NCBI GenBank assembly: GCA_019637265.1
Contig: JAHBVY010000001.1
Coordinates: 1,364,001-1,428,000, forward strand
Reading direction: 5' to 3'
Source of the DNA: Polyangiaceae bacterium
GTDB lineage: Bacteria > Myxococcota_A > Polyangia > Polyangiales > Polyangiaceae
DNA length: 64,000 bases
This document shows, piece after piece, positions 1 through 64,000 of the stretch. The position numbers and the translations under genes were made by a program. The notes under the pieces were generated by a model. That model searched no databases, was not told the DNA's origin, and saw only the letters and a program-made list of their open reading frames with translations. How positions within the stretch are numbered: position 1 is the first letter of the stretch; each line of letters starts with the position of its first letter.

Positions 1-870
1 ACGCTGAGTGGTGGCGAGGCTCGCGTGCCCCAAGAGCTCTTGGATGGCTCGCAAGTCGGCGCCGCCCTCCAGCATGTGGGTGGCGCAGGTGTGGCGCAGG
101 GTGTGGGGGTGCACCCGCGCCTGCCCCGTGGCGAGCGCGCCATAGCGCTGCACCACGTGCTGCACGCTGCGCACCCCGAGCCGCTGCCCGAAGCGGTTCA
201 ACAGCAGCGCCGTGGGGTGCAGCGCGCCCGTCTTGGGGTGCGCGAAGGCGGCGCGCACCGTCAGGTAAGCATCCAAAGCGCGGCGGGCGGCGCGCCCGAG
301 CGGCACCACGCGCTCCTTGTTGCCCTTACCGAGCACCCGCACGCTGTCATCCTGCGGTCCCCGCGCGTCGAGCTGGAAGTCGCCGAGCGACAGCCCTTGA
401 AGCTCCGAGAGGCGCACCCCAGCGCCGTACAAGAGCTCCAAGATCAAGGTGTCGCGCAGCACCTCGCGCTCGGGGCGCGCGGCGGCGGAGGGCGCCTCCA
501 TCAGCTCACGCGCCGCGTCCACCCCCAGGAAGTCAGGTAACCTGCGGCGAGCCTTGGGTGAGGCCAACAGCTGGGCGGGGTTGTTCGCGATCAACCCGCG
601 CCGCTCGAAGTAGTCGAAGGCGGTGCGCAGGGCGCTCAGCTGCCGTGCCAGGGTGACCGGCTTCACCTGCTGGGCGCGCTCGGCGAGCCAGCGCCGGAGC
701 GTCAGCTTGTTCACCTGCGCGAGGGTGGGCTCCGCGCCCGAGAGTTTTTGGAGGTGCGCCGCCAGCTGCTCCAAGTCGCGCGCGTACGCCGCCTGCGTGT
801 GCCGAGACACGCGCCGCTCGTGCGCGAGGTGCGCTTGGAACTCGGCGAGCAAGGCTCTCAGGCTAGCCAC
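1..870 (-). CDS. xerC: Tyrosine recombinase XerC (C-terminus cut off by window edge)
   Basis: Site-specific tyrosine recombinase, expected to resolve chromosome dimers at dif together with XerD. The 290 visible codons contain the N-terminal SAM-like core-binding domain (about residues 5-95, ending in the LSALRTAFDYF helix typical of XerC) and most of the catalytic domain: Arg in GAGVRLSEL, Lys in GKGNKERVVPL, the HTLRHTCATHML box and LLGHASLATTQ. The window ends exactly before the codon expected to be the nucleophilic Tyr. The start is a GTG at 868-870 that lies 13 bp inside the end of the upstream membrane-protein gene, which suggests translational coupling. XerC is preferred over XerD from the wording of the N-terminal domain; this is inference. 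Confidence 0.9.
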   Translation of the reverse strand, partial: MASLRALLAEFQAHLAHERRVSRHTQAAYARDLEQLAAHLQKLSGAEPTLAQVNKLTLRRWLAERAQQVKPVTLARQLSALRTAFDYFERRGLIANNPAQLLASPKARRRLPDFLGVDAARELMEAPSAAARPEREVLRDTLILELLYGAGVRLSELQGLSLGDFQLDARGPQDDSVRVLGKGNKERVVPLGRAARRALDAYLTVRAAFAHPKTGALHPTALLLNRFGQRLGVRSVQHVVQRYGALATGQARVHPHTLRHTCATHMLEGGADLRAIQELLGHASLATTQR

Positions 871-1547
871 ACCGCGAGAGTCCAACACAACACGCCGACG
901 AGGGCCAAGCTCCCGCCCACCGCGAAGGCGCGGCGGCGGATCCTGCCGCGCGCGTCCACCCCCGAGATGGCGAGCGCCGCGAGGCCGATCGCGGTGAGCG
1001 CGAACCCGAGGCCGAGCACCAAGATCCAGCGTGGGCGCGGGCTGAGATCCATCGTGAGCTGATCCAGCGCGCGCCGCTGCGCCTCGGGATCTTTCGCGCC
1101 TTGGGTGGCGAGCCGCGCCAGCGCCCGATCGGCGCGCGCCAGCTCCTCTGCGCGAGGCGTCCACACGCTCTTCGTCTCGAGCGCCGCCGAGCGCACGCTG
1201 CGCCAGGCCTCCGCCGCGAGCTCTGGATCGCCCTTCGACTCCGAGCCCAGCGCGATCGCCTGCAAGCGCGCGTAGGCATGATCCACGTGGGGCGCGCCCG
1301 GCGCGTAAGCCGTGGCCGCGCGACGCGCGAAGAGCAGCGAGCGCCGGAGCTCCCCTTGATGGAACGCGGCGTCGCTCTCTCGGAGCGCCGCCTCGCCCTC
1401 CGTGATGGTACGCCAGGTGAGTAGCGCCATCCCCAGCACCGCGAGCATGAGCGACAGCGCCACCCCGCGCAGCACGCGGCTCCGCACCGCCACACCGGGA
1501 GGTGGTGCCGCGTCGAGCGCGTCGCGAGGGTCCAGGGGGGGCGCCAT
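858..1547 (-). CDS. Two-helix membrane protein of unknown function
   Basis: Not recognised as a named family. 229 aa. A hydrophobic helix at about residues 30-48 and a second one near 175-193, followed by a possible third at the C-terminus, flank a charged Ala/Arg/Glu-rich segment (about 50-165) that looks helical, like a TPR- or coiled-coil-like periplasmic loop. It lies 45 bp after the ABC-2 permease gene and overlaps the xerC start, so the three are probably one operon. A role as an accessory subunit of the permease is possible from position only. Confidence 0.75.
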   Translation of the reverse strand: MAPPLDPRDALDAAPPPGVAVRSRVLRGVALSLMLAVLGMALLTWRTITEGEAALRESDAAFHQGELRRSLLFARRAATAYAPGAPHVDHAYARLQAIALGSESKGDPELAAEAWRSVRSAALETKSVWTPRAEELARADRALARLATQGAKDPEAQRRALDQLTMDLSPRPRWILVLGLGFALTAIGLAALAISGVDARGRIRRRAFAVGGSLALVGVLCWTLAVWLA

Positions 1548-1592
1548 GTCTTAGAGCAAGCCTCGCTGAGAGCCGCGGGGAGGTGCCACGCC

Positions 1593-2522
1593 TCAGAGGA
1601 AGTCGCGCCGGCGGAAGATGAGGCTCGCCACCGCGAGCAGCCCCACGCTCCACGCGAGCGCCTGCCCCGCGGCGAGGAGCAGGTAGCCGAAGAGCGGCTC
1701 CCCCGACTCACCAGTGAGCAGCGGCCGCGGCGGCACGTACAGCATCAGGTTGGGCACCACCCAGGCGAGCCCCTCCCCCAGCTGCTTCACGAAGGAGCCG
1801 AACACGCGCTCCGGCATCTTCGCCAAGGTGTCCGCGCTGCGCCCCACCAAGAACACGCCGAAGGTGAACACGGCCGTCAGGAAAGGTGACGAGAACGAAG
1901 CGAACAGGGTAGCGATGGCGGTGACGATCATCACCTCTTGCAAGGTGAGCAGGCAGGACAGCGCGATCACGCGGCGTTCGTCCGGCGCCCCATCGCTGAG
2001 CAGCACGCCCAAGGCGAGCAGCAGGGCGGCGCCGAAGATGGGCAGGTAGGTCCGCGCGCGCGGCGCGCGCCAGGCGACGATCGTCAGCGCGGCGATGACC
2101 CCCGGCCCCGCCGCGAGGCACAGCGCCGCCGAGCGCCCCGTCATGAACCCGAGCGCGATGAGCAGGCCCCCGGCGTTCGCCGCGATGAACACCGCCACCG
2201 TGAGCAAGGTGCCGATGTATTTTCCAAGCAGGTATTCCCAGCGATGGATCGGCCGCGTGAGGATCGGGAACAGCGTCTTCAGCTCGAGCTCGCGGTAGAG
2301 CGAGCTGGCGCCCAGCACCACGGCGACCACGATGCCATACACGGAGATCGACGCCGCCCCGAGATCGCTCACCACGCGCAGCCGCGAGCGCGACGCGAAC
2401 TCCCCCACCACGAAGGCGTAAGCCGCGGTCGCCACCGCGAGCCCGAACAGCCCGTGCAGCACCCGCGCCCGCACCGCCTCGCGGTACGTGTTCAGCATGA
2501 TGATGCCTGGCCTGCCGAGCAT
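1593..2522 (-). CDS. ABC-2 type transporter permease
   Basis: Integral membrane subunit of an ABC-2 exporter, of the type with six transmembrane helices (GldF/NosY-like). The opening, LNTYREAVRARVLHGLF, is typical of the interface helix of these permeases, and RELELKTLFPILTRPIHRWEYLLGK is the conserved loop after helix 2 (residues about 75-100; shown here only in part as a motif description). The substrate is unknown. No ATPase gene lies next to it: the gene upstream on this strand is a lipoprotein, so the ATP-binding partner must be elsewhere. The ATG at residue 9 (2498) has a better-placed AGG than the first ATG and may be the true start. Confidence 0.85.
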   Translation of the reverse strand: MLGRPGIIMLNTYREAVRARVLHGLFGLAVATAAYAFVVGEFASRSRLRVVSDLGAASISVYGIVVAVVLGASSLYRELELKTLFPILTRPIHRWEYLLGKYIGTLLTVAVFIAANAGGLLIALGFMTGRSAALCLAAGPGVIAALTIVAWRAPRARTYLPIFGAALLLALGVLLSDGAPDERRVIALSCLLTLQEVMIVTAIATLFASFSSPFLTAVFTFGVFLVGRSADTLAKMPERVFGSFVKQLGEGLAWVVPNLMLYVPPRPLLTGESGEPLFGYLLLAAGQALAWSVGLLAVASLIFRRRDFL

Positions 2523-2574
2523 GAGCGCCGTGAGCTTTACCCCCTGACGTCGCGAACGGTGGATTTTTTAGCGC

Positions 2575-4719
2575 TCAAGGCGGCGCGACGAACACATCCA
2601 GGTACCACGGCCCCGAGTCGCGGTTGTAGCCGTCCACCTGCACGAAATACTCCCCTGCGTCGAGCTCCAGGTCCAGGTAGGAGCGGCCAGGCACGTAGCC
2701 CGCCGCGCAGCCACGCGGGACCTCGGTGCCGGGGCAGTCGGGGCCGCGGCGCACGTTGAGCAGCGTCTGATAGCCGCTCCCCTGCATGTCGAAGATCACC
2801 CGGCGCCGCTCAGGTAAAACGAGGCGCAGCATCTGGTCCGCCGCGCCCCCCGCAGGCTGCGCGCCGAGATCACAGCCCGCCGCGTAGTCCGCGTTGGCGT
2901 TCGCCGTGTTGCCCTGGAAAAAGCCACCCTCGGGCGGGATCAGGATGGCCTCCTCACAGGTGTCGGCGAAGGCCACCAGGCTGGGCACCCCCGCCGGTCG
3001 ACGGAGCGCGGTGACCTCCACCGGCGCGCCGCGCGCGCTCTTCAGCACCACTTGGTAGTCACCCGCCGCCAGCGCGTGGCGCCGGAGCCGCACCGGGGAG
3101 CTGCCGCGCTCACACGCGAGCTCGGCGCCGCACACCTCGCCCTGCGCGGCGTCGAGCAGCGCCACCGCCCCGGTGTCCCCCGCGGACACGCGCTGGGTCA
3201 GCATCAGGTCGCTCGGCGCCATGAGGGTGAGCCCGTACACCGCGTCCGCGCCGCTCGTGAGGCAGCTGAGCTCCACGTCGCTGGTGTGGTCATCCATACT
3301 AACCGCCTGGGGCACGCCCAGGGTGAGCTGGGGCGGCGACTCACAGCTCTCGTCCTCCGGCGGCACGCTGGGGAGGCTCGCCTCCACCACGAAGTCCACC
3401 TCGGTGGGCGCGGTCGCCGACACCGCGACGTAGTAGTCGCCCGCCGGCAGCGCGCGCGCGAACAGCGAGGGCGACGGCCCCGTCTGGCAGGTGAGCTCCG
3501 CGCCCAGGCCCACGCACGGCTCGCGGCGGAGCGAGAGCTGGGGTTGCCCCACGCCGTCCAAGCTGAACGCGAACACCCGCACGTCGCTCGGCTGGGGCAG
3601 CGTGAAGCGATACACGAGCTCCCCCACCGCCACGCTGCAGCGGCTCTCCACGTCCTTCTTCACCCCGACCACCTGCGCCGTCACCGGCTCGCCCACGGCG
3701 ATGAGCTGCGCGGTGCCGCAGGTCTCGTTGCTCGGCGCGGTCGATGCCTCGCGGAAACGCACCGTCAGGTCGTGGCTCTGACCACTCGGCGAGAACAGGT
3801 ACAGCGGGTGAGCGCCGGCGGGCAGCGAGCGCGCCCAGAGCCGCGCGAAGTGCTCCCCCGTTTGAGTGGGCACCGCGGCGTCACAGGCGAGCTCACTGCT
3901 CGGGTCGCCGCACAGCGCGGCGAGGGCCAGCGCGCTCGGCTGGCTCGAGCGCAGTAAGACGTCCACGTCCGAGAGCTCGCTCGTCACGATCGCCGCCACC
4001 ACGTCGACGTGCCCCGGGTCGGAGCACACCGAGCCGTGATCGCGCTCGGCGCCGGCGGTGCTCATCCGGTAGGTCCCCGGGGCGTCGATGGTCAGGGCAT
4101 CTGCACAATCATCGTGGGCGCGCGCGGCGCAGTCCTCCTCGTCGATCTCGCCGTCGCAGTCGTCGTCCACCCCGTTGTCACACACCTCGAGTGCCAGGCT
4201 CGAGACGGCGGGGTTCGTGTCGTTGCAGTCGCCGCCGCCGCAGTTCTTGTCGGGGTCCCCGTCGCCGTCGGCGTCGCGCGGCGCGTGGACGCAGGTCTGC
4301 GTCTCCTCCACGCAGGCGTCGATGGTGCAGGTGTCATTGTCAGAACAACTGATGGGTTCCCCCTCCACGCAGCCGAGCAAGCGATCGCAGCGCTCGAGGC
4401 CGTCGCAGTACACCGCGTCGAAACACAGGCTGTCATCGGGCGTGTGACGGCAGCGCAGGTACACCGGATCACAGCGGTCGATGGTGCAGGCGATGCCATC
4501 GTCACACTGACCATCGTCCACGCAGGGGGCGCCGAGGTCGGGCGGGGTGGCGTCGGCGCCGCTGTCCGGGGGCGCGGCGTCGGTGGCGGCGTCGCTGTCG
4601 TTTTGGATCGGCGCGGGGACGCGACCGCTGCCACAGCCGAGCGTCAGGTGCGCGGCGAGCAGGGCCGTGAGGAGGCTCCCACTCGAGGGCCGCGAGGCGC
4701 GCCAAACTGTTGAACCCAT
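2575..4719 (-). CDS. Lipoprotein with Cys-rich, MopE-type and four PPC-like repeat modules
   Basis: Surface or periplasmic lipoprotein of 714 aa. The signal peptide ends in the lipobox LTLGC (around residue 30). Then follow an Asp/Ala/Pro-rich linker, a Cys-rich module with repeated CxxDxC spacing, and a MopE-type metal-binding motif (DADGDGDP, then DCNDTNP and EVCDNGVDDDCDGEID). The rest consists of four repeats of about 120 aa, each opening with a conserved Cys (DDCADA, NETCGTA, DESCESP, DTCEEA) and resembling pre-peptidase C-terminal (PPC) beta-sandwich domains. The frame stays open far upstream, but there it is antisense to the next gene; the ATG at 4719 directly precedes the signal peptide. 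It is divergent from the pseudo-kinase gene with only 33 bp between. The ligand is unknown. Confidence 0.85.
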   Translation of the reverse strand: MGSTVWRASRPSSGSLLTALLAAHLTLGCGSGRVPAPIQNDSDAATDAAPPDSGADATPPDLGAPCVDDGQCDDGIACTIDRCDPVYLRCRHTPDDSLCFDAVYCDGLERCDRLLGCVEGEPISCSDNDTCTIDACVEETQTCVHAPRDADGDGDPDKNCGGGDCNDTNPAVSSLALEVCDNGVDDDCDGEIDEEDCAARAHDDCADALTIDAPGTYRMSTAGAERDHGSVCSDPGHVDVVAAIVTSELSDVDVLLRSSQPSALALAALCGDPSSELACDAAVPTQTGEHFARLWARSLPAGAHPLYLFSPSGQSHDLTVRFREASTAPSNETCGTAQLIAVGEPVTAQVVGVKKDVESRCSVAVGELVYRFTLPQPSDVRVFAFSLDGVGQPQLSLRREPCVGLGAELTCQTGPSPSLFARALPAGDYYVAVSATAPTEVDFVVEASLPSVPPEDESCESPPQLTLGVPQAVSMDDHTSDVELSCLTSGADAVYGLTLMAPSDLMLTQRVSAGDTGAVALLDAAQGEVCGAELACERGSSPVRLRRHALAAGDYQVVLKSARGAPVEVTALRRPAGVPSLVAFADTCEEAILIPPEGGFFQGNTANANADYAAGCDLGAQPAGGAADQMLRLVLPERRRVIFDMQGSGYQTLLNVRRGPDCPGTEVPRGCAAGYVPGRSYLDLELDAGEYFVQVDGYNRDSGPWYLDVFVAPP

Positions 4720-4752
4720 GGCACCCAAAGCCTGGCATGATCCGGCGCGCCG

Positions 4753-6111
4753 ATGGGAAACGACCGACTCACCCGCCAAGAACTGAGCTGGCTCCTGGCG
4801 CAGGAGGCTCGCGGCGCCGCCCAGTCGCTCCGCCACGGCGTCACCGCGCTGAGTGTCCAGCCGCCCAGCATCCAGCCGTCCGTCAACCCGGCGCCCAGCC
4901 TGCCGGAGGTGGCGATCCTGGGCGCGGCGCCCGGCGGCGTGGAGACGACGCTCGACGCGTTGGACGACGCCATCGCCTTGCTGTCGGATCTCCAGTCCAC
5001 CCCGAGCCGGCGCGGGCGCATCGACCTCGCGGCGCTGCTCTGCGACGTTGCGCCCGAGGCGCGCATCTCGCTGCACCACCTCGGCCTCGCACCCGGCGCG
5101 GGCACCGAGGTGTTCGGTGACGAGGCGGCGCTGCGCCGCATGCTCCAGGTGCTGGTCACCCAGGGCCAGGCGCAGCTCGCGGAGGCGCCCGAGCTCGAGA
5201 TCCGCCGCGATGGGAGCGAGGTGCGGATCACCGTGGTGCTCGGCCCCGACGCTCAGGCGCTCGGCAGCACCGAGCAGCGCTGGCTGAGCCGCATGGCGAC
5301 GCGCCACGGTGGGCGGCTGGAGCTCGACGGCGGCACGCAGTCGCTCATGCTCCCGGCGGACTCGAGCGCGGAGGAGCTGGGGGAGCTGCGGCGCGAGCTG
5401 GAGCAGGCGCAGCAACTCGGCGAGGTCTACGCCCGCGAGCTCGCGGCCGCCTTCTCCGCTGGCGATCTGCCGCGCACGAGCGCCAGCCCCGCCGCCCCAC
5501 GCCAAGATCTCGCGCCGCTCGTCGCCATGGCTCGAACCCTCGCGCGCCCCCTGCGCGAGCTGTTCACCAGCCTGCGCCACCTCTCGGAGGCCGAGCCCGG
5601 AGGCCCGCTCGAGGGCCCTGTCTCCACTGGCTACGAGCTCATCGGGGAGCTCTCACGGCTCGCCGCGCTGGACACCAGCGCCGGCGAGACACAGCTCGAT
5701 CTCTCGACGGTCGCGGCAGCGGCGGTCGAGCAAGCCGGCGCGCGCGCCGCGCGCCACGCGGTGAAGCTCGAGCTCGAGGCCGAAGGCGGGCCCACCCTGA
5801 GCTCACGCGGCGAGCCACTCACGCTGTTGATCCGCGCGCTGCTCGATCACGCGATCGCCGCCACGCCCGCGGGCGGCGCCGTCCAGCTCCGCGTGGAGGC
5901 GAGCGCGCGGCGGATCACGGTGCAAGACGGTGGCCCCGCCATCCCCAGCGCGAGCTGGGCGGAGCTGGCCTCGGGCGCGGTGGATCCCGCCTCGATGGGG
6001 CGCCCCTCCGGCAGCTGGCTCCTGGTTGCGAGCGCGCTGGCGGCGGACCTCGGCGCGAGCCTGACCCTCGAAGAAGGCGCCGCCTTCGAGCTCTCACTCA
6101 GCTGGCGCTGA
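4753..6111 (+). CDS. Tandem pseudo-histidine kinase (two degenerate HK cores)
   Basis: 452 aa, cytoplasmic, no membrane helix. Two successive modules resemble histidine kinase DHp plus ATPase cores. Module 1 (about 1-185): the H-box position reads LAQEARG (Q17 where His is expected), and there are weak N-box (DEAALRRMLQVL) and final HGGRLELDGG motifs, with no D-box or G-box. Module 2 (about 250-450): the H-box reads ARTLARPL (R261 in place of His), with a weak N-box (LIRALLDHAIAATPAGG) and a remnant D-box VQDGGPAIP. A coiled-coil-like Leu/Glu segment joins them. Neither module should autophosphorylate, so a scaffold or dimerisation-partner role is inferred. The next gene, convergent, encodes a stand-alone receiver. 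Family assignment rests on pattern, not on a search. Confidence 0.7.
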   Translation: MGNDRLTRQELSWLLAQEARGAAQSLRHGVTALSVQPPSIQPSVNPAPSLPEVAILGAAPGGVETTLDALDDAIALLSDLQSTPSRRGRIDLAALLCDVAPEARISLHHLGLAPGAGTEVFGDEAALRRMLQVLVTQGQAQLAEAPELEIRRDGSEVRITVVLGPDAQALGSTEQRWLSRMATRHGGRLELDGGTQSLMLPADSSAEELGELRRELEQAQQLGEVYARELAAAFSAGDLPRTSASPAAPRQDLAPLVAMARTLARPLRELFTSLRHLSEAEPGGPLEGPVSTGYELIGELSRLAALDTSAGETQLDLSTVAAAAVEQAGARAARHAVKLELEAEGGPTLSSRGEPLTLLIRALLDHAIAATPAGGAVQLRVEASARRITVQDGGPAIPSASWAELASGAVDPASMGRPSGSWLLVASALAADLGASLTLEEGAAFELSLSWR

Positions 6112-6114
6112 GTG

Positions 6115-6136
6115 GGGGCGAATGATGATTCGCCCC
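6115..6136. terminator. Hairpin between convergent genes
   Basis: A perfect 9-bp stem (GGGGCGAAT/ATTCGCCCC) with loop GATG begins four bases after the TGA of the pseudo-kinase gene. No T-tract follows on the plus strand, so it is terminator-like but not a canonical intrinsic terminator. It could serve either convergent gene. Confidence 0.5.
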
Positions 6137-6236
6137 TACAGCGTGATGCCGCGCGGAAAGGCGCCGGGACTAAGTAGGATGACTGACTATTCACCCCTAT
6201 CACCCACCCGGCGACTCCAAACCCGCCCGCGGCACG

Positions 6237-6611
6237 TCAGTCCTCGATCTGCGCCCGGAGGCGATCGATCTCCTTCAGCAGGGCGATGGGGCTGAAGGGC
6301 TTGGTGTAGTAAGCGGTGGCGCCCGCCGCGGCGGCCTTGGCGCGCGACTCCTGATCATCCAACGCGCTGATGATCACCACGGGCACCTTGCTGGTCGTCG
6401 GATCCGTGCGCAGCCGGCGGCACACCTCGAAGCCGTCGTACTGCCCCGGGAGCATCAGATCGAGAAGCACCACGTCCGGCGGATCGATGCTCGCCACGTC
6501 GATCCCCTTGGCGCCGTTGGGCACCGCCACCACGTCGTAGCCGCGCGCCCGCACCAAGGCCTCGATCATTTTCCGGATCGAGTCCTGATCCTCGACGACC
6601 AAGATCCGCAT
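6237..6611 (-). CDS. Stand-alone response regulator receiver (CheY-like)
   Basis: 124 aa single receiver domain without an output domain. The acidic pocket is VVEDQD, the phospho-acceptor is D51 (VVLLDLMLPG), the switch Ser is in VVIISALDD and the Lys is in YYTKPF. The start is ATG 6611, preceded by GGGAGAGC; a longer in-frame reading lacks similarity to receivers. It is convergent with the tandem pseudo-kinase gene; a functional link is plausible from position but not shown. Confidence 0.9.
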   Translation of the reverse strand: MRILVVEDQDSIRKMIEALVRARGYDVVAVPNGAKGIDVASIDPPDVVLLDLMLPGQYDGFEVCRRLRTDPTTSKVPVVIISALDDQESRAKAAAAGATAYYTKPFSPIALLKEIDRLRAQIED

Positions 6612-6925
6612 GCTCTCCCAGCATGCAGCCCCGGGACCACCTCGGCCAAGCCTTTTGTGTCGAGACGCTCTCACCGCGCGCAGCGGCTTACTTCAGCGGA
6701 CGCCAGGGACTGGGGCGGCGCCGAGCAGCGCGCTGCCAAACCCCCAAAAAACCCACGCGCCACGCTCCCGAACACGACAGACCTTCGCCCGCAGGCGAAG
6801 CCGAGCCCAGCGTCAGCGGAGCGCACTCATAGAGCCCGCGGCGCTGCGGAGGATGGTGGCGCTACAACGGATGGCGGCGCTGCAGAGGATGCTGGAGCGC
6901 TGCGGCGCCTTCGCTTCCGCGCGGA
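6612..6925. other. Intergenic stretch with tandem repeat, G5T3 motif and small hairpin
   Basis: No gene supported. It holds a TTTTTTGGGGGTTTGGC motif on the minus strand (about 6735-6750), a 7-bp hairpin CTTCGCC/GGCGAAG at 6783-6800 downstream of the TerB-like gene, and an 18-bp tandem repeat at 6840-6905. Confidence 0.6.
6840..6905. repeat. 18-bp tandem repeat, 3.5 units
   Basis: Units begin GGCGCTGC and end GGATG plus one or two bases (6840-6857, 6858-6875, 6876-6893, then a partial unit). The middle unit is the most diverged. The array lies just past the stop of the TerB-like gene (minus strand). Confidence 0.7.
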
Positions 6926-7312
6926 TCAATCGAGCAGGTTCAGGAGCTTCTTCGCGCGCTCGGAGGCGGCGTTCAAGAGCCCCGACGCCTCGGCCCCCGG
7001 GATGCCAAGCACCTCGCACAGCGACTCGAGCATCTTCAGCTCGCTGTCCGCCTGCTCCCCATCGATGTAGGTGAGGAGCACGGCGTGCTGCAGCAGCAGC
7101 CGGCGGTCGTCGTAGCTGAGATCGGCGACCGGCACGTCGGCCAGGCGCTTCTCCGTCGCGGCGTAAGCGCGGATCTCAGCGGCCTCGCTCCGCGACGCCC
7201 CGAAGGCCTCCAGCAAAGCGTCGATCACTTCCCGCTCCTCCGCGGCGACGCGCCCATCTGCCCAGGCCACCGCACACAGACCCTTGAGGATCGCCATGTT
7301 CTGCTCGTGCAT
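6926..7312 (-). CDS. TerB-family (TerB-like) protein
   Basis: 128 aa all-helical protein of the TerB fold. The first half has AVAWADGRVAAEEREVIDAL, the hallmark acidic helix hairpin, and the second half has a related motif, LLTYIDGEQADSELKMLES. In other TerB proteins these acidic loops bind divalent metal. No tellurite-resistance genes are nearby, and many TerB-like proteins have other or unknown roles. A second ATG at residue 6 is an alternative start. Confidence 0.8.
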   Translation of the reverse strand: MHEQNMAILKGLCAVAWADGRVAAEEREVIDALLEAFGASRSEAAEIRAYAATEKRLADVPVADLSYDDRRLLLQHAVLLTYIDGEQADSELKMLESLCEVLGIPGAEASGLLNAASERAKKLLNLLD

Positions 7313-7357
7313 GGGGCGGAGGATCGCACACCTTCGTCGCAGGTCAATGCAGCTTCA

Positions 7358-7660
7358 TCACGGCAGCTCCACCACGGTCACCTCGCCGCGGCGCAGCATC
7401 TCCGGGGTCAACGGCTGCTCTCGGCGCTCGCCCCCCACCCGATACTGAAGTGAGCCCGGCTCCTGGCAGGCGACCGCCAGCTCGGCCCCGTTCGGCGCCG
7501 GCCGCGTGAGCCCCGCGCCCACCAGCGACGCCTCCTCCACCGGCGCCGCGTACACCACGCGCACCGCGCAAATCCCGGCGCTTTTCCCCGCAAAATACTG
7601 AGGCTCGAGCCACCAAGCCAAGAGCAGGCCCAGCACACCCAGCCCCAGCGCCCCCCGCAT
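7358..7660 (-). CDS. Small single-pass membrane or secreted protein
   Basis: 100 aa, unrecognised. The N-terminus MRGALGLGVLGLLLAWWLEP is a membrane anchor or uncleaved signal. The remainder is a small mostly beta-like domain with two Cys (one in GICAVR, one in AVACQEPG) that might form a disulfide outside the cytoplasm. The frame is open further upstream, but the hydrophobic start at 7660 is the natural choice. It follows the 481-aa gene by about 200 bp on the same strand. Confidence 0.6.
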   Translation of the reverse strand: MRGALGLGVLGLLLAWWLEPQYFAGKSAGICAVRVVYAAPVEEASLVGAGLTRPAPNGAELAVACQEPGSLQYRVGGERREQPLTPEMLRRGEVTVVELP

Positions 7661-7857
7661 GAGACCACCACCCGCGAGCCGCCCTCCGCCACCCGGGTGC
7701 GCGCTCACGGTGCGCCTCCAGGCCGTGCTCGTGGTGGCACCACCCCTACCCTTCGCGCGCTGGAGCACCGCCGCGCGCTGCTCGTCAGCCCTGGGCTGCG
7801 GAGGTGAGCACTGCGCGCTCGCCACGCGCCCTGCCGCTGCCTAGCGCTCGGCCACAC

Positions 7858-9299
7858 CTAGCGCTCGGCCACGCGCGGCGCGAGCGGCGTCAGGTCGATG
7901 CCCGCCATCGACTTCAACACCCGGCTGAGCTCGAGATCACTGCGCGTCTCTGCCACCTGGAAACCCGTGAGCAGCTCTTGGACGTCGCTCTGACGATCGC
8001 GCACCTGGCTCGACCCAAGCGCCCGTGGACCCAACGGTTCGAGGGTTTGGGGGTTTGGCGTGGCGCTGGACGCCGAGCGCGGGGCGACGATGGGCGCCAG
8101 CATGGAGGCCACGCTCGGCTCCGCTCGTGGCTCTCGTGATGGCGCCGAGCGGGGCGCCTCACCAGGCGTGTGAAGGCTCGCGCCCAGCTGCTCTGAGTCA
8201 GCTCTACTGCTCATCTGGCGGGGGCTGAAGTCAGCTTCACTGTGCATCTGAGGCGGCTCGAAGTCGGCTTCACTGTCTACCTGGAGCTCGAAGCCGCCCG
8301 CGCCCTCGAAGCCCTGCGCCAGCTCCGCCACGGGCACGCGCTCCGTGGCGTCGCCGTCCGCGAGCAGCAGGCCGTCGATGGGTGACTCCACCTCCGCGAA
8401 GGCGAGCGCCTCACGCTCACGGCGCCGCGCGACGGCGGGCTGTTGACAGGTGAGCTCATCATCCGTGGCGGCGAACGTCGGTACCCGCGGCGCGCGCGGC
8501 ACCTCGGGCGCCCACAGCACGTCGGGCGGCGGCGGCGCAGGGTCCGTCTGCGCGAGATCGGTGCGCGGGGTGTCGCCGCGGAGATCGCTGGGCGGCACCT
8601 CGCTCCGCCGTGGGTCGCTGCGCGGCGCATCACTTCGTGGCGCATCACTTCGCGGCGCGGGCGAAACCGCGTGGCTCTGTAGAGCGCGGGGCGCGCGGTG
8701 TGACGCCTGGTCGCGCGCGCGCATCGTGGCGTCACCCCGCCGGTTCCAAGCTGGCGCCTCCGTCACGTCCGCCACCCGTGGAGACGCCACGCGCTGCGGC
8801 CGCTCGAGGGCCGGCGCGCGCGGCGCCACACGCCCCTCGGCCGCGTGACCCTGAACCGGCGCCACGCGACCTGGCTCCGCGTTCGCCTCCGCGAGGCTCG
8901 GCAACGCCGCGCTCACCTCTCGACTCAGCCGCGACAGCGCGCGCCGCGCGGCCGCGCGGTTCACCGGGATGAGCCCGGCCTCCAGCTCACGCACCAGCTC
9001 CGCCACGCCGCCCGAGCGCCGCGTCGCGCGCAGCAACGCGGGGGGTAGCGGGCGCGACACCCCGAGCAGCTCGCCCAGGTAGGTGCGGAGCAGCTCCCCG
9101 CAGCGCTCGCTCTCACACGCCGCGCCGCGCCCGACGCTCACCTCACCGCGCTCGTCCAGCGTGAGGTCCGCCGCCTCGAAGCCGCGCGGCGCCTTGAGCA
9201 GCTGATCGGCCGCCGCCAGGATCAAATACCCCGCTACCTCGCCCGCCACTGAAGCGCGCCGCGCCTCCGCCGCCAAGATGATCTGCGAAAGGTTGACCG

Positions 9300-9303
<4 letters not shown>
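7858..9303 (-). CDS. Unknown protein, conserved-looking N-terminal domain plus long disordered tail
   Basis: 481 aa. The N-terminal 130 residues look folded: [26 protein letters not shown], a beta pair around [12 protein letters not shown], and a helical block ending [15 protein letters not shown]. The remainder is low complexity, with DNA-encoded repeats APRSD x4 (about residue 215) and [20 protein letters not shown] (about 350-375), ending in a short helix-prone segment. The start overlaps the hisF stop (ATGA at 9300-9303), so it is translationally coupled to hisF; a metabolic link is not evident. A multi-domain adaptor role is only a guess. Confidence 0.75.
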
Positions 9304-10064
<761 letters not shown>

Positions 10065-10265
10065 TTTATCTAATGATTACAAATGGTTACGCTTCGGTGA
10101 CCGCCCCGCCGGGAGCGGCGTGAGGGCGACTTCAGGGTGGGCTCGAGGCGGCCCACCGGTAGCCTCCCTCGGTCTACCCGCTCGCCTCACGCTGGGCCAA
10201 GCTCTCGCCCGGGGCCGCGCGCCAGAGCCGTGCAGCCGCGCCGCAAAGGGTATAGTGAGCGCCGA

Positions 10266-12239
10266 ATGAGGGTCTGCAGCGGCTGCGGCAGCGTGAACCA
10301 TGGGACGGAGCGCTGCGTCGTCTGCGGCGCGGCGCTCGGCGCGCCGCTCGACCCTGCACCAGCGGTAGAGCCCCAGCAGCCCGACGGGGGCTCCCTCCCG
10401 ACCCGGCTCCAGTACAGCCCTGGCCCCGTCGCACCAGAAGCCGCCAGAGCCCCGGCGCCAGAGCCAGCACCCGCACCTGCGCCACCCGAACCAGCCACCG
10501 CACCCGCCGCCGCAGCGCCTGCCCCAGCTGCCGTACCCGCTGCTGCACCTGCGCCAGCCGCCGCGCCGCCCGTCAACCCCAAGCAAACCCTGCTCGGCAT
10601 CGCCCCCGTCATCCCGGGCGCGCCCGCGGCGCCAGTACCCCCAGCGGCAGCACCGAGCGCGCCGAGCGCACCACCGGCGCCACCCGAGAACCCCAAGCAA
10701 ACCCTGCTCGGCATCGCCCCCGTGATCCCCGGAGCGGCGGCAGGCGCGGCGCCGCCGAGCGCCGCCAACCCCAAGCAGACCCTGCTCGGCATCGCCCCCA
10801 CCTCCCCCGCTGCGTTACACGCCGCGGCGCAGCAACCCCCGTCTCCGTCAGCTGCCCTGCCGCAAGCCGCGGAGGGCGCACCGCAAGCTGGCGCCGCCGC
10901 CGAGCCAGCGCCAGCCGCGCCAGGCCCGCTGCACCTCCCCTCGAAGAATCAAACCCGACTCGGGGTGGCGATGCCCGGCATCGCGCCGACCCACAGCGCG
11001 CCGGGGGGCGCGCCCGTCCCCACCGAGGCGCCAGTGGCGGCGCCGCAGCTCACCTCACCGCGCCGACGCCCCCTGTGGCCCTGGTTGCTCGTCGGCACCC
11101 TCGGCCTGCTCGGCGTGCTCATGGGCGTCGGTTACTGGCTGCTCCGGCCCAGCACCCCCGTCAGCGCCCAGCTCGTCAGCTCACCTGATGGTGAGGCGCT
11201 GGCCCTGAGCTGCCTCGAGTGCCCCGATGGCAGCCGCGTCGAGCGCGGCGCGGCGAGCGCGGTGTTCACCGCCCATCAAGCGACCCTCCCGCTCTCGGAG
11301 CAGCTCGGCGTGGGCGATCACGAGCTCACCATCTCGCTCAGCCGCGGCGGACGCACGGAGACCCTGAAGCTCCCGATTGGCGTCGACTACCGCGCGCACA
11401 TCGACCTCGGCGCGCTCAAGGATCGAGACCCACCCGCGCTGGCGCTGGTGGTCGAGGCGCGCCCTGGCTCCACCGTGGAGGTTCAAGGTCAGCCGCTCTC
11501 ACTGGATACGAACGGCCGCGGGGTGTGGCGTGAGGACTTGAGCCTGCAGCTGACCGGCCCTTCGAGCCGCGTCGAGCGCCTGGAGCGCGACGTCGAGTAC
11601 CAGATCACCCCGCCGGGCGGCGCCCCTCAGCGGGGCAGCGCCAAGCTCCGGATCGGCATCGCCACCCTGGGCGTCGACGCCCCGCTGCCGCGCCTCACCA
11701 CCGCCAAGCCGAGCTTCATGTTGTCCGGCGTGGCGGATCCGCGCGCCGACGTCACCGTCACCGGTCAGCCCATCAAGCGCGGCGACGCCGGGCGCTTCGC
11801 TCAAGCGATGGCGATCTCCAGCCCCGGGGAGACCACCATCCGCGTGAAGGCGACGCTCGCGGACCACGCACCCCGGTTCATCCCACTGACGATCCACCGC
11901 ATGGACTCACTCGCCGCCGCTGCGGAGAGCTTCCGCAAGCAGCCGACGAAGCGCCTCGCCGAGGTGCGCGCGGCGCTCGGTGAGAGCCGTGGCGTCAAGG
12001 TCGCGTGGACGGGGCGCGTGAGCGACGCCTCGAGCGCGCACGGCCGTCAGGTGCTGCTGCTCGACGTGGCCGGGTGCGGCGCAGCCAGCTGCCTCACGCG
12101 GGTGGTCTACGCCGGCGAGGCGACGCCCCAGGTGGGCGATCGGATCACGGTGTTCGGAGAGGTGCAGGGCGGCGTCCCAGGGCCGCGCACCGGACAGCTC
12201 GTCCCCGAGGTGTACGCGGAGTTCTTGCTGAGCGAGTGA
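10266..12239 (+). CDS. Zinc-ribbon membrane protein with NPKQTLLGIAP repeats
   Basis: 657 aa, unrecognised as a whole. An N-terminal zinc ribbon (CSGCG and CVVCG) is followed by a long Pro/Ala linker that carries NPKQTLLGIAP at residues 104, 142 and 168 and a variant, NQTRLGVAMPGIAP, at 228. A single transmembrane helix (PLWPWLLVGTLGLLGVLM, about 275-300) leads to a large outer part (about 305-657) with PEGA- or Ig-like beta segments, including two Cys (CLEC) and, near the end, an OB-like stretch (RVSDASSAHGRQVLLLDV). The ribbon is cytoplasmic if orientation follows the usual N-in rule. The Thr in each repeat could be a Ser/Thr-kinase target; this is speculative. It is followed after 2 bp by the propeller gene. 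Confidence 0.75.
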   Translation: MRVCSGCGSVNHGTERCVVCGAALGAPLDPAPAVEPQQPDGGSLPTRLQYSPGPVAPEAARAPAPEPAPAPAPPEPATAPAAAAPAPAAVPAAAPAPAAAPPVNPKQTLLGIAPVIPGAPAAPVPPAAAPSAPSAPPAPPENPKQTLLGIAPVIPGAAAGAAPPSAANPKQTLLGIAPTSPAALHAAAQQPPSPSAALPQAAEGAPQAGAAAEPAPAAPGPLHLPSKNQTRLGVAMPGIAPTHSAPGGAPVPTEAPVAAPQLTSPRRRPLWPWLLVGTLGLLGVLMGVGYWLLRPSTPVSAQLVSSPDGEALALSCLECPDGSRVERGAASAVFTAHQATLPLSEQLGVGDHELTISLSRGGRTETLKLPIGVDYRAHIDLGALKDRDPPALALVVEARPGSTVEVQGQPLSLDTNGRGVWREDLSLQLTGPSSRVERLERDVEYQITPPGGAPQRGSAKLRIGIATLGVDAPLPRLTTAKPSFMLSGVADPRADVTVTGQPIKRGDAGRFAQAMAISSPGETTIRVKATLADHAPRFIPLTIHRMDSLAAAAESFRKQPTKRLAEVRAALGESRGVKVAWTGRVSDASSAHGRQVLLLDVAGCGAASCLTRVVYAGEATPQVGDRITVFGEVQGGVPGPRTGQLVPEVYAEFLLSE

Positions 12240-12241
12240 CG

Positions 12242-13510
12242 ATGCAGCGCGCGCCCTCCCCCCGAGTCCCTGCCGCAGCGCTCCGCCTTGAGCAGGCGCG
12301 CGTCGCTGGTGGCGCCGAGCGCGGCGTGAGTCGAGCTGCCCATCGCCTCATCGGCGCGGTCTGCCGGCTCCGGAGCGAGCCACTGCGCGTCGCCGTGCCC
12401 CTGCTCATCGCCTGCGCCTACGCCACCCCGGCGCAGGCGGGCGATCCGGCGGTCGCCACTCGAGTGGTGATCGAGGGTGCGCGGAGCGCGCCCGCGGGGC
12501 TCACCCAGAGCGCGTTGCCAGCGCGGTTCAAAGCGGTCGCGGAGGCGCGCGTCGAGGGCAGCATCCTGCCAGCGCCCGTCGCCGACCGCGCGGGCAAGCT
12601 GCTGGTGGTGACGAGCACGCGGCACCTGCTCCAGCTGGGCCAAGACGGTGCGCTCGAATGGAGCCGCACCCTACCAGGCTTCCCCACTTCGAGCGTCGTC
12701 GTCACCAGCGACGGCACCCGCGTGATCGCCACCAGCGAGGGCCTGTTCGGAGTCGACGCGAGCGGCGAGGAGCGCTTCTTGGCGCGCTCATTCGCCAACC
12801 CGCGCCCCGTCCAGCTGGTCGCGTTACCTGACGGGAGCCTGGCGCTCAACTTGGTGCATCAGGTGTTCAAGGTATCGCCGCGGGGCAGGCTGCTCGACCG
12901 CGCGAGCTTCAACACCGCGGTGGCGGAGGTGGTGCGGGGTGAGGGTCAGCTCCTGATCGCCCTGGGTAACACCGTCTACGGCTGGCGCCCGCCCGCGCCC
13001 CCACGCAAGCTGACGACGTTACCCACGGCCGTGAGGGGCCTCACCCCACGGGGGCGACAGCTGTTCGCGCTGGGCGGCGCCGGGACGACGCGGACGGAGC
13101 TGTTCGAGATCGATCTACCGACCTCCACCCATCACCGACGCTGGGAGCTCGAGGGTGTCCACGTCACCCGCTACGCGGTGCTGCCCAACCAAGCGACCTT
13201 GAGCATCGCCGCGGCGGGGCTCCTGGTGCACCACGACAAGGAAGGCAGCGAGCGCTCGCGGAGCGTCCCGGTGCCCGTCACCGGGACGGGGCCCGTCGTA
13301 GCCCCCCTCGTGCTGATCGACGCGAGCGGCAGGCTCGCGTTCGCGAGCGATGGCACCGGGATCGGCGTGGTGCGCCCCGGCGGCGCCACGACGCGCCAGG
13401 ACGAGCTGAGCTGCCCAAGCTACGCCGGCCTGGTCGAGCTCGGCCCCGATCGCTACGCCCTGGTGTGCAGCAGCGGCCTGGTCCGCTTCCTGCGCGGCGA
13501 GCGACGCTAG
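12242..13510 (+). CDS. Exported beta-propeller protein
   Basis: 422 aa. After a basic N-terminal stretch, a signal-like hydrophobic segment (VAVPLLIACAYATPAQA, about residues 45-62) is followed by repeated PQQ/WD-like blades such as GKLLVVTSTRHLLQLGQDGALEW and GTRVIATSEGLFGVDASGEER. The start, ATG 12242, lies 2 bp after the stop of the zinc-ribbon gene, so the two are co-translated. A single-blade family name cannot be given. An extracytoplasmic scaffold or a BamB-like role is possible but not shown. Confidence 0.75.
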   Translation: MQRAPSPRVPAAALRLEQARVAGGAERGVSRAAHRLIGAVCRLRSEPLRVAVPLLIACAYATPAQAGDPAVATRVVIEGARSAPAGLTQSALPARFKAVAEARVEGSILPAPVADRAGKLLVVTSTRHLLQLGQDGALEWSRTLPGFPTSSVVVTSDGTRVIATSEGLFGVDASGEERFLARSFANPRPVQLVALPDGSLALNLVHQVFKVSPRGRLLDRASFNTAVAEVVRGEGQLLIALGNTVYGWRPPAPPRKLTTLPTAVRGLTPRGRQLFALGGAGTTRTELFEIDLPTSTHHRRWELEGVHVTRYAVLPNQATLSIAAAGLLVHHDKEGSERSRSVPVPVTGTGPVVAPLVLIDASGRLAFASDGTGIGVVRPGGATTRQDELSCPSYAGLVELGPDRYALVCSSGLVRFLRGERR

Positions 13511-13680
13511 CCCATGCGTCAGCCAAGGTGACGCTCGGCGCTCGCACTTCGTCAGTTTGAGGGATGCCCGGCGCTCGGCGGTATCTCGTCAGCTAAGCTG
13601 ACATACAGCGCTCGACGGCATTTCGTCAGCTAAGGTGACGCACGGCGCTCGACGCACTTCGTCAGTAACGCTGACTTGCG
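13511..13680. repeat. About 36-bp repeat array with GTCAG/CTGAC inverted repeats
   Basis: Four to five degenerate units, each with TTCGTCAG, a short spacer, then GTGACG or CTGAC, then GGCGCTCGACG. One core is GTCAGCTAAGCTGAC, an almost perfect palindrome. The first unit begins in the last codons of the propeller gene (GGCGAGCGACGCTAG). It lies between convergent genes. A CCAAACCCCCAA motif follows at about 13720. Confidence 0.8.
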
Positions 13681-13802
13681 CCCCCCGCGTCACCTGGCGC
13701 GGCGCTTGACAGTGCGCTGCCAAACCCCCAACCCTCCTCGCGCCTCTACGAAGAGCCAACCCTCCCGAAGCGCCGAGGCGCTCGCGGAGGCCAACGGTCG
13801 GC

Positions 13803-14126
13803 TCAGACCGAGAAGGATGAGCCGCAGCCGCAGCTGCCGCTGATGTTCGGGTTGCCGAACTTGAAGCCGGAGCCGTGGACGCCCTCCACGTAGTCGACCT
13901 GGGTCCCCTCGAGGTACTGGTAGCTCAGGGGGTCGATGTAGAGCCTCACGCCGTTCGACTCAAACGACTCGTCCATGTCGGTGGGGGCGTCCTCGAAGTA
14001 GAGGTCGTACTGGAAACCTGCGCAGCCCCCGCCGATCACCCGGAGGCGCAGGCCTTGACCCTGCAGCCCCTCTGCTTCGGCGATCTCCTTGACCTTGTCA
14101 GCTGCCAACTCGGTGATCGTGATCAT
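13803..14126 (-). CDS. erpA: A-type iron-sulfur carrier (ErpA/IscA family)
   Basis: 107 aa HesB/IscA-type protein that carries and delivers Fe-S clusters. The three ligand cysteines are C35 (GGGCAGFQYDL) and C99/C101 (GSCGCGSSFSV). The C-terminal spacing and VHGSGFKFGNPN favour ErpA over IscA, but the family is close and no isc genes are nearby. The start is well supported by TAGGAG six bases upstream. Convergent with the propeller gene. Confidence 0.92.
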   Translation of the reverse strand: MITITELAADKVKEIAEAEGLQGQGLRLRVIGGGCAGFQYDLYFEDAPTDMDESFESNGVRLYIDPLSYQYLEGTQVDYVEGVHGSGFKFGNPNISGSCGCGSSFSV

Positions 14127-14571
14127 GACTCGCTCCTAGGGGCTCGCGAAGCGGCCCACCAGCCCAGTCTAAGAGACGCCTGCGGCGAACGCCACCCCTC
14201 GGCGGTCACCACGGCTCGAGTCGGCGAAAGGCGGTGCCTGGGCCCTGCTCATCGGCCCGAGCCCGGGATGACACAGCGCGTCATTCGCGCTACCCTCCTC
14301 TTCCAATGGGACCAGCGCGTGGGATCCAGCGGATGGGACGCGGTTTTTCGGGGCTTGGGGCTCGATAGAAAAATTCCTCGCTCGCGCTGAAACCTCCCGC
14401 GGGGTCTTGGCGTAAAGTTGGGTCTCGCCCTAATAATTTGGGTCACACTAAAGTTAAAGGTGACTCGGGAACAAACCGAACCGGGTCGACGCTAGAGCGA
14501 CACCCCCCTCCCGAACCCTCCGAGCCCCGCCTCCGCGGACCCAGTCATTCCGTTACGTAAGGTAAAATCGC
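14127..14571. other. Divergent intergenic region upstream of rpoH and erpA
   Basis: No gene supported. It holds a promoter-like element at 14407-14436 in an AT-richer patch (about 14430-14460) and the rpoH leader. The leader after the putative start site is about 130 nt; I see no clear thermosensor fold by eye. Confidence 0.5.
14407..14436 (+). promoter_or_regulatory. Sigma70-like promoter for rpoH
   Basis: -35 TTGGCG (14407-14412), 18-bp spacer, -10 TAATAA (14431-14436), in a locally AT-richer patch and pointing at rpoH. Confidence 0.55.
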
Positions 14572-15450
14572 ATGGCCTACAGCAACCCTGAAGTCTCCCG
14601 ATACATCAGCATGGCTCAGTCGATCCCCAAGCTGACCCGCGAGGAAGAGGTGGCGCTGGCCAACGCCTGGTTGACCCAAGAGGACCAGGCGGCGGCCGAT
14701 CAGCTGCTCACCGCGCACCTCCGCTACGTGGTTGCGATCGCCCTCAAGTACCGCCGCTACGGCCTCCCCATGGGCGACCTGATCGCGGAGGGGAACTTCG
14801 GGATGGTCCACGCCCTGAGCAAGTTCGAGCCGGCGCGGGGCAACCGTTTCGTCACCTACGCTGCCTATTGGATCCGCGCGTACATCCTCAACTACATCAT
14901 CCGCTCCTGGAGCCTGGTGGGCGTTGGGTCCGGCGCGCTCCGCTCCAAGATGTTCTTCAAGCTGCGCCGTGAGCGCGTGCGCGTGACGAACCTGCTCGGC
15001 GAAGGCGAGGCGGCGGACCAGGCGCTGGCGGAGCAGTTCGGCGTGACTCAGACGCAGCTGCGGTCGATGTTGCGGCGCCTGGAGTCGCGCGATCTGTCGC
15101 TCGACACCAAGGTGTTCGACGACTCGGGCGCCACCCTGCTCGACACCCTCGTCTCCGAGGACCTCGATCAGCAAGCGGTCGACGATCACGAGGTGGAGGC
15201 GCTCCGGCGCAGCGCGGTGGAGGAGGCGGTGAAGGTGCTCGACCCGCGTGAGCGCTTCATCGTGGAGGAGCGGTTGATGGCGCACCAGGAGGACGAGCTT
15301 TCCCTCGCGGAAATTGGCCGGCGCCTGGGCGTCAGCCGTGAGCGCGCGCGGCAGCTCGAGGCGCGCGCCAAGAAGAAGCTGAAGGCGCAGATCGTGGAGC
15401 TCTCACGGGCGCGCGGCTACGACCCGATCGAGCTCGACTCCGCAGCTTGA
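14572..15450 (+). CDS. rpoH: RNA polymerase sigma factor, RpoH (sigma-32) type
   Basis: 292 aa alternative sigma factor of the heat-shock subgroup. Region 1.2/2.1 starts at SIPKLTREEEVALANAW; region 2 has LIAEGNFGMVHALSKFEP and RFVTYAAYWIRAYILNYIIRS (region 2.4, in part). The RpoH-box equivalent is RSKMFFKLRRER, shared by RpoH proteins. Region 4.2 is SLAEIGRRLGVSRERARQLE. Likely targets are chaperone and protease genes; clpS-clpA lie in the same window but not adjacent. AAGG lies 9-12 bases before the ATG. Its last codons are the start of a repeat array that continues towards rnpB. Confidence 0.93.
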   Translation: MAYSNPEVSRYISMAQSIPKLTREEEVALANAWLTQEDQAAADQLLTAHLRYVVAIALKYRRYGLPMGDLIAEGNFGMVHALSKFEPARGNRFVTYAAYWIRAYILNYIIRSWSLVGVGSGALRSKMFFKLRRERVRVTNLLGEGEAADQALAEQFGVTQTQLRSMLRRLESRDLSLDTKVFDDSGATLLDTLVSEDLDQQAVDDHEVEALRRSAVEEAVKVLDPRERFIVEERLMAHQEDELSLAEIGRRLGVSRERARQLEARAKKKLKAQIVELSRARGYDPIELDSAA

Positions 15451-15520
15451 AGCGCATGCCGCTCGAGGCGCACGCTGCTTGAAGCGCATGCTGCTCGAGG
15501 CGCACGCTGCTTGAAGAGCG
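15443..15520. repeat. 32-bp tandem repeat spanning the rpoH stop codon
   Basis: Two units that match at about 30 of 32 positions (15443-15474 and 15475-15506) plus a partial third. Each starts GCNGCTTGAAGCGCATG. In the first unit these bases are the last two sense codons and the TGA of rpoH. Confidence 0.85.
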
Positions 15521-15555
15521 AGCTTGCGCCGCTCGGGGCCTGCGCCTAAAGAGAG

Positions 15556-15950
15556 CGCGCTGTTGCGGCGCAGGAGGTCGCCGGGGGCGCGTCGTCCACG
15601 TGGTGGGCGGCGCCTCTCGGAGGAAAGTCCGGGCTCCACAGGGCAGAGCGCCAGGTAACGCCTGGTGGGGGTGACCCCGAGGAAAGTGCCACAGAAAACA
15701 CACCGCCAGGCAGCGCCTGGTAAGGTTGAAATGGTGGGGTAAGAGCCCACCGCGTGGGCGGTGACGCGCACGGCTAGGTAAACCCCGCTCGGAGCAAGGC
15801 CAAATAGAGGAGCGCTCGAGGGCTGCCCGCCCAAGCTCCCGGGTAGGCTGCTGGAGGGCCTCGGTGACGGGGCTCGTAGAGGAATGATCTCCAGCGGCGT
15901 CGGGGCGACCCGGCGCCGACACAGAACCCGGCTTACGCACCCAACAGCCA
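15556..15950 (+). ncRNA. rnpB: RNase P RNA (class A)
   Basis: Catalytic RNA of RNase P, which matures tRNA 5' ends. Recognised by the conserved blocks GAGGAAAGTCCGGGCTCC (5' domain), GCCAGGTAACGCCTGG, GTAAGAGCCCACCGC, GTAAACCCC, CGGAGCAAGGCCAAATAG, CCGGGTAGGCTGCT and ACAGAACCCGGCTTAC. The ends are set by a P1 helix pairing GCTGTTG (15559-15565) with CAACAGC (15942-15948). Length near 390 nt is normal. Any reading frames across it are spurious. Confidence 0.97.
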
Positions 15951-15984
15951 CTGGCAGGTCCTCGGACCTGCCAGTGTTCTTTTT
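15949..15984 (+). terminator. Intrinsic terminator of rnpB
   Basis: A 12-bp perfect stem (CACTGGCAGGTC/GACCTGCCAGTG), loop CTCG, then TTCTTTTT. Directly follows the P1 helix of rnpB. Confidence 0.93.
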
Positions 15985-16013
15985 GGAGCGATCCACCCTG
16001 TCAGTAGAGGTGC

Positions 16014-18041
16014 CTACTGCGTCGCGAACACGAAGGGCACGTTCACCGTGGTGCTGCCGCTCGCCGGCGGGAACTGCCAGCCGCGCACGCGCGCCGCGAT
16101 GCACGACGAGAGCCCGCGGTAGCCCTTGGGATCCCCGGAGGTGCTGACGCTGCTGACCGAGCCGCTCGGCGCGACCTGAATCGTGACGCTCACTCGCGCG
16201 GTGCTCGGGGCGTCGGCGTCGCGGGTGCTGAGCGCGGGCTGCCAGCAGCTGCGGCGGACGCTGGCGGTGTAGGTGCTCACCACCCGCTGCACCGAGGCAG
16301 AGTCGAGCGGCTGCCCCGAGCCCGCTTTGGCCGTACCACCTGACGAGCCAGCGGGGCCGCTCGGCCCCGAGGGGCCATCCTTCAGCCCCTGAAGACCCGC
16401 GAGGCCTCCCCCCTTCGTCTCCTCGGCGCTCGCGGCGGGCGCCGCTGAGCCGGGCGTGCCAGCGACGCGCGGGTTCATCCCGACCACCTGGGTTGGGACG
16501 GGGCCCCCAGCATCGGGCTGTTCGGAGGGCTGCTCAACCGTGTCTGAGGTGCTGGGCGTCTCGGCGGAGGCGGGCTTCGGCTCACCCATCTGCACCGGGA
16601 CCTCCACGTACTTCACCACTTCCTTCTGTCCGCCGAGCACCACCACGCCGATGGTCACGCCCAGCGCCAGCGCCGCCACCACCGCGAACCAAGCGCGCCC
16701 CGCGCTCATCCCGCGCGGCGCTGGGGGCGGCGCCGAAGAGACGCGCGCCTCACGCACGACGCCCTCCGAGCCCGTGATCGGCGCGATGGAGGACAGCGAC
16801 TCCATCGGCGCGGGGTGCGTGGGCGCGGCCTCAGCCGGCGCTCCACCTGGCGTGCCTTGCGGCGTGTGCCCCAATAGTGGGCGCGGCTGACCAAAGCCCA
16901 GCGCGCCGAACCCGAGATCGTCGTCCTCGGGAGCCGCTGCACCAGCCATCGCAGCGCCGCCCGTGCTCGCAGCACCCTCAGCGCTCGAAGCGCCCGCGCC
17001 GGTCGGCGCCGCCGCTTGGGGCACGTTCGCCGCCAGGCTGGCGACGGCCAAGCCCACGAGCGGAGACACCGGCGCCGCCGAGCTCCTCGACTCCTCGAGC
17101 AGCGTCATCAGCTCAGGGAAGCTCGACAGCGGCCGCCAGTCTTCGAAGCCCTCCTTCCACACCAGCGTGCTCGGCGTGACGACACCCGACGCCATCCGCT
17201 CCTTGAGCCCCGCTGGGGTGAGCGGGCCCTCGGGGCTGCCCCCCACGCCCACGAACCACTCGGGCTGCGCCGCGACGCTCCCAGCGCCCTCATCCATCGC
17301 GCGCGTGAGCGCGGCCGCGAGGCCCGCCGAAGCGATCACCGTCACGTCGTCTTCCGACTCGGAGTACGGCTGGCTCGCCTCGGGCCTGGAGGGCTCGGGC
17401 GGCAGGCCCAGCTCGGTGCGGGCGGCCTCGTCTTGCTCGACGAGCGGCTGCGATGCGCTGGATGATCGGCTCAGAGCGGGCTCCGAAGCCAACGCCCCCT
17501 GCGAGGGCGCCGAGGCCGCAGGCTTGGCAACGCTGGGGCGCGCGCCAGCGACACCCGTGGGCCGCGGCGCACCGGCGACGCGAGGCGCTGCAGCACGCGG
17601 CGCCGTGGCAGCGCGCGGTGCAGTGGCCGGAGCGCGCGGCGAAGCCAGCGGTGAGGAGCCCACGCGCGACGCCGGGCGCGCTGCAGCGACTGGAGCGCGC
17701 GGCGAAGCGATGGGGGCGCGCGGCGACGCCGCGGGGGCAAGCGGCGAGGCCGTGGGAGAAGAGCCTGGCGTTGCGGCGCTGGGACGCGCGGCAACGGGCC
17801 GCGGTGCGGGGGCCGCCTTGGCGGGCGCCGCGGATGGCTGCGCCGCGGCGCTCGGAGCCACCGCAGCGGCGCTCGGAGCCACCCCACCGGTGGGCGCCGC
17901 GGGCGCCTCCGAGGCCAGGGCAGCTTGGTTCACGTGGATGAGGTAGTCGCACTTGCGACACTTCATCTTCACGTTGCGACCCGCGACCTTCTCGTCGGCG
18001 ATCTGGTACTTCGCTTTGCAGCTCGGGCAGAGGAACTTCAT
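16014..18041 (-). CDS. AgmX/GltJ-like protein: zinc ribbon, GYF_2 domain, TonB-type C-terminus
   Basis: 675 aa inner-membrane protein. Order: MJ0042-type zinc ribbon (CPSCKAKYQI ... CRKC, residues 4-31); long Ala/Pro/Ser linker with repeated ASPRAP-like units; GYF_2 domain (EWFVGVGGSPEGPLTPAGL to PLSSFPELMTLL, about 270-325); linker; one transmembrane helix (AWFAVVAALALGVTIGVVV, about 465-485); and a periplasmic TonB/AgmX C-terminal domain with two Cys (RRSCWQP, SSCIAARVRGWQFPP). This is the architecture of GltJ/AgmX of the Myxococcus gliding machinery, where the ribbon and GYF domains contact MglA. Whether this organism glides is not shown. The start at the ribbon Met (18041) is preferred over an upstream in-frame Met. 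Together with the TolQRR clusters in the window, a shared proton-driven motor is a reasonable inference. Confidence 0.85.
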   Translation of the reverse strand: MKFLCPSCKAKYQIADEKVAGRNVKMKCRKCDYLIHVNQAALASEAPAAPTGGVAPSAAAVAPSAAAQPSAAPAKAAPAPRPVAARPSAATPGSSPTASPLAPAASPRAPIASPRAPVAAARPASRVGSSPLASPRAPATAPRAATAPRAAAPRVAGAPRPTGVAGARPSVAKPAASAPSQGALASEPALSRSSSASQPLVEQDEAARTELGLPPEPSRPEASQPYSESEDDVTVIASAGLAAALTRAMDEGAGSVAAQPEWFVGVGGSPEGPLTPAGLKERMASGVVTPSTLVWKEGFEDWRPLSSFPELMTLLEESRSSAAPVSPLVGLAVASLAANVPQAAAPTGAGASSAEGAASTGGAAMAGAAAPEDDDLGFGALGFGQPRPLLGHTPQGTPGGAPAEAAPTHPAPMESLSSIAPITGSEGVVREARVSSAPPPAPRGMSAGRAWFAVVAALALGVTIGVVVLGGQKEVVKYVEVPVQMGEPKPASAETPSTSDTVEQPSEQPDAGGPVPTQVVGMNPRVAGTPGSAAPAASAEETKGGGLAGLQGLKDGPSGPSGPAGSSGGTAKAGSGQPLDSASVQRVVSTYTASVRRSCWQPALSTRDADAPSTARVSVTIQVAPSGSVSSVSTSGDPKGYRGLSSCIAARVRGWQFPPASGSTTVNVPFVFATQ

Positions 18042-18143
18042 GCGGTCAATGCCGGGGTCGGGCGCCCCGTCGGGGGGAGGGCGTTCGGGGGAGCCTAGCG
18101 CACCCACCCTGGAGCAGGCACGCCTATAGCAGGCCTCTGGATC

Positions 18144-19673
18144 CTACAGCAGACTAACCAGGTGCTCCTTGATCGAGGTCCGAGTGGCCTCGTCTGGCGC
18201 GAGGTTCAGGGCGCGCTGCCAAGTCTCCGTCGCCTTGTTCCGAAAACCCGCCTTTTGGTACAAAATGGCCAGGTTCTTCACGGCGGGGAAATGCCGTGAG
18301 TTGATCTCCACCGCGGTCTCCAGCTCGCTGATGGCCTCGTAGACGAGGCCGCGCTTGCCGTACAAAAGACCCAGATGGAAGTGGAGCCGGTAGGCGAGCG
18401 GGTCGATGCTGATCCCTTGGCGCAGGTGCGCCATGGCCTCATCGACGCGCCCCGCCTGGTAAGCCGCGACCCCCAGCGCCAGCTCACGCTCGGCCTCCTC
18501 GGAGATGGCCTGACTATCCTTGGACTCCTCCAAGGTGGCGCCCTGGAGCGCGCTCTCCACCGCCCGCGTCACGTCGGCGATCTTGAACGGCTTCTCGATG
18601 TAGTGCTCCACCCCGCATGATTGCCGCAGGTCTTCCGCGTAGCGCCAGCCGCGGTAAACCGCGCTGATCATGATGATGGGGATCGCCCCGTAGCGCTGGC
18701 TGCCCTTGATGCGACGCGCGATCTCGAAGCCGTGCACCTCCGGCAACATCGCGTCGAGGATGATGAGGTCAGGCCGGTGCTCCTTCACCATGCGCAGCGC
18801 CGCGAGGCCGCGATCCACCTCCACCACTCGGTAGCCCTTGGACGACAACAGCCGCGCCAGCATCCGGCGGATCTCCGCCTCGTCGTCCACCACCAACACC
18901 GTCTTGTGACCCGGCGCGAGCGGCGGACCGCCGTCGGGCAGATCGGCGACCACGCTGAGCTCCTTCGAGACATCGCCGAAGTCGTCGTCCTCCACCTCGT
19001 CCGCTCGCGAGGCGCGACCCACGGCGTCATCCACCACCACCCCGGGCGCCTCCCAGCCAGCCCCTGGCCCTGAGGCGTAGCCCACCGCGATCTCCGTGCG
19101 ACCCGGCTCGGACGAGCCGGGGCTGAGCGACAGCGGCGCCTCGGCGAACGGATCGCCCTGCGAAGCGACGCCCGGCGTCAGCCCCAGGCGCTCGAGCACC
19201 TCCGGCGGACACCGGGGCCCGATGTAGTAGTCCTCCCCGCGCGCCTTGTGGCTGTACGCCTCCTCGATGACGCGGCTCAGCGCGCCCTCCAGCGCGATGT
19301 AGGCGTAGACCTTCTTGCCGGTCACGAACTCGAGCTCGTCCACCACCTTCTTCTCGGCCGGGTTGGCCATGGCGATGAACAGCCGGTCGTCCTTCACCAG
19401 CACCGGCAAGATGAGGTGCTTCTCCGCGATCTCCCGTGGCAAGAGCTCGAGGTCATCGAGCCGTAAGCAGATCTGACTGAGGTCGATGCCGGGGATCCCG
19501 TGCTGCTCGCTCAGCGCCTTCAGCGCGGCGACGTCGTCGATCGTCCCCTGCTCGGCGAGCCGCGAGGCGAGCCGCCCACCCGACGCACCGCGCTCGGCCA
19601 GCGCCTTCTCGAGCTCCTCCGGCGTCAAGGCGCGCTGCTGGAGGAGGATGCGGCCGATCTGCTTCTTGCTCAT
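18144..19673 (-). CDS. MshEN (GspE N-terminal)-receiver-TPR protein
   Basis: 509 aa cytoplasmic regulator. Residues 1-150 form an MshEN/GspE N-terminal domain (IGRILLQQRALTPEELEKAL, second half with VLVKDDRLFIAMANPAEKK); related domains in other proteins bind cyclic di-GMP. An acidic linker follows, then a receiver domain (about 258-378: VLVVDDEAEIRR, phospho-Asp in LIILDAMLPEVHG, Lys in YIEKPF), then three to four TPR repeats (about 395-509, such as AYQAGRVDEAMAHLRQGISI). It has no ATPase domain, so it is not a secretion motor. It sits 102 bp upstream of the AgmX-like gene on the same strand, so the two probably form a unit. Confidence 0.85.
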   Translation of the reverse strand: MSKKQIGRILLQQRALTPEELEKALAERGASGGRLASRLAEQGTIDDVAALKALSEQHGIPGIDLSQICLRLDDLELLPREIAEKHLILPVLVKDDRLFIAMANPAEKKVVDELEFVTGKKVYAYIALEGALSRVIEEAYSHKARGEDYYIGPRCPPEVLERLGLTPGVASQGDPFAEAPLSLSPGSSEPGRTEIAVGYASGPGAGWEAPGVVVDDAVGRASRADEVEDDDFGDVSKELSVVADLPDGGPPLAPGHKTVLVVDDEAEIRRMLARLLSSKGYRVVEVDRGLAALRMVKEHRPDLIILDAMLPEVHGFEIARRIKGSQRYGAIPIIMISAVYRGWRYAEDLRQSCGVEHYIEKPFKIADVTRAVESALQGATLEESKDSQAISEEAERELALGVAAYQAGRVDEAMAHLRQGISIDPLAYRLHFHLGLLYGKRGLVYEAISELETAVEINSRHFPAVKNLAILYQKAGFRNKATETWQRALNLAPDEATRTSIKEHLVSLL

Positions 19674-19862
19674 CGCCGGGTGGGATTATCTACGAGAACC
19701 TCACGCCAGGGTACCAAACTTTGCCGCGCTCCCGTCACGCGGGGAGCAGACTTGGTGACGCCTCACCACGCGGGGTGCTGCGGTTCGGGGTTCGGGGGTT
19801 TGCCTGCACCGCGCCGCGCGCGCCGCGCTAGGCTGTGCTTCGCCGTCGCGATGCGCCGCACG

Positions 19863-21999
<2,137 letters not shown>

Positions 22000-22052
22000 G
22001 GGGCCGGGTTTAGCCGCTCGTCGCGTAGGGCGCTACCCAACCCCCAACCCGA

Positions 22053-23420
<1,368 letters not shown>

Positions 23421-23464
23421 AATCTAAAGTCCCCTCGAGCCGCGCGGCGCCTCGACACTCGCGA

Positions 23465-24652
23465 CTAGAAACGTCCTCGCGCGGTGAGCATCGCCCGATC
23501 CTCGGTGACCTGGAGATCGACGGGCGGCGCCACGCGCCCAGCCACCCAGCGCCCGCGCTGGCCAACTCGGCTAGGGCCATCGAGATCTTGGATCAAGAGG
23601 AAGGTCCCGACCCCGACGCCCACCAAGCCGACGCCGAAGCCGATGTTGGTCAGGAGGCGGTTCTGCTTGAAGCGATCGAGCGCCTCTTGGGTCGGCGCCT
23701 GGTTGTAGTCGTCCTCCGCCGCGTTCACCTGCAACCCGAACACCACGCCACCGATGAGCCCCAACGCACCCACGCCGTAGGCAGCCCAGGTGAGCGGACG
23801 GATCCCAGTCGACGCCTCCGGCGTGTCCTGAGCCGGGCCCGCCTCATCGGCGGCGCCGGTGGTGGCCTTGGCGGGGAGCAGGGTGGTGAGGTCGACGCTG
23901 CGCTCGGTGCCGGCCACCAGCGCGATCACGCGCTCACCGGAGCCATCGACGTCCACCAGGGTGACCCGGTGCTCGCCGGGGAACAGGTAGACGCGCGCGC
24001 CGCCACGGAACTCCTCATCGCCGATCCGCGCGCGCAGCTGCTGGCTCCCCACCAGCTCGATCACGCCGAGCTTGGGAGAGATGCGGGTGAGCCGATCGGT
24101 GGCGTCGATGCGGTCTTGCTCGTTGGCGGCGGCGAGCGCCAGCACCGCTTGATAGGCGCGCGCCGCCTTGGCGTACTCGCCCGCTTTGTCCCAGGCGTCC
24201 CCCGCGTTGATGAGCGGCGCCGGGTGAGGCTTGTGCTTGTAGGCCTGCTCGAAGCCGTGCGCCGCCTCCACGTAGCGCCCTTCGCTGAAGGCGCGCTGCG
24301 CGGCGTCGAAGAAGCGGCGCGCGGCGTCCCCCTCACCCTCCTGCGCAGCCTCGGCGTCCTCCGGCTCCGCGGCGAGCGGCGCGGCGACGCCCGTCAGCCC
24401 GAGTCCCACTCCGAGCCCGAGCAGCATCGCCCAACGCCTCACCTGACGAGCGCGACCGAAGGGCACCCCGCGGCTCATCGAGCCGTCGCGCGAGTCGGAC
24501 GCGACGAGCCCCGCCGCGGGCGTGGGGGTGAACCAGGACGTGAACCAGGACGAGAAGCAGGGCGCGGTCGCCTGGGAGGCGACGCGGCTGGTGACGACCG
24601 CCCGAGGGAGATCGAGGGGCACGCTGCGGCGGAAGCTGAGCTGAGTGTTCAT
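23465..24652 (-). CDS. TPR and PEGA-like membrane protein
   Basis: A Myxococcota-type envelope protein. A signal-like segment (WAMLLGLGVGLGLTGVAAPL) is followed by TPR repeats (AFSEGRYVEAAHGFEQAY; AGEYAKAARAYQAVLAL), a PEGA-like beta domain (YLFPGEHRVTLVDVDGSGER) and two C-terminal transmembrane helices (about 290-360). The start is uncertain: reading from 24652 keeps high third-position GC but puts about 60 residues before the signal segment; starting at the Met at 24478 gives a textbook signal peptide. Lies between the NtrC gene and a divergent lipoprotein gene. Confidence 0.75.
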   Translation of the reverse strand: MNTQLSFRRSVPLDLPRAVVTSRVASQATAPCFSSWFTSWFTPTPAAGLVASDSRDGSMSRGVPFGRARQVRRWAMLLGLGVGLGLTGVAAPLAAEPEDAEAAQEGEGDAARRFFDAAQRAFSEGRYVEAAHGFEQAYKHKPHPAPLINAGDAWDKAGEYAKAARAYQAVLALAAANEQDRIDATDRLTRISPKLGVIELVGSQQLRARIGDEEFRGGARVYLFPGEHRVTLVDVDGSGERVIALVAGTERSVDLTTLLPAKATTGAADEAGPAQDTPEASTGIRPLTWAAYGVGALGLIGGVVFGLQVNAAEDDYNQAPTQEALDRFKQNRLLTNIGFGVGLVGVGVGTFLLIQDLDGPSRVGQRGRWVAGRVAPPVDLQVTEDRAMLTARGRF

Positions 24653-24696
24653 CGAGGCGGTAGGATCCTTAGCGCAAATGCTAACATGACTCCCCA

Positions 24697-25983
24697 ATGC
24701 TCGGCCCAAGCTTACATCGGCAGCCCGCGGTTCAGGTGAGGCGGGGTGCTACCCCGTCCGCCGGCCTCCTCTCCATCCTCGCCGCGGGGCTCTTCGCGGG
24801 CGCTTGCTTCAAGTCCTTGGATGAGTCGCTCCTCGACGGCGCGAGCGGCGCCGGCGCGGGGGCGACGGGCGGGCTCGCGGGGACGGGCGGCGCCGCGGGC
24901 AGCGCGGGGGTGGGCGGCGGCGGAGCGGCCGGTGGAGGTGCCGGGGGTACCGGCGGCATCTTGGAGGACGCCGGCCCCGACGTGAACGACGCCAGCGACG
25001 CGGAGACGCCCATTCAGGTGCTGCCCCACGACCCAGCGCGGTTCCCGGCGACGTCCATCGCCGGAGCCACTGGTAACTCCCTGATCAGCGTCGACGGCAG
25101 CTTCGCCTACTACATCCTGGCCGACACCTCGACCCAGACGCCCACCAAGGTGCCCCTCACCGGCGGTAGCGGCGCCGCGGCGGGGGGTGATGCGCTCGAC
25201 AACGCGTCGTACATCCTCGGCCCACCCCAGAGCCTGTTCCTCTACCTGGGGGTCGGTAATCAGGCCACGGAGGACGGCCGCATCGTGCGCTTCTTCAAGG
25301 AGCCCGAGAGCACCAACCCCGCGGTAGAGCTCACCCACGCGCACCGCATGGGCCGCGTCACGGCGATGGTAGCGACCACCTCCGCGCCGTTTTACCTGTT
25401 CGCCGTCGCCAAGACGGCCGGGCCCGGTCAGCCACACATCCTGCGCGCCGACATGGCCGGTGGCGGCAGCCAGCTGGAGGCCATCTACACCGACCCCACC
25501 GGCAACCGGACCGGCGGCGCCCTGGTCGCGCAGCGCGGCTGCGTCTACTGGACCACCAATGGTGGGGTCTACACCGTGCCCTACGCCGGCGGCGATCGAG
25601 CGGCGGCGCTGGCCACCCAGGTGAGCGACGCCACCAGCCTGGCCAGCGACGGCACGCGCCTGTTCGTCGCCCGCGCCGACGGGAGCATTTGGCAGCGCCC
25701 GCTGCTCGGCGCGAGCTGCGATGGGAGCGGTCCCCCGGAGCAGCGGATCTTGAGCGGGTTCACGGGCGCGACGGAGCTGGTGTCGTACGCGCGGCGCCTG
25801 GCCTTCATCGCCAGTGACTCGGAGCTCGGCGAAGGCGGTGTGTTCAGCTACGACTTGGACGCGCGGGTGGTGGAGCAGGCGGTGCCCGCCAGCGTCAACG
25901 CGAGGCTGCTGCGGCACAGCGGGCCGCGCCTCGTGTACCGCACCTCGAGCGGCACGATCGCACGGGTGCCTGACGGCACCTGA
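24697..25983 (+). CDS. Lipoprotein with Gly-rich linker and beta-propeller-like domain
   Basis: 428 aa. The signal ends in the lipobox FAGAC (around residue 37). A Gly/Ala/Thr low-complexity linker of about 45 residues follows (residues 50-90), then blades typical of an irregular propeller (GCVYWTTNGGVYTVPYAGG; GTRLFVARADGSIWQRPL; DGSFAYYILADTST). The function is unknown; such proteins are abundant in Polyangiales. Starts 45 bp from the divergent TPR gene. The gene end is repeated downstream (25956-26165). Confidence 0.8.
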   Translation: MLGPSLHRQPAVQVRRGATPSAGLLSILAAGLFAGACFKSLDESLLDGASGAGAGATGGLAGTGGAAGSAGVGGGGAAGGGAGGTGGILEDAGPDVNDASDAETPIQVLPHDPARFPATSIAGATGNSLISVDGSFAYYILADTSTQTPTKVPLTGGSGAAAGGDALDNASYILGPPQSLFLYLGVGNQATEDGRIVRFFKEPESTNPAVELTHAHRMGRVTAMVATTSAPFYLFAVAKTAGPGQPHILRADMAGGGSQLEAIYTDPTGNRTGGALVAQRGCVYWTTNGGVYTVPYAGGDRAAALATQVSDATSLASDGTRLFVARADGSIWQRPLLGASCDGSGPPEQRILSGFTGATELVSYARRLAFIASDSELGEGGVFSYDLDARVVEQAVPASVNARLLRHSGPRLVYRTSSGTIARVPDGT

Positions 25984-26165
25984 TCGCGCGGGTGGCTGAC
26001 GGCTCGCGGGGTGACGGGAGGCACCTGGCACGTGGTGAGAGCGCCTCACGGCTCACGCGGTGCAATCGCCGGTACGGCTGGCTGACGATTCGGGGCGGAC
26101 CGATACGGCTAACTGACGAGTCGTGCAGCGCACGGGCGCCTGACGGCTCACGCCACCGCGCCCAA
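25956..26165. repeat. Repeats of the gene 3' end, with CTGACGGC cores
   Basis: The last 25 bases before the stop (25956-25980) recur at 25982-26007 with 21 of 25 matches, and partly again near 26126-26155 (GCACGGGCGCCTGACGGC). Between them are more CTGACG cores (GGCTGACGATTCGG, CTAACTGACGAGTC). The stretch lies between convergent genes. Confidence 0.75.
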
Positions 26166-26186
26166 GGTACGTCTACCTGACGGGTA

Positions 26187-27698
26187 TCAGCGGTAGGGGT
26201 TGTCGCGCGGCAGGGTGCTGGTGGTCTGCGGCACGGGGACCGGAGCAGGAGCTGGCGCCGCGGCAGGGCCGGGCGCCGGACGCGGGCCGGCAGCGGGGCG
26301 AGGACCGGGGACCGGGCGCTGCAGGGCGGCCCCAGCGTCCTCCTCCACTTCGAAGCCATCGATCGACTCCCCGCTGGGCAGCGCCGCAGGAGCGGGCGAT
26401 GGAGCCGGGGTCGGCGCGGCCGCGGGCTCGGGTGGCGGCGCTTGCAAGGTCACCACGGTGGTGGCGGGCCCACGGCGGAGCACCAGCGCCACGCTCACCA
26501 GCGCCACCACGAAGAGCACCCCCGCGAGCGTCGCCCACAGCCAGGTGTTGCTCCGCGCCGGCGTCCGCACGCTCACCGAGTGCGGCACCCCTGCGTTCGT
26601 GGAGCCCCCCGCGAAGCCGAGCCCGCTCGTCTGGCTCGGCGCCGAGCCCACGCCCGAGCCCGTGCCCGAGAGCGGCCCCGCGTCCCAGTTTACCGCGGCG
26701 AGCGGCGCCCCACCCGCCTTGAGCGCCGCGCGGATCCCCTGACGGCGCTGCTCGATGCGCTCCCCCAGCACGCGCCGGAGCAGCGAGCCGACGCCGCTCC
26801 GCGGCACCACGATGCGGTGATCCAACAGGTAGCGCTCGAGGTCCGACGCGAGCTCCTCCGCCGTCTGGTAGCGGAGCTCGATGTCGCGCTCGAGCGCGCG
26901 CAGCACGATGCGCTGGAGCTCTTCGGGGTACTCCGGATCGATGCCCCGCGGCTCCGGGATCTTCCCGTTCACCACCAAGTGCAACGTCTCCGCGTCGTGC
27001 TCACCGCGGAACAGGCGCCGCGTGGTGGTGAGCTCGAAGAGCACGATCCCCAAGGCGAAGATGTCAGCGCGCCTGTCTACCGACTTCCCGCGCGCCTGCT
27101 CCGGCGACATGTAGCCGAACTTACCTTTCAGCTGCCCGGCCTGAGTCGCCTCCCCCAACCTGCCCATCGCCTTGGCGACGCCGAAATCCACCAGCTTGAT
27201 GCCGCCGTCGGTGCCGATCAGGATGTTGTGCGGGGAGACGTCGCGGTGCACCACGCCCAGGTGCTGCCCATTCGCGTCGCACAGCTCGTGCGCCGCGTGC
27301 AGCCCGCGCGCCGCGTCGGCGATGATGCGCACCGCCATCTCCGGCGGGATGGGGCGGCGCTTACCCGACTCGGCGATCAGGGCGTGCAGCGAGTCCCCCT
27401 CGACCCACTCCATGGCGAGGAACATGACGCCGTCCACCTCGCCGACCTCGTACACCTCGACCACGTTCGGGTGACGGATGGCGCCGACCAGGCGCCCCTC
27501 GTCGATGAACATATCGACGAACTCCTGATCACCCGCCAGCTCGTGGTGGATCGCCTTGAGCGCGACGAGGCGCTCGTCCTCCACGCGCGGCGCGTGATCG
27601 CGCGCGACCCACACGGTGGCCATCCCGCCGCGACCGATCCGCTGCAGCAGCTCGTAGCGGCCGAGCCGCTTGCCGGGGGTCAGTTCATCCGTCGTCAC
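26187..27698 (-). CDS. Membrane-anchored Hanks-type Ser/Thr protein kinase
   Basis: 503 aa. Kinase domain residues about 14-275: glycine loop IGRGGMATVW, Lys in VALKAIHHE, catalytic loop VVHRDVSPHNIL, DFG in LVDFGVAKAMG and the activation segment ending GYMSPEQARG. The juxtamembrane linker is Gly/Ser-rich; one transmembrane helix (WLWATLAGVLFVVALVSVAL, about 390-410); the outer tail is Pro/Ala repeats with no recognisable sensor domain. All catalytic residues are present, so it should be active. Substrates are unknown; the zinc-ribbon protein at 10.3 kb carries Thr-containing repeats but a link is only speculation. Confidence 0.93.
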   Translation of the reverse strand: MTTDELTPGKRLGRYELLQRIGRGGMATVWVARDHAPRVEDERLVALKAIHHELAGDQEFVDMFIDEGRLVGAIRHPNVVEVYEVGEVDGVMFLAMEWVEGDSLHALIAESGKRRPIPPEMAVRIIADAARGLHAAHELCDANGQHLGVVHRDVSPHNILIGTDGGIKLVDFGVAKAMGRLGEATQAGQLKGKFGYMSPEQARGKSVDRRADIFALGIVLFELTTTRRLFRGEHDAETLHLVVNGKIPEPRGIDPEYPEELQRIVLRALERDIELRYQTAEELASDLERYLLDHRIVVPRSGVGSLLRRVLGERIEQRRQGIRAALKAGGAPLAAVNWDAGPLSGTGSGVGSAPSQTSGLGFAGGSTNAGVPHSVSVRTPARSNTWLWATLAGVLFVVALVSVALVLRRGPATTVVTLQAPPPEPAAAPTPAPSPAPAALPSGESIDGFEVEEDAGAALQRPVPGPRPAAGPRPAPGPAAAPAPAPVPVPQTTSTLPRDNPYR

Positions 27699-27803
27699 TC
27701 GACTTCATCTCACTCGAGGACCGAACCGCACCCTCGCTCCCACCAGATTAGCTGCCCCTTCGGCGCCCGCGTCAAGCAGCCCGAGCACCCAGCCACGCTC
27801 TAC

Positions 27804-27892
27804 TGGATCTCAAGCGCCACGCCGGATCTCGAGCGCCACCGGATCTCGAGCGCCCGCCAGTCTCGAGCGCTGCAGGTCTCGAGCGCCCGCCA
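27804..27892. repeat. Degenerate 17-19-bp repeat, five units
   Basis: Units share GGATCTCGAGCGCC or close variants, with the third to fifth units drifting (GTCTCGAGCGCTG, GGTCTCGAGCGCCCG). Lies upstream of the kinase gene start and does not resemble the arrays elsewhere. Confidence 0.7.
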
Positions 27893-27991
27893 AGGCACCT
27901 CCTTGCCTATCAGCGCGCCCGCAGCGGGGCGGCTTGACGCACCACAGCAAAGACGGCGCGCGTCGAGCGGCCGCTAGGCGCTCGCAGTCCG

Positions 27992-28058
27992 CCGCCGCGC
28001 AGTGACTGTTCGCGCAGCGACTCGCCGGGCGCCGCGCGCCCCGTTCAGGCAAACCCCC
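27992..28058 (-). repeat. 67-bp G5T3 element, copy A
   Basis: Reading on the minus strand it starts GGGGGTTTGCCTGAACGG and ends GCGCGGCGG. It matches copy B (29008-29074, plus strand) at 63 of 67 positions. It lies about 80 bp past the stop of the 146-aa gene, in its sense orientation. Confidence 0.85.
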
Positions 28059-28139
28059 AAACCCGTAAAAAAACGGGCACCGACTCCCCAGCGGCCAGGA
28101 CGAACGAACGGCTGCCTGACTGATGTCGGGCGGTGGCTG

Positions 28140-28580
28140 TCAGGCGGTGTGGCGCTCGAGCATCGCGGCCAGGCGCGGCGCGGCGTCTTCCACGTGGCGA
28201 GCGGCGCTCGGGCGGAGCCGCTGGTACGCCTTCTTGATGACCGGCTTGTCGCTGGACTCGGCGCGCGCGTCGGTCACCTCGAGCAGCGCGGAGGCCACCC
28301 GGGCGCGCTCGGCGACCAAGTGCTCCCCCGGCGGCTTCCCGGCCTGGAGCGCCTCTTGATAGACGGGGTCGAGGCGATCGAGGAAGTCGTCCAACAAGTG
28401 GCTCACCACCTTGCGCACGAACCCCGGCTGGATCCCCTTGACGGTGGCGTAGGCGGCCTTGATGGCCAAGCCACTGACGCCCCCTTTGTCCGCCACCTCC
28501 GCGTCGAGCACCGTCAGCGCATCGTCGATCACCGCCGCGCGGCGCTCCCCAACCCCCAAAAGCTCCTTCAAAGTAGCCAT
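28140..28580 (-). CDS. Small helical protein, DUF6918-like
   Basis: 146 aa, soluble and helical. ATLKELLGVGERRAAVIDD, then LDAEVADKGGVSGLAIKAAY and GIQPGFVRKVVSHLLDDFLD resemble, from memory, a small family of unknown function (DUF6918) found in actinobacteria and myxobacteria. The start at 28580 is chosen because the family pattern begins there; the longer frame runs antisense over the neighbour. Divergent from the 46-aa gene, with 94 bp between. Confidence 0.7.
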   Translation of the reverse strand: MATLKELLGVGERRAAVIDDALTVLDAEVADKGGVSGLAIKAAYATVKGIQPGFVRKVVSHLLDDFLDRLDPVYQEALQAGKPPGEHLVAERARVASALLEVTDARAESSDKPVIKKAYQRLRPSAARHVEDAAPRLAAMLERHTA

Positions 28581-28674
28581 CTGGGGCCGGCGCTTATCAC
28601 GCCACGTGCGCCCGAGCAACGCGCGCACTTTTTCGATGCCCAGCTCGCTTCGCTGCGCTAGCGTCCGCGCCACT

Positions 28675-28815
28675 ATGGGAACCCCGCAAGACGCACGCGC
28701 TCGGCGCCGCCAGAAGGTCCGCCGCGCGAAGAAGAACAACGAGTGGCTGGCCAACCGCGCCCAGGAGAACGCCGAGGCGGACAAGCCCAAGGCCCCCGCC
28801 AAGACCGCGACCTGA
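28675..28815 (+). CDS. 46-aa basic protein
   Basis: Short, Lys/Arg/Ala-rich soluble protein (RRRQKVRRAKKNNEWLANRA). Unrecognised; it might bind nucleic acid or the ribosome. Support comes from its own ATG at a divergent junction, biased codon use and a terminator-like hairpin after the stop. Confidence 0.55.
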   Translation: MGTPQDARARRRQKVRRAKKNNEWLANRAQENAEADKPKAPAKTAT

Positions 28816-28877
28816 TCGCTCGTCCCGCTCTCGAGGTCGTTTCGGCCTTCGGTTTCGGGCAGGGTGGTTCACCGCCG

Positions 28878-28909
28878 GCCGACCTCCTTCGGTCGGCGCG
28901 CGCGTTTTT
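28878..28909 (+). terminator. Terminator-like hairpin after the 46-aa gene
   Basis: Stem GCCGACC/GGTCGGC, loop TCCTTC, then GCGCGCG and TTTTT. The gap between stem and T-run makes it imperfect. Confidence 0.5.
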
Positions 28910-29007
28910 GACCTCCAACGAAGCTCCGCTGACGGCGTCATGTGAAGCGGCGGGGCGCGCCACGAGCCACCTCGATGACGCTGAGCCTGGCGCGTGTCTT
29001 CTTTTTT

Positions 29008-29074
29008 GGGGGTTTGCCTGAACGGAGCGCGCGGCGCCCGGCGAGTCGCTGCATGAACAGTCGCTGCGCGGCGG
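29008..29074 (+). repeat. 67-bp G5T3 element, copy B
   Basis: Preceded by TTTTTT, starts GGGGGTTTGCCTGAACGG and lies about 190 bp past the stop of the 46-aa gene in its sense orientation. See copy A at 27992-28058. Confidence 0.85.
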
Positions 29075-29202
29075 TGGGCCGCGAGCGAGCGCCTGACCGC
29101 CGCTTGACTCGGGAAGCCGCGTTCCCAAGATTCACGAGCCGAGCGGCCCTCGTCTGGTAGAGCCGAGCTTCACTCCCCCGCTCTGAGACCCCCTGAAACA
29201 GC

Positions 29203-29547
29203 ATGGCTACTCGGAGACAGTCGGAGGAAGACGGCGGGCTCGAGCTCGCCGATCGCCCTCAGGTGAAGCGCCCGCGGCGCTTCAACGTGGTGTTCCACAA
29301 CGACGACTACACCACGATGGAGTTCGTGGTGCATGTGCTCACGCGCTTCTTCCACAAGAGCGAGACCGAAGCGACGCAGATCATGCTCCAGATCCACTAC
29401 AAGGGTTACGGCATCGTCGGCGTCTTCACCCGCGACGTCGCCGAGACGAAGGTGGCGCAGGTGATGGGGTACGCGCGGGAGCACGGTCACCCGCTGCGCT
29501 GCACCGCGGAGCCCGAGGGCTTCGGCGAAGGTGAGGAGGACTCATGA
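29203..29547 (+). CDS. clpS: ClpS adaptor
   Basis: 114 aa adaptor that hands N-degron substrates to ClpAP. The core has NVVFHNDDYTTMEFVVHVL with the Asn/Asp motif and the His/Met residues that line the N-end residue pocket, then HYKGYGIVGVFTRDVAETK. A charged N-terminal extension of about 25 residues threads into ClpA in known homologues. Overlaps clpA by 4 bp (ATGA). Confidence 0.97.
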   Translation: MATRRQSEEDGGLELADRPQVKRPRRFNVVFHNDDYTTMEFVVHVLTRFFHKSETEATQIMLQIHYKGYGIVGVFTRDVAETKVAQVMGYAREHGHPLRCTAEPEGFGEGEEDS

Positions 29548-31799
29548 AGCTCAGCCCTGAGGTCGAGATCGCCTGCTCACTCGCCATCCGTGAGGCGGAG
29601 CGCCGCCGCCACGATCTCGCCACCGTGGAGCACCTGCTCTACGCGCTGCTCCACGACGATCACACCGCGAGCGTCGTGCGCCAGAGCGGCGGTGACGTGA
29701 CGCGCATCAAGCAGAGCCTGGAGCGAGTGCTCGAGCAAGAGCTCCCCGCGGTGCCCGGCGAGGGCGCCGTCGCGAGCTCACCTTCACGCGGCTTCCACCG
29801 CGTGCTCCACCGCGCGGCGATCCACGTGGAGAGCAGCGGTAAGGAGGAGCTCAAGGGCTTCAACCTCTTGATCGCCATCTTCAGCGAGCAGGACACCCTC
29901 GCGGCGCAGGTGCTCGAGGAGCACGGCGTCACCCGCTACGACGTGGTGAACTTCGTCTCCCACGGCGTCAGCCGCGGCGCGGACGAAGACGACGATGACG
30001 TCGCCCACGCGGGCGACGGAGGCCCCGGCGAGCAGGCGCCCGGCCGCGCCCTGGATAAATACGCAGTCAACCTGACTGAGAAGGCGCGCGAGGGAGACGT
30101 CGAGCCGCTGATCGGGCGCGAGAAAGAGATCCGGCGCGCGGTTCAGGTGCTCGCGCGGCGACGCAAGAACAACCCCCTGTTCGTCGGCGACGCGGGGGTG
30201 GGCAAGACGGCCCTGGTGGAGGGCCTCGCCGCGCGCATGGCGGCTGACGATCTGCCGGAGCCGCTGCGCGGCTCCAGCGTGTGGGCGCTCGACATGGGCG
30301 CGCTGCTCGCCGGCACCAAGTTCCGCGGCGACTTCGAGGAGCGGATCAAGGCGGTGCTGAAGGAGCTCGGCGCGATCAAGGACGCCATTTTGTTCGTGGA
30401 CGAGCTCCACACCGTGGTCGGCGCGGGGGCCACCAGCGGCGGCACCATCGACGCCTCCAACCTGCTGAAGCCGGCGCTCTCGAGCGGCAAGCTGCGCTGC
30501 ATCGGCGCCACCACCTTTGAAGAGTACCGCTCTCACCTCGAGCGCGACCGCGCGCTGGCCCGGCGCTTCCAGAAGATCGAGGTGCTGGAGCCGAGCGAGG
30601 CGGAGACGGTGCAAATCCTGAAGGGGCTCCAGCCCCGGTATGAGGAGTTCCACCAGGTCAGCTACGAGGAAGAGGCGCTCATCGCCGCCGCGCGGCTGGC
30701 GCAGCGGCACCTCCACGACCGCAAGTTGCCGGACAAGGCGATCGACTTGATGGATGAGGCGGGCGCCGACGCCAAGCTCGAGGAGGGCGCGGGCGCGGTG
30801 GTCAACGTCGCGCGGATCGAAGAGGTCGTCGCGCGCATGGCGCAGATCCCACCGCGCCAGGTGTCGGCCAATGATCGCAGCGCGCTGAAAGACCTGGAGG
30901 CGGAGCTGGGCCGCGCGGTGTTCGGGCAGGAGCGCGCGCTGCGCGAGGTCGCCACCGCGATCAAGCTGGCGCGCGCCGGGCTCAGGCCACCGAACAAGCC
31001 GATCGGCTCCTACCTCTTCACCGGCCCAACCGGCGTGGGCAAGACGGAGGTGGCGAAGACGCTGGCGCGCGTCATGGGGATCGAGCTCATCCGCTTCGAC
31101 ATGAGCGAGTACATGGAGCGCCACACCGTGAGCCGCCTGATCGGCGCGCCGCCTGGCTACGTGGGCTACGATCGGGGCGGCCTCCTGACGGAAGCGATCG
31201 CCAAGACGCCGCACGCGGTGCTCTTGCTCGATGAGATCGAGAAGGCGCACCCCGACGTGTTCAACGTGCTCTTGCAGGTGATGGACAATGGGCGCTTGAC
31301 TGACAATAACGGCAAGCAGTCCGACTTCAGCAACGTCATCTTGATCATGACGAGCAACGTCGGCGCGGCGGATTTGGCGCGGCGCAAGCTGGGCTTCGGT
31401 CAGGCGGAGACGCGCGGCGACGGCGATCACGCGTTCAAGAACACCTTCAGCCCTGAGTTCCGGAACCGCCTGGACGCGCGCATCGCCTTCGATCCCTTGA
31501 GCCCGGAGGTGATGGGCCACATCGTGGACAAGTTCGTGCTCGAGCTGAAGGAGCAGCTCGGCGAGCGCGCGGTGACGCTCTCCCTCACCGCGGCGGCCAG
31601 GGACTACTTCGCGGAGAAGGGCTACGATCGCGACTTCGGCGCTCGCCCGCTCGGCCGCGTGCTCCAGGACGAGATCAAGTCGCGCCTCGGCGACGAGCTG
31701 CTGTTCGGTGAGCTCGCGGAGGGCGGCCACGTGGAGGTGGACGTCGAAGGGGGTGAGGTGAAGCTCCGCTTCACGCGCGCAGCGGCCGAAGGCAGCTGA
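29544..31799 (+). CDS. clpA: ATP-dependent Clp protease ATP-binding subunit ClpA
   Basis: 751 aa, usual length. N-domain (1-145), two AAA+ modules with Walker A GDAGVGKT and GPTGVGKT, Walker B FVDELH and [12 protein letters not shown], and the C-terminal D2 small domain. Unfolds and feeds substrates to ClpP; no clpP is in the window. The ATGA overlap with clpS gives a clpS-clpA operon. Confidence 0.97.
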
Positions 31800-31800
31800 G

Positions 31801-31950
31801 TCATCCGTAGAGCTGACCGCGGATCGTACGCTGAACCTGGCGTGCGAGATCGTCGGCAGGGCTGACTGAGCAACCCCGCGTGACGCCAGGGTTCATCCGT
31901 GGAGCTGACCAAGCCCCGAGTGGCGCGGGTCGCCTGTCGAGCTGACGTGA
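31801..31950. repeat. GAGCTGAC-containing repeats between clpA and ccr
   Basis: TCATCCGTAGAGCTGACC (31801-31818) recurs as TCATCCGTGGAGCTGACC about 90 bp later, and a third GAGCTGACG follows near 31938. GGGCTGACTGAGC lies between. Convergent junction. Confidence 0.7.
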
Positions 31951-31955
31951 GCGGC

Positions 31956-33212
31956 TCAGCCGCGCGCCTCGGCCAGGCTATGGAGGCCGGGCCGCTTGGC
32001 GTTCACCAGGATGCTCATGTTGCCGTTCGGGTGCTTGTTGTCGCGCATCAACTGGTGACTCTCACCGGTCTCGCTGAACTCGAACACGCGCGACAGGCAC
32101 GGATCCACCTTGCCCTGGATGACCAGGTCGTTGACGCCCGCCGACTGCGCGTCGTTGGCGAAGTGGGAGCCCTGGAGCCGCTTCTGCCGCATCCAGTGGT
32201 AACGCAGGTCGAGCGTCGCGTTGTAGCCGGTGGTGCCCGCGCAGATCACCACCATGCCGCCGGTGTCGCACACGAAGATGGAAGTGGGGAGCGTGGACTC
32301 CCCGGGGTGCTCGAACACGATCGTCGGGTTCCGGCGCTCCCCGAGCGCCTCCCAGAACGCCTTGCCAAACCCCCGAGCCCCCTTCACCCAGCGGCCGTAG
32401 GCGGCGTCGTCAGTCCAGTGCGGCAGCATGCCGAAGTGGGTGAACTGCTTGCGGTTCATCACCCCCACGGCGCCGAGCTGCTTGCAGTAGTCCGCCTTGC
32501 TGTCGTCACTCACCACCGCGACGGCGCGGCCTCCGGCGGCCGCCACGATCTGGATGGCCATGGAGCCGAGCCCACCGGCGCCGCCCCAGATCAGCACCGG
32601 GTCGCCGCCCGTGACCTCGTTGCCAGGCCAGCCGTGGAGCATGCGGTAGGCGGTGGCGCCCACCAGCATGTAAGCCGCGGCCGCCTCCCAGGTGAGCTGC
32701 GGCGGTTTCGGTAGGCACTGGTGATCTTGCACCTTGGTGAACTGGGCGAAGCTCCCCCAGTTGGTCTCGTAGCCCCAGATGCGCTGGCTCGGGGCGAGCA
32801 TCGGATCTTTCCCCGCGAGCACGTGGGGATCCTGCGGGTCCCACACCCCGCAGTGGACCACCACCTCGTCCCCCACCTGGACGCTCGTGACCTCCGAGCC
32901 CACCGCCCACACCACCCCGCTCGCGTCCGAGCCGCCGATGTGAAACTCCTCGGTTTCGCCAGCCTTCTGACGCGCCGCGATCACGTCCACCGGCACGCCG
33001 AGCGCGGCCCACACGTTGTTGTAGTTCACGCCCGCCGCCATCACGTAGACCAGCACGTCACGCGGCCCCAGGGTTGGCAGCGGCAGCTCTTCGAGCTGGA
33101 ACGCGTCGCGGGGCTCACCGTAGCGCTCCTTGCGGATGACCTGCGCGAGCATGCGCTCGGGCAGCACGCCAAGCTCTGGGATCTCACCGAGGTCGTAAAC
33201 GGGCTTCGCCAT
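31956..33212 (-). CDS. ccr: Crotonyl-CoA carboxylase/reductase
   Basis: 418 aa medium-chain dehydrogenase that reduces crotonyl-CoA with NADPH while fixing CO2 to give ethylmalonyl-CoA, the signature step of the ethylmalonyl-CoA pathway. Hallmarks: [12 protein letters not shown] (CO2-pocket Asn), [16 protein letters not shown] (Tyr/Glu pair), [17 protein letters not shown] loop, [10 protein letters not shown] and GSHFANDAQ (CO2-pocket His). These separate it from plain quinone reductases. Divergent from mcd with 73 bp between; convergent with clpA. Confidence 0.94.
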
Positions 33213-33285
33213 CGGGCGCGGAGCCTATGACACGATGCGCCAAAATGCGAGGCGGCTGGCCCGTGCGTCGTGCTAAGGCCGCGCC

Positions 33286-34953
33286 ATGAGCACCCCGTCC
33301 GTCGACATCGCCGCTGAGCTCCAGCCCGCCCTCACCGCGCTCGAGGCGCTGTACGGTCAGGCGCTGAGCCACGTGCGTCAGCTCGTCACCCAAGGGGGGC
33401 GCGTGTCGTCGCGGCTCCTGAACCAGCACCAACTGGCGGCGCATGGGCTGGCGTACCTCGCCACGGAGCTCGAGGCGGCGCGCCAGGTGACGCGCTGGGC
33501 TGCGTCGGTGAGCGAGCAGAGGCCGGCGGACCTGGAGCGGCGCATCGCGGGCGCCTACGTGGGCGAGCTGTGTCGTCAGCTGGGGGGCGGCGTGGAGCTC
33601 GGGCCGTGTGAGTCAGTCTCATTGACGGAGCTCGGTGTCAGCCCGGCGCTCCGCGCGGAGACGCTCGACGCGCCTTCGGTGCGCGCGGTGAGCGAGCGCT
33701 ACGCCTCGGGCGAGGCGCTGTGTGAGCTGGCCGCGGCGGCTCAGAGCGCGCACAGCTTTGGGGACCCGGCGCTCGGCGACGAGACGCTCGTCGCCATTCA
33801 GGCCGAGTTTCGTCGCTTCACCCAGCAGGAGGTGGAGCCCATCGCGCAGCACATCCACCGCAGCGACGTGCTGATCCCGCTCGAGCTGATCGAGAAGATG
33901 GCCGAGCTCGGGGTGTTCGGCCTCACCATCCCAGAGCAGTACGGCGGGCAGGGCCTCGACAAAGTAGCGATGTGCGTGGTGACGGAGGAGCTCAGCCGCG
34001 GCTACATCGGCGCCGGCTCGCTCGGCACCCGCGCGGAGATCGCCGCCGAGCTGATCCTCGGCGGCGGCACGGAGGAGCAGAAGCAGCGCTGGCTGCCGCG
34101 GCTCGCGAGCGGCGAGGTGCTCCCCACCGCGGTGTTCACCGAGCCGAACCACGGCTCGGACCTCGCCCACTTGAAGACGCGCGCCGAGCGCGCCACCGAC
34201 GGCAGCTACCGCGTCACCGGCGCCAAGACCTGGATCACCCACGCGACGCGCGCCGACTTGATGACGCTCTTGGTGCGCACCAGCGCCGACGACGATGGGT
34301 ACGGTGGGCTGTCCATGTTGCTGGCGACCAAGACGCGCGGCAGCGAGACGGCGCCGGAGACGGAGGGCTTCCCCGACGCTGGCATCACCGGCACCGAGAT
34401 CAAGGTGCTCGGCTACCGCGGGATGAAGGAGTTCGAGATCGGCTTCGATCAGTTCCCGGTGGAGCAGAGCGCCTTGCTCGGCGGCGTGGAGGGCCAGGGC
34501 TTCAAGCAGCTGATGGTCACCTTCGAGAGCGCTCGGATCCAGACGGCGGCTCGCGGGGTCGGGGTGGCCCAGGCGGCGCTCGATCAGGCGCTCAAGTACG
34601 CCGAGGAGCGCGTCCAGTTCGGCGCGCCGATCTTCGAGTTTCCACGTGTAAAAAGGAAGATCGGCCGCATGATCGCGCGGGTGATGGCCAGCCGTCAGCT
34701 GTGCTTCTTCGCCGCCCGCACCAAGGACCGTGGCCAACGCTGCGACCTCGAGGCGGGCATGGCCAAGCTCGCGGGGACGCGCGCCGCCTGGGAGGCGGCG
34801 GACGCCTGCGTGCAGATCCACGGCGGCAACGGCTACGCCGAAGAGTACGTCGCCTCGCGGCTCCTGGTCGACGCGCGGGTGCTCTCCATCTTCGAGGGCG
34901 CCAACGAGATCCAGGCGCACGTGATCGCGCGCCGGCTCCTCGAGCAAGACTGA
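33286..34953 (+). CDS. mcd: (2S)-Methylsuccinyl-CoA dehydrogenase (acyl-CoA dehydrogenase family)
   Basis: 555 aa flavoprotein, longer than ordinary acyl-CoA dehydrogenases because of an N-terminal extension of about 150 residues, as in the Mcd of the ethylmalonyl-CoA pathway. The core has FGLTIPEQYGGQGLDK, FTEPNHGSDLAHLKT, ITHATRADLMTLLVRT and, at the end, HGGNGYAEEYVASRLL with the region of the catalytic Glu. Oxidises methylsuccinyl-CoA to mesaconyl-CoA. The position next to ccr decides the specificity call. The region between its end and the next gene carries GTCAG-GTTTG-CTGAC. Confidence 0.9.
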   Translation: MSTPSVDIAAELQPALTALEALYGQALSHVRQLVTQGGRVSSRLLNQHQLAAHGLAYLATELEAARQVTRWAASVSEQRPADLERRIAGAYVGELCRQLGGGVELGPCESVSLTELGVSPALRAETLDAPSVRAVSERYASGEALCELAAAAQSAHSFGDPALGDETLVAIQAEFRRFTQQEVEPIAQHIHRSDVLIPLELIEKMAELGVFGLTIPEQYGGQGLDKVAMCVVTEELSRGYIGAGSLGTRAEIAAELILGGGTEEQKQRWLPRLASGEVLPTAVFTEPNHGSDLAHLKTRAERATDGSYRVTGAKTWITHATRADLMTLLVRTSADDDGYGGLSMLLATKTRGSETAPETEGFPDAGITGTEIKVLGYRGMKEFEIGFDQFPVEQSALLGGVEGQGFKQLMVTFESARIQTAARGVGVAQAALDQALKYAEERVQFGAPIFEFPRVKRKIGRMIARVMASRQLCFFAARTKDRGQRCDLEAGMAKLAGTRAAWEAADACVQIHGGNGYAEEYVASRLLVDARVLSIFEGANEIQAHVIARRLLEQD

Positions 34954-35056
34954 AGGCTCGCGGCTCAGCTCGCCGAAGGGTCGGCGCGGCTAGCCAGCCC
35001 CGCGTCAGCGAGGTGCGGGCGCGGTCAGGTTTGCTGACGTAGCGCCAGGCGGAGGC

Positions 35057-36214
35057 TCAGTTCGCGCCGGCGTCGCCGTTCGTTGTGCTGTCTTTTGCGG
35101 CGGCGCCGGCATCGGGCGCGCCGTCACCTGCGTCGCTAGCTGGTGCGCCAGCATCGGGCACGTCGGCCCCAGCCGAGCCGCGCCCCAGGTGCTCCTTCAC
35201 CGCCAGCGCCAGGCTACAGCTGTTGGCCTGCCGCTGCTGGGCCGCGACGTTCTGCGGATCGGTCACCACCCGCGCGCCCACCGGCACGAACGCTCCGGAG
35301 GCCTGCGCGCGCAGGAAGACCACGCGCTCACGCTGCTTCAGGTCCCACACGCCCACCCGCGCCGGGTGAGCCGCGCGCTGCACCCGCTCCTCCTCCGACT
35401 CCTGGCGCTCCCCCGGGGCGGCCTCGAGCGCCGCTGGCAAGCCACCCGGTGGATCTTCATCCAGCACGATCGTCACGTAGCGCGCGCGCTCCAGCACCTC
35501 CGCCGCGATCGGCACGTCCCCACGGATGGTCCGATCGAGGTCGAGGTCGTAGACCCGCAGCCCGAAATCCGAGCTCACCTGGTTCACCTCGTCGCTCCAC
35601 TCATTCGAGAGCACGCGCATCGCGCGGAAGGTGAGGCGCAGGTTGTACGGCTGCACTGGCTTCAAGCAGCGATCCCACTCACTGCAGATCAAGCCAGGCT
35701 CACAGTCCACCTGCTCCTTGCAGGCGGGCGCGTCGGCCACCAGGGGCCTGCTCTGCTCGAAGAAGCAGGCGGTGAAGCCGTCGTGCAGCGACCTGGCCGC
35801 CGCTCGCCTCAGCGTCTCCCTCGAGCGCGCGTGCTCGCTGCGCAGCCGCAAGTACACGCCCGGCTCGCGCTGCACGTCCGTGAGCTTCACGCGCGGCGCC
35901 ATGTCCCCCGGCCACGGCTCCGCCGCCAGCTCCGCGGTCCAACCCTCCACCCGATCCCGAAGCGGGATGAGCTCCGCGAGCGCCGTCTGCCCGAGCGCGC
36001 GCTGCTTCGCCAGCGTGGCGCTCTTGCCGCTGGCCAGCTTGCTCTCGCTGACCCACCAGTAGATCCCGGAGAAGGCGGCGAACACCACCACCGTCCAGAG
36101 CCAGAACTGCGGCGAGGTGGCGGGCACCTTGGTGCGCCCGAGCACCAGCTGTCGATGCCGGCTTGCCCGCGCTTGGTTCAGGGTGGGGAGACCACGTTCC
36201 TTGCGTTCCTTCAC
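35057..36214 (-). CDS. Single-pass membrane protein next to TolQRR cluster
   Basis: 385 aa, unrecognised. A basic N-terminus (cytoplasmic, 1-34), one transmembrane helix (FWLWTVVVFAAFSGIYWW, about 36-54), then a large presumably periplasmic part with helical segments and a Cys-rich EGF-like bit (CKEQVDCEPGLICSEWDRC, about 165-185), ending in an Asp/Ala/Gly-rich tail. A terminator lies between it and the exbD upstream on the same strand, so it is likely a separate transcript, though it may still act with the motor. Confidence 0.75.
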   Translation of the reverse strand: MKERKERGLPTLNQARASRHRQLVLGRTKVPATSPQFWLWTVVVFAAFSGIYWWVSESKLASGKSATLAKQRALGQTALAELIPLRDRVEGWTAELAAEPWPGDMAPRVKLTDVQREPGVYLRLRSEHARSRETLRRAAARSLHDGFTACFFEQSRPLVADAPACKEQVDCEPGLICSEWDRCLKPVQPYNLRLTFRAMRVLSNEWSDEVNQVSSDFGLRVYDLDLDRTIRGDVPIAAEVLERARYVTIVLDEDPPGGLPAALEAAPGERQESEEERVQRAAHPARVGVWDLKQRERVVFLRAQASGAFVPVGARVVTDPQNVAAQQRQANSCSLALAVKEHLGRGSAGADVPDAGAPASDAGDGAPDAGAAAKDSTTNGDAGAN

Positions 36215-36236
36215 CGACGCACCTCGAAGCCCATCT

Positions 36237-36290
36237 GCCCGCTCACACTGCCCTGCCCGCTCACATTGCCCCGCCCGCCCACACTGCCCT
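36237..36290. repeat. 18-bp tandem repeat, three units
   Basis: Three units starting GCCCGC and ending TGCCC plus one base, with one to three differences each, in the leader of the 385-aa gene just before the terminator of the exbD gene upstream. Confidence 0.75.
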
Positions 36291-36318
36291 GCTCACCCCG
36301 CCCTGACCAGCCTGCCCG

Positions 36319-36351
36319 CAAAAGAAACGCCCACCTCGTATGGGGTGGGCG
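36319..36351 (-). terminator. Intrinsic terminator after exbB-exbD-exbD cluster 1
   Basis: On the minus strand CGCCCACC, an 7-8-nt loop and GGTGGGCG, followed by TTTCTTTT. It ends the exbB-exbD-exbD transcript. Confidence 0.85.
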
Positions 36352-36406
36352 CTCGTCCTCCATCGCGATGCTCACCGCGCCGCGACAGAGTGCTCTAGGC
36401 GGGCTA

Positions 36407-36991
36407 CTACTTGCCCTCTTCCTCTCCCAGGCGCCCCACCATGAAGCTCACGTTGGGGTACCCCGCGAGCGCGGCGGTCTGGAACACGCTCTTCACCACC
36501 AGCGCGGGGACCTCCTTGGACACCTGAAGGATCACGACGCCGGGGAACGGCTTATCTGGCTTCAGCGTGCGCCAGAGCTCGCGCTTGGCCTTGAGCATCT
36601 GGAACAGCTCATCGATGCGCTGGATGCGCTTCTCGTGGGCGTCCTCGATCTGCCGCGTGTTACCCGCCGGCACCCCATCCACCAAGATCTGCGTGCCGGT
36701 GACGGCGACCATCGGCGCCTCCACCATGTCGATCACGTTCTCTGCGTTCGGCAGCTTCACGTTCTTGTCGAGGGGCAGCTCGCCCGTCGCGGAGAAGCTC
36801 GCCAGGAGGAAGAGCACGATGCAGAGCAAGAAGTCGATGAACGGGATGAGCGGGACCTCTTGGTTCAATGACCGACCGCCACCGCCCACCACCTTCTTGC
36901 GGACGAAGCCGAGCTTGATGTGGTGGAGCAGCCGCCGACCAGGAACGGCAATGGGCTGATGAAACCGTGAAAGGGGCTTGTCGCCAGACAT
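36407..36991 (-). CDS. ExbD/TolR-family protein (cluster 1, second)
   Basis: 194 aa. The single transmembrane helix carries the proton-carrying Asp in VPLIPFIDFLLCIVLFLLASF (position about 48), with an N-terminal cytoplasmic segment that is longer than in the others (basic, 1-40), and a periplasmic domain. Stop of the upstream exbD is 6 bp before this start, whose Shine-Dalgarno GAGG overlaps that stop, so translation is coupled. Part of a one-TolQ/two-TolR set, as in AglRQS. Confidence 0.9.
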   Translation of the reverse strand: MSGDKPLSRFHQPIAVPGRRLLHHIKLGFVRKKVVGGGGRSLNQEVPLIPFIDFLLCIVLFLLASFSATGELPLDKNVKLPNAENVIDMVEAPMVAVTGTQILVDGVPAGNTRQIEDAHEKRIQRIDELFQMLKAKRELWRTLKPDKPFPGVVILQVSKEVPALVVKSVFQTAALAGYPNVSFMVGRLGEEEGK

Positions 36992-36997
36992 GGTGCC

Positions 36998-37555
36998 TCA
37001 GTTCATCGAGAAGCTGACGTTGAAGGCAGGGACCAGCTCAGTGGTGTTGCCCATCGTCATCTCCCGCTTGGGGGTGTAGATTGCGTCAATCACCGCGATC
37101 ACATCGGCGAATGGCGTGCTGTTGTCCGTGCTGAGCACGGCCTGATCCAGCTTCGGATCGGTCTTGTTGCGGTGGGTGCCATTGGCCTCCCACTCCGACT
37201 TGATCTTCGCGGCGAGGTCTGGATAGCGGTAGTCGTTTCCGACGTTCACCTTCTTGCGCTCCACGTCGATGGTGTTGATCACCGTCGACCCCTCTTTCCA
37301 GATGAGCTGGAACTTGCGATCACCGCGCGCCTCGACGTGCAGCGTCTTCGGCTTCTCCTGCTTCTCCAGCGGCTCATCCTGCGGTGGGCCGGGGACCTGA
37401 GCGTTCGCGTTGATGCGCGCCATCTGGCTCCACACCGCGGTCACGAGCAGGAACATCACCAAGCACAGCAAGAAGTCGATAAACGGAATCAGTGGGACTT
37501 CCTGGTTCAAGGCCCGCTTGCCGCCATGCCCTCCCCCAGTGTCGATACCAGCCAT
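36998..37555 (-). CDS. ExbD/TolR-family protein (cluster 1, first)
   Basis: 185 aa. Almost the same helix start as its neighbour (NQEVPLIPFIDFLLCLVMFLL) with the conserved Asp, which suggests the two arose by duplication; the periplasmic part differs. GGAGGT at ideal spacing before the ATG. 146 bp after the exbB. Confidence 0.9.
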   Translation of the reverse strand: MAGIDTGGGHGGKRALNQEVPLIPFIDFLLCLVMFLLVTAVWSQMARINANAQVPGPPQDEPLEKQEKPKTLHVEARGDRKFQLIWKEGSTVINTIDVERKKVNVGNDYRYPDLAAKIKSEWEANGTHRNKTDPKLDQAVLSTDNSTPFADVIAVIDAIYTPKREMTMGNTTELVPAFNVSFSMN

Positions 37556-37701
37556 CTGACTACCTCCGGAACCCTAATCCTAACGTGATGAGCCTCACGC
37601 CGAGGCCATCACCATCACCACCCGCAGCGCCGCGCTGCGAGGGTGGGCCGCCTTGGTGAGCTCCAAACGCGGCCCTCTAAACTCACGTCGTGAGGGACGC
37701 C

Positions 37702-38364
37702 TCACTCCGCGGCGGCTTCGATGCCCTGCAGGTTGACCTTCTGACGGTTCGCCACCACCAGGTTCAGCACGTGGACCGACGCCTCGTTGATGTCGTCCTC
37801 GAGCCCCTGGGTCTTGCCGTTCAAGAAGGCGAAGCCCATCAGCGCCACGATGGCGGCGAGCAGCCCGAACGCGGTGCAGTTCATCGCCTCCGAGATACCG
37901 TGGGCGAGCAGCGCCGCCTTGGTGCTCGGGTCGACGTTCTCACCACCGACCGCGCTGAACGCCTTGATCAGACCGACGATGGTGCCGAACAGACCACAAA
38001 GCATCGCGAGGTTGGAGAACAGGCCGAGGTAGCCCGTCCGCTTGTTGATGCGGGGCATCTCGCGCAGCGCCGCCTCATCCATCGCCGCCTGGACCTCTTC
38101 ATCAGGGCGGTTGACCTTCACCAGGCCCGCCTGGACGATGCGCGCGAGGGGCGCGTTCTCCGCGGAGCACATCTTGACGGCCTTGGCCACGTCACCCGCG
38201 AGGATGCACTTCTGCATGGTCGCCAGGAACACGTCCTTGTTGACCGTCGCGCTCACCAGGTAAACCGTGCGCTCTGCGATGACCGCGATCGCGCAGATCA
38301 ACCAGAACAGGATGAGGTACATCGCCCATCCGCCCGCTTCAAAGTGATGCCATACTGAAGACAT
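37702..38364 (-). CDS. ExbB/TolQ/MotA-family proton channel (cluster 1)
   Basis: 220 aa with three transmembrane helices: N-terminal MYLILFWLICAIAVIAERTVYLV, then LGLFSNLAMLCGLFGTIVGLI and the last one around ALMGFAFL (given in part). The channel helix motif GLFGTIVGLIKAF and the later AMNCTAFGLLAA match the TolQ/ExbB family, including the Thr that faces the TolR Asp. AGGAG and AAGG lie before the ATG. It powers the two ExbD partners. Confidence 0.93.
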   Translation of the reverse strand: MSSVWHHFEAGGWAMYLILFWLICAIAVIAERTVYLVSATVNKDVFLATMQKCILAGDVAKAVKMCSAENAPLARIVQAGLVKVNRPDEEVQAAMDEAALREMPRINKRTGYLGLFSNLAMLCGLFGTIVGLIKAFSAVGGENVDPSTKAALLAHGISEAMNCTAFGLLAAIVALMGFAFLNGKTQGLEDDINEASVHVLNLVVANRQKVNLQGIEAAAE

Positions 38365-39273
38365 TGCCTTACCTTCTCCTGATTCGCTCTGCCCTCGCCA
38401 GGCCAGCTGTCTGATTGGAGCACCTGTTGCTCGCCGAGTGACCGGTTGCTTGCCTACTCACGCGGGCCCCCCGCTTTCCGAACGGAGAGCCGACGGGGCC
38501 TCCTCCGTGGAACGAAAGGAGCAGGCCGTCGTGAAACCGCAAAAAACAGGCCTTTGGAACGACAAACAACAACAGGTATCCGGCGTTGACCTACCCATCA
38601 GGGGTGGGCCGTTACCGCTTCATCATGCTGAAGCCGACCCAGGCCAGTCAAGGACCATTGGGTGCCCGCCGCGTCTTAGAGTATCGATAAAAAGTTCCGA
38701 TATTCCTATAGTTAGCGCCGATCGGGACCGGCCCGCAGGCTGGCGCGCAGGCGCGGGCGACGGGCTCCTGGTGGGCGATCGAGCTGGGTGTTTGGGGGTT
38801 GGACAGCTCTGAGCCGCGGGGGCCTCGCTTGGGAGGGACACCTGGGGGACGGAGCCATGACGGCGCCGCTCGGTCAGCTGCCAAACCCCCTCCCCCCGAT
38901 CCGGTGACGTCACGAAGGCCGTGTCGGACAAACGGCCGATGCCTGACGGGGACACGACGGGGACACGATGAGCGCACGACCGCCACGACCTCACCGCGAC
39001 GCGTCGCCGCGACCGCACACGTCGCGAGGGGTCCATCGCCGCGTGTCAAGCGTGGCGTGTCAACGCGAGCAGGTGGAGGTGGTCCGCCTGGTGGCAAACT
39101 GATCGCCGCTCTAGCTGGGTGCTTGCGCGGCGATTCGTGGCGCGGCTATAGTCGCTCGCGCCTCACCCGGGGCAAGGTACAGCGCCCTTCGCGGGCTGAC
39201 CAAGCAGTCGGCAGACCAGCGCCTGCTCAGTGAGCTCAGAGACGGCGGAAACCAGAGAGAGGGAACCAGCGGA
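38365..39273. other. 909-bp intergenic region between two divergent motor clusters
   Basis: No gene supported. It holds an AT-rich patch (about 38690-38722), two G5 motifs in opposite orientation (TTTGGGGGTTGG near 38791 and CCAAACCCCC near 38879), an 11-bp tandem GACGGGGACAC twice (38945-38966), and a promoter-like element at 39123-39152. Codon bias is absent in all frames I could judge. Confidence 0.6.
39123..39152 (+). promoter_or_regulatory. Sigma70-like promoter for exbB cluster 2
   Basis: -35 TTGCGC (39123-39128), 18-bp spacer, -10 TATAGT (39147-39152); the exbB ATG is 122 bp downstream. Confidence 0.45.
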
Positions 39274-39945
39274 ATGCAGCTCCTGCTTCTTGCATCAGAA
39301 GGATCTAGCCAGCTTCTCGAAGCCATCGAGCACAACCCGACGTTCATCGTCATGAACCTGATCTGCTCCGGCTTTGTGCTCACGATCGTCATCGAGCGGA
39401 TCCTGTTTCAAGTGACCCGCTACCGCGTCAACTCCACGGAGTTCTTCGCGCAGATCAAGAAGCTCGTCCTCGCCGGCAACATCGACCGCGCCATCAAGAA
39501 CTGCGAGGCGAAGGACTACCCCATCCTCCAGCTCGTCAAGGCCGGCCTGACCAACGCCAACAAGGACGAGGCGGAGATCGACGCGGCGCTCAGCGAGAAG
39601 CTGAGCGAGCTCAAGCCGCAAGCCGAGAAGCGCATCGGCGCGCTCTGGTCGCTCGCGAACATCGCCACGCTGATCGGGCTCTTGGGCACCGTCTCCGGTC
39701 TGATCGCCACCTTCAACGCGATCGCGGCGCCGGGCCTGTCTCAGGCCATCAAGCAGCAGAAGCTCTCGAACGGTATCGCGGAGGCCATGTACAACACCGC
39801 CCTCGGCCTCGGGATCGCGGTGTTCTGCATGATCACGCACATCATCCTGCACACGCGGGCGAAGGCCATCCAGCACGACCTGGAGTCCACCATGGAGCGG
39901 ACCTTCAACCTGCTCACGATCCAGAACCGTCGGGGCCAGCACTAG
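39274..39945 (+). CDS. ExbB/TolQ/MotA-family proton channel (cluster 2)
   Basis: 223 aa. Three helices, with LIGLLGTVSGLIATFNAIA and GIAEAMYNTALGLGIAVF as family motifs. Clearly diverged from the cluster 1 channel (for example KRIGALWSLANIATL in place of NKRTGYLGLFSNLAML), so it is not a recent copy. AGGGA lies before the ATG. First gene of exbB-exbD-exbD. Confidence 0.93.
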   Translation: MQLLLLASEGSSQLLEAIEHNPTFIVMNLICSGFVLTIVIERILFQVTRYRVNSTEFFAQIKKLVLAGNIDRAIKNCEAKDYPILQLVKAGLTNANKDEAEIDAALSEKLSELKPQAEKRIGALWSLANIATLIGLLGTVSGLIATFNAIAAPGLSQAIKQQKLSNGIAEAMYNTALGLGIAVFCMITHIILHTRAKAIQHDLESTMERTFNLLTIQNRRGQH

Positions 39946-39966
39946 CCCCCCGTGGGGTCGGCGTTT

Positions 39967-40542
39967 ATGGCGTCTCCCGGAGCAGCCGCGGCGGTGCCGC
40001 TGAGCACCGCTCAGCGGAGCAAGATCCGCCGGCTGAGTCAGCCGAAGGAGCTCTCCCCGGACGAGGAGGGTGGTGAGCTCAACATCATCCCCTTCCTCGA
40101 CATCGTGGTGAACATCCTGATCTTCGTGCTGGCGACGGTCGCGGTCACCTTCACCGCGACGATCGACACCACACCACCGAACAGCGGCTCCGGCGGGATC
40201 CGTCAGGAGAACGCGAAGGTCTCGCTCAACCTGACGGTGCTCATCGTCAACGACGGCTTCTCCATCAAGGCTTCGGGCGGTAACGTCGCGCCGGGGTGCG
40301 AAGGCATCGGCTCCGGCGTCACCATCCCACGCCGGGGCGGCGCCTACGACTACGACGCGCTCAAGGCCTGCGCCACGAAGCTCAAGGGAGCCTCCGAGGA
40401 CTTCAAGGAGGAGACCAACGTGAACCTCGCGCCCAACCCCGGGACGGACATGCAGGTCATCACCAGCGCCATGGACGCGCTCAACACCACGCGTGAGGGC
40501 GACCCGCTGTTCCCCTCCGTCAACTTCGCGGTGGTGAAATGA
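39967..40542 (+). CDS. ExbD/TolR-family protein (cluster 2, first)
   Basis: 191 aa. Asp-bearing helix ELNIIPFLDIVVNILIFVLA (about 40-60); a basic N-terminal cytoplasmic segment; a periplasmic part with a possible disulfide (APGCEGIG and LKACATKLKG). The ATG 39967 is preferred over a GTG 15 bp earlier. Overlaps the next exbD by 4 bp (ATGA). Confidence 0.9.
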   Translation: MASPGAAAAVPLSTAQRSKIRRLSQPKELSPDEEGGELNIIPFLDIVVNILIFVLATVAVTFTATIDTTPPNSGSGGIRQENAKVSLNLTVLIVNDGFSIKASGGNVAPGCEGIGSGVTIPRRGGAYDYDALKACATKLKGASEDFKEETNVNLAPNPGTDMQVITSAMDALNTTREGDPLFPSVNFAVVK

Positions 40543-41150
40543 CAGCCGCTGCGCCGCCGCCCGCGCCTCGTCAGCCGCGCGCCTCGGTCGCCGCTTACAA
40601 GGCGGCGCTCCGCACCGCCACGCGCCGCAACGCCGCCGAGCCGGAGATCAACTTCCTCAACATCACCGCGATGCTGGACATCATGACCATCATCCTGGTG
40701 TTCCTGCTGAAGAGCCTCGGGGAGTCGAGCGCCTCCATCCCCCAGTCAGACGACCTCACGTTGCCGGTCACCACGCGCAACACGCCCCCTTCGGAGGAGG
40801 GCGTCGTCATCACCATCTCGAAGACGCTGCTCATGGTGGACGACAAGCAGGTCCTCACCCTGCCGAGCCGCGACTCCCAAGTGCAGTCGGGGGTCGGGGC
40901 GCGCCACAAGCGCAAGGGGCCGAACGACCTGTACATCGCCCCCCTCGGAGGCATCCTCCAGCAGGCTCGTAAGCTGGACCAGGCGGTGCGGGACGCCAAG
41001 AAGCTCGACCGGAACGCCCCCTCGGAGGCGATCATCGTGGCCGATGCCAGCACCCCCTTCCGCACCCTGAGCGAGGTCCTCTTCACCCTCGGTCAGAGCG
41101 AGTTCGGGCAGTTTCACCTGATGGTGATGCAGGGCAAGCCGGAGCAATAG
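40539..41150 (+). CDS. ExbD/TolR-family protein (cluster 2, second)
   Basis: 203 aa. Helix EINFLNITAMLDIMTIILVFLL places the conserved Asp one turn later in an otherwise typical context. Periplasmic part with MVDDKQVLTLPSRD and IIVADASTPFRTLSEVLFTLG. ATGA overlap with the preceding exbD. Its last codons (AAGCCGGAGCAATAG) are echoed in the repeats downstream. Confidence 0.9.
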   Translation: MTAAAPPPAPRQPRASVAAYKAALRTATRRNAAEPEINFLNITAMLDIMTIILVFLLKSLGESSASIPQSDDLTLPVTTRNTPPSEEGVVITISKTLLMVDDKQVLTLPSRDSQVQSGVGARHKRKGPNDLYIAPLGGILQQARKLDQAVRDAKKLDRNAPSEAIIVADASTPFRTLSEVLFTLGQSEFGQFHLMVMQGKPEQ

Positions 41151-41200
41151 TTAGGGGGGACACCCGGCCAAGCCGAGTCAGAAGCGGGACACCCAGCCAA
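41131..41200. repeat. Repeats starting in the exbD stop region
   Basis: AAGCCGGAGCAATAG at the gene end, AAGCCGAGTCAGAAG and AAGCCCAGCCGG follow at about 30-bp steps, and each is preceded by GGCC or AGCC; the first two are followed by GGGACACCC. Confidence 0.65.
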
Positions 41201-41497
41201 GCCCAGCCGGGTCGGAAACAGAGCTGAGCCGGAGCACGCTTCACGGTTGCCGCCGCTCGAATCCTCATGCTACGGTGGCCTGCGCCTGCTGCAGAGCCCT
41301 AGGGACTGGTTCTTCGGCCGCACCTCACCGCTGGAGCGTGTGCGGGGGCGGCTCGCGGCTCACACCACGAGCTTCGGGGCATGACCCAGGCGCACAGACT
41401 CACGGTCCGCCCGCTGGGGCGCGTGGGTCGATGGCCCTCGGGGTTGGTGTGACTCCCGACCTCCGAGGATGAATCGACGCCTCCGGTAGTTCGCGTT
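41151..41497. other. Intergenic region before the pseudo-pyrophosphatase gene
   Basis: No gene supported beyond the repeats at its start. The remainder is GC-rich and shows no terminator with T-run; AGCCGGAGCACGC near 41228 is another faint echo of the exbD end. Confidence 0.45.
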
Positions 41498-43633
41498 GTG
41501 ATCGAGTTTGCTCTTGTGATTGCGGTCAACGCCGTTGGCCTGAGCTTCGCCGTCGCGTTGGCGCGCTGGCTCGTGGCGCGCGATCTCGGGGGCGCCGAGC
41601 TGCGGCGGCTCGGCCTGGCCATCGAGCGCGCGGTGCAGAGCTTCGTTTGGGGTCAGGTCAAGGCCACCCTGGCGGGGCTGCTGGTGGTGAGCGCGCTGGT
41701 GTTCGCCTGTTACGGGTTCGTGCCAGGGCAAGCGGTGGGCCGGTTGGACGCCGGGCTGTGGGGTCTATTGGGGGTTTGGCTGGGCGGCGCAGGCGGCATC
41801 CTCAACGCGTCGATCGCCTCGCACATCGCCCACAAGTGCAGCGCCCGCTCGGTCACCGCGGCGCGCCTGAGCCTGGACCACGCCACCAGCGTACTCATGC
41901 GGGGCGGCGGGGTGGTGGGGCTGCTCGCGGAGACGGTCAGCGCGCTCACGCTGGTCACCTTCGCGATGCTCGTGATGGGGCTCCGGGGCGGCCTGCAACC
42001 GGGCGCCGATCCCGAGCTGATCCAGGGCGCTACCGCGCTGCTGCCTAGCCTCACGCTGGGCGCCGTGACGGTGGGGCTGCTGCTCCAGCGCACCGGCGCC
42101 GTGTTCCACACCGCGGGCGACGTGGGTGGGGAGCTCGCCACGGATCGCGCCGCGCAGCTCGACGCCTCGGACGTGCGCAACCCGGCGCTGGTGGCGCAGC
42201 TCGTCGGTGACCACGTGGGTCAGGTGACGGGGCGCAGCGCGGTGACCTACGTCGCGGCGAGCGCGACCCAGGTGGTGATGCTGGTGATCGGCGCCTCGGC
42301 GTTCGCCGCCAATCGCGCCGCGGTGCCCGGCGCGCTCGGGCTGATGGTGCTCCCGCTCCTGGTGCGCGCGTTCGGGGTGGTGGCGTCGTCCATCGGGCTG
42401 ATGGTGGTGCGGACGACGGAGTCTGGCGGGCTCAGCCGCGCCTTCTTGCGGGGGCAGCTGGTGGTCTGGTGGGTGCTGCTCGCGGGGCTGCTCGGGAGTT
42501 GTTACTGGCTGCTCGGCGCCAAGGGTTGGTGGATCGCCGCGGCGGGGGGGCTCGGGTTGGTCGGGCTGGTGCTGGTGAGCCAGCTGCTCGCGCTCGGGGC
42601 AGGGTGGCAGCGCGCCGGGGGGCGCGGTCAGAGCGAGGCGCTGCGCGATGGCGCAGGGTCCCTGACCATCTACGGCATCGGCAGCGCGCTCACGTCAACC
42701 CTGCTGCCCATCGGGCTGTTCTCGGCGGCGCTCGTCGGCGCGCACTGGCTCGGCGCGCGGAGCGCCCTCGAAGAGGCGGGCGCCCTCGCGCTCACGGTGG
42801 CGGCGGCGGCCATGCTCGGCCCCGGTCCATTCCAGAGCGCCATCACCCACTTCGCGGTGCTGTCGCGCAACGCGCGCGGCGTCGCGGAGCTCTCGCGGGC
42901 GCCGCGCAGCGCGGACGCCGAGCGCCGCGCGGAGGCGCTGCAAGCGGCGGCCATCGCCACGAGCAGCGGGGCCTCGGGGTACCTCCTCATCGCCAGCACC
43001 TCGGGCGTGCTGCTCGTGGTGAGCGCCGCGCCCTCCATCGCGGGGCTCACCACGCCGCTCTCCATCACGCACCCAGCGGCGTTCACGGCGGCCCTGCTCG
43101 GGGTCGCCGCCGCGCTCAGCTACGCGGGCGCCAGCATGGATCGCGCCGGCCGCGCGGCGAGCCTGCTCGGCAAGGAGGTCGAGCGGCAGCTCAAGGCGCC
43201 TCAGGCGAGCGGCGGCGCGCTGCGAGACTTCACGCCCATCTACAAGACCTGCATCGAGCTGGCAGGCCGCGTCGCGCTGGAGCGCTCATCGCGCGCCCTG
43301 CTCCACGGGCTGGCGTTGCCCCTCGCCCTCGCCCTCGCCCTCGCCCTCGGCTACCGTCAGCAGGCCGGCGTGGCGATCGCGGCGCTGCTCACCTTCACCG
43401 TCGCCGGCGCGGGCACCGCCATCGTGCTCGCCCTGGCCGGTGATCGCGCGCGCGATGCGCTCGCCGCCGTGAAGCGCTCGGTCGCTGGCCGCGCCTCACC
43501 CTCTCGAACGGGGGCGCTCGGCGCCTCCGCCGTCGCCGACGTGCTCGGCAACGTGGGCGGGCCCGCCGCGCACCTGTTCATGCTGGCGGCCGCCGCCGCG
43601 GTGCTCGCCGCGGCACCTTACCTCTATGGCTGA
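41498..43633 (+). CDS. Degenerate membrane pyrophosphatase homologue (HppA-like, catalytic motifs lost)
   Basis: 711 aa with about 15-16 transmembrane helices, the length and helix plan of a proton-pumping pyrophosphatase. Alignment by eye: GLAIERAVQSFVWGQVKATL (family IQEGA..FL region), AGDVGGELATDRAAQLDASDVRNPALVAQ..VGDHVGQVTG against the family pattern DVGADLVGK..E..DDPRNPA..D.VGDNVGD, SRALL..LALPL against STKAALKEM, and a last segment ADVLGNVGGPAAHLFML against GDTVGDPFKDTSGPSLN. The pyrophosphate-binding Lys, most Mg-binding Asp/Glu residues, the DAYGPIADNAGG motif and the AWDNAKK motif are all missing. Hydrolysis and pumping are therefore not expected. GTG start, chosen because the first helix begins there. 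Follows the exbD cluster on the same strand by 347 bp. Confidence 0.8.
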   Translation: MIEFALVIAVNAVGLSFAVALARWLVARDLGGAELRRLGLAIERAVQSFVWGQVKATLAGLLVVSALVFACYGFVPGQAVGRLDAGLWGLLGVWLGGAGGILNASIASHIAHKCSARSVTAARLSLDHATSVLMRGGGVVGLLAETVSALTLVTFAMLVMGLRGGLQPGADPELIQGATALLPSLTLGAVTVGLLLQRTGAVFHTAGDVGGELATDRAAQLDASDVRNPALVAQLVGDHVGQVTGRSAVTYVAASATQVVMLVIGASAFAANRAAVPGALGLMVLPLLVRAFGVVASSIGLMVVRTTESGGLSRAFLRGQLVVWWVLLAGLLGSCYWLLGAKGWWIAAAGGLGLVGLVLVSQLLALGAGWQRAGGRGQSEALRDGAGSLTIYGIGSALTSTLLPIGLFSAALVGAHWLGARSALEEAGALALTVAAAAMLGPGPFQSAITHFAVLSRNARGVAELSRAPRSADAERRAEALQAAAIATSSGASGYLLIASTSGVLLVVSAAPSIAGLTTPLSITHPAAFTAALLGVAAALSYAGASMDRAGRAASLLGKEVERQLKAPQASGGALRDFTPIYKTCIELAGRVALERSSRALLHGLALPLALALALALGYRQQAGVAIAALLTFTVAGAGTAIVLALAGDRARDALAAVKRSVAGRASPSRTGALGASAVADVLGNVGGPAAHLFMLAAAAAVLAAAPYLYG

Positions 43634-43639
43634 CGTGAT

Positions 43640-43657
43640 TGTATCCGCACGGATACA
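43640..43657. promoter_or_regulatory. 18-bp palindrome upstream of the SNF2 gene
   Basis: TGTATCCG-CA-CGGATACA is perfect and relatively AT-rich for this genome, 51 bp before the SNF2 start and 6 bp after the preceding stop. No T-run follows, so an operator is more likely than a terminator. Confidence 0.4.
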
Positions 43658-43708
43658 CAAAGCGCTGACGCGCGCTGCGCTCCGTGCGGCGCCTTGGGAC
43701 CTCGACAC

Positions 43709-46700
43709 ATGACCCAACCCCCTCTGTCTCGCCTCTCGGACTCCCTCTCGACCCTCTCCGACCGCGGGCTCCGAAAGCTGCTCGGCGCCCGCACCTTCTT
43801 GCGTGGGCTCGAGTACGAGAAGCGGCGCAGCGTGGAGCAGGTGGGCGTGGGGGACGTCCAGGCCACGGGCCGCGTCAAAGGCTCGGACCCAGAGCCCTAC
43901 GAGGTGGAGATCTCCCTCACGGACGACGGCATCCAAGCCACCTGCACCTGCCCAGCGTTCAAGAAGACGGGGCAGAACTGCAAGCACATCGCCGCGCTGC
44001 TCATCAACGTCCGGAACCAGGCGCGCGCCAAGCTCCCACGCCGCGAGCAACCAGCCCCGACGCCCCCCGCCCCACCCGCGGCGAGCGCCCCGAACGGCGA
44101 GAGCAAGGCGAGCCGTCGCCGCGACCGGCGGCGCCGAGCCCAGCTGCAGGCCACCGGCGGGATCGAGCTGGAGTCAGCTAGCACCGAAGCCGCCGCGCGC
44201 AGCACTGGGATCGGCGCCTGGCTGACGCCGAAGGGCGCGACCCGCACGCTGGAGCTCGAGTACCGCCTCCACGTGCGCCAAGGCGGCTTGACGGTGACGG
44301 TGCTCGACACCGAGGCGCGGCAACCCCTGCTCCCCAGCGTCGCCCTGGCCTGGCAGGCGGTCTCCCCCACCCCCGATCGCCAGGCGCTGCGCGTGCTCTC
44401 ACGCTTCGAGAGCGGCAACCCGCGCCACCCAGCCGTGGACATCCGCGGCGAAGACGTCGCCGACCTGCTGCCGCTGCTGCGCGATCGTCGGGTGCTGCTC
44501 GAGCCAGCGCTGATGCGGCTGCGGTTCGCCGATGAAGAGCTCCGCCCCCGCTTCGACTTGGAGCTGGTGGGGAGCGAGACGATCGTCGCCAAGGCGACCT
44601 TCGAGCGCGTGGGCGACACGCGGCGGTTCTCGCTCTCGAGCGGTGGTTGGTTCGAGGGCTCGCCGGGTTGGCACATTGAAACAGGTGATGGCGTGGCGCG
44701 CCCCCTCGATCGCAAGGTGTCACCCGCCGCGCTCCGGCGCCTGCTCAAGACGACGACCATCGCCGAGCCAGCGGGGGAGCTCATCTCGCTGATCACGAGC
44801 GGGCTGCCGCGCGTGGCGCTCGAGGTCGGCGCGGAGCTGCCCGATCTCTCCCAAGTGGCGGAGGTGATCGATCTCGAGCCGACCTTCCGACTGCGCGCAG
44901 GGGGCTCGATCACGGAGGCCCACGCCAGCCTGAAGGCGGAGTACGACGACCTCGAGGTGGAGGTGCGCGCCGATGGCATCTCCCCGCCCGTCTTGATCCT
45001 CCCGGCGCTGGAAGGGCAGAAGCGCGCGCGCTGCATCCGCTGCGACATCGTCGCTCAGCAGGCCGCGGTGCAGCGCCTGCTCGATCTGGGCTTCAAGGCG
45101 GACGAGACGGGGGAGTCCTTCATCGCCGAGGGCGCCGCCGCCATCGACTTCTGGTCCCATGGCGCGGATGAGCTGCCGCGCGATTGGGATCTGTTCCTCC
45201 CCACCGAGCTGGCTGGGACGCGGGTGCGCGGCAAGCCCGTGCAGATGAGCGCGCGCGTCTCGAGCGGGATGGACTGGCTCAACGTCAACATCAGCTACGA
45301 GAGCGAGGGGATCGGGGTGGACCGCGACGAGCTCCGCCGCTGCCTGGCGGAGGGCCTCAAGTATGTCAGGCTGACTGATAATACCTACGCCCCCTTCGAT
45401 CCAGAGCGCGTCAAGCAGCTGATCGATCGCGAGGTGGAGCTCCTGGCCGCGGCGGGCAAGAACGGGAAGATCCCGCTGTCCCACGCCGGGCGGATCCAGG
45501 AGCTGCTCGAGCACACCGACAACGCCACGGTGGCCGCCGCCACCAAGCAGCTGTTCAAGAAGCTCGCGTCCATCGACTCGATCAAGGCGATGAAGAAGCC
45601 GCGCGGGCTCAAGGCCACGCTGCGCCCTTACCAAGAGCAGGGCCTCAGCTGGCTGCGCTTCGTGCACGACCTCGGCGCGGGCGGCGTGCTCGCCGACGAC
45701 ATGGGCCTCGGCAAGACGATCCAGACCATCGCGCTGATGCTCTCCCTGAAGAACGAGCAGAAGGCGCTGCGCGCGCTGATCGTCGCCCCCACCAGCGTGG
45801 TCTCCAACTGGGTGCGTGAGATCGAGCGCTTCGCGCCGGGCCTGACCACCGCGCTGTGGCACGGCGCGGGTCGCCGCGAGCAGAAGGCGGAGCTAGGCAC
45901 CGCCAACGTCATCATCACGAGCTATGCCTTGCTCCGGCGCGACATCGACCTCTTGAAGAAGCTCGAGCTCGACTACGCCATCTTGGATGAGGCTCAGAAC
46001 ATCAAGAACCCGCTGAGCGCCACCGCGCAAGCCGCCAAGGAGCTCGGCGCGCGGCACCGCTTGGCGCTCACCGGCACCCCGATCGAGAACCGCCTGAGCG
46101 AGATCTGGAGCATCTTCGAGTTCGTGAACCCGGGCTTGCTCGGTCCGCTCACCAAGTTCGAGGAGCGCTTCGCGCGCCCCATCGATCAGGGCGACTCAAA
46201 GAAGGCCGCGCGGCTGCGCGCCGTGATCCACCCGTTCATCTTGCGGCGCACCAAGATCGAGGTGGTGAAAGATCTGCCCCCCAAGATCGAGACCGACCAA
46301 ATCGTCGATTTGGCGCCCGACCAGCGCGCGATCTACACCCAGGTGCTGCGCGAGGTGCGCTCACAAGTCATGGGGGAGGTCGAGCGCGTCGGCGTCGCCA
46401 AGAGCCAGCTCCACATCCTGGCGGGGCTCACCAGGCTCCGTCAGGCCGCCTGCGATCCGCGCCTCTTGGGGCTGCCACGCGAGTTCAGCCACGAGGACAG
46501 CGGCAAGCTGATGGCGCTGCGCGAGCTGGTCTCCGAGTGCGAGTCGGGCGGGCACAAGGTGCTCGTCTTCTCGCAGTTCGTCAGCATGCTGAAGCTCATC
46601 AAGAAGGCGCTCGACGAAGACAAGATCAACTACGAGTACCTCGATGGCAGCACGACCGATCGCCCCGAGCGCATCGATCGCTTCCAGGAGGACCCCACGG

Positions 46701-47011
46701 TCACCTGCTTCCTCATCAGCCTGAAGGCAGGCGGCTCGGGCCTCAACCTCACCGCCGCGGACACCGTGATCCACTTCGACCCCTGGTGGAACCCGGCGGT
46801 GGAAGATCAAGCCTCCGATCGCGCGCACCGCATCGGTCAGAGCAAGGTGGTCAGCGTGTACCGCTTGGTCGCGGGCGGGACGATCGAAGAGAAGATCCTC
46901 CAGCTCAAGCAGAAGAAGAAGGACTTGGTGGCGAGCGTGCTCACGGAGGACGCGGGCGGCGCCAAGAAGCTCACCCAAGAGGACCTGGAGGACCTGTTCC
47001 GCTTGGAGTGA
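43709..47011 (+). CDS. SWIM-SNF2 family helicase
   Basis: 1100 aa. N-terminal SWIM zinc finger (CTCPAFKKTGQNCKHIAALL, CxC...CxH, about 90-110), a middle region of about 500 aa without a recognised family, then the SNF2 ATPase: DDMGLGKTIQ (Walker A), LDEAQNIKN (motif II), ALTGTPIENRLSE, and the C-lobe (LVFSQFVSM, SLKAGGSGLNL, DRAHRIGQ). Typical of bacterial RapA-like/SWIM SNF2 proteins thought to remodel protein-DNA complexes; the target is unknown. ATG 43709 preferred over an upstream TTG. Confidence 0.93.
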   Translation: MTQPPLSRLSDSLSTLSDRGLRKLLGARTFLRGLEYEKRRSVEQVGVGDVQATGRVKGSDPEPYEVEISLTDDGIQATCTCPAFKKTGQNCKHIAALLINVRNQARAKLPRREQPAPTPPAPPAASAPNGESKASRRRDRRRRAQLQATGGIELESASTEAAARSTGIGAWLTPKGATRTLELEYRLHVRQGGLTVTVLDTEARQPLLPSVALAWQAVSPTPDRQALRVLSRFESGNPRHPAVDIRGEDVADLLPLLRDRRVLLEPALMRLRFADEELRPRFDLELVGSETIVAKATFERVGDTRRFSLSSGGWFEGSPGWHIETGDGVARPLDRKVSPAALRRLLKTTTIAEPAGELISLITSGLPRVALEVGAELPDLSQVAEVIDLEPTFRLRAGGSITEAHASLKAEYDDLEVEVRADGISPPVLILPALEGQKRARCIRCDIVAQQAAVQRLLDLGFKADETGESFIAEGAAAIDFWSHGADELPRDWDLFLPTELAGTRVRGKPVQMSARVSSGMDWLNVNISYESEGIGVDRDELRRCLAEGLKYVRLTDNTYAPFDPERVKQLIDREVELLAAAGKNGKIPLSHAGRIQELLEHTDNATVAAATKQLFKKLASIDSIKAMKKPRGLKATLRPYQEQGLSWLRFVHDLGAGGVLADDMGLGKTIQTIALMLSLKNEQKALRALIVAPTSVVSNWVREIERFAPGLTTALWHGAGRREQKAELGTANVIITSYALLRRDIDLLKKLELDYAILDEAQNIKNPLSATAQAAKELGARHRLALTGTPIENRLSEIWSIFEFVNPGLLGPLTKFEERFARPIDQGDSKKAARLRAVIHPFILRRTKIEVVKDLPPKIETDQIVDLAPDQRAIYTQVLREVRSQVMGEVERVGVAKSQLHILAGLTRLRQAACDPRLLGLPREFSHEDSGKLMALRELVSECESGGHKVLVFSQFVSMLKLIKKALDEDKINYEYLDGSTTDRPERIDRFQEDPTVTCFLISLKAGGSGLNLTAADTVIHFDPWWNPAVEDQASDRAHRIGQSKVVSVYRLVAGGTIEEKILQLKQKKKDLVASVLTEDAGGAKKLTQEDLEDLFRLE

Positions 47012-47442
47012 GCTGCGGTTGTCCGTCAGCTCGACGTATCAACCAACACCGTGACCTGACGTTACTTCACCGCGAAGCCTTGGGGACGGTTGGGGGTTGG
47101 GGGTTCACTCCCTCCTAGTGCGTGACGTGATCTTCGAGAGGCGCTGTTCACGCGTCGCGTGTCGCTTGGGTCACGGTCCTCGACCTCATGGGCGTCCTCG
47201 CGCGGTCTTGAAGAAATCCCCGAGGCTCCGCACGACGTTGAAGAGCTGGTTGGACGGCACCGCGCTGTGCGTTCGCCGAGCGGCTCGAGGTCGCGGCGCT
47301 CTCCCGATCCGCCCCTGCGTTCGTTAGGCTGACTGACGCTACGCGCGCGCCCCAAAAGCACCGAAGCCGCCGCACGGAGTGCGACGGCTTCGAAGTGAGA
47401 CCCTGAGCGGAGACCAGGGCTGCTGTTCGACAGCTGCTCGGC
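47012..47442. other. Convergent intergenic region with GTCAG motifs and double G5 run
   Basis: No gene supported. Contents: GTCAGCTCGACG and CCTGACG near 47030-47060, GGTTGGGGGTTGGGGGTT at about 47088 (sense with the SNF2 gene), GGCTGACTGACG near 47330, and a strong terminator for the opposite gene at 47354-47392. Confidence 0.55.
47354..47392 (-). terminator. Intrinsic terminator of the collagen-like lipoprotein gene
   Basis: A 14-bp stem (CGAAGCCGTCGCAC/GTGCGGCGGCTTCG on the minus strand, one mismatch) with a 3-nt loop, then GTGCTTTT. Confidence 0.85.
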
Positions 47443-47940
47443 TCAGATGTCGCCGACTGGCTGCTGGCAGCCCGCGCCCACGTCGTAACCGCAGGGGCCA
47501 TCCAGCGTGACGCAGCAGGGCGTGCCCGAGCCGCTGTTGGGGCAGAACGCCGGGTTGCAGGTCCCGGTGCTGCCGCCCGCGCCGCTACCACCGGCGCCGC
47601 TGCCGCCAGCACCGCTGCCGCCTGCGCCCACGCCGCCGGTAGCGCCGCTGCCGCCTGCGCCACTGCCACCCGTTGCTCCGGTAGCGCCCGTCGCACCGTT
47701 GCCACCCGTGGCCCCAGTCGCGCCCGTGGCACCGGTGGCACCCGTCGCGCCAGTGGCTCCTGTTGCACCCGTGGCGCCGGTACCACCCGTACCGCCAGTT
47801 CCTGCGGTGCCGCCTTTACCGCCGGTACCGCCGTTCTCATCGAACACACCGTCTTCGCTGCCAGCGCAGGCAGTGATGACGAGGCTCGAGATGCTGAAGA
47901 CCAAGGTGAGCAAGGTGAGGCGAGAAGAGCTGGTTCGCAC
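47443..47940 (-). CDS. Lipoprotein with collagen-like Gly-Ala-Thr repeat
   Basis: 165 aa. Signal peptide [21 protein letters not shown] with lipobox ITAC near residue 23, then Gly-X-Y triplets dominated by Gly-Ala-Thr (about residues 38-125) that turn into Gly-Ala-Gly-Gly-Ser units, and a small C-terminal domain with six Cys ([17 protein letters not shown]). The GTG start is decided by a perfect GAGGAGG five bases upstream; the long in-frame extension lacks support. Surface or stalk role possible. Ends in a strong terminator. Confidence 0.8.
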
Positions 47941-48552
47941 GATGACCTCCTCTACGGGAGAGGGAATGGATGAAGCCGAGCCGACGGCCGTTGGACGCAG
48001 TGTAAACCGAAGTCTGCCATCTGGGGAAAAGGAATCCAGATGAGCGCGCTTCGAAGCGCGACTCTTCACGTACCCATGACAGCCAGCTCACCATCACACA
48101 CACGCTGGAACTTTCCGCGCAAGCTCGGTAGCGCCTCACGCTGAGCCACGACAGCCTGGGCCCCCTCCGCCCGATCTCGCCTCGCGCAGCCGCTCGCGCG
48201 CTGCGTCACGGCGCACCTCCTCTGCTCGCAGCTCATCACGGAGCTCCTATGATTCAAGGCGATTTCTCGCCGAAGCTCCCCACCCCCCCCGAGAAAAGAC
48301 GAGCTGCGACGCGTCAGCGCCCGGCCCGCGCCACCCTCCTCAGACGGCGCTTCCATGGAGCGACTTCACGTCCCCCACCTGGACCTACCTCGCGCACCGA
48401 CACCCGCGTCGGACCTACACCACCCCACTGCTCGCGTTTGCTCGCTCCATGGGGCACGGGCCGTCAGCTTCGCGACACCGCGCCCGCTTTTGTCGAAACG
48501 GCGCCAGCTCGTTCGCCCAAACCGGCGCTCGCGTCGTAGCGTCCGCAGCGAG
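47941..48552. other. Divergent intergenic region
   Basis: Between the lipoprotein gene and the GT-C-like membrane protein gene. The minus-strand leader has GAGGAGG and a possible -10 (TTTACACT). The plus-strand frame is open from 48355, but that stretch lacks the later codon pattern, so I do not include it in the gene. Confidence 0.4.
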
Positions 48553-50652
48553 ATGGCGCACCCGCCCCCTGACGACGCAGCCAAGAGGCAAGCGCCGCGC
48601 GAGTCGGCGACCACGCCCCCGGACGACGCGGTCATCGAGCCACCGCCACACGCAGCTCGTGATTCAGCACCGTCAGCTGACGACTCGGGCGAGCGTCGCG
48701 AATCGGTACTCTCGACTGACGATAGCGCCCTCTCGGATCAGCGCCGCGAATCGGTACCGTCGACTGACGACACCCGCGGGGCGCCCGCCAAGGAGCCCCG
48801 CAAGGCGACGGACCGAGCGCTGCGTGAGCGCCGCCTGGCCCTGGCGCTGCTCGGCCTGATCGTCACCCTGTTCCTCGGCTTCGCGTCGCTCTACGTGCGG
48901 CGCCTCAACAACTTCATGATGGGGGACATGGAGTTCACGGGCTGGGTGGGACCGGTGGCGGAGCGCTTCGGCACCGGCGAGCGGCCGTACATCGACTTCG
49001 TGCTCCCCATCCCGCCGGGGAGCTTCCTGCTCCTGAGCTTCATCCAGCGCGTCACCGGCGAGGCGCTGCTGCTGCAAGAGCTGTGGGTCGCAGCGATAGG
49101 CCACCTGACGATGGCGCTGCTCGGCTACGCGATGGCGCGTCCTCTGGTGGGGCGCCTGAACGCGGTGCTGGTCGCGATCGCCACGCTGGTGACGGTGCTG
49201 CAAATCCACAAGGAATGTACCTACGACCACACGGCGCAGGTGGTGGTGTGGAGCGGCCTGGTGCTCGGCCTGCACGGGCTGCTCAAGGAAGGTCGGCCAG
49301 GCGCGCGTTGGCTCTGGCTCGGCGCGGGTTACCTCACAGGGCTCACCCTGGTGTTCAAGCAGAGCACGGCGACCGGTGCGCTGCTCGGGTGGCTCAGCGC
49401 CTTTGGCTACCTGATGGTCATCCAGTGGATCCGCCCGGCGCGCCTCATCAGTCGCCAGAGCGTGCTCTCGTGGGGCGCTGGGCTCGCGCTCGGGTGGCTC
49501 ACGCTGCTGGCGGTGCTGCTCGCCATCGGCAGCACGCCGGCCGCCTTCTGGCAGGCCGCGTTCGTCGATGGCTCGGAGCTGAAGGGCGGCAGCTACAAGC
49601 TCTTCTTCAACGTCTTCAGCTACCTATTTCGTCATGAGGCCTACCCATCCTCGTTCTTCTTCAGCCTGCTCCTGATCGCGGTCTTGCTGCGTTGGGTGAA
49701 GCGCCAGGGCGATCTCACGCTGCGCTCAGCCAGCGATCCGTCGCTCACCCCGCGCCGCGCGCTCATCATCGCGGGCGGCGTGGTGTTGGTGTTCGGCGCG
49801 GCGATCGCCCTGCTCGCGAGCGGCGCCCGCGAGACCTTCGGGCCCGGCGTGTACTGGCTCAAGCAAACCCAGAACATCCCCGCCTTCGGCCTGTTCTTCG
49901 GCTGCGCGCTGTTCGTGGGTCAGCTGCGCGCGAGGCGCGACGAGCCGCCGGTGCTCGGCCACCAGGTGTCGGCGTTCGCGATCGCGGTGCTCGCCACCTC
50001 GCTCTTCCACAACACCTCGTTCCCCGGCCTGCGCCCGTTCTACGACAACAACCCGATCACGCCGCTTGCCTTCATCTTCTTGTGCATCGCGCTCGATCGC
50101 GCCGAGCTCCCCTACGCCAAGTACGCCTGCATCGGGCTCGTGCTGCTCGGCCTGCTGGGGCCGAAGTTCCATCGCGCGCTGGACGATCACATCCCCGTCG
50201 GACGCTCGGGTCACTGGGCGGGGCTCTACGTCAACGAGCGCGGCGCGGAGGTGGTGCACGCCGCGCTGCGCGTGCGCCACCTCACCGGTGAACAGGACAC
50301 CGTCCTCACCTTGCCGGAGGACGTCCAGTTCCAGCGCCTGCTCGGGCGCCCGAGGCCGCCGATCAAGGGCGCCATCGTGTTCGCGGATCAATACGCGCGG
50401 CGGCTCGCGGCCGATGACATCGCGGCGCTCGAGGCCAACCCGCCCAAGGTGATCGTGATCCACCCGCGGCGCGAGCGGCTGTGGATGACGCTGTTCGAGC
50501 TGTGGGGCGGTCGTCAGAGCGGCGCCTGGCAGGTGACCCAGCACGTGCGAAACGAGCTCCTACCCAAGCGCTATCGCCTCGATCGCTCCTACCGCACGGT
50601 GTTCTTCCGCGAGCGCGCCGAGCTCGACGTCTACGTGCGCGTCGATCCCTAG
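48553..50652 (+). CDS. Polytopic membrane protein, GT-C-like
   Basis: 699 aa. A charged cytoplasmic tail (1-95) with a duplicated RRESV.STDDS unit is followed by about 12 transmembrane helices and a C-terminal soluble domain (about 590-699). The first loop, GDMEFTGWVGPVAERFGTGERPYIDF, contains the acidic motif region seen in GT-C glycosyltransferases (ArnT/PMT type), and PIPPGSFLLLSFIQRV matches the next helix of that group (each in part). A lipid-linked sugar would be the donor. No sugar genes are nearby; the substrate is unknown. Confidence 0.7.
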   Translation: MAHPPPDDAAKRQAPRESATTPPDDAVIEPPPHAARDSAPSADDSGERRESVLSTDDSALSDQRRESVPSTDDTRGAPAKEPRKATDRALRERRLALALLGLIVTLFLGFASLYVRRLNNFMMGDMEFTGWVGPVAERFGTGERPYIDFVLPIPPGSFLLLSFIQRVTGEALLLQELWVAAIGHLTMALLGYAMARPLVGRLNAVLVAIATLVTVLQIHKECTYDHTAQVVVWSGLVLGLHGLLKEGRPGARWLWLGAGYLTGLTLVFKQSTATGALLGWLSAFGYLMVIQWIRPARLISRQSVLSWGAGLALGWLTLLAVLLAIGSTPAAFWQAAFVDGSELKGGSYKLFFNVFSYLFRHEAYPSSFFFSLLLIAVLLRWVKRQGDLTLRSASDPSLTPRRALIIAGGVVLVFGAAIALLASGARETFGPGVYWLKQTQNIPAFGLFFGCALFVGQLRARRDEPPVLGHQVSAFAIAVLATSLFHNTSFPGLRPFYDNNPITPLAFIFLCIALDRAELPYAKYACIGLVLLGLLGPKFHRALDDHIPVGRSGHWAGLYVNERGAEVVHAALRVRHLTGEQDTVLTLPEDVQFQRLLGRPRPPIKGAIVFADQYARRLAADDIAALEANPPKVIVIHPRRERLWMTLFELWGGRQSGAWQVTQHVRNELLPKRYRLDRSYRTVFFRERAELDVYVRVDP

Positions 50653-50677
50653 CAGCCCGCTCGCCGCCCTGACCGCT

Positions 50678-51118
50678 TCACGCCCCTTCGATCGCGACCT
50701 CGACGTCGATGCCCTGCCGTACGCTGGCGGTGACGGTGCAGAAGTCTTCGAAGGTGTCGCGGCAGGCGTCGAGCGCCTCTTGGGGCACGCCCTCCGGGAC
50801 CCGCAGCGTGACCTTCACCTTGCCGACGCGCAGGCGGCGCTCAGGGGTCCGTACCGTCTGCAAGCTGACCTGCGCCTCGAGGCCGTGCGTGAGCTTCGCT
50901 CCGCGCTTACCGAGGCAGAACACGAGGCTCGCCGCCAGGCAGTTGCCCATCGCGGCGGCGAGCAGCCGCGCCGGATCGGGCCCTGAGTCTCTCCCGAGCG
51001 GAGGCGGCTCGTCCACGACGAGCGGTGCGTAGTCCTTACCAAATCGGACTTGGAACCGATACGCCTCCTCTTGTGCGATGTGGAGCTCGAGCTCACTGAC
51101 TGGGGTCCCTTCGGGCAT
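50678..51118 (-). CDS. OsmC-family hydroperoxide reductase-like protein
   Basis: 146 aa. OsmC/Ohr fold with both redox cysteines, C60 (AAAMGNCLAASLVF) and C127 (FEDFCTVTASVRQGI); C68 and C119 are additional. Cytoplasmic thiol peroxidase that removes organic hydroperoxides; the family also includes members of unknown role. Convergent with the GT-C-like gene with only 25 bp between. Confidence 0.88.
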   Translation of the reverse strand: MPEGTPVSELELHIAQEEAYRFQVRFGKDYAPLVVDEPPPLGRDSGPDPARLLAAAMGNCLAASLVFCLGKRGAKLTHGLEAQVSLQTVRTPERRLRVGKVKVTLRVPEGVPQEALDACRDTFEDFCTVTASVRQGIDVEVAIEGA

Positions 51119-51237
51119 GCTGGTCTCCTTGGTCCTCGTGGTGTGGTGGGATGCCCGCTCTCTAGAGCGCCCAACTCGGCGCCGCCAGCTGGGTCGAGGC
51201 GACGCGAGCGCTCTTCGGAGTAGGCGCCCGGTTGGAG

Positions 51238-51282
51238 CCAGATGCCTCCAAAAGGGTTCACACCAGATGCCTCCAAAAGGGT
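51238..51282. repeat. 20-bp direct repeat, two units
   Basis: CCAGATGCCTCCAAAAGGGT at 51238-51257 and 51263-51282, identical, 25 bp apart. Lies upstream of the OsmC gene and just past the rodA stop. Confidence 0.85.
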
Positions 51283-51322
51283 CGCGGCCTGCACCTGGGT
51301 TAGGGCGGCCCTACACTGCGGC

Positions 51323-52438
51323 TCAACGTCGCATGGAGACGTTCATCAAGAGGCCACAGGCGATGCACATCGAGAGCATGCTCGAGCCACCGTAAGAGAA
51401 GAACGGCAGCGTGATCCCCGTCACTGGCATCACGCCCAGCACCATCCCGATGTTGGCGAGGGTGTGCCAGAAGATGATGGCGCCCATCCCGATGGCCAGC
51501 GCTGCGCCGAAGCGGTCCTTCGCCTGGGAGGCGATGTGCACCGCCCAGATGCACAGGAACGCGTAGAGCGCGAGCAGCAGGGCCGAGCCAACGAAGCCCC
51601 AGTCCTCAGCGAACACGGCGAAGGGGAAGTCGCTGAACTGATCAGGCAGGAAGCCGAACTGGTTCTGGGTCCCCTGCATGAAGCCCTGCCCCGTGAACCC
51701 GCCGTTGCCGATGGCCGTCTTCGACTGGAAGGCGTGCCAACCCGAGCCAGTCTTGTCGGCCTCCGGATCGAGGAACGCCGTCACGCGAGCCTTCTGGTAG
51801 TCGTGCAGGAGGTAGTTCCATGCGAACACGCTGAACGCGCTGATGCCGACGATGAGCGCGATCAGGCTGCCGCGGCGCACCTTGGTCATCGCCATGATGG
51901 ACAGCACCACCATGACGTGCACCAGCGCGGTGCCCAGATCGGGCTGCCGTAAGATCAAGAAGAACGGTATCGCGGTGAGCACGCCGGGGAGCCATAGATC
52001 GAGCACGCGCCGCGGCTCCGTGCGCGGATCGTCGTGCACCGCGCGCGCCACCGCGAGCACCAGCAAGATCTTGGTGAACTCCGAGGGTTGGAACGTGAAG
52101 CTGCCTATCTCGACCCAGCGCACCGCCCCACGGATCCCGGTGCCGAACATCAAGAGGGCGACCAGCGTCGCCATCCCCACGGCGTAGAACGCGTAGGCGA
52201 AGCGCTCGAAGTGACGGTAGTCGATCGCCGACGCCAAGATGGCGAGCAGCACGCCCACCACCATCCAGTACACCTGCGACACGTAGATGTCGGCGAGCGC
52301 CTTCTTCCGCGCCACCTCCAAGTACACGCTGGTCGCGCTGTACAGGTTGACGATGCCGACCACGCCGATAGTGGCGCACACCAGGAACAGCGGCCAATCG
52401 AAGTGGTCCCGCCCCCGAACGCGGTCACCGCGCAGCAT
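51323..52438 (-). CDS. rodA: Peptidoglycan glycosyltransferase RodA
   Basis: 371 aa SEDS-family polymerase of the elongasome, partner of MrdA/PBP2. About ten transmembrane helices; the family motifs FQPSEFTKI, LRQPDLGTALV, GNGGFTGQGF, FLPDQFSDFPFAVFAED and GITLPFFSYGGSSML are present. The start at 52438 is set by GGGGGGAG with TGACG spacing; an earlier frame extension lacks similarity. Last gene of mreB-mreC-mreD-mrdA-rodA. Confidence 0.97.
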   Translation of the reverse strand: MLRGDRVRGRDHFDWPLFLVCATIGVVGIVNLYSATSVYLEVARKKALADIYVSQVYWMVVGVLLAILASAIDYRHFERFAYAFYAVGMATLVALLMFGTGIRGAVRWVEIGSFTFQPSEFTKILLVLAVARAVHDDPRTEPRRVLDLWLPGVLTAIPFFLILRQPDLGTALVHVMVVLSIMAMTKVRRGSLIALIVGISAFSVFAWNYLLHDYQKARVTAFLDPEADKTGSGWHAFQSKTAIGNGGFTGQGFMQGTQNQFGFLPDQFSDFPFAVFAEDWGFVGSALLLALYAFLCIWAVHIASQAKDRFGAALAIGMGAIIFWHTLANIGMVLGVMPVTGITLPFFSYGGSSMLSMCIACGLLMNVSMRR

Positions 52439-52479
52439 CGTCACTCCCCCCATAGGAGCCCAACCCAGAGCGACGGGCA

Positions 52480-52573
52480 GGAGCACTGACGCACGCTGCC
52501 CCCATGATGTGCTCAGAGGCACTGACGTACGCCGCCCCGATGATGTGCTCAGGGGCGCTGACGTGCTCGACGC
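52480..52573. repeat. 36-bp repeat between mrdA and rodA
   Basis: On the minus strand two full units, GTCAGNGCCNCTGAGCACAT onwards, plus a partial third; all carry CTGAC/GTCAG. The mrdA end itself (GTCGGTGCCGTGAGC, stop TGA) resembles the unit start. Confidence 0.8.
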
Positions 52574-54490
52574 TCACGGCACCGACCCCTGCTCGCGGCG
52601 CGAAGAGGTGCGCTCGGAGAGCCGCGCCTCGCGCAGGTTCTGCCAGGCTTGGACGATGCGCATCGCGACCGGCACGGCGGCCTTACCACCGGCCCCACCG
52701 TGCTCGATGAGCACCACCACCGCGATCTCCGGTGAGCGGCTGGGGGCGTAGCCGGCGAACCACGCGTGATCGCGGTTGAAGTACCAGACCTTGTCTGGGT
52801 CCACGCCCTGCGGGGTGCTGCGGCTCACCTGGGCGGTGCCGGTCTTGCCGGCGACGTCCACGCCCGCGATGCGCTCGGCGAAGGCGGTGCCCTCGCGCTC
52901 CGTCACCACGCCGGTGAGGCCACGCTGGATCCAGCCGACGTGCTCGGCGTCCACGCTCACCAGGCGGCGCACCCGCGGCGGGAACTCCTGCACGATGGTG
53001 CCGTCGCTGGTCTCGATGCTGCGCACCACCTGCGGCTGGTACAGCGTGCCGCCGTTCGCGAGCGCGCCGTACGCCAGCGCGAGCTGGAGGATGCTCACGG
53101 TGGACGCCCCCTGCCCGATGGCGCTGAGCAGGGTGAAGCCACCGCGGAAGGCGCCCGCGTAGTGCCGCGTGTACCAAGCGCGTGTCGGCATGCGGCCGCG
53201 CGTCTCGGGGTTGATGCCGATGCCGGTCTTCACGCCGAAGCCGTAGTCCATGCCCACGGCGCTCAGGCGATCGATGTGGATCCGCTCACCCAGCTCGTAG
53301 AAGTAGGTGTTGCACGAGCGCACGAGCGCCTCGTGCAGCTGCACGTTGCGGTGGATGCCCGTGCAGCGGAAATACCTCCGGCCGTACTCGTAGCCGCCGC
53401 GGCAGTCGACCACCGAGCGCCTGGAGATGAGCTTGTCCGCGAGCCCGGCCAGCGCGGCGAAGGGCTTGAAGGTGGAGCCGGGCGGGTAAGCAGCGGACAC
53501 CGTCTTGTCGAGGGTGGGCTTCAGCGGGTCGCTGTAGAGCTTGCGGAAGTTGTCTTGAACGACCTTCTTCCCCATTGAGCCGCTCACCAGGTTCGGGTCG
53601 TAGCTCGGCTTCGACAGCGCCGCGAGGATGCGCCCGGTGCGCACGTCCACCACCGCCACGGCGCCCGCGACGTGGCCGCGCATGGCGCGCTCGATGGCGG
53701 CCATCAGCTCGATGTCGATGGTCAGGGAGATGTCCCGACCAGGCACGGGATCGAGCCGACGCGGCTCATCCAGGTATTGCTCCTCGAGCTCCTCGCGGTT
53801 GGTCATCGCCTGACGCCCGCGGAGCACCTTACGCCAGCCGCGCTGACCTTTGAGGTAGCTCTCCCAGCGCCGCTCCACCCCCACCGCGCCGATGCGATCC
53901 CCCGCGCGGTAACCGTGACCCTCGAGGCGCGCGAGGATCTCTGGATCCACCTCGCGCATGTAGCCGAGCAAGTGCGCCGCCAGCTCCCCGTGGGGGTAGT
54001 AGCGGACGGGGACGGGCGTCACCTCCACCCCCGTGAGCTCGCGCTCGTGGGTCTTGAGCGCCGCGACCACGTCGCGTGACACGTCCACCTTGAGCAGCGT
54101 CTGCTGCTCGCGGCGGCGGCCGCCGCGCAGCGCCCGGATGTCCTCCGCGAGCTCGTTCGCCTCCACGGCGGGGAGGCCCATCAGCTCCACCACCCGCGGC
54201 CAGGTCTTCTCCAGATCGATCACGGCGGGGACGACGTGCACGTTGTAGGAGGGGCGGTTACCCGCCAGCACCCGACCGTGGGCGTCGCGGATCACGCCGC
54301 GACTGGTGGCGAGCCGCTGCTCGTTCACGATGTTGCGGAGCGCCTGCGAGCGGTGCACGTCGTGCTCGACGATCTGCAGCTGCACCAGGCGTCCGATGAG
54401 GAACAGGAACACGAACAGGACGAACAGCACCATCCAGCTGTAGCGGCGGCGGAACTCACCGACGTCGGAGCGCTGCACCAGGATGCTCAC
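52574..54490 (-). CDS. mrdA: Penicillin-binding protein 2 (peptidoglycan transpeptidase)
   Basis: 638 aa class B PBP of the elongasome. Short cytoplasmic tail, one transmembrane helix (MVLFVLFVFLFLIGRLVQL, about 20-40), PBP dimerisation domain with RGVIRDAHGRVLAGN, and the transpeptidase domain with S339-TFK, SCN at 392-394 and KTGT at 549. GTG start overlapping the mreD stop (GTGA, 54487-54490), so translation is coupled. Confidence 0.97.
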   Translation of the reverse strand: MSILVQRSDVGEFRRRYSWMVLFVLFVFLFLIGRLVQLQIVEHDVHRSQALRNIVNEQRLATSRGVIRDAHGRVLAGNRPSYNVHVVPAVIDLEKTWPRVVELMGLPAVEANELAEDIRALRGGRRREQQTLLKVDVSRDVVAALKTHERELTGVEVTPVPVRYYPHGELAAHLLGYMREVDPEILARLEGHGYRAGDRIGAVGVERRWESYLKGQRGWRKVLRGRQAMTNREELEEQYLDEPRRLDPVPGRDISLTIDIELMAAIERAMRGHVAGAVAVVDVRTGRILAALSKPSYDPNLVSGSMGKKVVQDNFRKLYSDPLKPTLDKTVSAAYPPGSTFKPFAALAGLADKLISRRSVVDCRGGYEYGRRYFRCTGIHRNVQLHEALVRSCNTYFYELGERIHIDRLSAVGMDYGFGVKTGIGINPETRGRMPTRAWYTRHYAGAFRGGFTLLSAIGQGASTVSILQLALAYGALANGGTLYQPQVVRSIETSDGTIVQEFPPRVRRLVSVDAEHVGWIQRGLTGVVTEREGTAFAERIAGVDVAGKTGTAQVSRSTPQGVDPDKVWYFNRDHAWFAGYAPSRSPEIAVVVLIEHGGAGGKAAVPVAMRIVQAWQNLREARLSERTSSRREQGSVP

Positions 54491-55035
54491 GGCGGCCCCC
54501 CGCTCGAGCTCACCCCAGCAGCCCCGTGCACGCGCGCCGCCACCGCGAAGACGAACGGCGCGAACAGCGCCGTCACGATGGCGTGCGGCACCACCACCCC
54601 CACCAGCTCCGCCGGGCGATGCGCGTCCGCGCCGAAGATGGCGAGCAGCATCAGCACGATGGCGGCTTCGATGAGGGCGAAGAAGAAGGCGAGGGACATC
54701 TGCGTGAGCTTGGTCTGCGCCGTGAGCCTTACCCCAGCGACGCGCGAGAGCCACCACACCGCGACCAGCACGAAGGTGAACAAGCCGAGCGGCGCCCCCG
54801 AGAACACATCGATCAGGTAGCCCAGCGCGAAGGAGATGAGCGCGCCGCGCGGCATCGAGAGCTCGTGCACCCCCAGGTACACCACGAGCGGCAACACCAG
54901 GCTCGGTGAGCCGCGGACGGCGCTCACCCCAAACCAATCGTTCACCAAGCGACCGAGCGGATCGAACAGGCGGTAGAGGCTCCCCTGTAGCAGCGCGAGC
55001 AAGAGCCCCACCCCGATCAGCCCGAGCGTCCGCAT
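54487..55035 (-). CDS. mreD: Rod shape-determining protein MreD
   Basis: 182 aa with about five to six transmembrane helices (GLLLALLQGSLYRLF; PSLVLPLVVYLGVHE; TFVLVAVWWLSRVAGV; ALIEAAIVLMLLAIFGA). Sequence is poorly conserved in this family, but size, topology and position between mreC and mrdA identify it. Ends overlap with mrdA; only 1 bp separates it from mreC. Confidence 0.92.
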   Translation of the reverse strand: MRTLGLIGVGLLLALLQGSLYRLFDPLGRLVNDWFGVSAVRGSPSLVLPLVVYLGVHELSMPRGALISFALGYLIDVFSGAPLGLFTFVLVAVWWLSRVAGVRLTAQTKLTQMSLAFFFALIEAAIVLMLLAIFGADAHRPAELVGVVVPHAIVTALFAPFVFAVAARVHGAAGVSSSGGPP

Positions 55036-55036
55036 C

Positions 55037-55897
55037 TCAGCGCCTGGTGGCCTCCGGCGGCGCGCAGCGCTCGGTGTCGGTGAGGACGATCAACACCTCT
55101 TCGAGCCGCGAGTAGTCGACGGTCGGCTCCGCCTCCACCGTCTGGTAGATGCCGAAGTCGCGGCTCACCACCTTGGTGACGCGCGCCACGGGGATCGCCT
55201 TGGGGAAGCGACAACCGACGCCGCTCGTGAGCAGCAGATCGCCGACGTCGACCTCGTCCGTCCGCTTCACGTACTCCACGCTCACCGCGTAGCGGTTCCG
55301 GTCGCCCACGCCGCGCACGAAGCCACGCGCGCCGGTGCGCTCCACCACCACGTCCACGCCGAACCCGCTGTCCACCGTGAGCCGCACGTCCACGCTGTCG
55401 CCCGCGCCGCGCAGCACGGTCCCCACCACGCCCTCGATGCTGATGACCGGCGTGTGCTGCGGCACCTCTTGACCTGGCAAATCGAGGGTGAGGCGCGCCA
55501 CCCGGAAGTATTCGGTGGTGTCCTTGCCCACCACCAGCGCGCTCAAGGTCTGCTGCGGGAGCTCCTCGCGCAGGCCGAGCAGGCGGCGCAGGCGACGGTT
55601 CTCCGCGCGCTCCGCCTCGAGCCGGCGCACTTCGTCAGCCAGCCGTGCGTTCTCGAACGCCAGCTTGTCGTTGTCCGCCTTGACGTCCACCAGGTAGACG
55701 TACTCGCCGATCAAGCGCGACACGCCGCGCGCGAGCGCCGCCGAGGCGTACTGAATGGGCGCGGTGACCCGCACCACGGCGCGATCCACGACGCTCATGT
55801 TCTCGGGCTTCCGAATCCGCGTGCGCAGCACGAAGAAGGGGAGCGCGAGCAACAAGACCACCAAGATCGTGTCGCGGTACCGCTTCCATGAGCCCAT
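55037..55897 (-). CDS. mreC: Rod shape-determining protein MreC
   Basis: 286 aa. One transmembrane helix (TILVVLLLALPFFVLRT), a coiled coil (about 70-105: ADNDKLAFENARLADEVRRL), then the two beta domains that bind PBP2 (GKDTTEYFRVARLTLD and GFVRGVGDRNRYAVSVEYV). Periplasmic scaffold linking MreB to the synthases. GAGGA eight bases before the ATG. Confidence 0.95.
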   Translation of the reverse strand: MGSWKRYRDTILVVLLLALPFFVLRTRIRKPENMSVVDRAVVRVTAPIQYASAALARGVSRLIGEYVYLVDVKADNDKLAFENARLADEVRRLEAERAENRRLRRLLGLREELPQQTLSALVVGKDTTEYFRVARLTLDLPGQEVPQHTPVISIEGVVGTVLRGAGDSVDVRLTVDSGFGVDVVVERTGARGFVRGVGDRNRYAVSVEYVKRTDEVDVGDLLLTSGVGCRFPKAIPVARVTKVVSRDFGIYQTVEAEPTVDYSRLEEVLIVLTDTERCAPPEATRR

Positions 55898-56096
55898 GAG
55901 TCAGATCCTCAGCATCCCCCAACCCCGCGAGGTTAGCTCGCGCCCGTGACGCGCCCAAGCGCCGCACCTCGCCCGACCCGGCCGCCCTGCCATCGACCGG
56001 ACGGCGCGGTGGCGCTCGAGCGCGGCATCCGTCAGGGCAACATACCAACTGGTCGCACCGTGTTGCCCAGGTCCGGCTGGGCGCCCGCCTGGGAGC

Positions 56097-57262
<1,166 letters not shown>

Positions 57263-57472
57263 TCATGCGGACGGGCTCGGGTTGAGGGGGCAGGGGGCCA
57301 CGCCCTGGCGCCGGTACGCGGGGACGGGCGAAAGCCATTGGAAGCGCTCAAGGGCCGAGGCCCTCCGGACGGCAAGCGAGGGGCGTACGTAGCACGCCCC
57401 GGAGGCGCCACGCAATCGGCGCCCCGGGGCGCCCGGCGACGGCGCGAGGCTCGCTAATTACTTCAATCAATT

Positions 57473-57508
57473 CGGGTACTTATATAACAGCCTCGGAGGT
57501 AGTACCCG
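57473..57508. promoter_or_regulatory. Inverted repeat in the mreB promoter area
   Basis: CGGGTACT (57473-57480) and AGTACCCG (57501-57508) flank 20 bases that include TATATAAC. Operator-like layout; a binding protein is unknown. The only pronounced AT-rich stretch in this gap. Confidence 0.45.
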
Positions 57509-57628
57509 ACCCCGGACGATCGACCCACCTCGCCCCGCGACGCAGCGCCGATGGTGGCCGCGCCCGGGCGCCCGGAACGCGCTGGGGCTGCGCCTCACCG
57601 GTCATGCGACTGGGCCCAGCTTGGGCGG

Positions 57629-58657
57629 CTAGTCGTCGTCCCAGCGGTCGCGATCCCAGCGGCTCGGATCGTCGCGGTCGTCGCGCCCTCCCCGCTTGGC
57701 CGCGCGGGCGCGCTTCTTCTTGTCACCGCGCTCCACCTTCTCGCGATCCTTACGGCGCCGATCCTCGCCCCCACCGCGGAAGCCCTCGGGGGGAGGCGGC
57801 GGCCCGAGCTCATCGAAGCGGCGCTCCACCCGTGGCTCACGGGGGCCCGACTCGGTCGGCGCACGCGCGAAGCCAGGGCTCGGGCGCTCGTCCCGCCGCC
57901 CGGGGCCGCTCCAAGCGGCCTGGGGCGCCGCGCCGAAGGCGGGGCGCTCAGCCCGCGGCCGGGCGATGGACAGGTGAACTGGGCGCCCCCGCAGCGACGC
58001 CCCCTCCATCGCGGACGCCGCCTGCTCCGCAGCCTCGGCGCTCTCCACGGTGACGAACCCGAAGCCACGGCCACGCCCCTCGGGGGTGGTGGGGAGGTGC
58101 ACGCGCAAGATGGGGCTCACCCCGCGCTCGCTGAACAGCCCCTCGATCTCCTCCCGAGTCACGTCGTACGGCAGGTTCGCGGCGTAGAGGGTGCTGTCGC
58201 TTCCACGATCATGGCGATCTCCACGGTCACTGCGATCACCGCGATCCCCCGACGCGAACGAGCCCGGCCCGCCAGGACCCGCGCCCCGCGGGCCACCCGA
58301 CCCACCAGGACCGCGCGGCCCGCCCGGGCCAGGGCCGCGTGAGTCGCGCGGATCCCGCGAATAATCCCGCGGCTCTCGCGGCCGCTCACCACGCTCCGAC
58401 GCGTGGAATTCCCGCACGGAAATCGTGCGCCCCGCCTGGCTCGAGCGATCGAGCGCGCGCCGCGCCTGCTCGGCCTCGGGCGCCGTCTTCATGGTCACGA
58501 AGGCGAAGCCCCGTGGGCGCCCGGTGGCGCGATCGCGAGGGAGGCTGAGGTCGACCACCGTGCCCCCCGTCGCCTCGAACAGCTGCCGCAGCACGTCCTC
58601 GCTGATGACATCCGGCAAACCCCCTACGAAGAGCTTGCGACCGTCGCCGGTTTCCAT
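57629..58657 (-). CDS. RNA-binding protein with two RRM domains
   Basis: 342 aa. RRM 1 (about 5-80) has RNP2 LFVGGLP and RNP1 RGFAFVTM; RRM 2 (about 155-230) has LYAANLP and RGFGFVTV. The linker between them is Gly/Arg/Asp-rich with RGDRSDRGDRHDRG, and the C-terminal 100 residues are Arg/Asp/Lys-rich and disordered. Such RRM proteins with RGG-like linkers are usual in some Myxococcota and cyanobacteria and affect RNA stability. ATG 58657 chosen as RRM 1 begins there; a GTG 30 bp earlier is possible. Confidence 0.88.
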   Translation of the reverse strand: METGDGRKLFVGGLPDVISEDVLRQLFEATGGTVVDLSLPRDRATGRPRGFAFVTMKTAPEAEQARRALDRSSQAGRTISVREFHASERGERPREPRDYSRDPRDSRGPGPGGPRGPGGSGGPRGAGPGGPGSFASGDRGDRSDRGDRHDRGSDSTLYAANLPYDVTREEIEGLFSERGVSPILRVHLPTTPEGRGRGFGFVTVESAEAAEQAASAMEGASLRGRPVHLSIARPRAERPAFGAAPQAAWSGPGRRDERPSPGFARAPTESGPREPRVERRFDELGPPPPPEGFRGGGEDRRRKDREKVERGDKKKRARAAKRGGRDDRDDPSRWDRDRWDDD

Positions 58658-58926
58658 GGGTGTCTGCTCGTCCCCTCGATGTGTCACCGCGGAGCGCCGC
58701 GGAACGGTTACGTTACCTTGGGTCGGTGCCTCGTCAACCTACTCACCCCAAGCGTAGCAGCGAGCCCGGCGCCAGGCGAGAGCACACCGCCCGCGGTGCA
58801 CGCGTCCGATCCATCGCTGCGTGAGGAGCGCCCATCCTTCGGGTCTGTCGCAGGCGGGCGCCGCGCTTCGAGGCCGCGCCGCAGCGCCGCTGACAAACGC
58901 CGGGCGCCGTGGTGTGATGCGGCCCC

Positions 58927-59853
58927 ATGTCGCCGCGCGTCCGAGTGATCTTGAACCCGAAGGCTGCCAGCGGCCGCGCCGCCGTGCGCCGCGCGCCGAT
59001 CGAGGCCGCGCTCACCCGCGCCGGCCTGGCCTTCGAGCTGACCGAGACCGCGGGCCCCGGCGACGCCACGCGCCTGGTGCACGAAGCGCGCGAGCGAGGC
59101 GTCGAGGTGGTGGCGGTGGCAGGCGGCGACGGCACGCTGAACGAGTGCGCCCAGGCCTACCTGGGCTCGAGTGGCGACGCGCGCCCTGGGCCGCGCCTCG
59201 CGCTGATCCCCGCGGGGACCGGCGGCGACTTCCGCAAGACCTTCGGCTTCGGTGAGTCGGTGGAGGAGGCCGCGCAGCGGATCCAGCGGGCGCGCCCCAA
59301 GCGCATCGATCTGGGCTCGCTCGAGTGCACCGACGCTGGCGGCGGCACCGCGCGCCACGCGTTCATCAACATCATGAGCTTCGGGATCGGCGGCCTCACC
59401 GACGAGCTCGTGAACTCGGGGCCCAAGTGGCTCGGCGGGAAGGCCGCCTTCTTCCTCGGCACGCTGCGCGCGCTGGCGCGCTACCGCAACGTGCCAGTGC
59501 GGGTCTCGGTGGATGGGGAGCCGTGGATCGAAGGGCCCATCTTGAACGTGGCCGTCGCCAACGGGCAGTTCTTCGGCGGTGGGATGCACATCGCGCCCGA
59601 CGCGGATCCTGCGGATGGGCTGTTCGACGTCGTGGCCCTGGGCGATCTGTCACGCGCGCAGAGCCTCGCCCTCACCCCGCGCATCTACCGCGGCACCCAC
59701 GGAGCATCGCCGCAGATCCTCACACGCCGCGGGGCGCGGGTGGAGGCAGAGGTGCTGCGCGGCGAAGCGCTGATCGACAACGACGGCGAGACACCCGGGA
59801 GGCTCCCGCTCAGCGCTCAAGTGCTCCCGGGGGCGCTCGAGCTGCTCACCTAG
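58927..59853 (+). CDS. Diacylglycerol kinase-family lipid kinase (DgkB/YegS-like)
   Basis: 308 aa. N-terminal catalytic domain with ILNPKAASGRAA and GGDGTLNE (residues 66-73), ATP loop IPAGTGGDFRKTFG, then the beta-sandwich C-terminal domain. Acts on a lipid such as diacylglycerol at the membrane; no sphingolipid genes are nearby to refine the substrate. Divergent from the RRM gene. Confidence 0.9.
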   Translation: MSPRVRVILNPKAASGRAAVRRAPIEAALTRAGLAFELTETAGPGDATRLVHEARERGVEVVAVAGGDGTLNECAQAYLGSSGDARPGPRLALIPAGTGGDFRKTFGFGESVEEAAQRIQRARPKRIDLGSLECTDAGGGTARHAFINIMSFGIGGLTDELVNSGPKWLGGKAAFFLGTLRALARYRNVPVRVSVDGEPWIEGPILNVAVANGQFFGGGMHIAPDADPADGLFDVVALGDLSRAQSLALTPRIYRGTHGASPQILTRRGARVEAEVLRGEALIDNDGETPGRLPLSAQVLPGALELLT

Positions 59854-59879
59854 CTAGCCGACGCATCGAGGCGGGCGCG

Positions 59880-59935
59880 CCGCTTCGTCAGTTCAACTGA
59901 GGGACACCTTCGTCAGTCAAGCTGATGGTCTCATC
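59880..59935. repeat. GTCAG/CTGA inverted repeats between convergent genes
   Basis: TTCGTCAGTTCAACTGAGGGA and, 28 bases on, TTCGTCAGTCAAGCTGATGG. The TTCGTCAG start is the same as in the array at 13511-13680, 46 kb away. A further ATCAGCTGGC and GTCAGGTGAGCTGAC pair lies near 60030-60060. Confidence 0.75.
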
Positions 59936-60071
59936 GCGCTCGAGCGCGGTGCCGTCCAACCCCCAAAAAAGAAATAGTCGATCCATCTGATGGACACCGC
60001 GACCGGCTCAACCTGGGAGCCGACGTCATCAGCTGGCTGGCTACAGTCAGGTGAGCTGACCCACACCCAGA

Positions 60072-60938
60072 CTAGCTCGACTCGGGCTCCGGTTCCGGCG
60101 GCTGACCAAAGCCGTCGAAGGTGGGCGCGGGCTCCACCGGGCGTCGGCGCACCGAGCGCGCGAGCCACAACCCCACGCCGAACAGCAGCAGGCACAGCCA
60201 CTGCGCCGGCGTGAGCTCGAAGTAGCGGTTGTCGCTGATCGCCACGTCACGCGCTCGGAAGAAATCCAGCACGAAGCGCACCGGGGCGTAGAGCAGCGCG
60301 AAGCGGCTCAGGTAGAAGCCCCACGGGCGTGGCTCCCGACGCCACCAGAGGAACAGCAGCGCGAGCGGGATGGTCAGCACCATCTCGGTGAGGCCGAGAT
60401 CCACCCGGGCGCCGCCTGGGTATTGCACCGCGTACCACGCGTCCGAGAGCACCCCCGGGTGATCGTGCGCCACCGCGCACCCAGCGCGCCCGAACACCCA
60501 GCCCGCCGGGAACGAGCTGCACACGACGTCTCCATACGGGAGCATCGAGCGCTTGTAACGGAGCTGCCACGCGAAGGCGCCGATCACCGCGCCCATGAAG
60601 CCGCCGAAGCTCGACAGCCCATTCCACACCATGAAGAGCGACAGCGGGTTCTCCACCACGCGCTCCGGGAAGTAAAACAAGGTGTCGAAGAAGTGGCCGC
60701 CGAAGAAGCCCACCGCCAACACCCAAAAGCAGAACGACGTGAACGCCGCCGGGTTGAAGCCCAGGCGCCGCGCCTGCCGCACCGCGAGGTAACTCCCGAG
60801 CCCCACCCCCATCGCCACCAGCGCCCCGAAGGGCTTGATCGAAAGATCCACGGGCGGCACCCCACCCCCGAAGAAATCCCGCGGGATGAGCGTCAGATCG
60901 GCGATCTCGACGTAAGGGATTCGGGGAGCAGAAGACAT
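60072..60938 (-). CDS. lgt: Prolipoprotein diacylglyceryl transferase-like protein
   Basis: 288 aa, seven or so transmembrane helices. The Lgt layout is visible: NGLSSFGGFMGAVIG (family GGMS.HGG..G) and GRAGCAVAHDHPG (family GR..N/CF..GE..G), with R and the last G conserved. Differences: Phe replaces the His of HGG, and the ARVDLGLTEM segment replaces RHPTQLYE. Many lipoproteins in the window need a working Lgt, but this may be a diverged paralogue. Start 60938 preferred over an earlier in-frame Met. Confidence 0.75.
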   Translation of the reverse strand: MSSAPRIPYVEIADLTLIPRDFFGGGVPPVDLSIKPFGALVAMGVGLGSYLAVRQARRLGFNPAAFTSFCFWVLAVGFFGGHFFDTLFYFPERVVENPLSLFMVWNGLSSFGGFMGAVIGAFAWQLRYKRSMLPYGDVVCSSFPAGWVFGRAGCAVAHDHPGVLSDAWYAVQYPGGARVDLGLTEMVLTIPLALLFLWWRREPRPWGFYLSRFALLYAPVRFVLDFFRARDVAISDNRYFELTPAQWLCLLLFGVGLWLARSVRRRPVEPAPTFDGFGQPPEPEPESS

Positions 60939-60997
60939 CGCGGCGGCCCAAGTCGATGGCCCCGTCGCTATAGCGCCGTCCACCGATGCGCCGCAAG

Positions 60998-61140
60998 CCG
61001 CCGCCTACTCAGGGACCTCGACGTGGCGACCGAGCGCCTTCGATGCCGCTGCCTACTCAGGGACGGCTCGATCGGGGGGTCGGACGGGTAGTCTTCGGAG
61101 CGCGCCCAACGACAGCGCTGCCTACTCAGGGACCTCGATC
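60998..61140. repeat. Three copies of a gene 3' end, each with the stop codon
   Basis: On the minus strand GTCCCTGAGTAGGCAGCG occurs at 61115-61140 (the true end of the 377-aa gene, TAG at 61122-61124), at 61045-61073 and, as GTCCCTGAGTAGGCGGCG, at 60998-61023. Each copy also keeps the preceding TCGAG bases. Confidence 0.9.
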
Positions 61141-62255
61141 TCTGAAGCCGGCGCGGGGCGGATCACGACGTGGTCCTCCGCGAGATCATCCTCCGCGGCG
61201 ATCAGCTCGAGCAGGACCCCCTCACACTGGCGTCGGATCAGCACCGCGCCCACCGCCTCGCGTCCGCAGCGCACCTCCGGCAGCCGGCGCTCGATGATCT
61301 GCGAGGAGAGCTGCACCACCCGCGCGATGGCCTCCACCCGAGCTAGGGCGTCAGTCTGACCAACCGGGGTGAGGCTGAGCGCCTCCCCCAACCGATCGAA
61401 CAGCCGCGGGCCGGTGAGCCTGGCCTCGACCAGGAGCCCGCCTTCGAGCCGCAGGCTCACGTCGAACACCGCGCTCCGCGCGCGCAGGCGCTTGCCCGCC
61501 GGGATCACGTACTCCAAGTTGAGGAGCTTGGTGCACGTATCCGCGCGGCAACGCGCGGGGGGATCCTCCGCGCGCCAGGCCCTGAGCCACTCACCCGAGA
61601 GCTCGCTCGTGCGCTGGCCGAAGCTCGAGAGCTCGCTCAGGAGCCGGAGCCAGCGTGAATACTCGCGGATCAAGCGCTCGCGCCCCGCCTCCGCCTGGCT
61701 GAGCTTGCTGGCCAGGGCCGCCGCCTCGGCGTCGAGGCGCGCGGCGCGGCGGCGCTCGACCTCGCGCACCCGCGCGAGGACCGCTAGGCGCTCCCGCGCC
61801 GCCTCGGCGTGAGGGCCGCGCGGGAGCAGCTCGAGGTAGCGGCGGAGGCCCCGCTCACCGCCGCTCATCCGCTGGTAGTAGCCGGGCTCCGCCGCCGCGA
61901 AGCGCCGCCGGAGATCCTCCGCATAGGCGCCGTCCGGGTAGCGCTCGAGGTAGTCCGTGATCGCCACCAAGCGCCCCTCCAGCTCGGGCGTGGCGCGCGC
62001 CACGCGGTAACTGTGAAACTCCTCCGGTGAGGTCGTGAGCTGCAGCCCGACGCCGCCGCAGCCGAGCAGCGTGGCCAAGAGAGCGCCTAAAGCGGTGAGG
62101 CGCAGCGCAGCTCCGCGCCCAGTGAAGGTGAACGCGGCCGCGCAGAGCACTGCGGCCACGCCGCGCGACCCAGCGACACAGAGCGCCGGCGCGCGCGCGC
62201 GCCCGGCGTGCGGTGAGCTGAGCCGGCTCACCCACCCTCCGGACAGAAGTCGCAC
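61122..62255 (-). CDS. Lipoprotein, helical (TPR-like), unknown function
   Basis: 377 aa as read from the first ATG. A hydrophobic stretch with lipobox LLATLLGC (near residue 66) suggests that translation starts later, for example at the GTG at 62159. After the Cys come Tyr/Arg-rich helices (LVAITDYLERYPDGAYAEDLRR, AAARERLAVLARVREVERRRA) and a mixed C-terminal domain with a CRADTC motif. Not recognised. The first ATG overlaps the Cys-rich gene by 28 bp. Confidence 0.7.
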   Translation of the reverse strand: MRLLSGGWVSRLSSPHAGRARAPALCVAGSRGVAAVLCAAAFTFTGRGAALRLTALGALLATLLGCGGVGLQLTTSPEEFHSYRVARATPELEGRLVAITDYLERYPDGAYAEDLRRRFAAAEPGYYQRMSGGERGLRRYLELLPRGPHAEAARERLAVLARVREVERRRAARLDAEAAALASKLSQAEAGRERLIREYSRWLRLLSELSSFGQRTSELSGEWLRAWRAEDPPARCRADTCTKLLNLEYVIPAGKRLRARSAVFDVSLRLEGGLLVEARLTGPRLFDRLGEALSLTPVGQTDALARVEAIARVVQLSSQIIERRLPEVRCGREAVGAVLIRRQCEGVLLELIAAEDDLAEDHVVIRPAPASEIEVPE

Positions 62256-62605
62256 TCCGTTGGGATCTCGGGGCGCACGTCGTCGACGAAGCGCGCCACC
62301 TCATCGCAGCTCGCGTGGGACAGCGCACGGAGGCACACCACGCCATCGTGCACCAGCGGCACGCAGCGATCGGGGAAGCGGTCGCCGCGCCGATCTGGCG
62401 CCGAGCAAGCGGCGCGGCAGCTGGTGCTATCGAAGCCGCAGCGACCACAGGCGTCGCACAAGATGGCGTCGCGGCTCGCGAAGAACACGGGAGGATCCAG
62501 CTCGGCGGGCGCGCTGCCACAGCCGCCCACGTCCCCCGGGGTGGGCGCGGCGAGCAGCGGCACCAAGAGCCAAAGCAGCTTGCCTGACGGTCTCATTCGC
62601 TTCAT
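62228..62605 (-). CDS. Small Cys-rich lipoprotein
   Basis: 125 aa. Signal with lipobox DVGGC is weak; the hydrophobic segment is KLLWLLVPLLAAPTPG. About 11 Cys follow in a short sequence (LCDACGRCGFDSTSCRAAC; ECDFC), so it is likely disulfide-bonded outside the cytoplasm. Unrecognised. Start overlaps the stop of the beta-barrel gene (ATGA, 62602-62605). Confidence 0.7.
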   Translation of the reverse strand: MKRMRPSGKLLWLLVPLLAAPTPGDVGGCGSAPAELDPPVFFASRDAILCDACGRCGFDSTSCRAACSAPDRRGDRFPDRCVPLVHDGVVCLRALSHASCDEVARFVDDVRPEIPTECDFCPEGG

Positions 62606-63318
62606 GGCAGCGCCTCGAAGGCGACGCGCAGCCCCAGCGCCCCCGCCAGGATCGGGATCACGGTGGGGCTCACCTCGTGGGTCGCGGCGCCGTAGAACTG
62701 CGAGTAGCTGAGCTCGGCGGTCGCGCTCAGCCCACCCGTAAGCGCCAGCAGCCCCACGAGTCCCGCTTCCAAGCCCACGGTGCTGTCCGGCGTCAGCACG
62801 ATGGGGACGCCGAGCCGGAGCGCCGCGGACAGCCGCGGACCGAAGCGCCGCTCGAGCACGTAGCTGAGCGTCAGCACCTCCTGCGGGATCCCCTCGAGCG
62901 CCACCGCGAGGCCGAGCTGCGCGCCGTGTTGGAAGCCGAGCGCCGGCCCCACCTGCGCCCCCACGTGGAGATCGGTGTACACGGCGGAGCGCGAGAGCCC
63001 TCCAGGGTCGTCGCCCAGCGGCGTGGCGAGGCGATACGGGTTGTTGAAGCGGAGCCCCGTGCCGAGCACGCCCCCGACGTAGAGCTCGAAGGCGGGGCCG
63101 AGCGCCGCGGGAGACGCGGCTCGCGGGGCGGCATCGACACCCGGCGCCGCGTCAGCACCGGCTGTCGATGAGGGCGCCGACGACGCGTCCTCGACCCGCT
63201 CGCTGACGCGCGGCGACTGGGCCGCCGCGACCCCCGTGAACAGCAGCGCGACGAGCGGCGCCGCGCACGCGCGCCCAGCTCGCAGCGCGAGGCCCCCATC
63301 GCCACGCGCCGCGATCAC
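62602..63318 (-). CDS. Predicted outer-membrane beta-barrel protein
   Basis: 238 aa. Signal peptide (AAPLVALLFTGVAAAQ), a Pro/Ala linker, then alternating hydrophobic strands such as FELYVGGVLGTGLRFNN, DLHVGAQVGPALGFQHGAQLGLAVAL, RLSAALRLGVPIVL and ATAELSYSQFYGA (the longest shown only in part). Probably eight strands. Coupled to the Cys-rich lipoprotein and the 377-aa lipoprotein in one operon, perhaps an outer-membrane assembly. Confidence 0.75.
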   Translation of the reverse strand: MIAARGDGGLALRAGRACAAPLVALLFTGVAAAQSPRVSERVEDASSAPSSTAGADAAPGVDAAPRAASPAALGPAFELYVGGVLGTGLRFNNPYRLATPLGDDPGGLSRSAVYTDLHVGAQVGPALGFQHGAQLGLAVALEGIPQEVLTLSYVLERRFGPRLSAALRLGVPIVLTPDSTVGLEAGLVGLLALTGGLSATAELSYSQFYGAATHEVSPTVIPILAGALGLRVAFEALP

Positions 63319-63358
63319 TTGGCTGATCCTAGCGACGGACAGCCCACCGCCCCTTCCT

Positions 63359-64000
63359 CTAGCCGAGCTCCCCGCGGCACGCGGCCTCCACGTCGGCGAC
63401 CGTCTTGGGGATCGCCGCGCTGAGCACGCGATGGCCCTGATCGGTCACCAGCACGTCGTCCTCGATCCGCACGCCGATGCCTCGGTACGCCTCCGGCGCG
63501 GCGCTCTCCTCTGCGATGTAGATCCCAGGCTCCACCGTGATCACCACGCCGGCTTGGAGCGGGCGCGGCTTGCCGCCCTCGAAGTAGGGGCCCACGTCGT
63601 GGACATCCATCCCCAGGTAGTGGCTGGTCTTGTGCATGTAGTAAGGGCGGTAGCGGAGCTCTTCGATCGCCTCACTGACCGGTCCCTCGATGAGGCCGAG
63701 CTGGACCAAGCCGCGCGTGATCACCTCCACGCTCGCGCGATGCACGTCGTCGAGGGTCGCGCCGGGGCGCACCGCGCGGATGCTGGCGAGCTGCGCCTCC
63801 AGCACCACCTCGTAGATGGCCCGCTGCGGCTCGCTGAAGCTGCCGTTCACGGGGAAGGTGCGGGTGATGTCGGAGGCGTAGTATTCGTACTCGCAGCCAG
63901 CGTCGATCAGGAGCAGCTCGCCGTCTTGCATCTGGCGGTTGTTGCTCCGGTAGTGCAGCACCGTGGCGTTGGGCCCCGAACCGACGATCGAGCCGTACGC
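63359..64000 (-). CDS. pepP: Xaa-Pro aminopeptidase (M24B), N-terminus outside window
   Basis: 214 visible codons of the catalytic pita-bread domain, which removes N-terminal residues before Pro. Metal ligands: Asp in LLIDAGCEYEYYASDITRTFP (both Asp of the motif), His in HYLGMDVHDVG, Glu in VEPGIY and Glu in VRIEDD. The frame continues to the end of the window with AYGSIVGSGPNATVLHYRSNN, typical upstream sequence, so an internal Met is not the start. Confidence 0.93.
   Translation of the reverse strand, partial: AYGSIVGSGPNATVLHYRSNNRQMQDGELLLIDAGCEYEYYASDITRTFPVNGSFSEPQRAIYEVVLEAQLASIRAVRPGATLDDVHRASVEVITRGLVQLGLIEGPVSEAIEELRYRPYYMHKTSHYLGMDVHDVGPYFEGGKPRPLQAGVVITVEPGIYIAEESAAPEAYRGIGVRIEDDVLVTDQGHRVLSAAIPKTVADVEAACRGELG

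Follow-up and report, generated by a model that had tools for sequence, protein, structure and literature searches.

Proteins of the Myxococcota carry a short linear motif that is tied to the kinase network of this phylum. The motif is conserved, recurs in predicted disordered linkers of unrelated proteins, is strict in its Thr residue and shows a strong bias to kinases and zinc-ribbon proteins. We propose that this short Thr sequence probably serves as a shared recognition or phosphorylation tag, and phosphorylation of the Thr followed by recruitment of a partner is the mechanism that we infer to be the likeliest. The motif is described here starting from a zinc-ribbon membrane protein encoded in the window, the whole stretch of 64,000 nucleotides that was analysed.

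The window protein and its motif copies

The gene encodes a protein of 657 amino acids, the translation of which was checked from an ATG start; a longer frame in the ORF listing begins at GTG 10137. Its features and those of the downstream gene are as follows:

10266..12239, plus strand: gene of the zinc-ribbon, single-TM, Ig-like and OB-fold protein (657 aa, ATG start)
10275..10325, plus strand: zinc ribbon CSGCGSVNHGTERCVVC, residues 4-20, CxxC-x9-CxxC (regular expression)
10356..11075, plus strand: disordered Pro/Ala linker, residues 31-270 (240 aa), block mean pLDDT 37-64
10575..10607, plus strand: motif copy 1, NPKQTLLGIAP, from residue 104, Thr108, exact
10689..10721, plus strand: motif copy 2, NPKQTLLGIAP, from residue 142, Thr146, DNA identical to copy 1
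10767..10799, plus strand: motif copy 3, NPKQTLLGIAP, from residue 168, Thr172, one synonymous base from copy 1
10941..10973, plus strand: motif copy 4, variant SKNQTRLGVAM, from residue 226, Thr230
10941..10991, plus strand: long form of copy 4, SKNQTRLGVAMPGIAPT
11079..11141, plus strand: transmembrane helix, residues 272-292, modelled as helical at a block mean pLDDT of 63-72
11157..12236, plus strand: folded C-terminal part with Ig-like domains and OB fold, residues 298-657, pLDDT mostly >90
12227..13510, plus strand: PQQ/beta-propeller-like neighbour gene (PQQ_2, E 0.04 only)

An AlphaFold2 model built on 37 sequences contains neither helix nor strand between residues 31 and 270, and all four motif copies sit in segments with pLDDT mostly <50. 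The zinc-ribbon region (residues 1-30) reaches a block mean pLDDT of 77-87; Pfam gave no zinc-ribbon match for this protein at E<=1. An RRR sequence precedes the transmembrane helix, so that, by the positive-inside rule, the zinc ribbon and the linker are presumably cytoplasmic and the Ig-like/OB part is likely to be periplasmic. Within the latter, model residues 426-547 resemble glucodextranase (VIA-align, Z 11.5, 86 residues, rmsd 1.9), in line with a Glucodextran_B Pfam match at E 2e-5 that lies under the family cut-off. The C-terminal OB fold spans about 550-657, and OB folds of aspartyl/asparaginyl-tRNA synthetases match model residues 560-657 with Z about 10 (VIA-align).

Three exact copies and one variant at irregular steps in a Pro/Ala linker had been noticed in the initial annotation, and this description is accurate: the steps are 38, 26 and 58 residues. 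Shuffling the 240-aa linker 5000 times never (0 of 5000) produced an 11-mer that occurs three times. Copies 1 and 2 agree over all 33 nucleotides and copy 3 is off by a single synonymous base; the exactness of the copies may thus reflect recent duplication, which alone is an adequate explanation within this gene. The case for selection must therefore rest on homologues and on unrelated proteins.

Conservation of the motif among homologues whose linkers have diverged

A match to the window protein was found in 43 of 59 relatives. Loci were available for 30 of the 45 match rows; 29 of these were not the own gene, and all 29 were read. One (L030) comprises only the C-terminus and was left out, leaving 28 testable loci. 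The linkers of 26 of these hold one to seven copies each, and no copy was present in the linkers of the other two (L025 and L027). The motif persists although the linkers themselves have diverged, which bears out the initial claim that it is conserved in its own right within an otherwise non-conserved linker. In many homologues the copy nearest to the membrane has the long form TxLGVAxPGIAP.

Carriers outside the family

From 53 motif instances we derived a profile, which was run on 12 genomes together with a column-reversed control. At E<=10 the profile gave 96 matches and the control 27; at E<=0.7 the numbers were 48 and 1. These 48 matches fall into 26 members of the window family, 14 other frames of 346-1419 aa and eight frames of 48-202 aa. 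Six of the eight short frames were read and look like chance or non-coding matches; the remaining two, G008:C163 and G024:C69, are outside the six that were read. By contrast, all 14 long non-homologous frames, every one of which was read, have the motif in Pro/Ala-rich linkers. They comprise:

Ser/Thr kinases (five): L160, L161, L162, L163, L167
Degenerate kinases without a normal catalytic HRD (three): L158, L164, L165
MJ0042 zinc-ribbon proteins with TPR or GYF (three): L093, L159, L166
PEGA protein (one): L095 (genome G006)
Pro-rich proteins with a C-terminal hydrophobic segment (two): L092, L177

Kinases or degenerate kinases thus account for eight of the 14. Pfam searches with nine of them (L158, L159, L160, L161, L163, L165, L166, L092 and L095) support these assignments except for L092, which had no Pfam match; L162, L167, L164 and L093 were assigned by similarity to other carriers, and L177 by similarity to L092. 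The degenerate kinases, two of which (L158 and L165) retain a Pkinase match, have one motif copy each and are probably pseudokinases.

Matches at E>0.7 were read in part. They include one genuine carrier, the kinase L066 (E 1.69). Seven others (L168-L172, L175 and L176) are chance matches in folded or probably non-coding frames, and no matching frame of 150 aa was found for L173 and L174.

In a model of kinase L163, the motif region (372-399) has pLDDT mostly <50, and an alignment of four such kinases (A4) shows T390-G393 to be invariant within a diverged linker.

As a separate observation, the linkers of L161, L162, L163 and L167 and of the related kinase L336 (see below) contain two more conserved islands that flank the motif, GGSDLDVFEGL and an acidic Thr island, WDDEDEKTHVYDK / DEKTSIYDK. 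We take the latter to resemble a phosphosite of the GarA/OdhI type. The PEGA protein L095 looks like a member of the motif-bearing PEGA kinase family minus the kinase domain; it keeps SDLDVFEGL, the Thr motif and the acidic Thr island.

Carriers in the own genome

The genome that contains the window has 95 Pkinase and 41 FHA (PF00498) matches. A strict DNA pattern and the profile revealed no other credible carrier in this genome; matches in an FtsL-like protein and a GMC oxidoreductase, both named by eye, were rejected as chance. Likewise, the first 30 kinase loci comprised 27 kinase frames, from all of which the motif was absent. We then read 40 more stretches, 39 of them around kinases. Among 68 kinase-like frames, two kinases carry the motif:

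C1:578593-582902: kinase L336, PAPRQKTLVGLPPPGPA, motif RQKTLVGLPPP
C15:299844-304036: kinase L344, NSPKRTQLGLGAPPPPPP, motif PKRTQLGLGAP

Both had been missed by the strict pattern and the profile because position +1 is Q in one and position +2 is V in the other. L336 is related to the motif-bearing kinases L161, L162, L163 and L167, and L344 to L066 (68% identity over query residues 11-389). Confinement of the motif to the window protein within its own genome is thereby ruled out: three motif-bearing proteins were found, the kinase and FHA loci being those read in detail. Searching the own and related genomes for copies in disordered linkers, as the initial annotation had proposed, returned non-homologous Pro-rich linkers including those of L336 and L344. 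The motif was found in 0 of 16 FHA-like frames, which were picked by a rough signature.

Spread within the phylum

When 114 genomes from across the phylum were sampled, 17 gave a profile match at E<=0.1. The motif lies in a linker-like setting in 19 of the 20 new loci, and L242 has none. These 19 loci correspond to 17 frames, since two locus pairs hold one frame each:

Receiver/TPR protein: L233
TPR protein: L251
Short and long zinc-ribbon proteins: L234-236, L240, L241, L243, L245
Kinase with N-terminal motif: L244
Members of the window family: L238, L246, L247
Proteins without a Pfam match where scanned: L237, L239, L248, and L232, a relative of L237

Four of these (L240, L241, L243 and L245) are long proteins that come from another family of the phylum and have a CxxC pair at the N-terminus. 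They contain many Thr motifs of two kinds, one basic (KKTMMGLP / STLFGIP) and one acidic (for example DGATQVMSP and DDATQALGP).

Clustering of 34 motif-bearing proteins by blastp (low-complexity masking, E<=1e-4) gave 12 groups between which no homology was detectable. All kinase carriers form a single one of these groups, joined through their catalytic domains. The motif is often located ahead of a single membrane helix, the helices outside the window protein being judged by eye. Occurrence in this protein alone and loss from orthologues, which would have spoken against a docking or phosphorylation motif, is not what is seen: it is kept at 26 of 28 homologous loci and is present in 11 further groups and in two kinases of the own genome.

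We also scanned one genome per species (84,980 species, contigs of at least 3,000 bases) for two close copies of the motif. This double-motif scan returned 27 stretches. Twelve are Pro/Ala-linker proteins, all of them from Myxococcota, with records titled Myxococcota, Myxococcales, Polyangiaceae, Polyangia, Labilithrix or Sandaracinus. The other 15 were judged to be chance matches; one of them, L191, is from a deltaproteobacterial MAG, and its frame, which is not rich in Pro, includes a pair of similar EAK(A/T)MLGIG stretches.

The Thr position is strict

With fixed flanks ([KRQ] before and [ML][LMIV]G[MVIL] after), the residue at the Thr position in homologue frames is Thr in 61 cases, Gln in one and Ser in none; this count covers 30 frames, including the own gene and L026, which was in the wrong frame. 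Ser and Thr are about equally common in the linkers (5.6 and 5.4%). In non-homologous frames, Thr occurs 25 times, Val once and Ser never, a count that is biased because the motif itself was used to find these proteins. A looser count that does not demand the basic residue gave Thr in 95 of 116 matches, and several of the other 21 are transmembrane segments. When position +3 was left free, all 61 homologue matches had Gly. Homologous and non-homologous copies alike often have basic residues or Gln at -2/-1, together with hydrophobic ones at +1, +2 and +4, whereas +1 tolerates M, L, I, R or Q.

In 81 sequences of the own genome (the window, 70 kinase-search loci and 10 FHA loci; 385,006 bases), the Thr form occurs six times in a Pro-rich context, in three proteins. 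The Ser, Ala, reversed and T/G-swapped forms were each found 0 times, and the Val form once, in an unrelated frame.

At the DNA level the two residues are nearly equal: across 14 genomes, a Ser pattern matched 74 places and a Thr pattern 96 (reversed-pattern controls: 21 and 16, respectively). It is only the context of the loci read, 30 for each pattern, that separates them, as one of 30 Ser loci but eight of 30 Thr loci are Pro-rich. Six of these eight Thr loci belong to the window family.

Possible mechanisms

The motif, roughly [KR][KRQ]-T-[ML]-[LMV]-G-[MVLI]-[AP], could act as an interchangeable tag in disordered linkers of zinc-ribbon proteins, Ser/Thr and degenerate kinases, and PEGA, TPR, GYF and receiver-domain proteins. 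Hanks-type kinases, among them some with this very tag in a linker of their own, would phosphorylate its Thr. The tag, either in its phosphorylated form or after a switch triggered by phosphorylation, would then bring in a shared cytoplasmic partner, for which an FHA protein is one possibility. The four copies of the window protein may together form a multivalent docking strand that reaches from the zinc ribbon to the membrane and connects with the presumably periplasmic Ig/OB part. To this reading, a linker tag in Myxococcota signalling proteins that is phosphorylated on Thr by Hanks-type kinases and recruits a common cytoplasmic partner, we give an even chance of being correct.

The initial annotation had suggested a docking or phosphorylation motif recognised by an FHA protein or a kinase. 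The strict Thr and the recurrent association with Hanks-type kinases fit the general idea. Characterised FHA domains select D, I, L, V or Y at position +3 of their ligands, which is unlike the invariant Gly of the motif. An FHA protein is a possible reader: Thr strictness fits it, and Gly at +3 and the result of 0 of 16 FHA-like frames count against it. As a further point against the phosphorylation reading, the models do not dock the motif onto either the zinc ribbon or a kinase domain; pLDDT at the motifs is <50, and the kinase model (A4), with only four sequences and a mean pLDDT of 59, is too weak to exclude docking.

The main rival is a docking site that works independently of phosphorylation. 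Here, a basic cluster followed by hydrophobic-x-hydrophobic (KK-T-M-L-G-M) would bind a groove of a kinase or scaffold in the manner of D-type motifs, with the Thr retained for its shape and not for a phosphate. The flanking preferences described above, shared by homologous and non-homologous copies, agree with this layout, and several copies per protein would fit avidity. Docking alone, however, leaves the absence of Ser and the rarity of other residues at the Thr position unexplained, while +1 varies. Overall, we regard this explanation as somewhat unlikely.

A far-reaching extension of the phosphorylation model would be a phylum-wide phospho-tag code. One Thr motif, copied among unrelated membrane proteins, kinases and degenerate kinases and phosphorylated by kinases with a T-x-x-G loop, would string its carriers into multivalent membrane assemblies, with the zinc-ribbon/OB protein (up to seven copies) as the hub. 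This seems improbable to us.

Another speculative reading is an activation-loop mimic, in which the linker copies the T-x-x-G segment that is trans-phosphorylated among kinases, so that the carriers would be co-substrates of one kinase group. Of 58 activation loops of the own genome, 46 have a Thr 14 residues ahead of the P in the [SAP]PE end, and Gly follows this Thr at +3 in 35 of the 46, compared with 67 of 728 other kinase-domain Thr. The loops extracted from seven motif-bearing kinases (L336, L344, L066, L161, L162, L163 and L167) all read [RKN]T[QRT][VA]G; these seven represent only two families, and L160 deviates with DTAVG, having a D before the loop Thr. An activation-loop profile ranks the linker motif Thr at a mean percentile of 0.90 among linker Thr. 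The motif profile, in turn, ranks the loop Thr at a mean percentile of 0.679, on top in seven of 46. Without T and G, the motif profile places the loop Thr at chance (0.488, 46 kinases) and the loop profile drops to 0.66 (95 motif Thr). Thus, the motif shares the T-x-x-G core with activation loops and little more, and no likeness beyond T and G was detected in these comparisons. We consider mimicry of this kind distinctly unlikely.

Slightly more doubtful still is a localisation or assembly tag that is read outside the kinase/FHA network, for example by a small GTPase, a polar scaffold or a GYF domain. The MJ0042 zinc-ribbon/GYF protein L166 among the carriers would suit such a role, but kinases or degenerate kinases make up eight of the 14 best non-homologous carriers. 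Finally, a functionless repeat expansion of a low-complexity linker, which the identical DNA of copies 1 and 2 would allow, has a negligible probability given the retention of the motif in diverged linkers, its recurrence in 12 groups without detectable homology and the near-empty reversed-profile control.

Relation to known systems

Proteins of the GarA/OdhI type carry a Thr phosphopeptide in a flexible segment that is read by an FHA domain. The Thr peptide in a flexible segment is common to both cases, and WDDEDEKTHVYDK of the L161-163/L167 linkers resembles the GarA sequence; the motif described here, in contrast, has basic and hydrophobic residues and a Gly at +3 instead of an acidic character. 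In eukaryotic MAPK D-type docking motifs, which lie in disordered regions, a basic cluster precedes hydrophobic-x-hydrophobic. The sequence layout is similar, whereas the present motif has a near-invariant Thr and Gly and belongs to another phylum and other kinases. The MJ0042 zinc-ribbon/GYF architecture of the carrier L166 is presumably that of the gliding protein GltJ/AgmX. GltJ/AgmX shares a zinc ribbon, a disordered linker and a single membrane helix with the window protein; the latter differs in having no GYF match in Pfam and a C-terminal part of Ig-like domains and an OB fold.

A precedent comes from kinase juxtamembrane regions. According to PMC12077195, the disordered juxtamembrane domain of StkP is phosphorylated on seven Thr, which do not fit the predicted substrate motif of the kinase, and recruits division proteins; as cited there, the phosphorylated juxtamembrane domain of PknB binds FhaA. 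Common to both systems is a disordered linker with several Thr between catalytic domain and membrane, the phosphorylation of which recruits partners in the former and would do so here. The passages on the StkP Thr name no shared motif, whereas the motif described here recurs in kinases and in other proteins alike. Neither linear motifs nor phosphorylated kinase linkers are new as such; a phylum-wide motif common to kinases and non-kinases appears to be new, and we found no description of such a motif among the matches listed in the open-access literature.

In the genome comparison of PMC2887360, eukaryote-like kinases are reported to be most numerous in myxobacteria. By marking candidate substrates or docking partners across unrelated proteins, such a motif would offer a sequence handle on the myxobacterial kinase network, as it identifies the carriers of every genome, points to the Thr to be mutated and is suitable as bait. 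Few substrates of these kinases, and little of their wiring, appear to have been described so far.

Genomic neighbourhood

Upstream of the zinc-ribbon gene, on the minus strand at window positions 7858-9303, lies a gene for an unannotated protein that has no Pfam match and is partly conserved, with alignments of 118-136 residues in five of the 12 neighbourhoods compared. The PQQ/propeller-like gene has a direct blastp match in six of 12 homologue neighbourhoods, and in nine of 12 by linked clustering. Its retention near the zinc-ribbon gene suggests a joint envelope function of the two.

Follow-up and report, generated by a model that had tools for sequence, protein, structure and literature searches.

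Why should the spacer behind a gene carry copies of that gene's own last bases, stop codon included? The question arises at positions 60998-61140 of the 64,000-nucleotide stretch of a Polyangiaceae genome analysed here (the window), where the end of one gene and its TAG had been noticed three times in succession. The gene concerned (61122-62150 on the minus strand, TAG at 61122-61124, our own gene call) terminates in ...TCGAGGTCCCTGAG-TAG; a Pfam search with the open frame 61122-62255 gave no match, and the next gene downstream, on the same strand, is lgt (60072-60938, gene call, Pfam LGT). The array has the form (TCGAG)GTCCCTGAGTAGGC, three times over, with all copies on the minus strand. Copy 1 (61116-61138, block TCGAGGTCCCTGAGTAGGCRGCG) consists of the gene's own last bases, the stop codon and 6 nt past it. 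GTCCCTGAGTAGGC(A/G)GCG recurs at 61047-61064 as copy 2 (GTCCCTGAGTAGGCAGCG, a shortened block whose preceding part differs) and again at 60999-61021 as copy 3 (TCGAGGTCCCTGAGTAGGCGGCG), there preceded by TCGAG. Alignment of the last 30 nt of the gene with its own spacer gave P ~0.0002 against dinucleotide shuffles of the downstream region, and the three copies of the gene end with its TAG are accordingly real. Between copies 1 and 2 lies a dispersed 26-mer, motif A' (61067-61092, minus strand), and copy 2 begins directly after the end of this motif.

The sequence-only reading had reported five further gene ends laid out in this way, with arrays that start inside coding sequence. This holds for two of them, which reach into the coding sequence, and fails for the other three, whose arrays are intergenic. 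Behind rpoH (stop at 15450), an array at 15441-15516 on the plus strand is built on a 32-nt tandem unit that takes in the TGA. The last 30 nt of rpoH alone do not match the spacer significantly (P 0.32, dinucleotide shuffles); we count the case as real because the unit already begins within the coding sequence, ~10 nt from its end, and continues past the stop at a 95% match. At the gene end at 25983 (plus strand, 25964-26147), a partial copy of the last bases lies ~165 nt downstream (P 0.0002 by the same test), and the copied piece ends just before the true stop codon, so that the stop itself was not copied. The array behind the propeller gene (13517-13675, plus strand, in a convergent spacer) comprises about five GTCAG-N5-CTGAC-like units and contains no copy of the coding end at 13510 (P 0.38 against the downstream spacer). 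The array behind exbD (41151-41235, plus strand) is made of GGGACACCC-GCCAAGCC repeats, and its resemblance to the coding end at 41150 is limited to a 10-nt match that leaves out the stop (P 0.03), which does not support a copied gene end. The array behind mrdA (52483-52564, minus strand) is a 36-nt tandem unit with no copy of the coding end at 52574 (P 0.75). One case had been overlooked: the TAG at 7858 is spanned by a direct duplication of 17 nt (7840-7872, minus strand), in which GTGGCCGAGCGCTAG is directly repeated (P 0.003).

The arrays had also been described as private to their loci, which is true of most of their sequences, but some hold elements dispersed across the genome. A genome search with the 61122 array found other places only for the motif A' region and none for the repeat unit. 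Motif A' (ACTACCCGTCCGACCCCCCGATCGAG, also GACTACCCGTCCAACCCCCCGATCGAGC) has 19 genomic occurrences when up to 3 mismatches are allowed and resembles the commoner motif A, which consists of GCGGTGCCGTCYAACCCCC and an A/C-rich tail and is found in 326 places here, in 2 in a relative from the same genus and in none of the 39 other family genomes searched. Motif A is almost exclusively intergenic, its conservation stops within ~6 nt upstream, and it shows neither an orientation preference relative to genes nor flanking target duplications; given the even orientation, a role as promoter or terminator was rejected. Motif B (CTGCCAAACCCCC with an A/C-rich tail), present at 13708-13727 of the window and genome-wide (~50 places in 1.2 Mb), is possibly a relative of motif A.

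Following the check proposed with the sequence-only reading, we aligned gene ends with the bases that follow them. The analysis covered 2.77 Mb of this genome, where a codon-usage gene finder called 2021 genes (~85% coding); the calls are our own and their start positions approximate, which affects the control at gene starts more than the ends. At an alignment score of at least 26, 45 of the 1340 gene ends with a downstream spacer of at least 60 nt (3.4%) matched that spacer, compared with 7 of 4020 permuted gene ends (0.17%), 62 of 4020 in-gene positions (1.5%) and 13 of 1474 gene starts aligned with their upstream spacers (0.9%). The 3.9-fold excess of ends over starts (Fisher P ~3e-6) recurs among blocks that cross the gene boundary (55/1340 ends vs 16/1474 starts, Fisher P 2e-7); a first pass had covered 1.2 Mb. 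The copies are in direct orientation: no reverse-complemented gene end reached a score of 28, and direct repeats far outnumber inverted ones. Positions in the interior of spacers matched at twice the rate of gene ends (64/926, 6.9%).

The distribution of local direct repeats along genes is graded. Their cover is ~2% inside genes, climbs from ~25 nt before the stop and amounts to 8-9% beyond +20, whereas at gene starts it stays at 1-2% to ~20 nt upstream and attains 5% only after 70-80 nt; the arrays therefore enter the last bases of genes and avoid starts. Among the stop-crossing blocks, 12 of 49 end 0-2 nt past the stop, against 7.6 expected from uniform placement, a small surplus that gives little sign of a break point bound to the stop codon. 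Since spacer interiors match at twice the gene-end rate and the surplus at stops is small, the process is not specific to stop codons; it affects intergenic DNA generally, and gene ends form its margin, not its target. The original suggestion of a genome-wide process of tandem duplication around stop codons thus stands as to the existence of the process, which tandem duplication fits, but not as to stops being its focus. The distances between copies show no significant frame preference (23/13/19 for lag mod 0/1/2), and an origin of the copies as remnants of in-frame coding repeats was rejected on that ground. At 47569-47833 the window has a dense array that looks collagen-like, its periods being 9, 18, 27 and 36 nt; no gene was called in this region, and missed genes of such a type add lags in multiples of 3 to naive counts of intergenic repeats.

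Comparison of the copies and of related genomes bears on how the arrays arose. Among the 55 crossing cases, the copies are adjacent in 20, and 10 more have clearly alignable spacers. The stretches that follow copy 1 and copy 2 are alike well beyond chance (similarity 22.1 vs 13.8, standard deviation 0.67; none of 300 permutations as high), a residual likeness such as would be expected of decayed longer tandem units; non-adjacent crossing cases that lack alignable spacers could have another origin. Interruption can be seen at C1:547539, where an array is broken by a GTAG-type palindrome. The rpoH TAG of Sorangium cellulosum So ce26 is spanned by an exact tandem duplication of 20 bp, which is absent from So0008-312, So ceGT47, So0157-2 and one Sorangium MAG (loci L179, L180, L182 and L183), so that the duplication is polarised; this direct comparison speaks for tandem duplication. 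So ceGT47 has a separate repeat array of its own in the post-rpoH spacer, another Polyangiaceae MAG (L170) carries a 38-nt duplication across the rpoH TGA, and two Polyangium genomes show trinucleotide expansions in this spacer. Across several Polyangiaceae loci, the post-rpoH spacer has lineage-specific duplications of 3, 20, ~27-31 and 38 nt; in the window, RNase P RNA (15562-15949) follows close behind rpoH. The relatives' loci yielded 2 of 111 gene ends with a score of at least 26, a biased rate given that the loci were picked around rpoH and both ends are those of rpoH.

We consider it likely (probability of about 75%) that frequent short tandem duplications, kept where proteins and promoters stay intact and later interrupted by insertions, account for the copies. 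Tandem duplications of ~15-100 bp would arise often in this genome, and those within intergenic DNA, or straddling its edge, would survive because proteins are left unaltered and so, behind genes, are promoters. When the unit straddles a stop, copy 1 would still terminate the gene and leave the protein the same, with the last bases and the stop duplicated downstream. More duplications, indels and inserted dispersed elements would afterwards push the copies apart and degrade them, hence the interspersed appearance of most. At 61122, the unit would have been duplicated twice and motif A' would have come to lie between copies 1 and 2, the order of these events being what we infer from the present arrangement. 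The mechanism is presumably replication slippage or template switching, with end joining as another possibility; this genome has a Ku gene, as do about half of its relatives.

Two other explanations are improbable on the counts. Selection might retain the copies because they supply a second stop or act as repeated units of transcription termination, as had been suggested from the sequence; the stop triplet is kept in the copy in 43 of the 49 stop-including blocks, and arrays and short hairpins alike are richest in convergent spacers (9.9 hairpins per kb, vs 4.6 in divergent ones). Retention of the triplet is, however, expected once blocks are picked for similarity, the copied stop shows no preference for the gene's own frame (17/11/15 for lag mod 0/1/2), spacer interiors, which are free of stops, are more repetitive than gene ends, and an Rfam search of the window yielded RNase P RNA as the only element, so that selection for such units is unsupported and very improbable. 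Target-site duplication around inserted short elements is suggested by the 61122 array itself, with motif A' between two copies and the second abutting it. Yet flanking direct repeats (score of at least 24) were found at 2 of 81 occurrences of motif A, 3 of 14 of motif A' and 0 of 49 of motif B, compared with 7.8% of random intergenic points, and the lengths of units and spacers vary widely. On these genome-wide counts, direct repeats do not flank the elements more than they flank random points; we rejected this origin for motifs A, A' and B and give it hardly any weight.

A different possibility is that gene 3' ends are active hot spots, through transcription termination, read-through or head-on collision of transcription (at convergent genes) and replication, in which case the bias would be mutational and would not reflect tolerance. 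The frequency of local repeats in spacers of 100-300 nt does scale with the number of gene ends that border the spacer: 59 of 195 convergent, 74 of 477 co-directional and 10 of 158 divergent spacers contain them, an order kept when spacers with dispersed motifs are left out (28/93, 44/332 and 8/127, respectively). Moreover, even at least 100 nt from starts, the repeat cover of divergent spacers is only 2.3%, vs 7% and 15% in the other two classes, and shielding of the nearest promoter does not by itself account for so low a content. Against a hot spot, the density of the unrelated dispersed motif A follows the same order (0.88, 0.46 and 0.24 per kb in convergent, co-directional and divergent spacers), as would be expected if these spacers simply tolerate insertions, and the comparison is biased given that spacers with little regulation can become long mainly through expansion. 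For these two reasons, we favour tolerance over a 3'-end hot spot, which we regard as unlikely, although the present data do not firmly tell the two apart.

The finding is ordinary in kind, and its density in this lineage is unusual. Two Azospirillum replicons of the same GC content (0.69) gave 1 of 186 gene ends, and none of their 113 spacers of 100-400 nt had a local repeat, compared with 184 of 1002 in this genome; for the gene ends alone (45/1340 vs 1/186), P is 0.036. High GC content as the sole cause was rejected on this comparison. Loci of other genomes, mostly Desulfobacterota, gave 0 of 264 gene ends, and a search of the literature on intergenic tandem repeats in myxobacteria found nothing on such gene-end duplications. 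Short tandem duplications and VNTR-like intergenic repeats of bacteria are local, head-to-tail and private to a locus, with copy numbers that vary between related genomes. The arrays described here share all these features; they differ in being much denser than in the comparator of the same GC content and in that a fraction start inside the end of the coding sequence, so that the stop is copied. The TAACTGA direct repeats of Beggiatoaceae are likewise intergenic and may share bases with the stop of the gene ahead of them (PMC4679880), but they are a single heptamer used genome-wide, mostly just upstream of starts, whereas the arrays of this genome differ in sequence from one another and avoid starts. 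The REP elements tagged with GTAG/CGTC are found chiefly behind coding regions, in convergent and co-directional spacers (PMC3733652), a placement seen here as well, and a GTAG-headed palindrome occurs in 70 places of this genome. Unlike REPs, which share a single sequence genome-wide, the gene-end copies do not, the 61122 repeat unit included, and no Y1_Tnp transposase was found in this genome.

The palindrome in question (GTAGGGGCGGGTTTCAAACCCGCCCCTAC, for example at C1:547419-547447, 70 places at up to 3 mismatches) is REP-like in form; a search of this genome for the Y1_Tnp transposase gave no match, and mobilisation by a REP transposase was rejected accordingly. A further dispersed sequence, GTCAG-N5-CTGAC, has a gap of 5 in 89 intergenic and 83 genic matches, vs at most 7 and 22 for any other gap from 0 to 12; it is thus enriched inside genes too, and by spacer class it is present in 46 convergent, 22 co-directional and 0 divergent spacers. 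Exact GTCAGYNNNRCTGAC occurs 148 times in the genome, vs 14 for the reversed pattern and 0-7 in relatives. An RNA hairpin was rejected for this sequence: its gap has a fixed length of 5, and the innermost bases are frequently C and A, which do not pair, so that a DNA site is likelier, and the sequence looks like a site bound by a dimer. A tentative and rather doubtful extension is that gene 3' ends carry species-specific DNA sites, above all GTCAG-N5-CTGAC, which may be bound by a putative dimeric protein acting in convergent spacers, such as a roadblock to transcription from both sides or a chromosome organiser, and which local duplication would multiply.

The gene ends of this genome show, in measured form, how duplication of a general kind can mimic a signal: a copied stop codon seems to serve a purpose, yet it reflects which duplications do no harm. 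The dispersed motif and the palindrome are leads of their own, open to direct testing, and comparison of the convergent, co-directional and divergent spacers of this lineage could serve to tell mutational hot spots from relaxed constraint.
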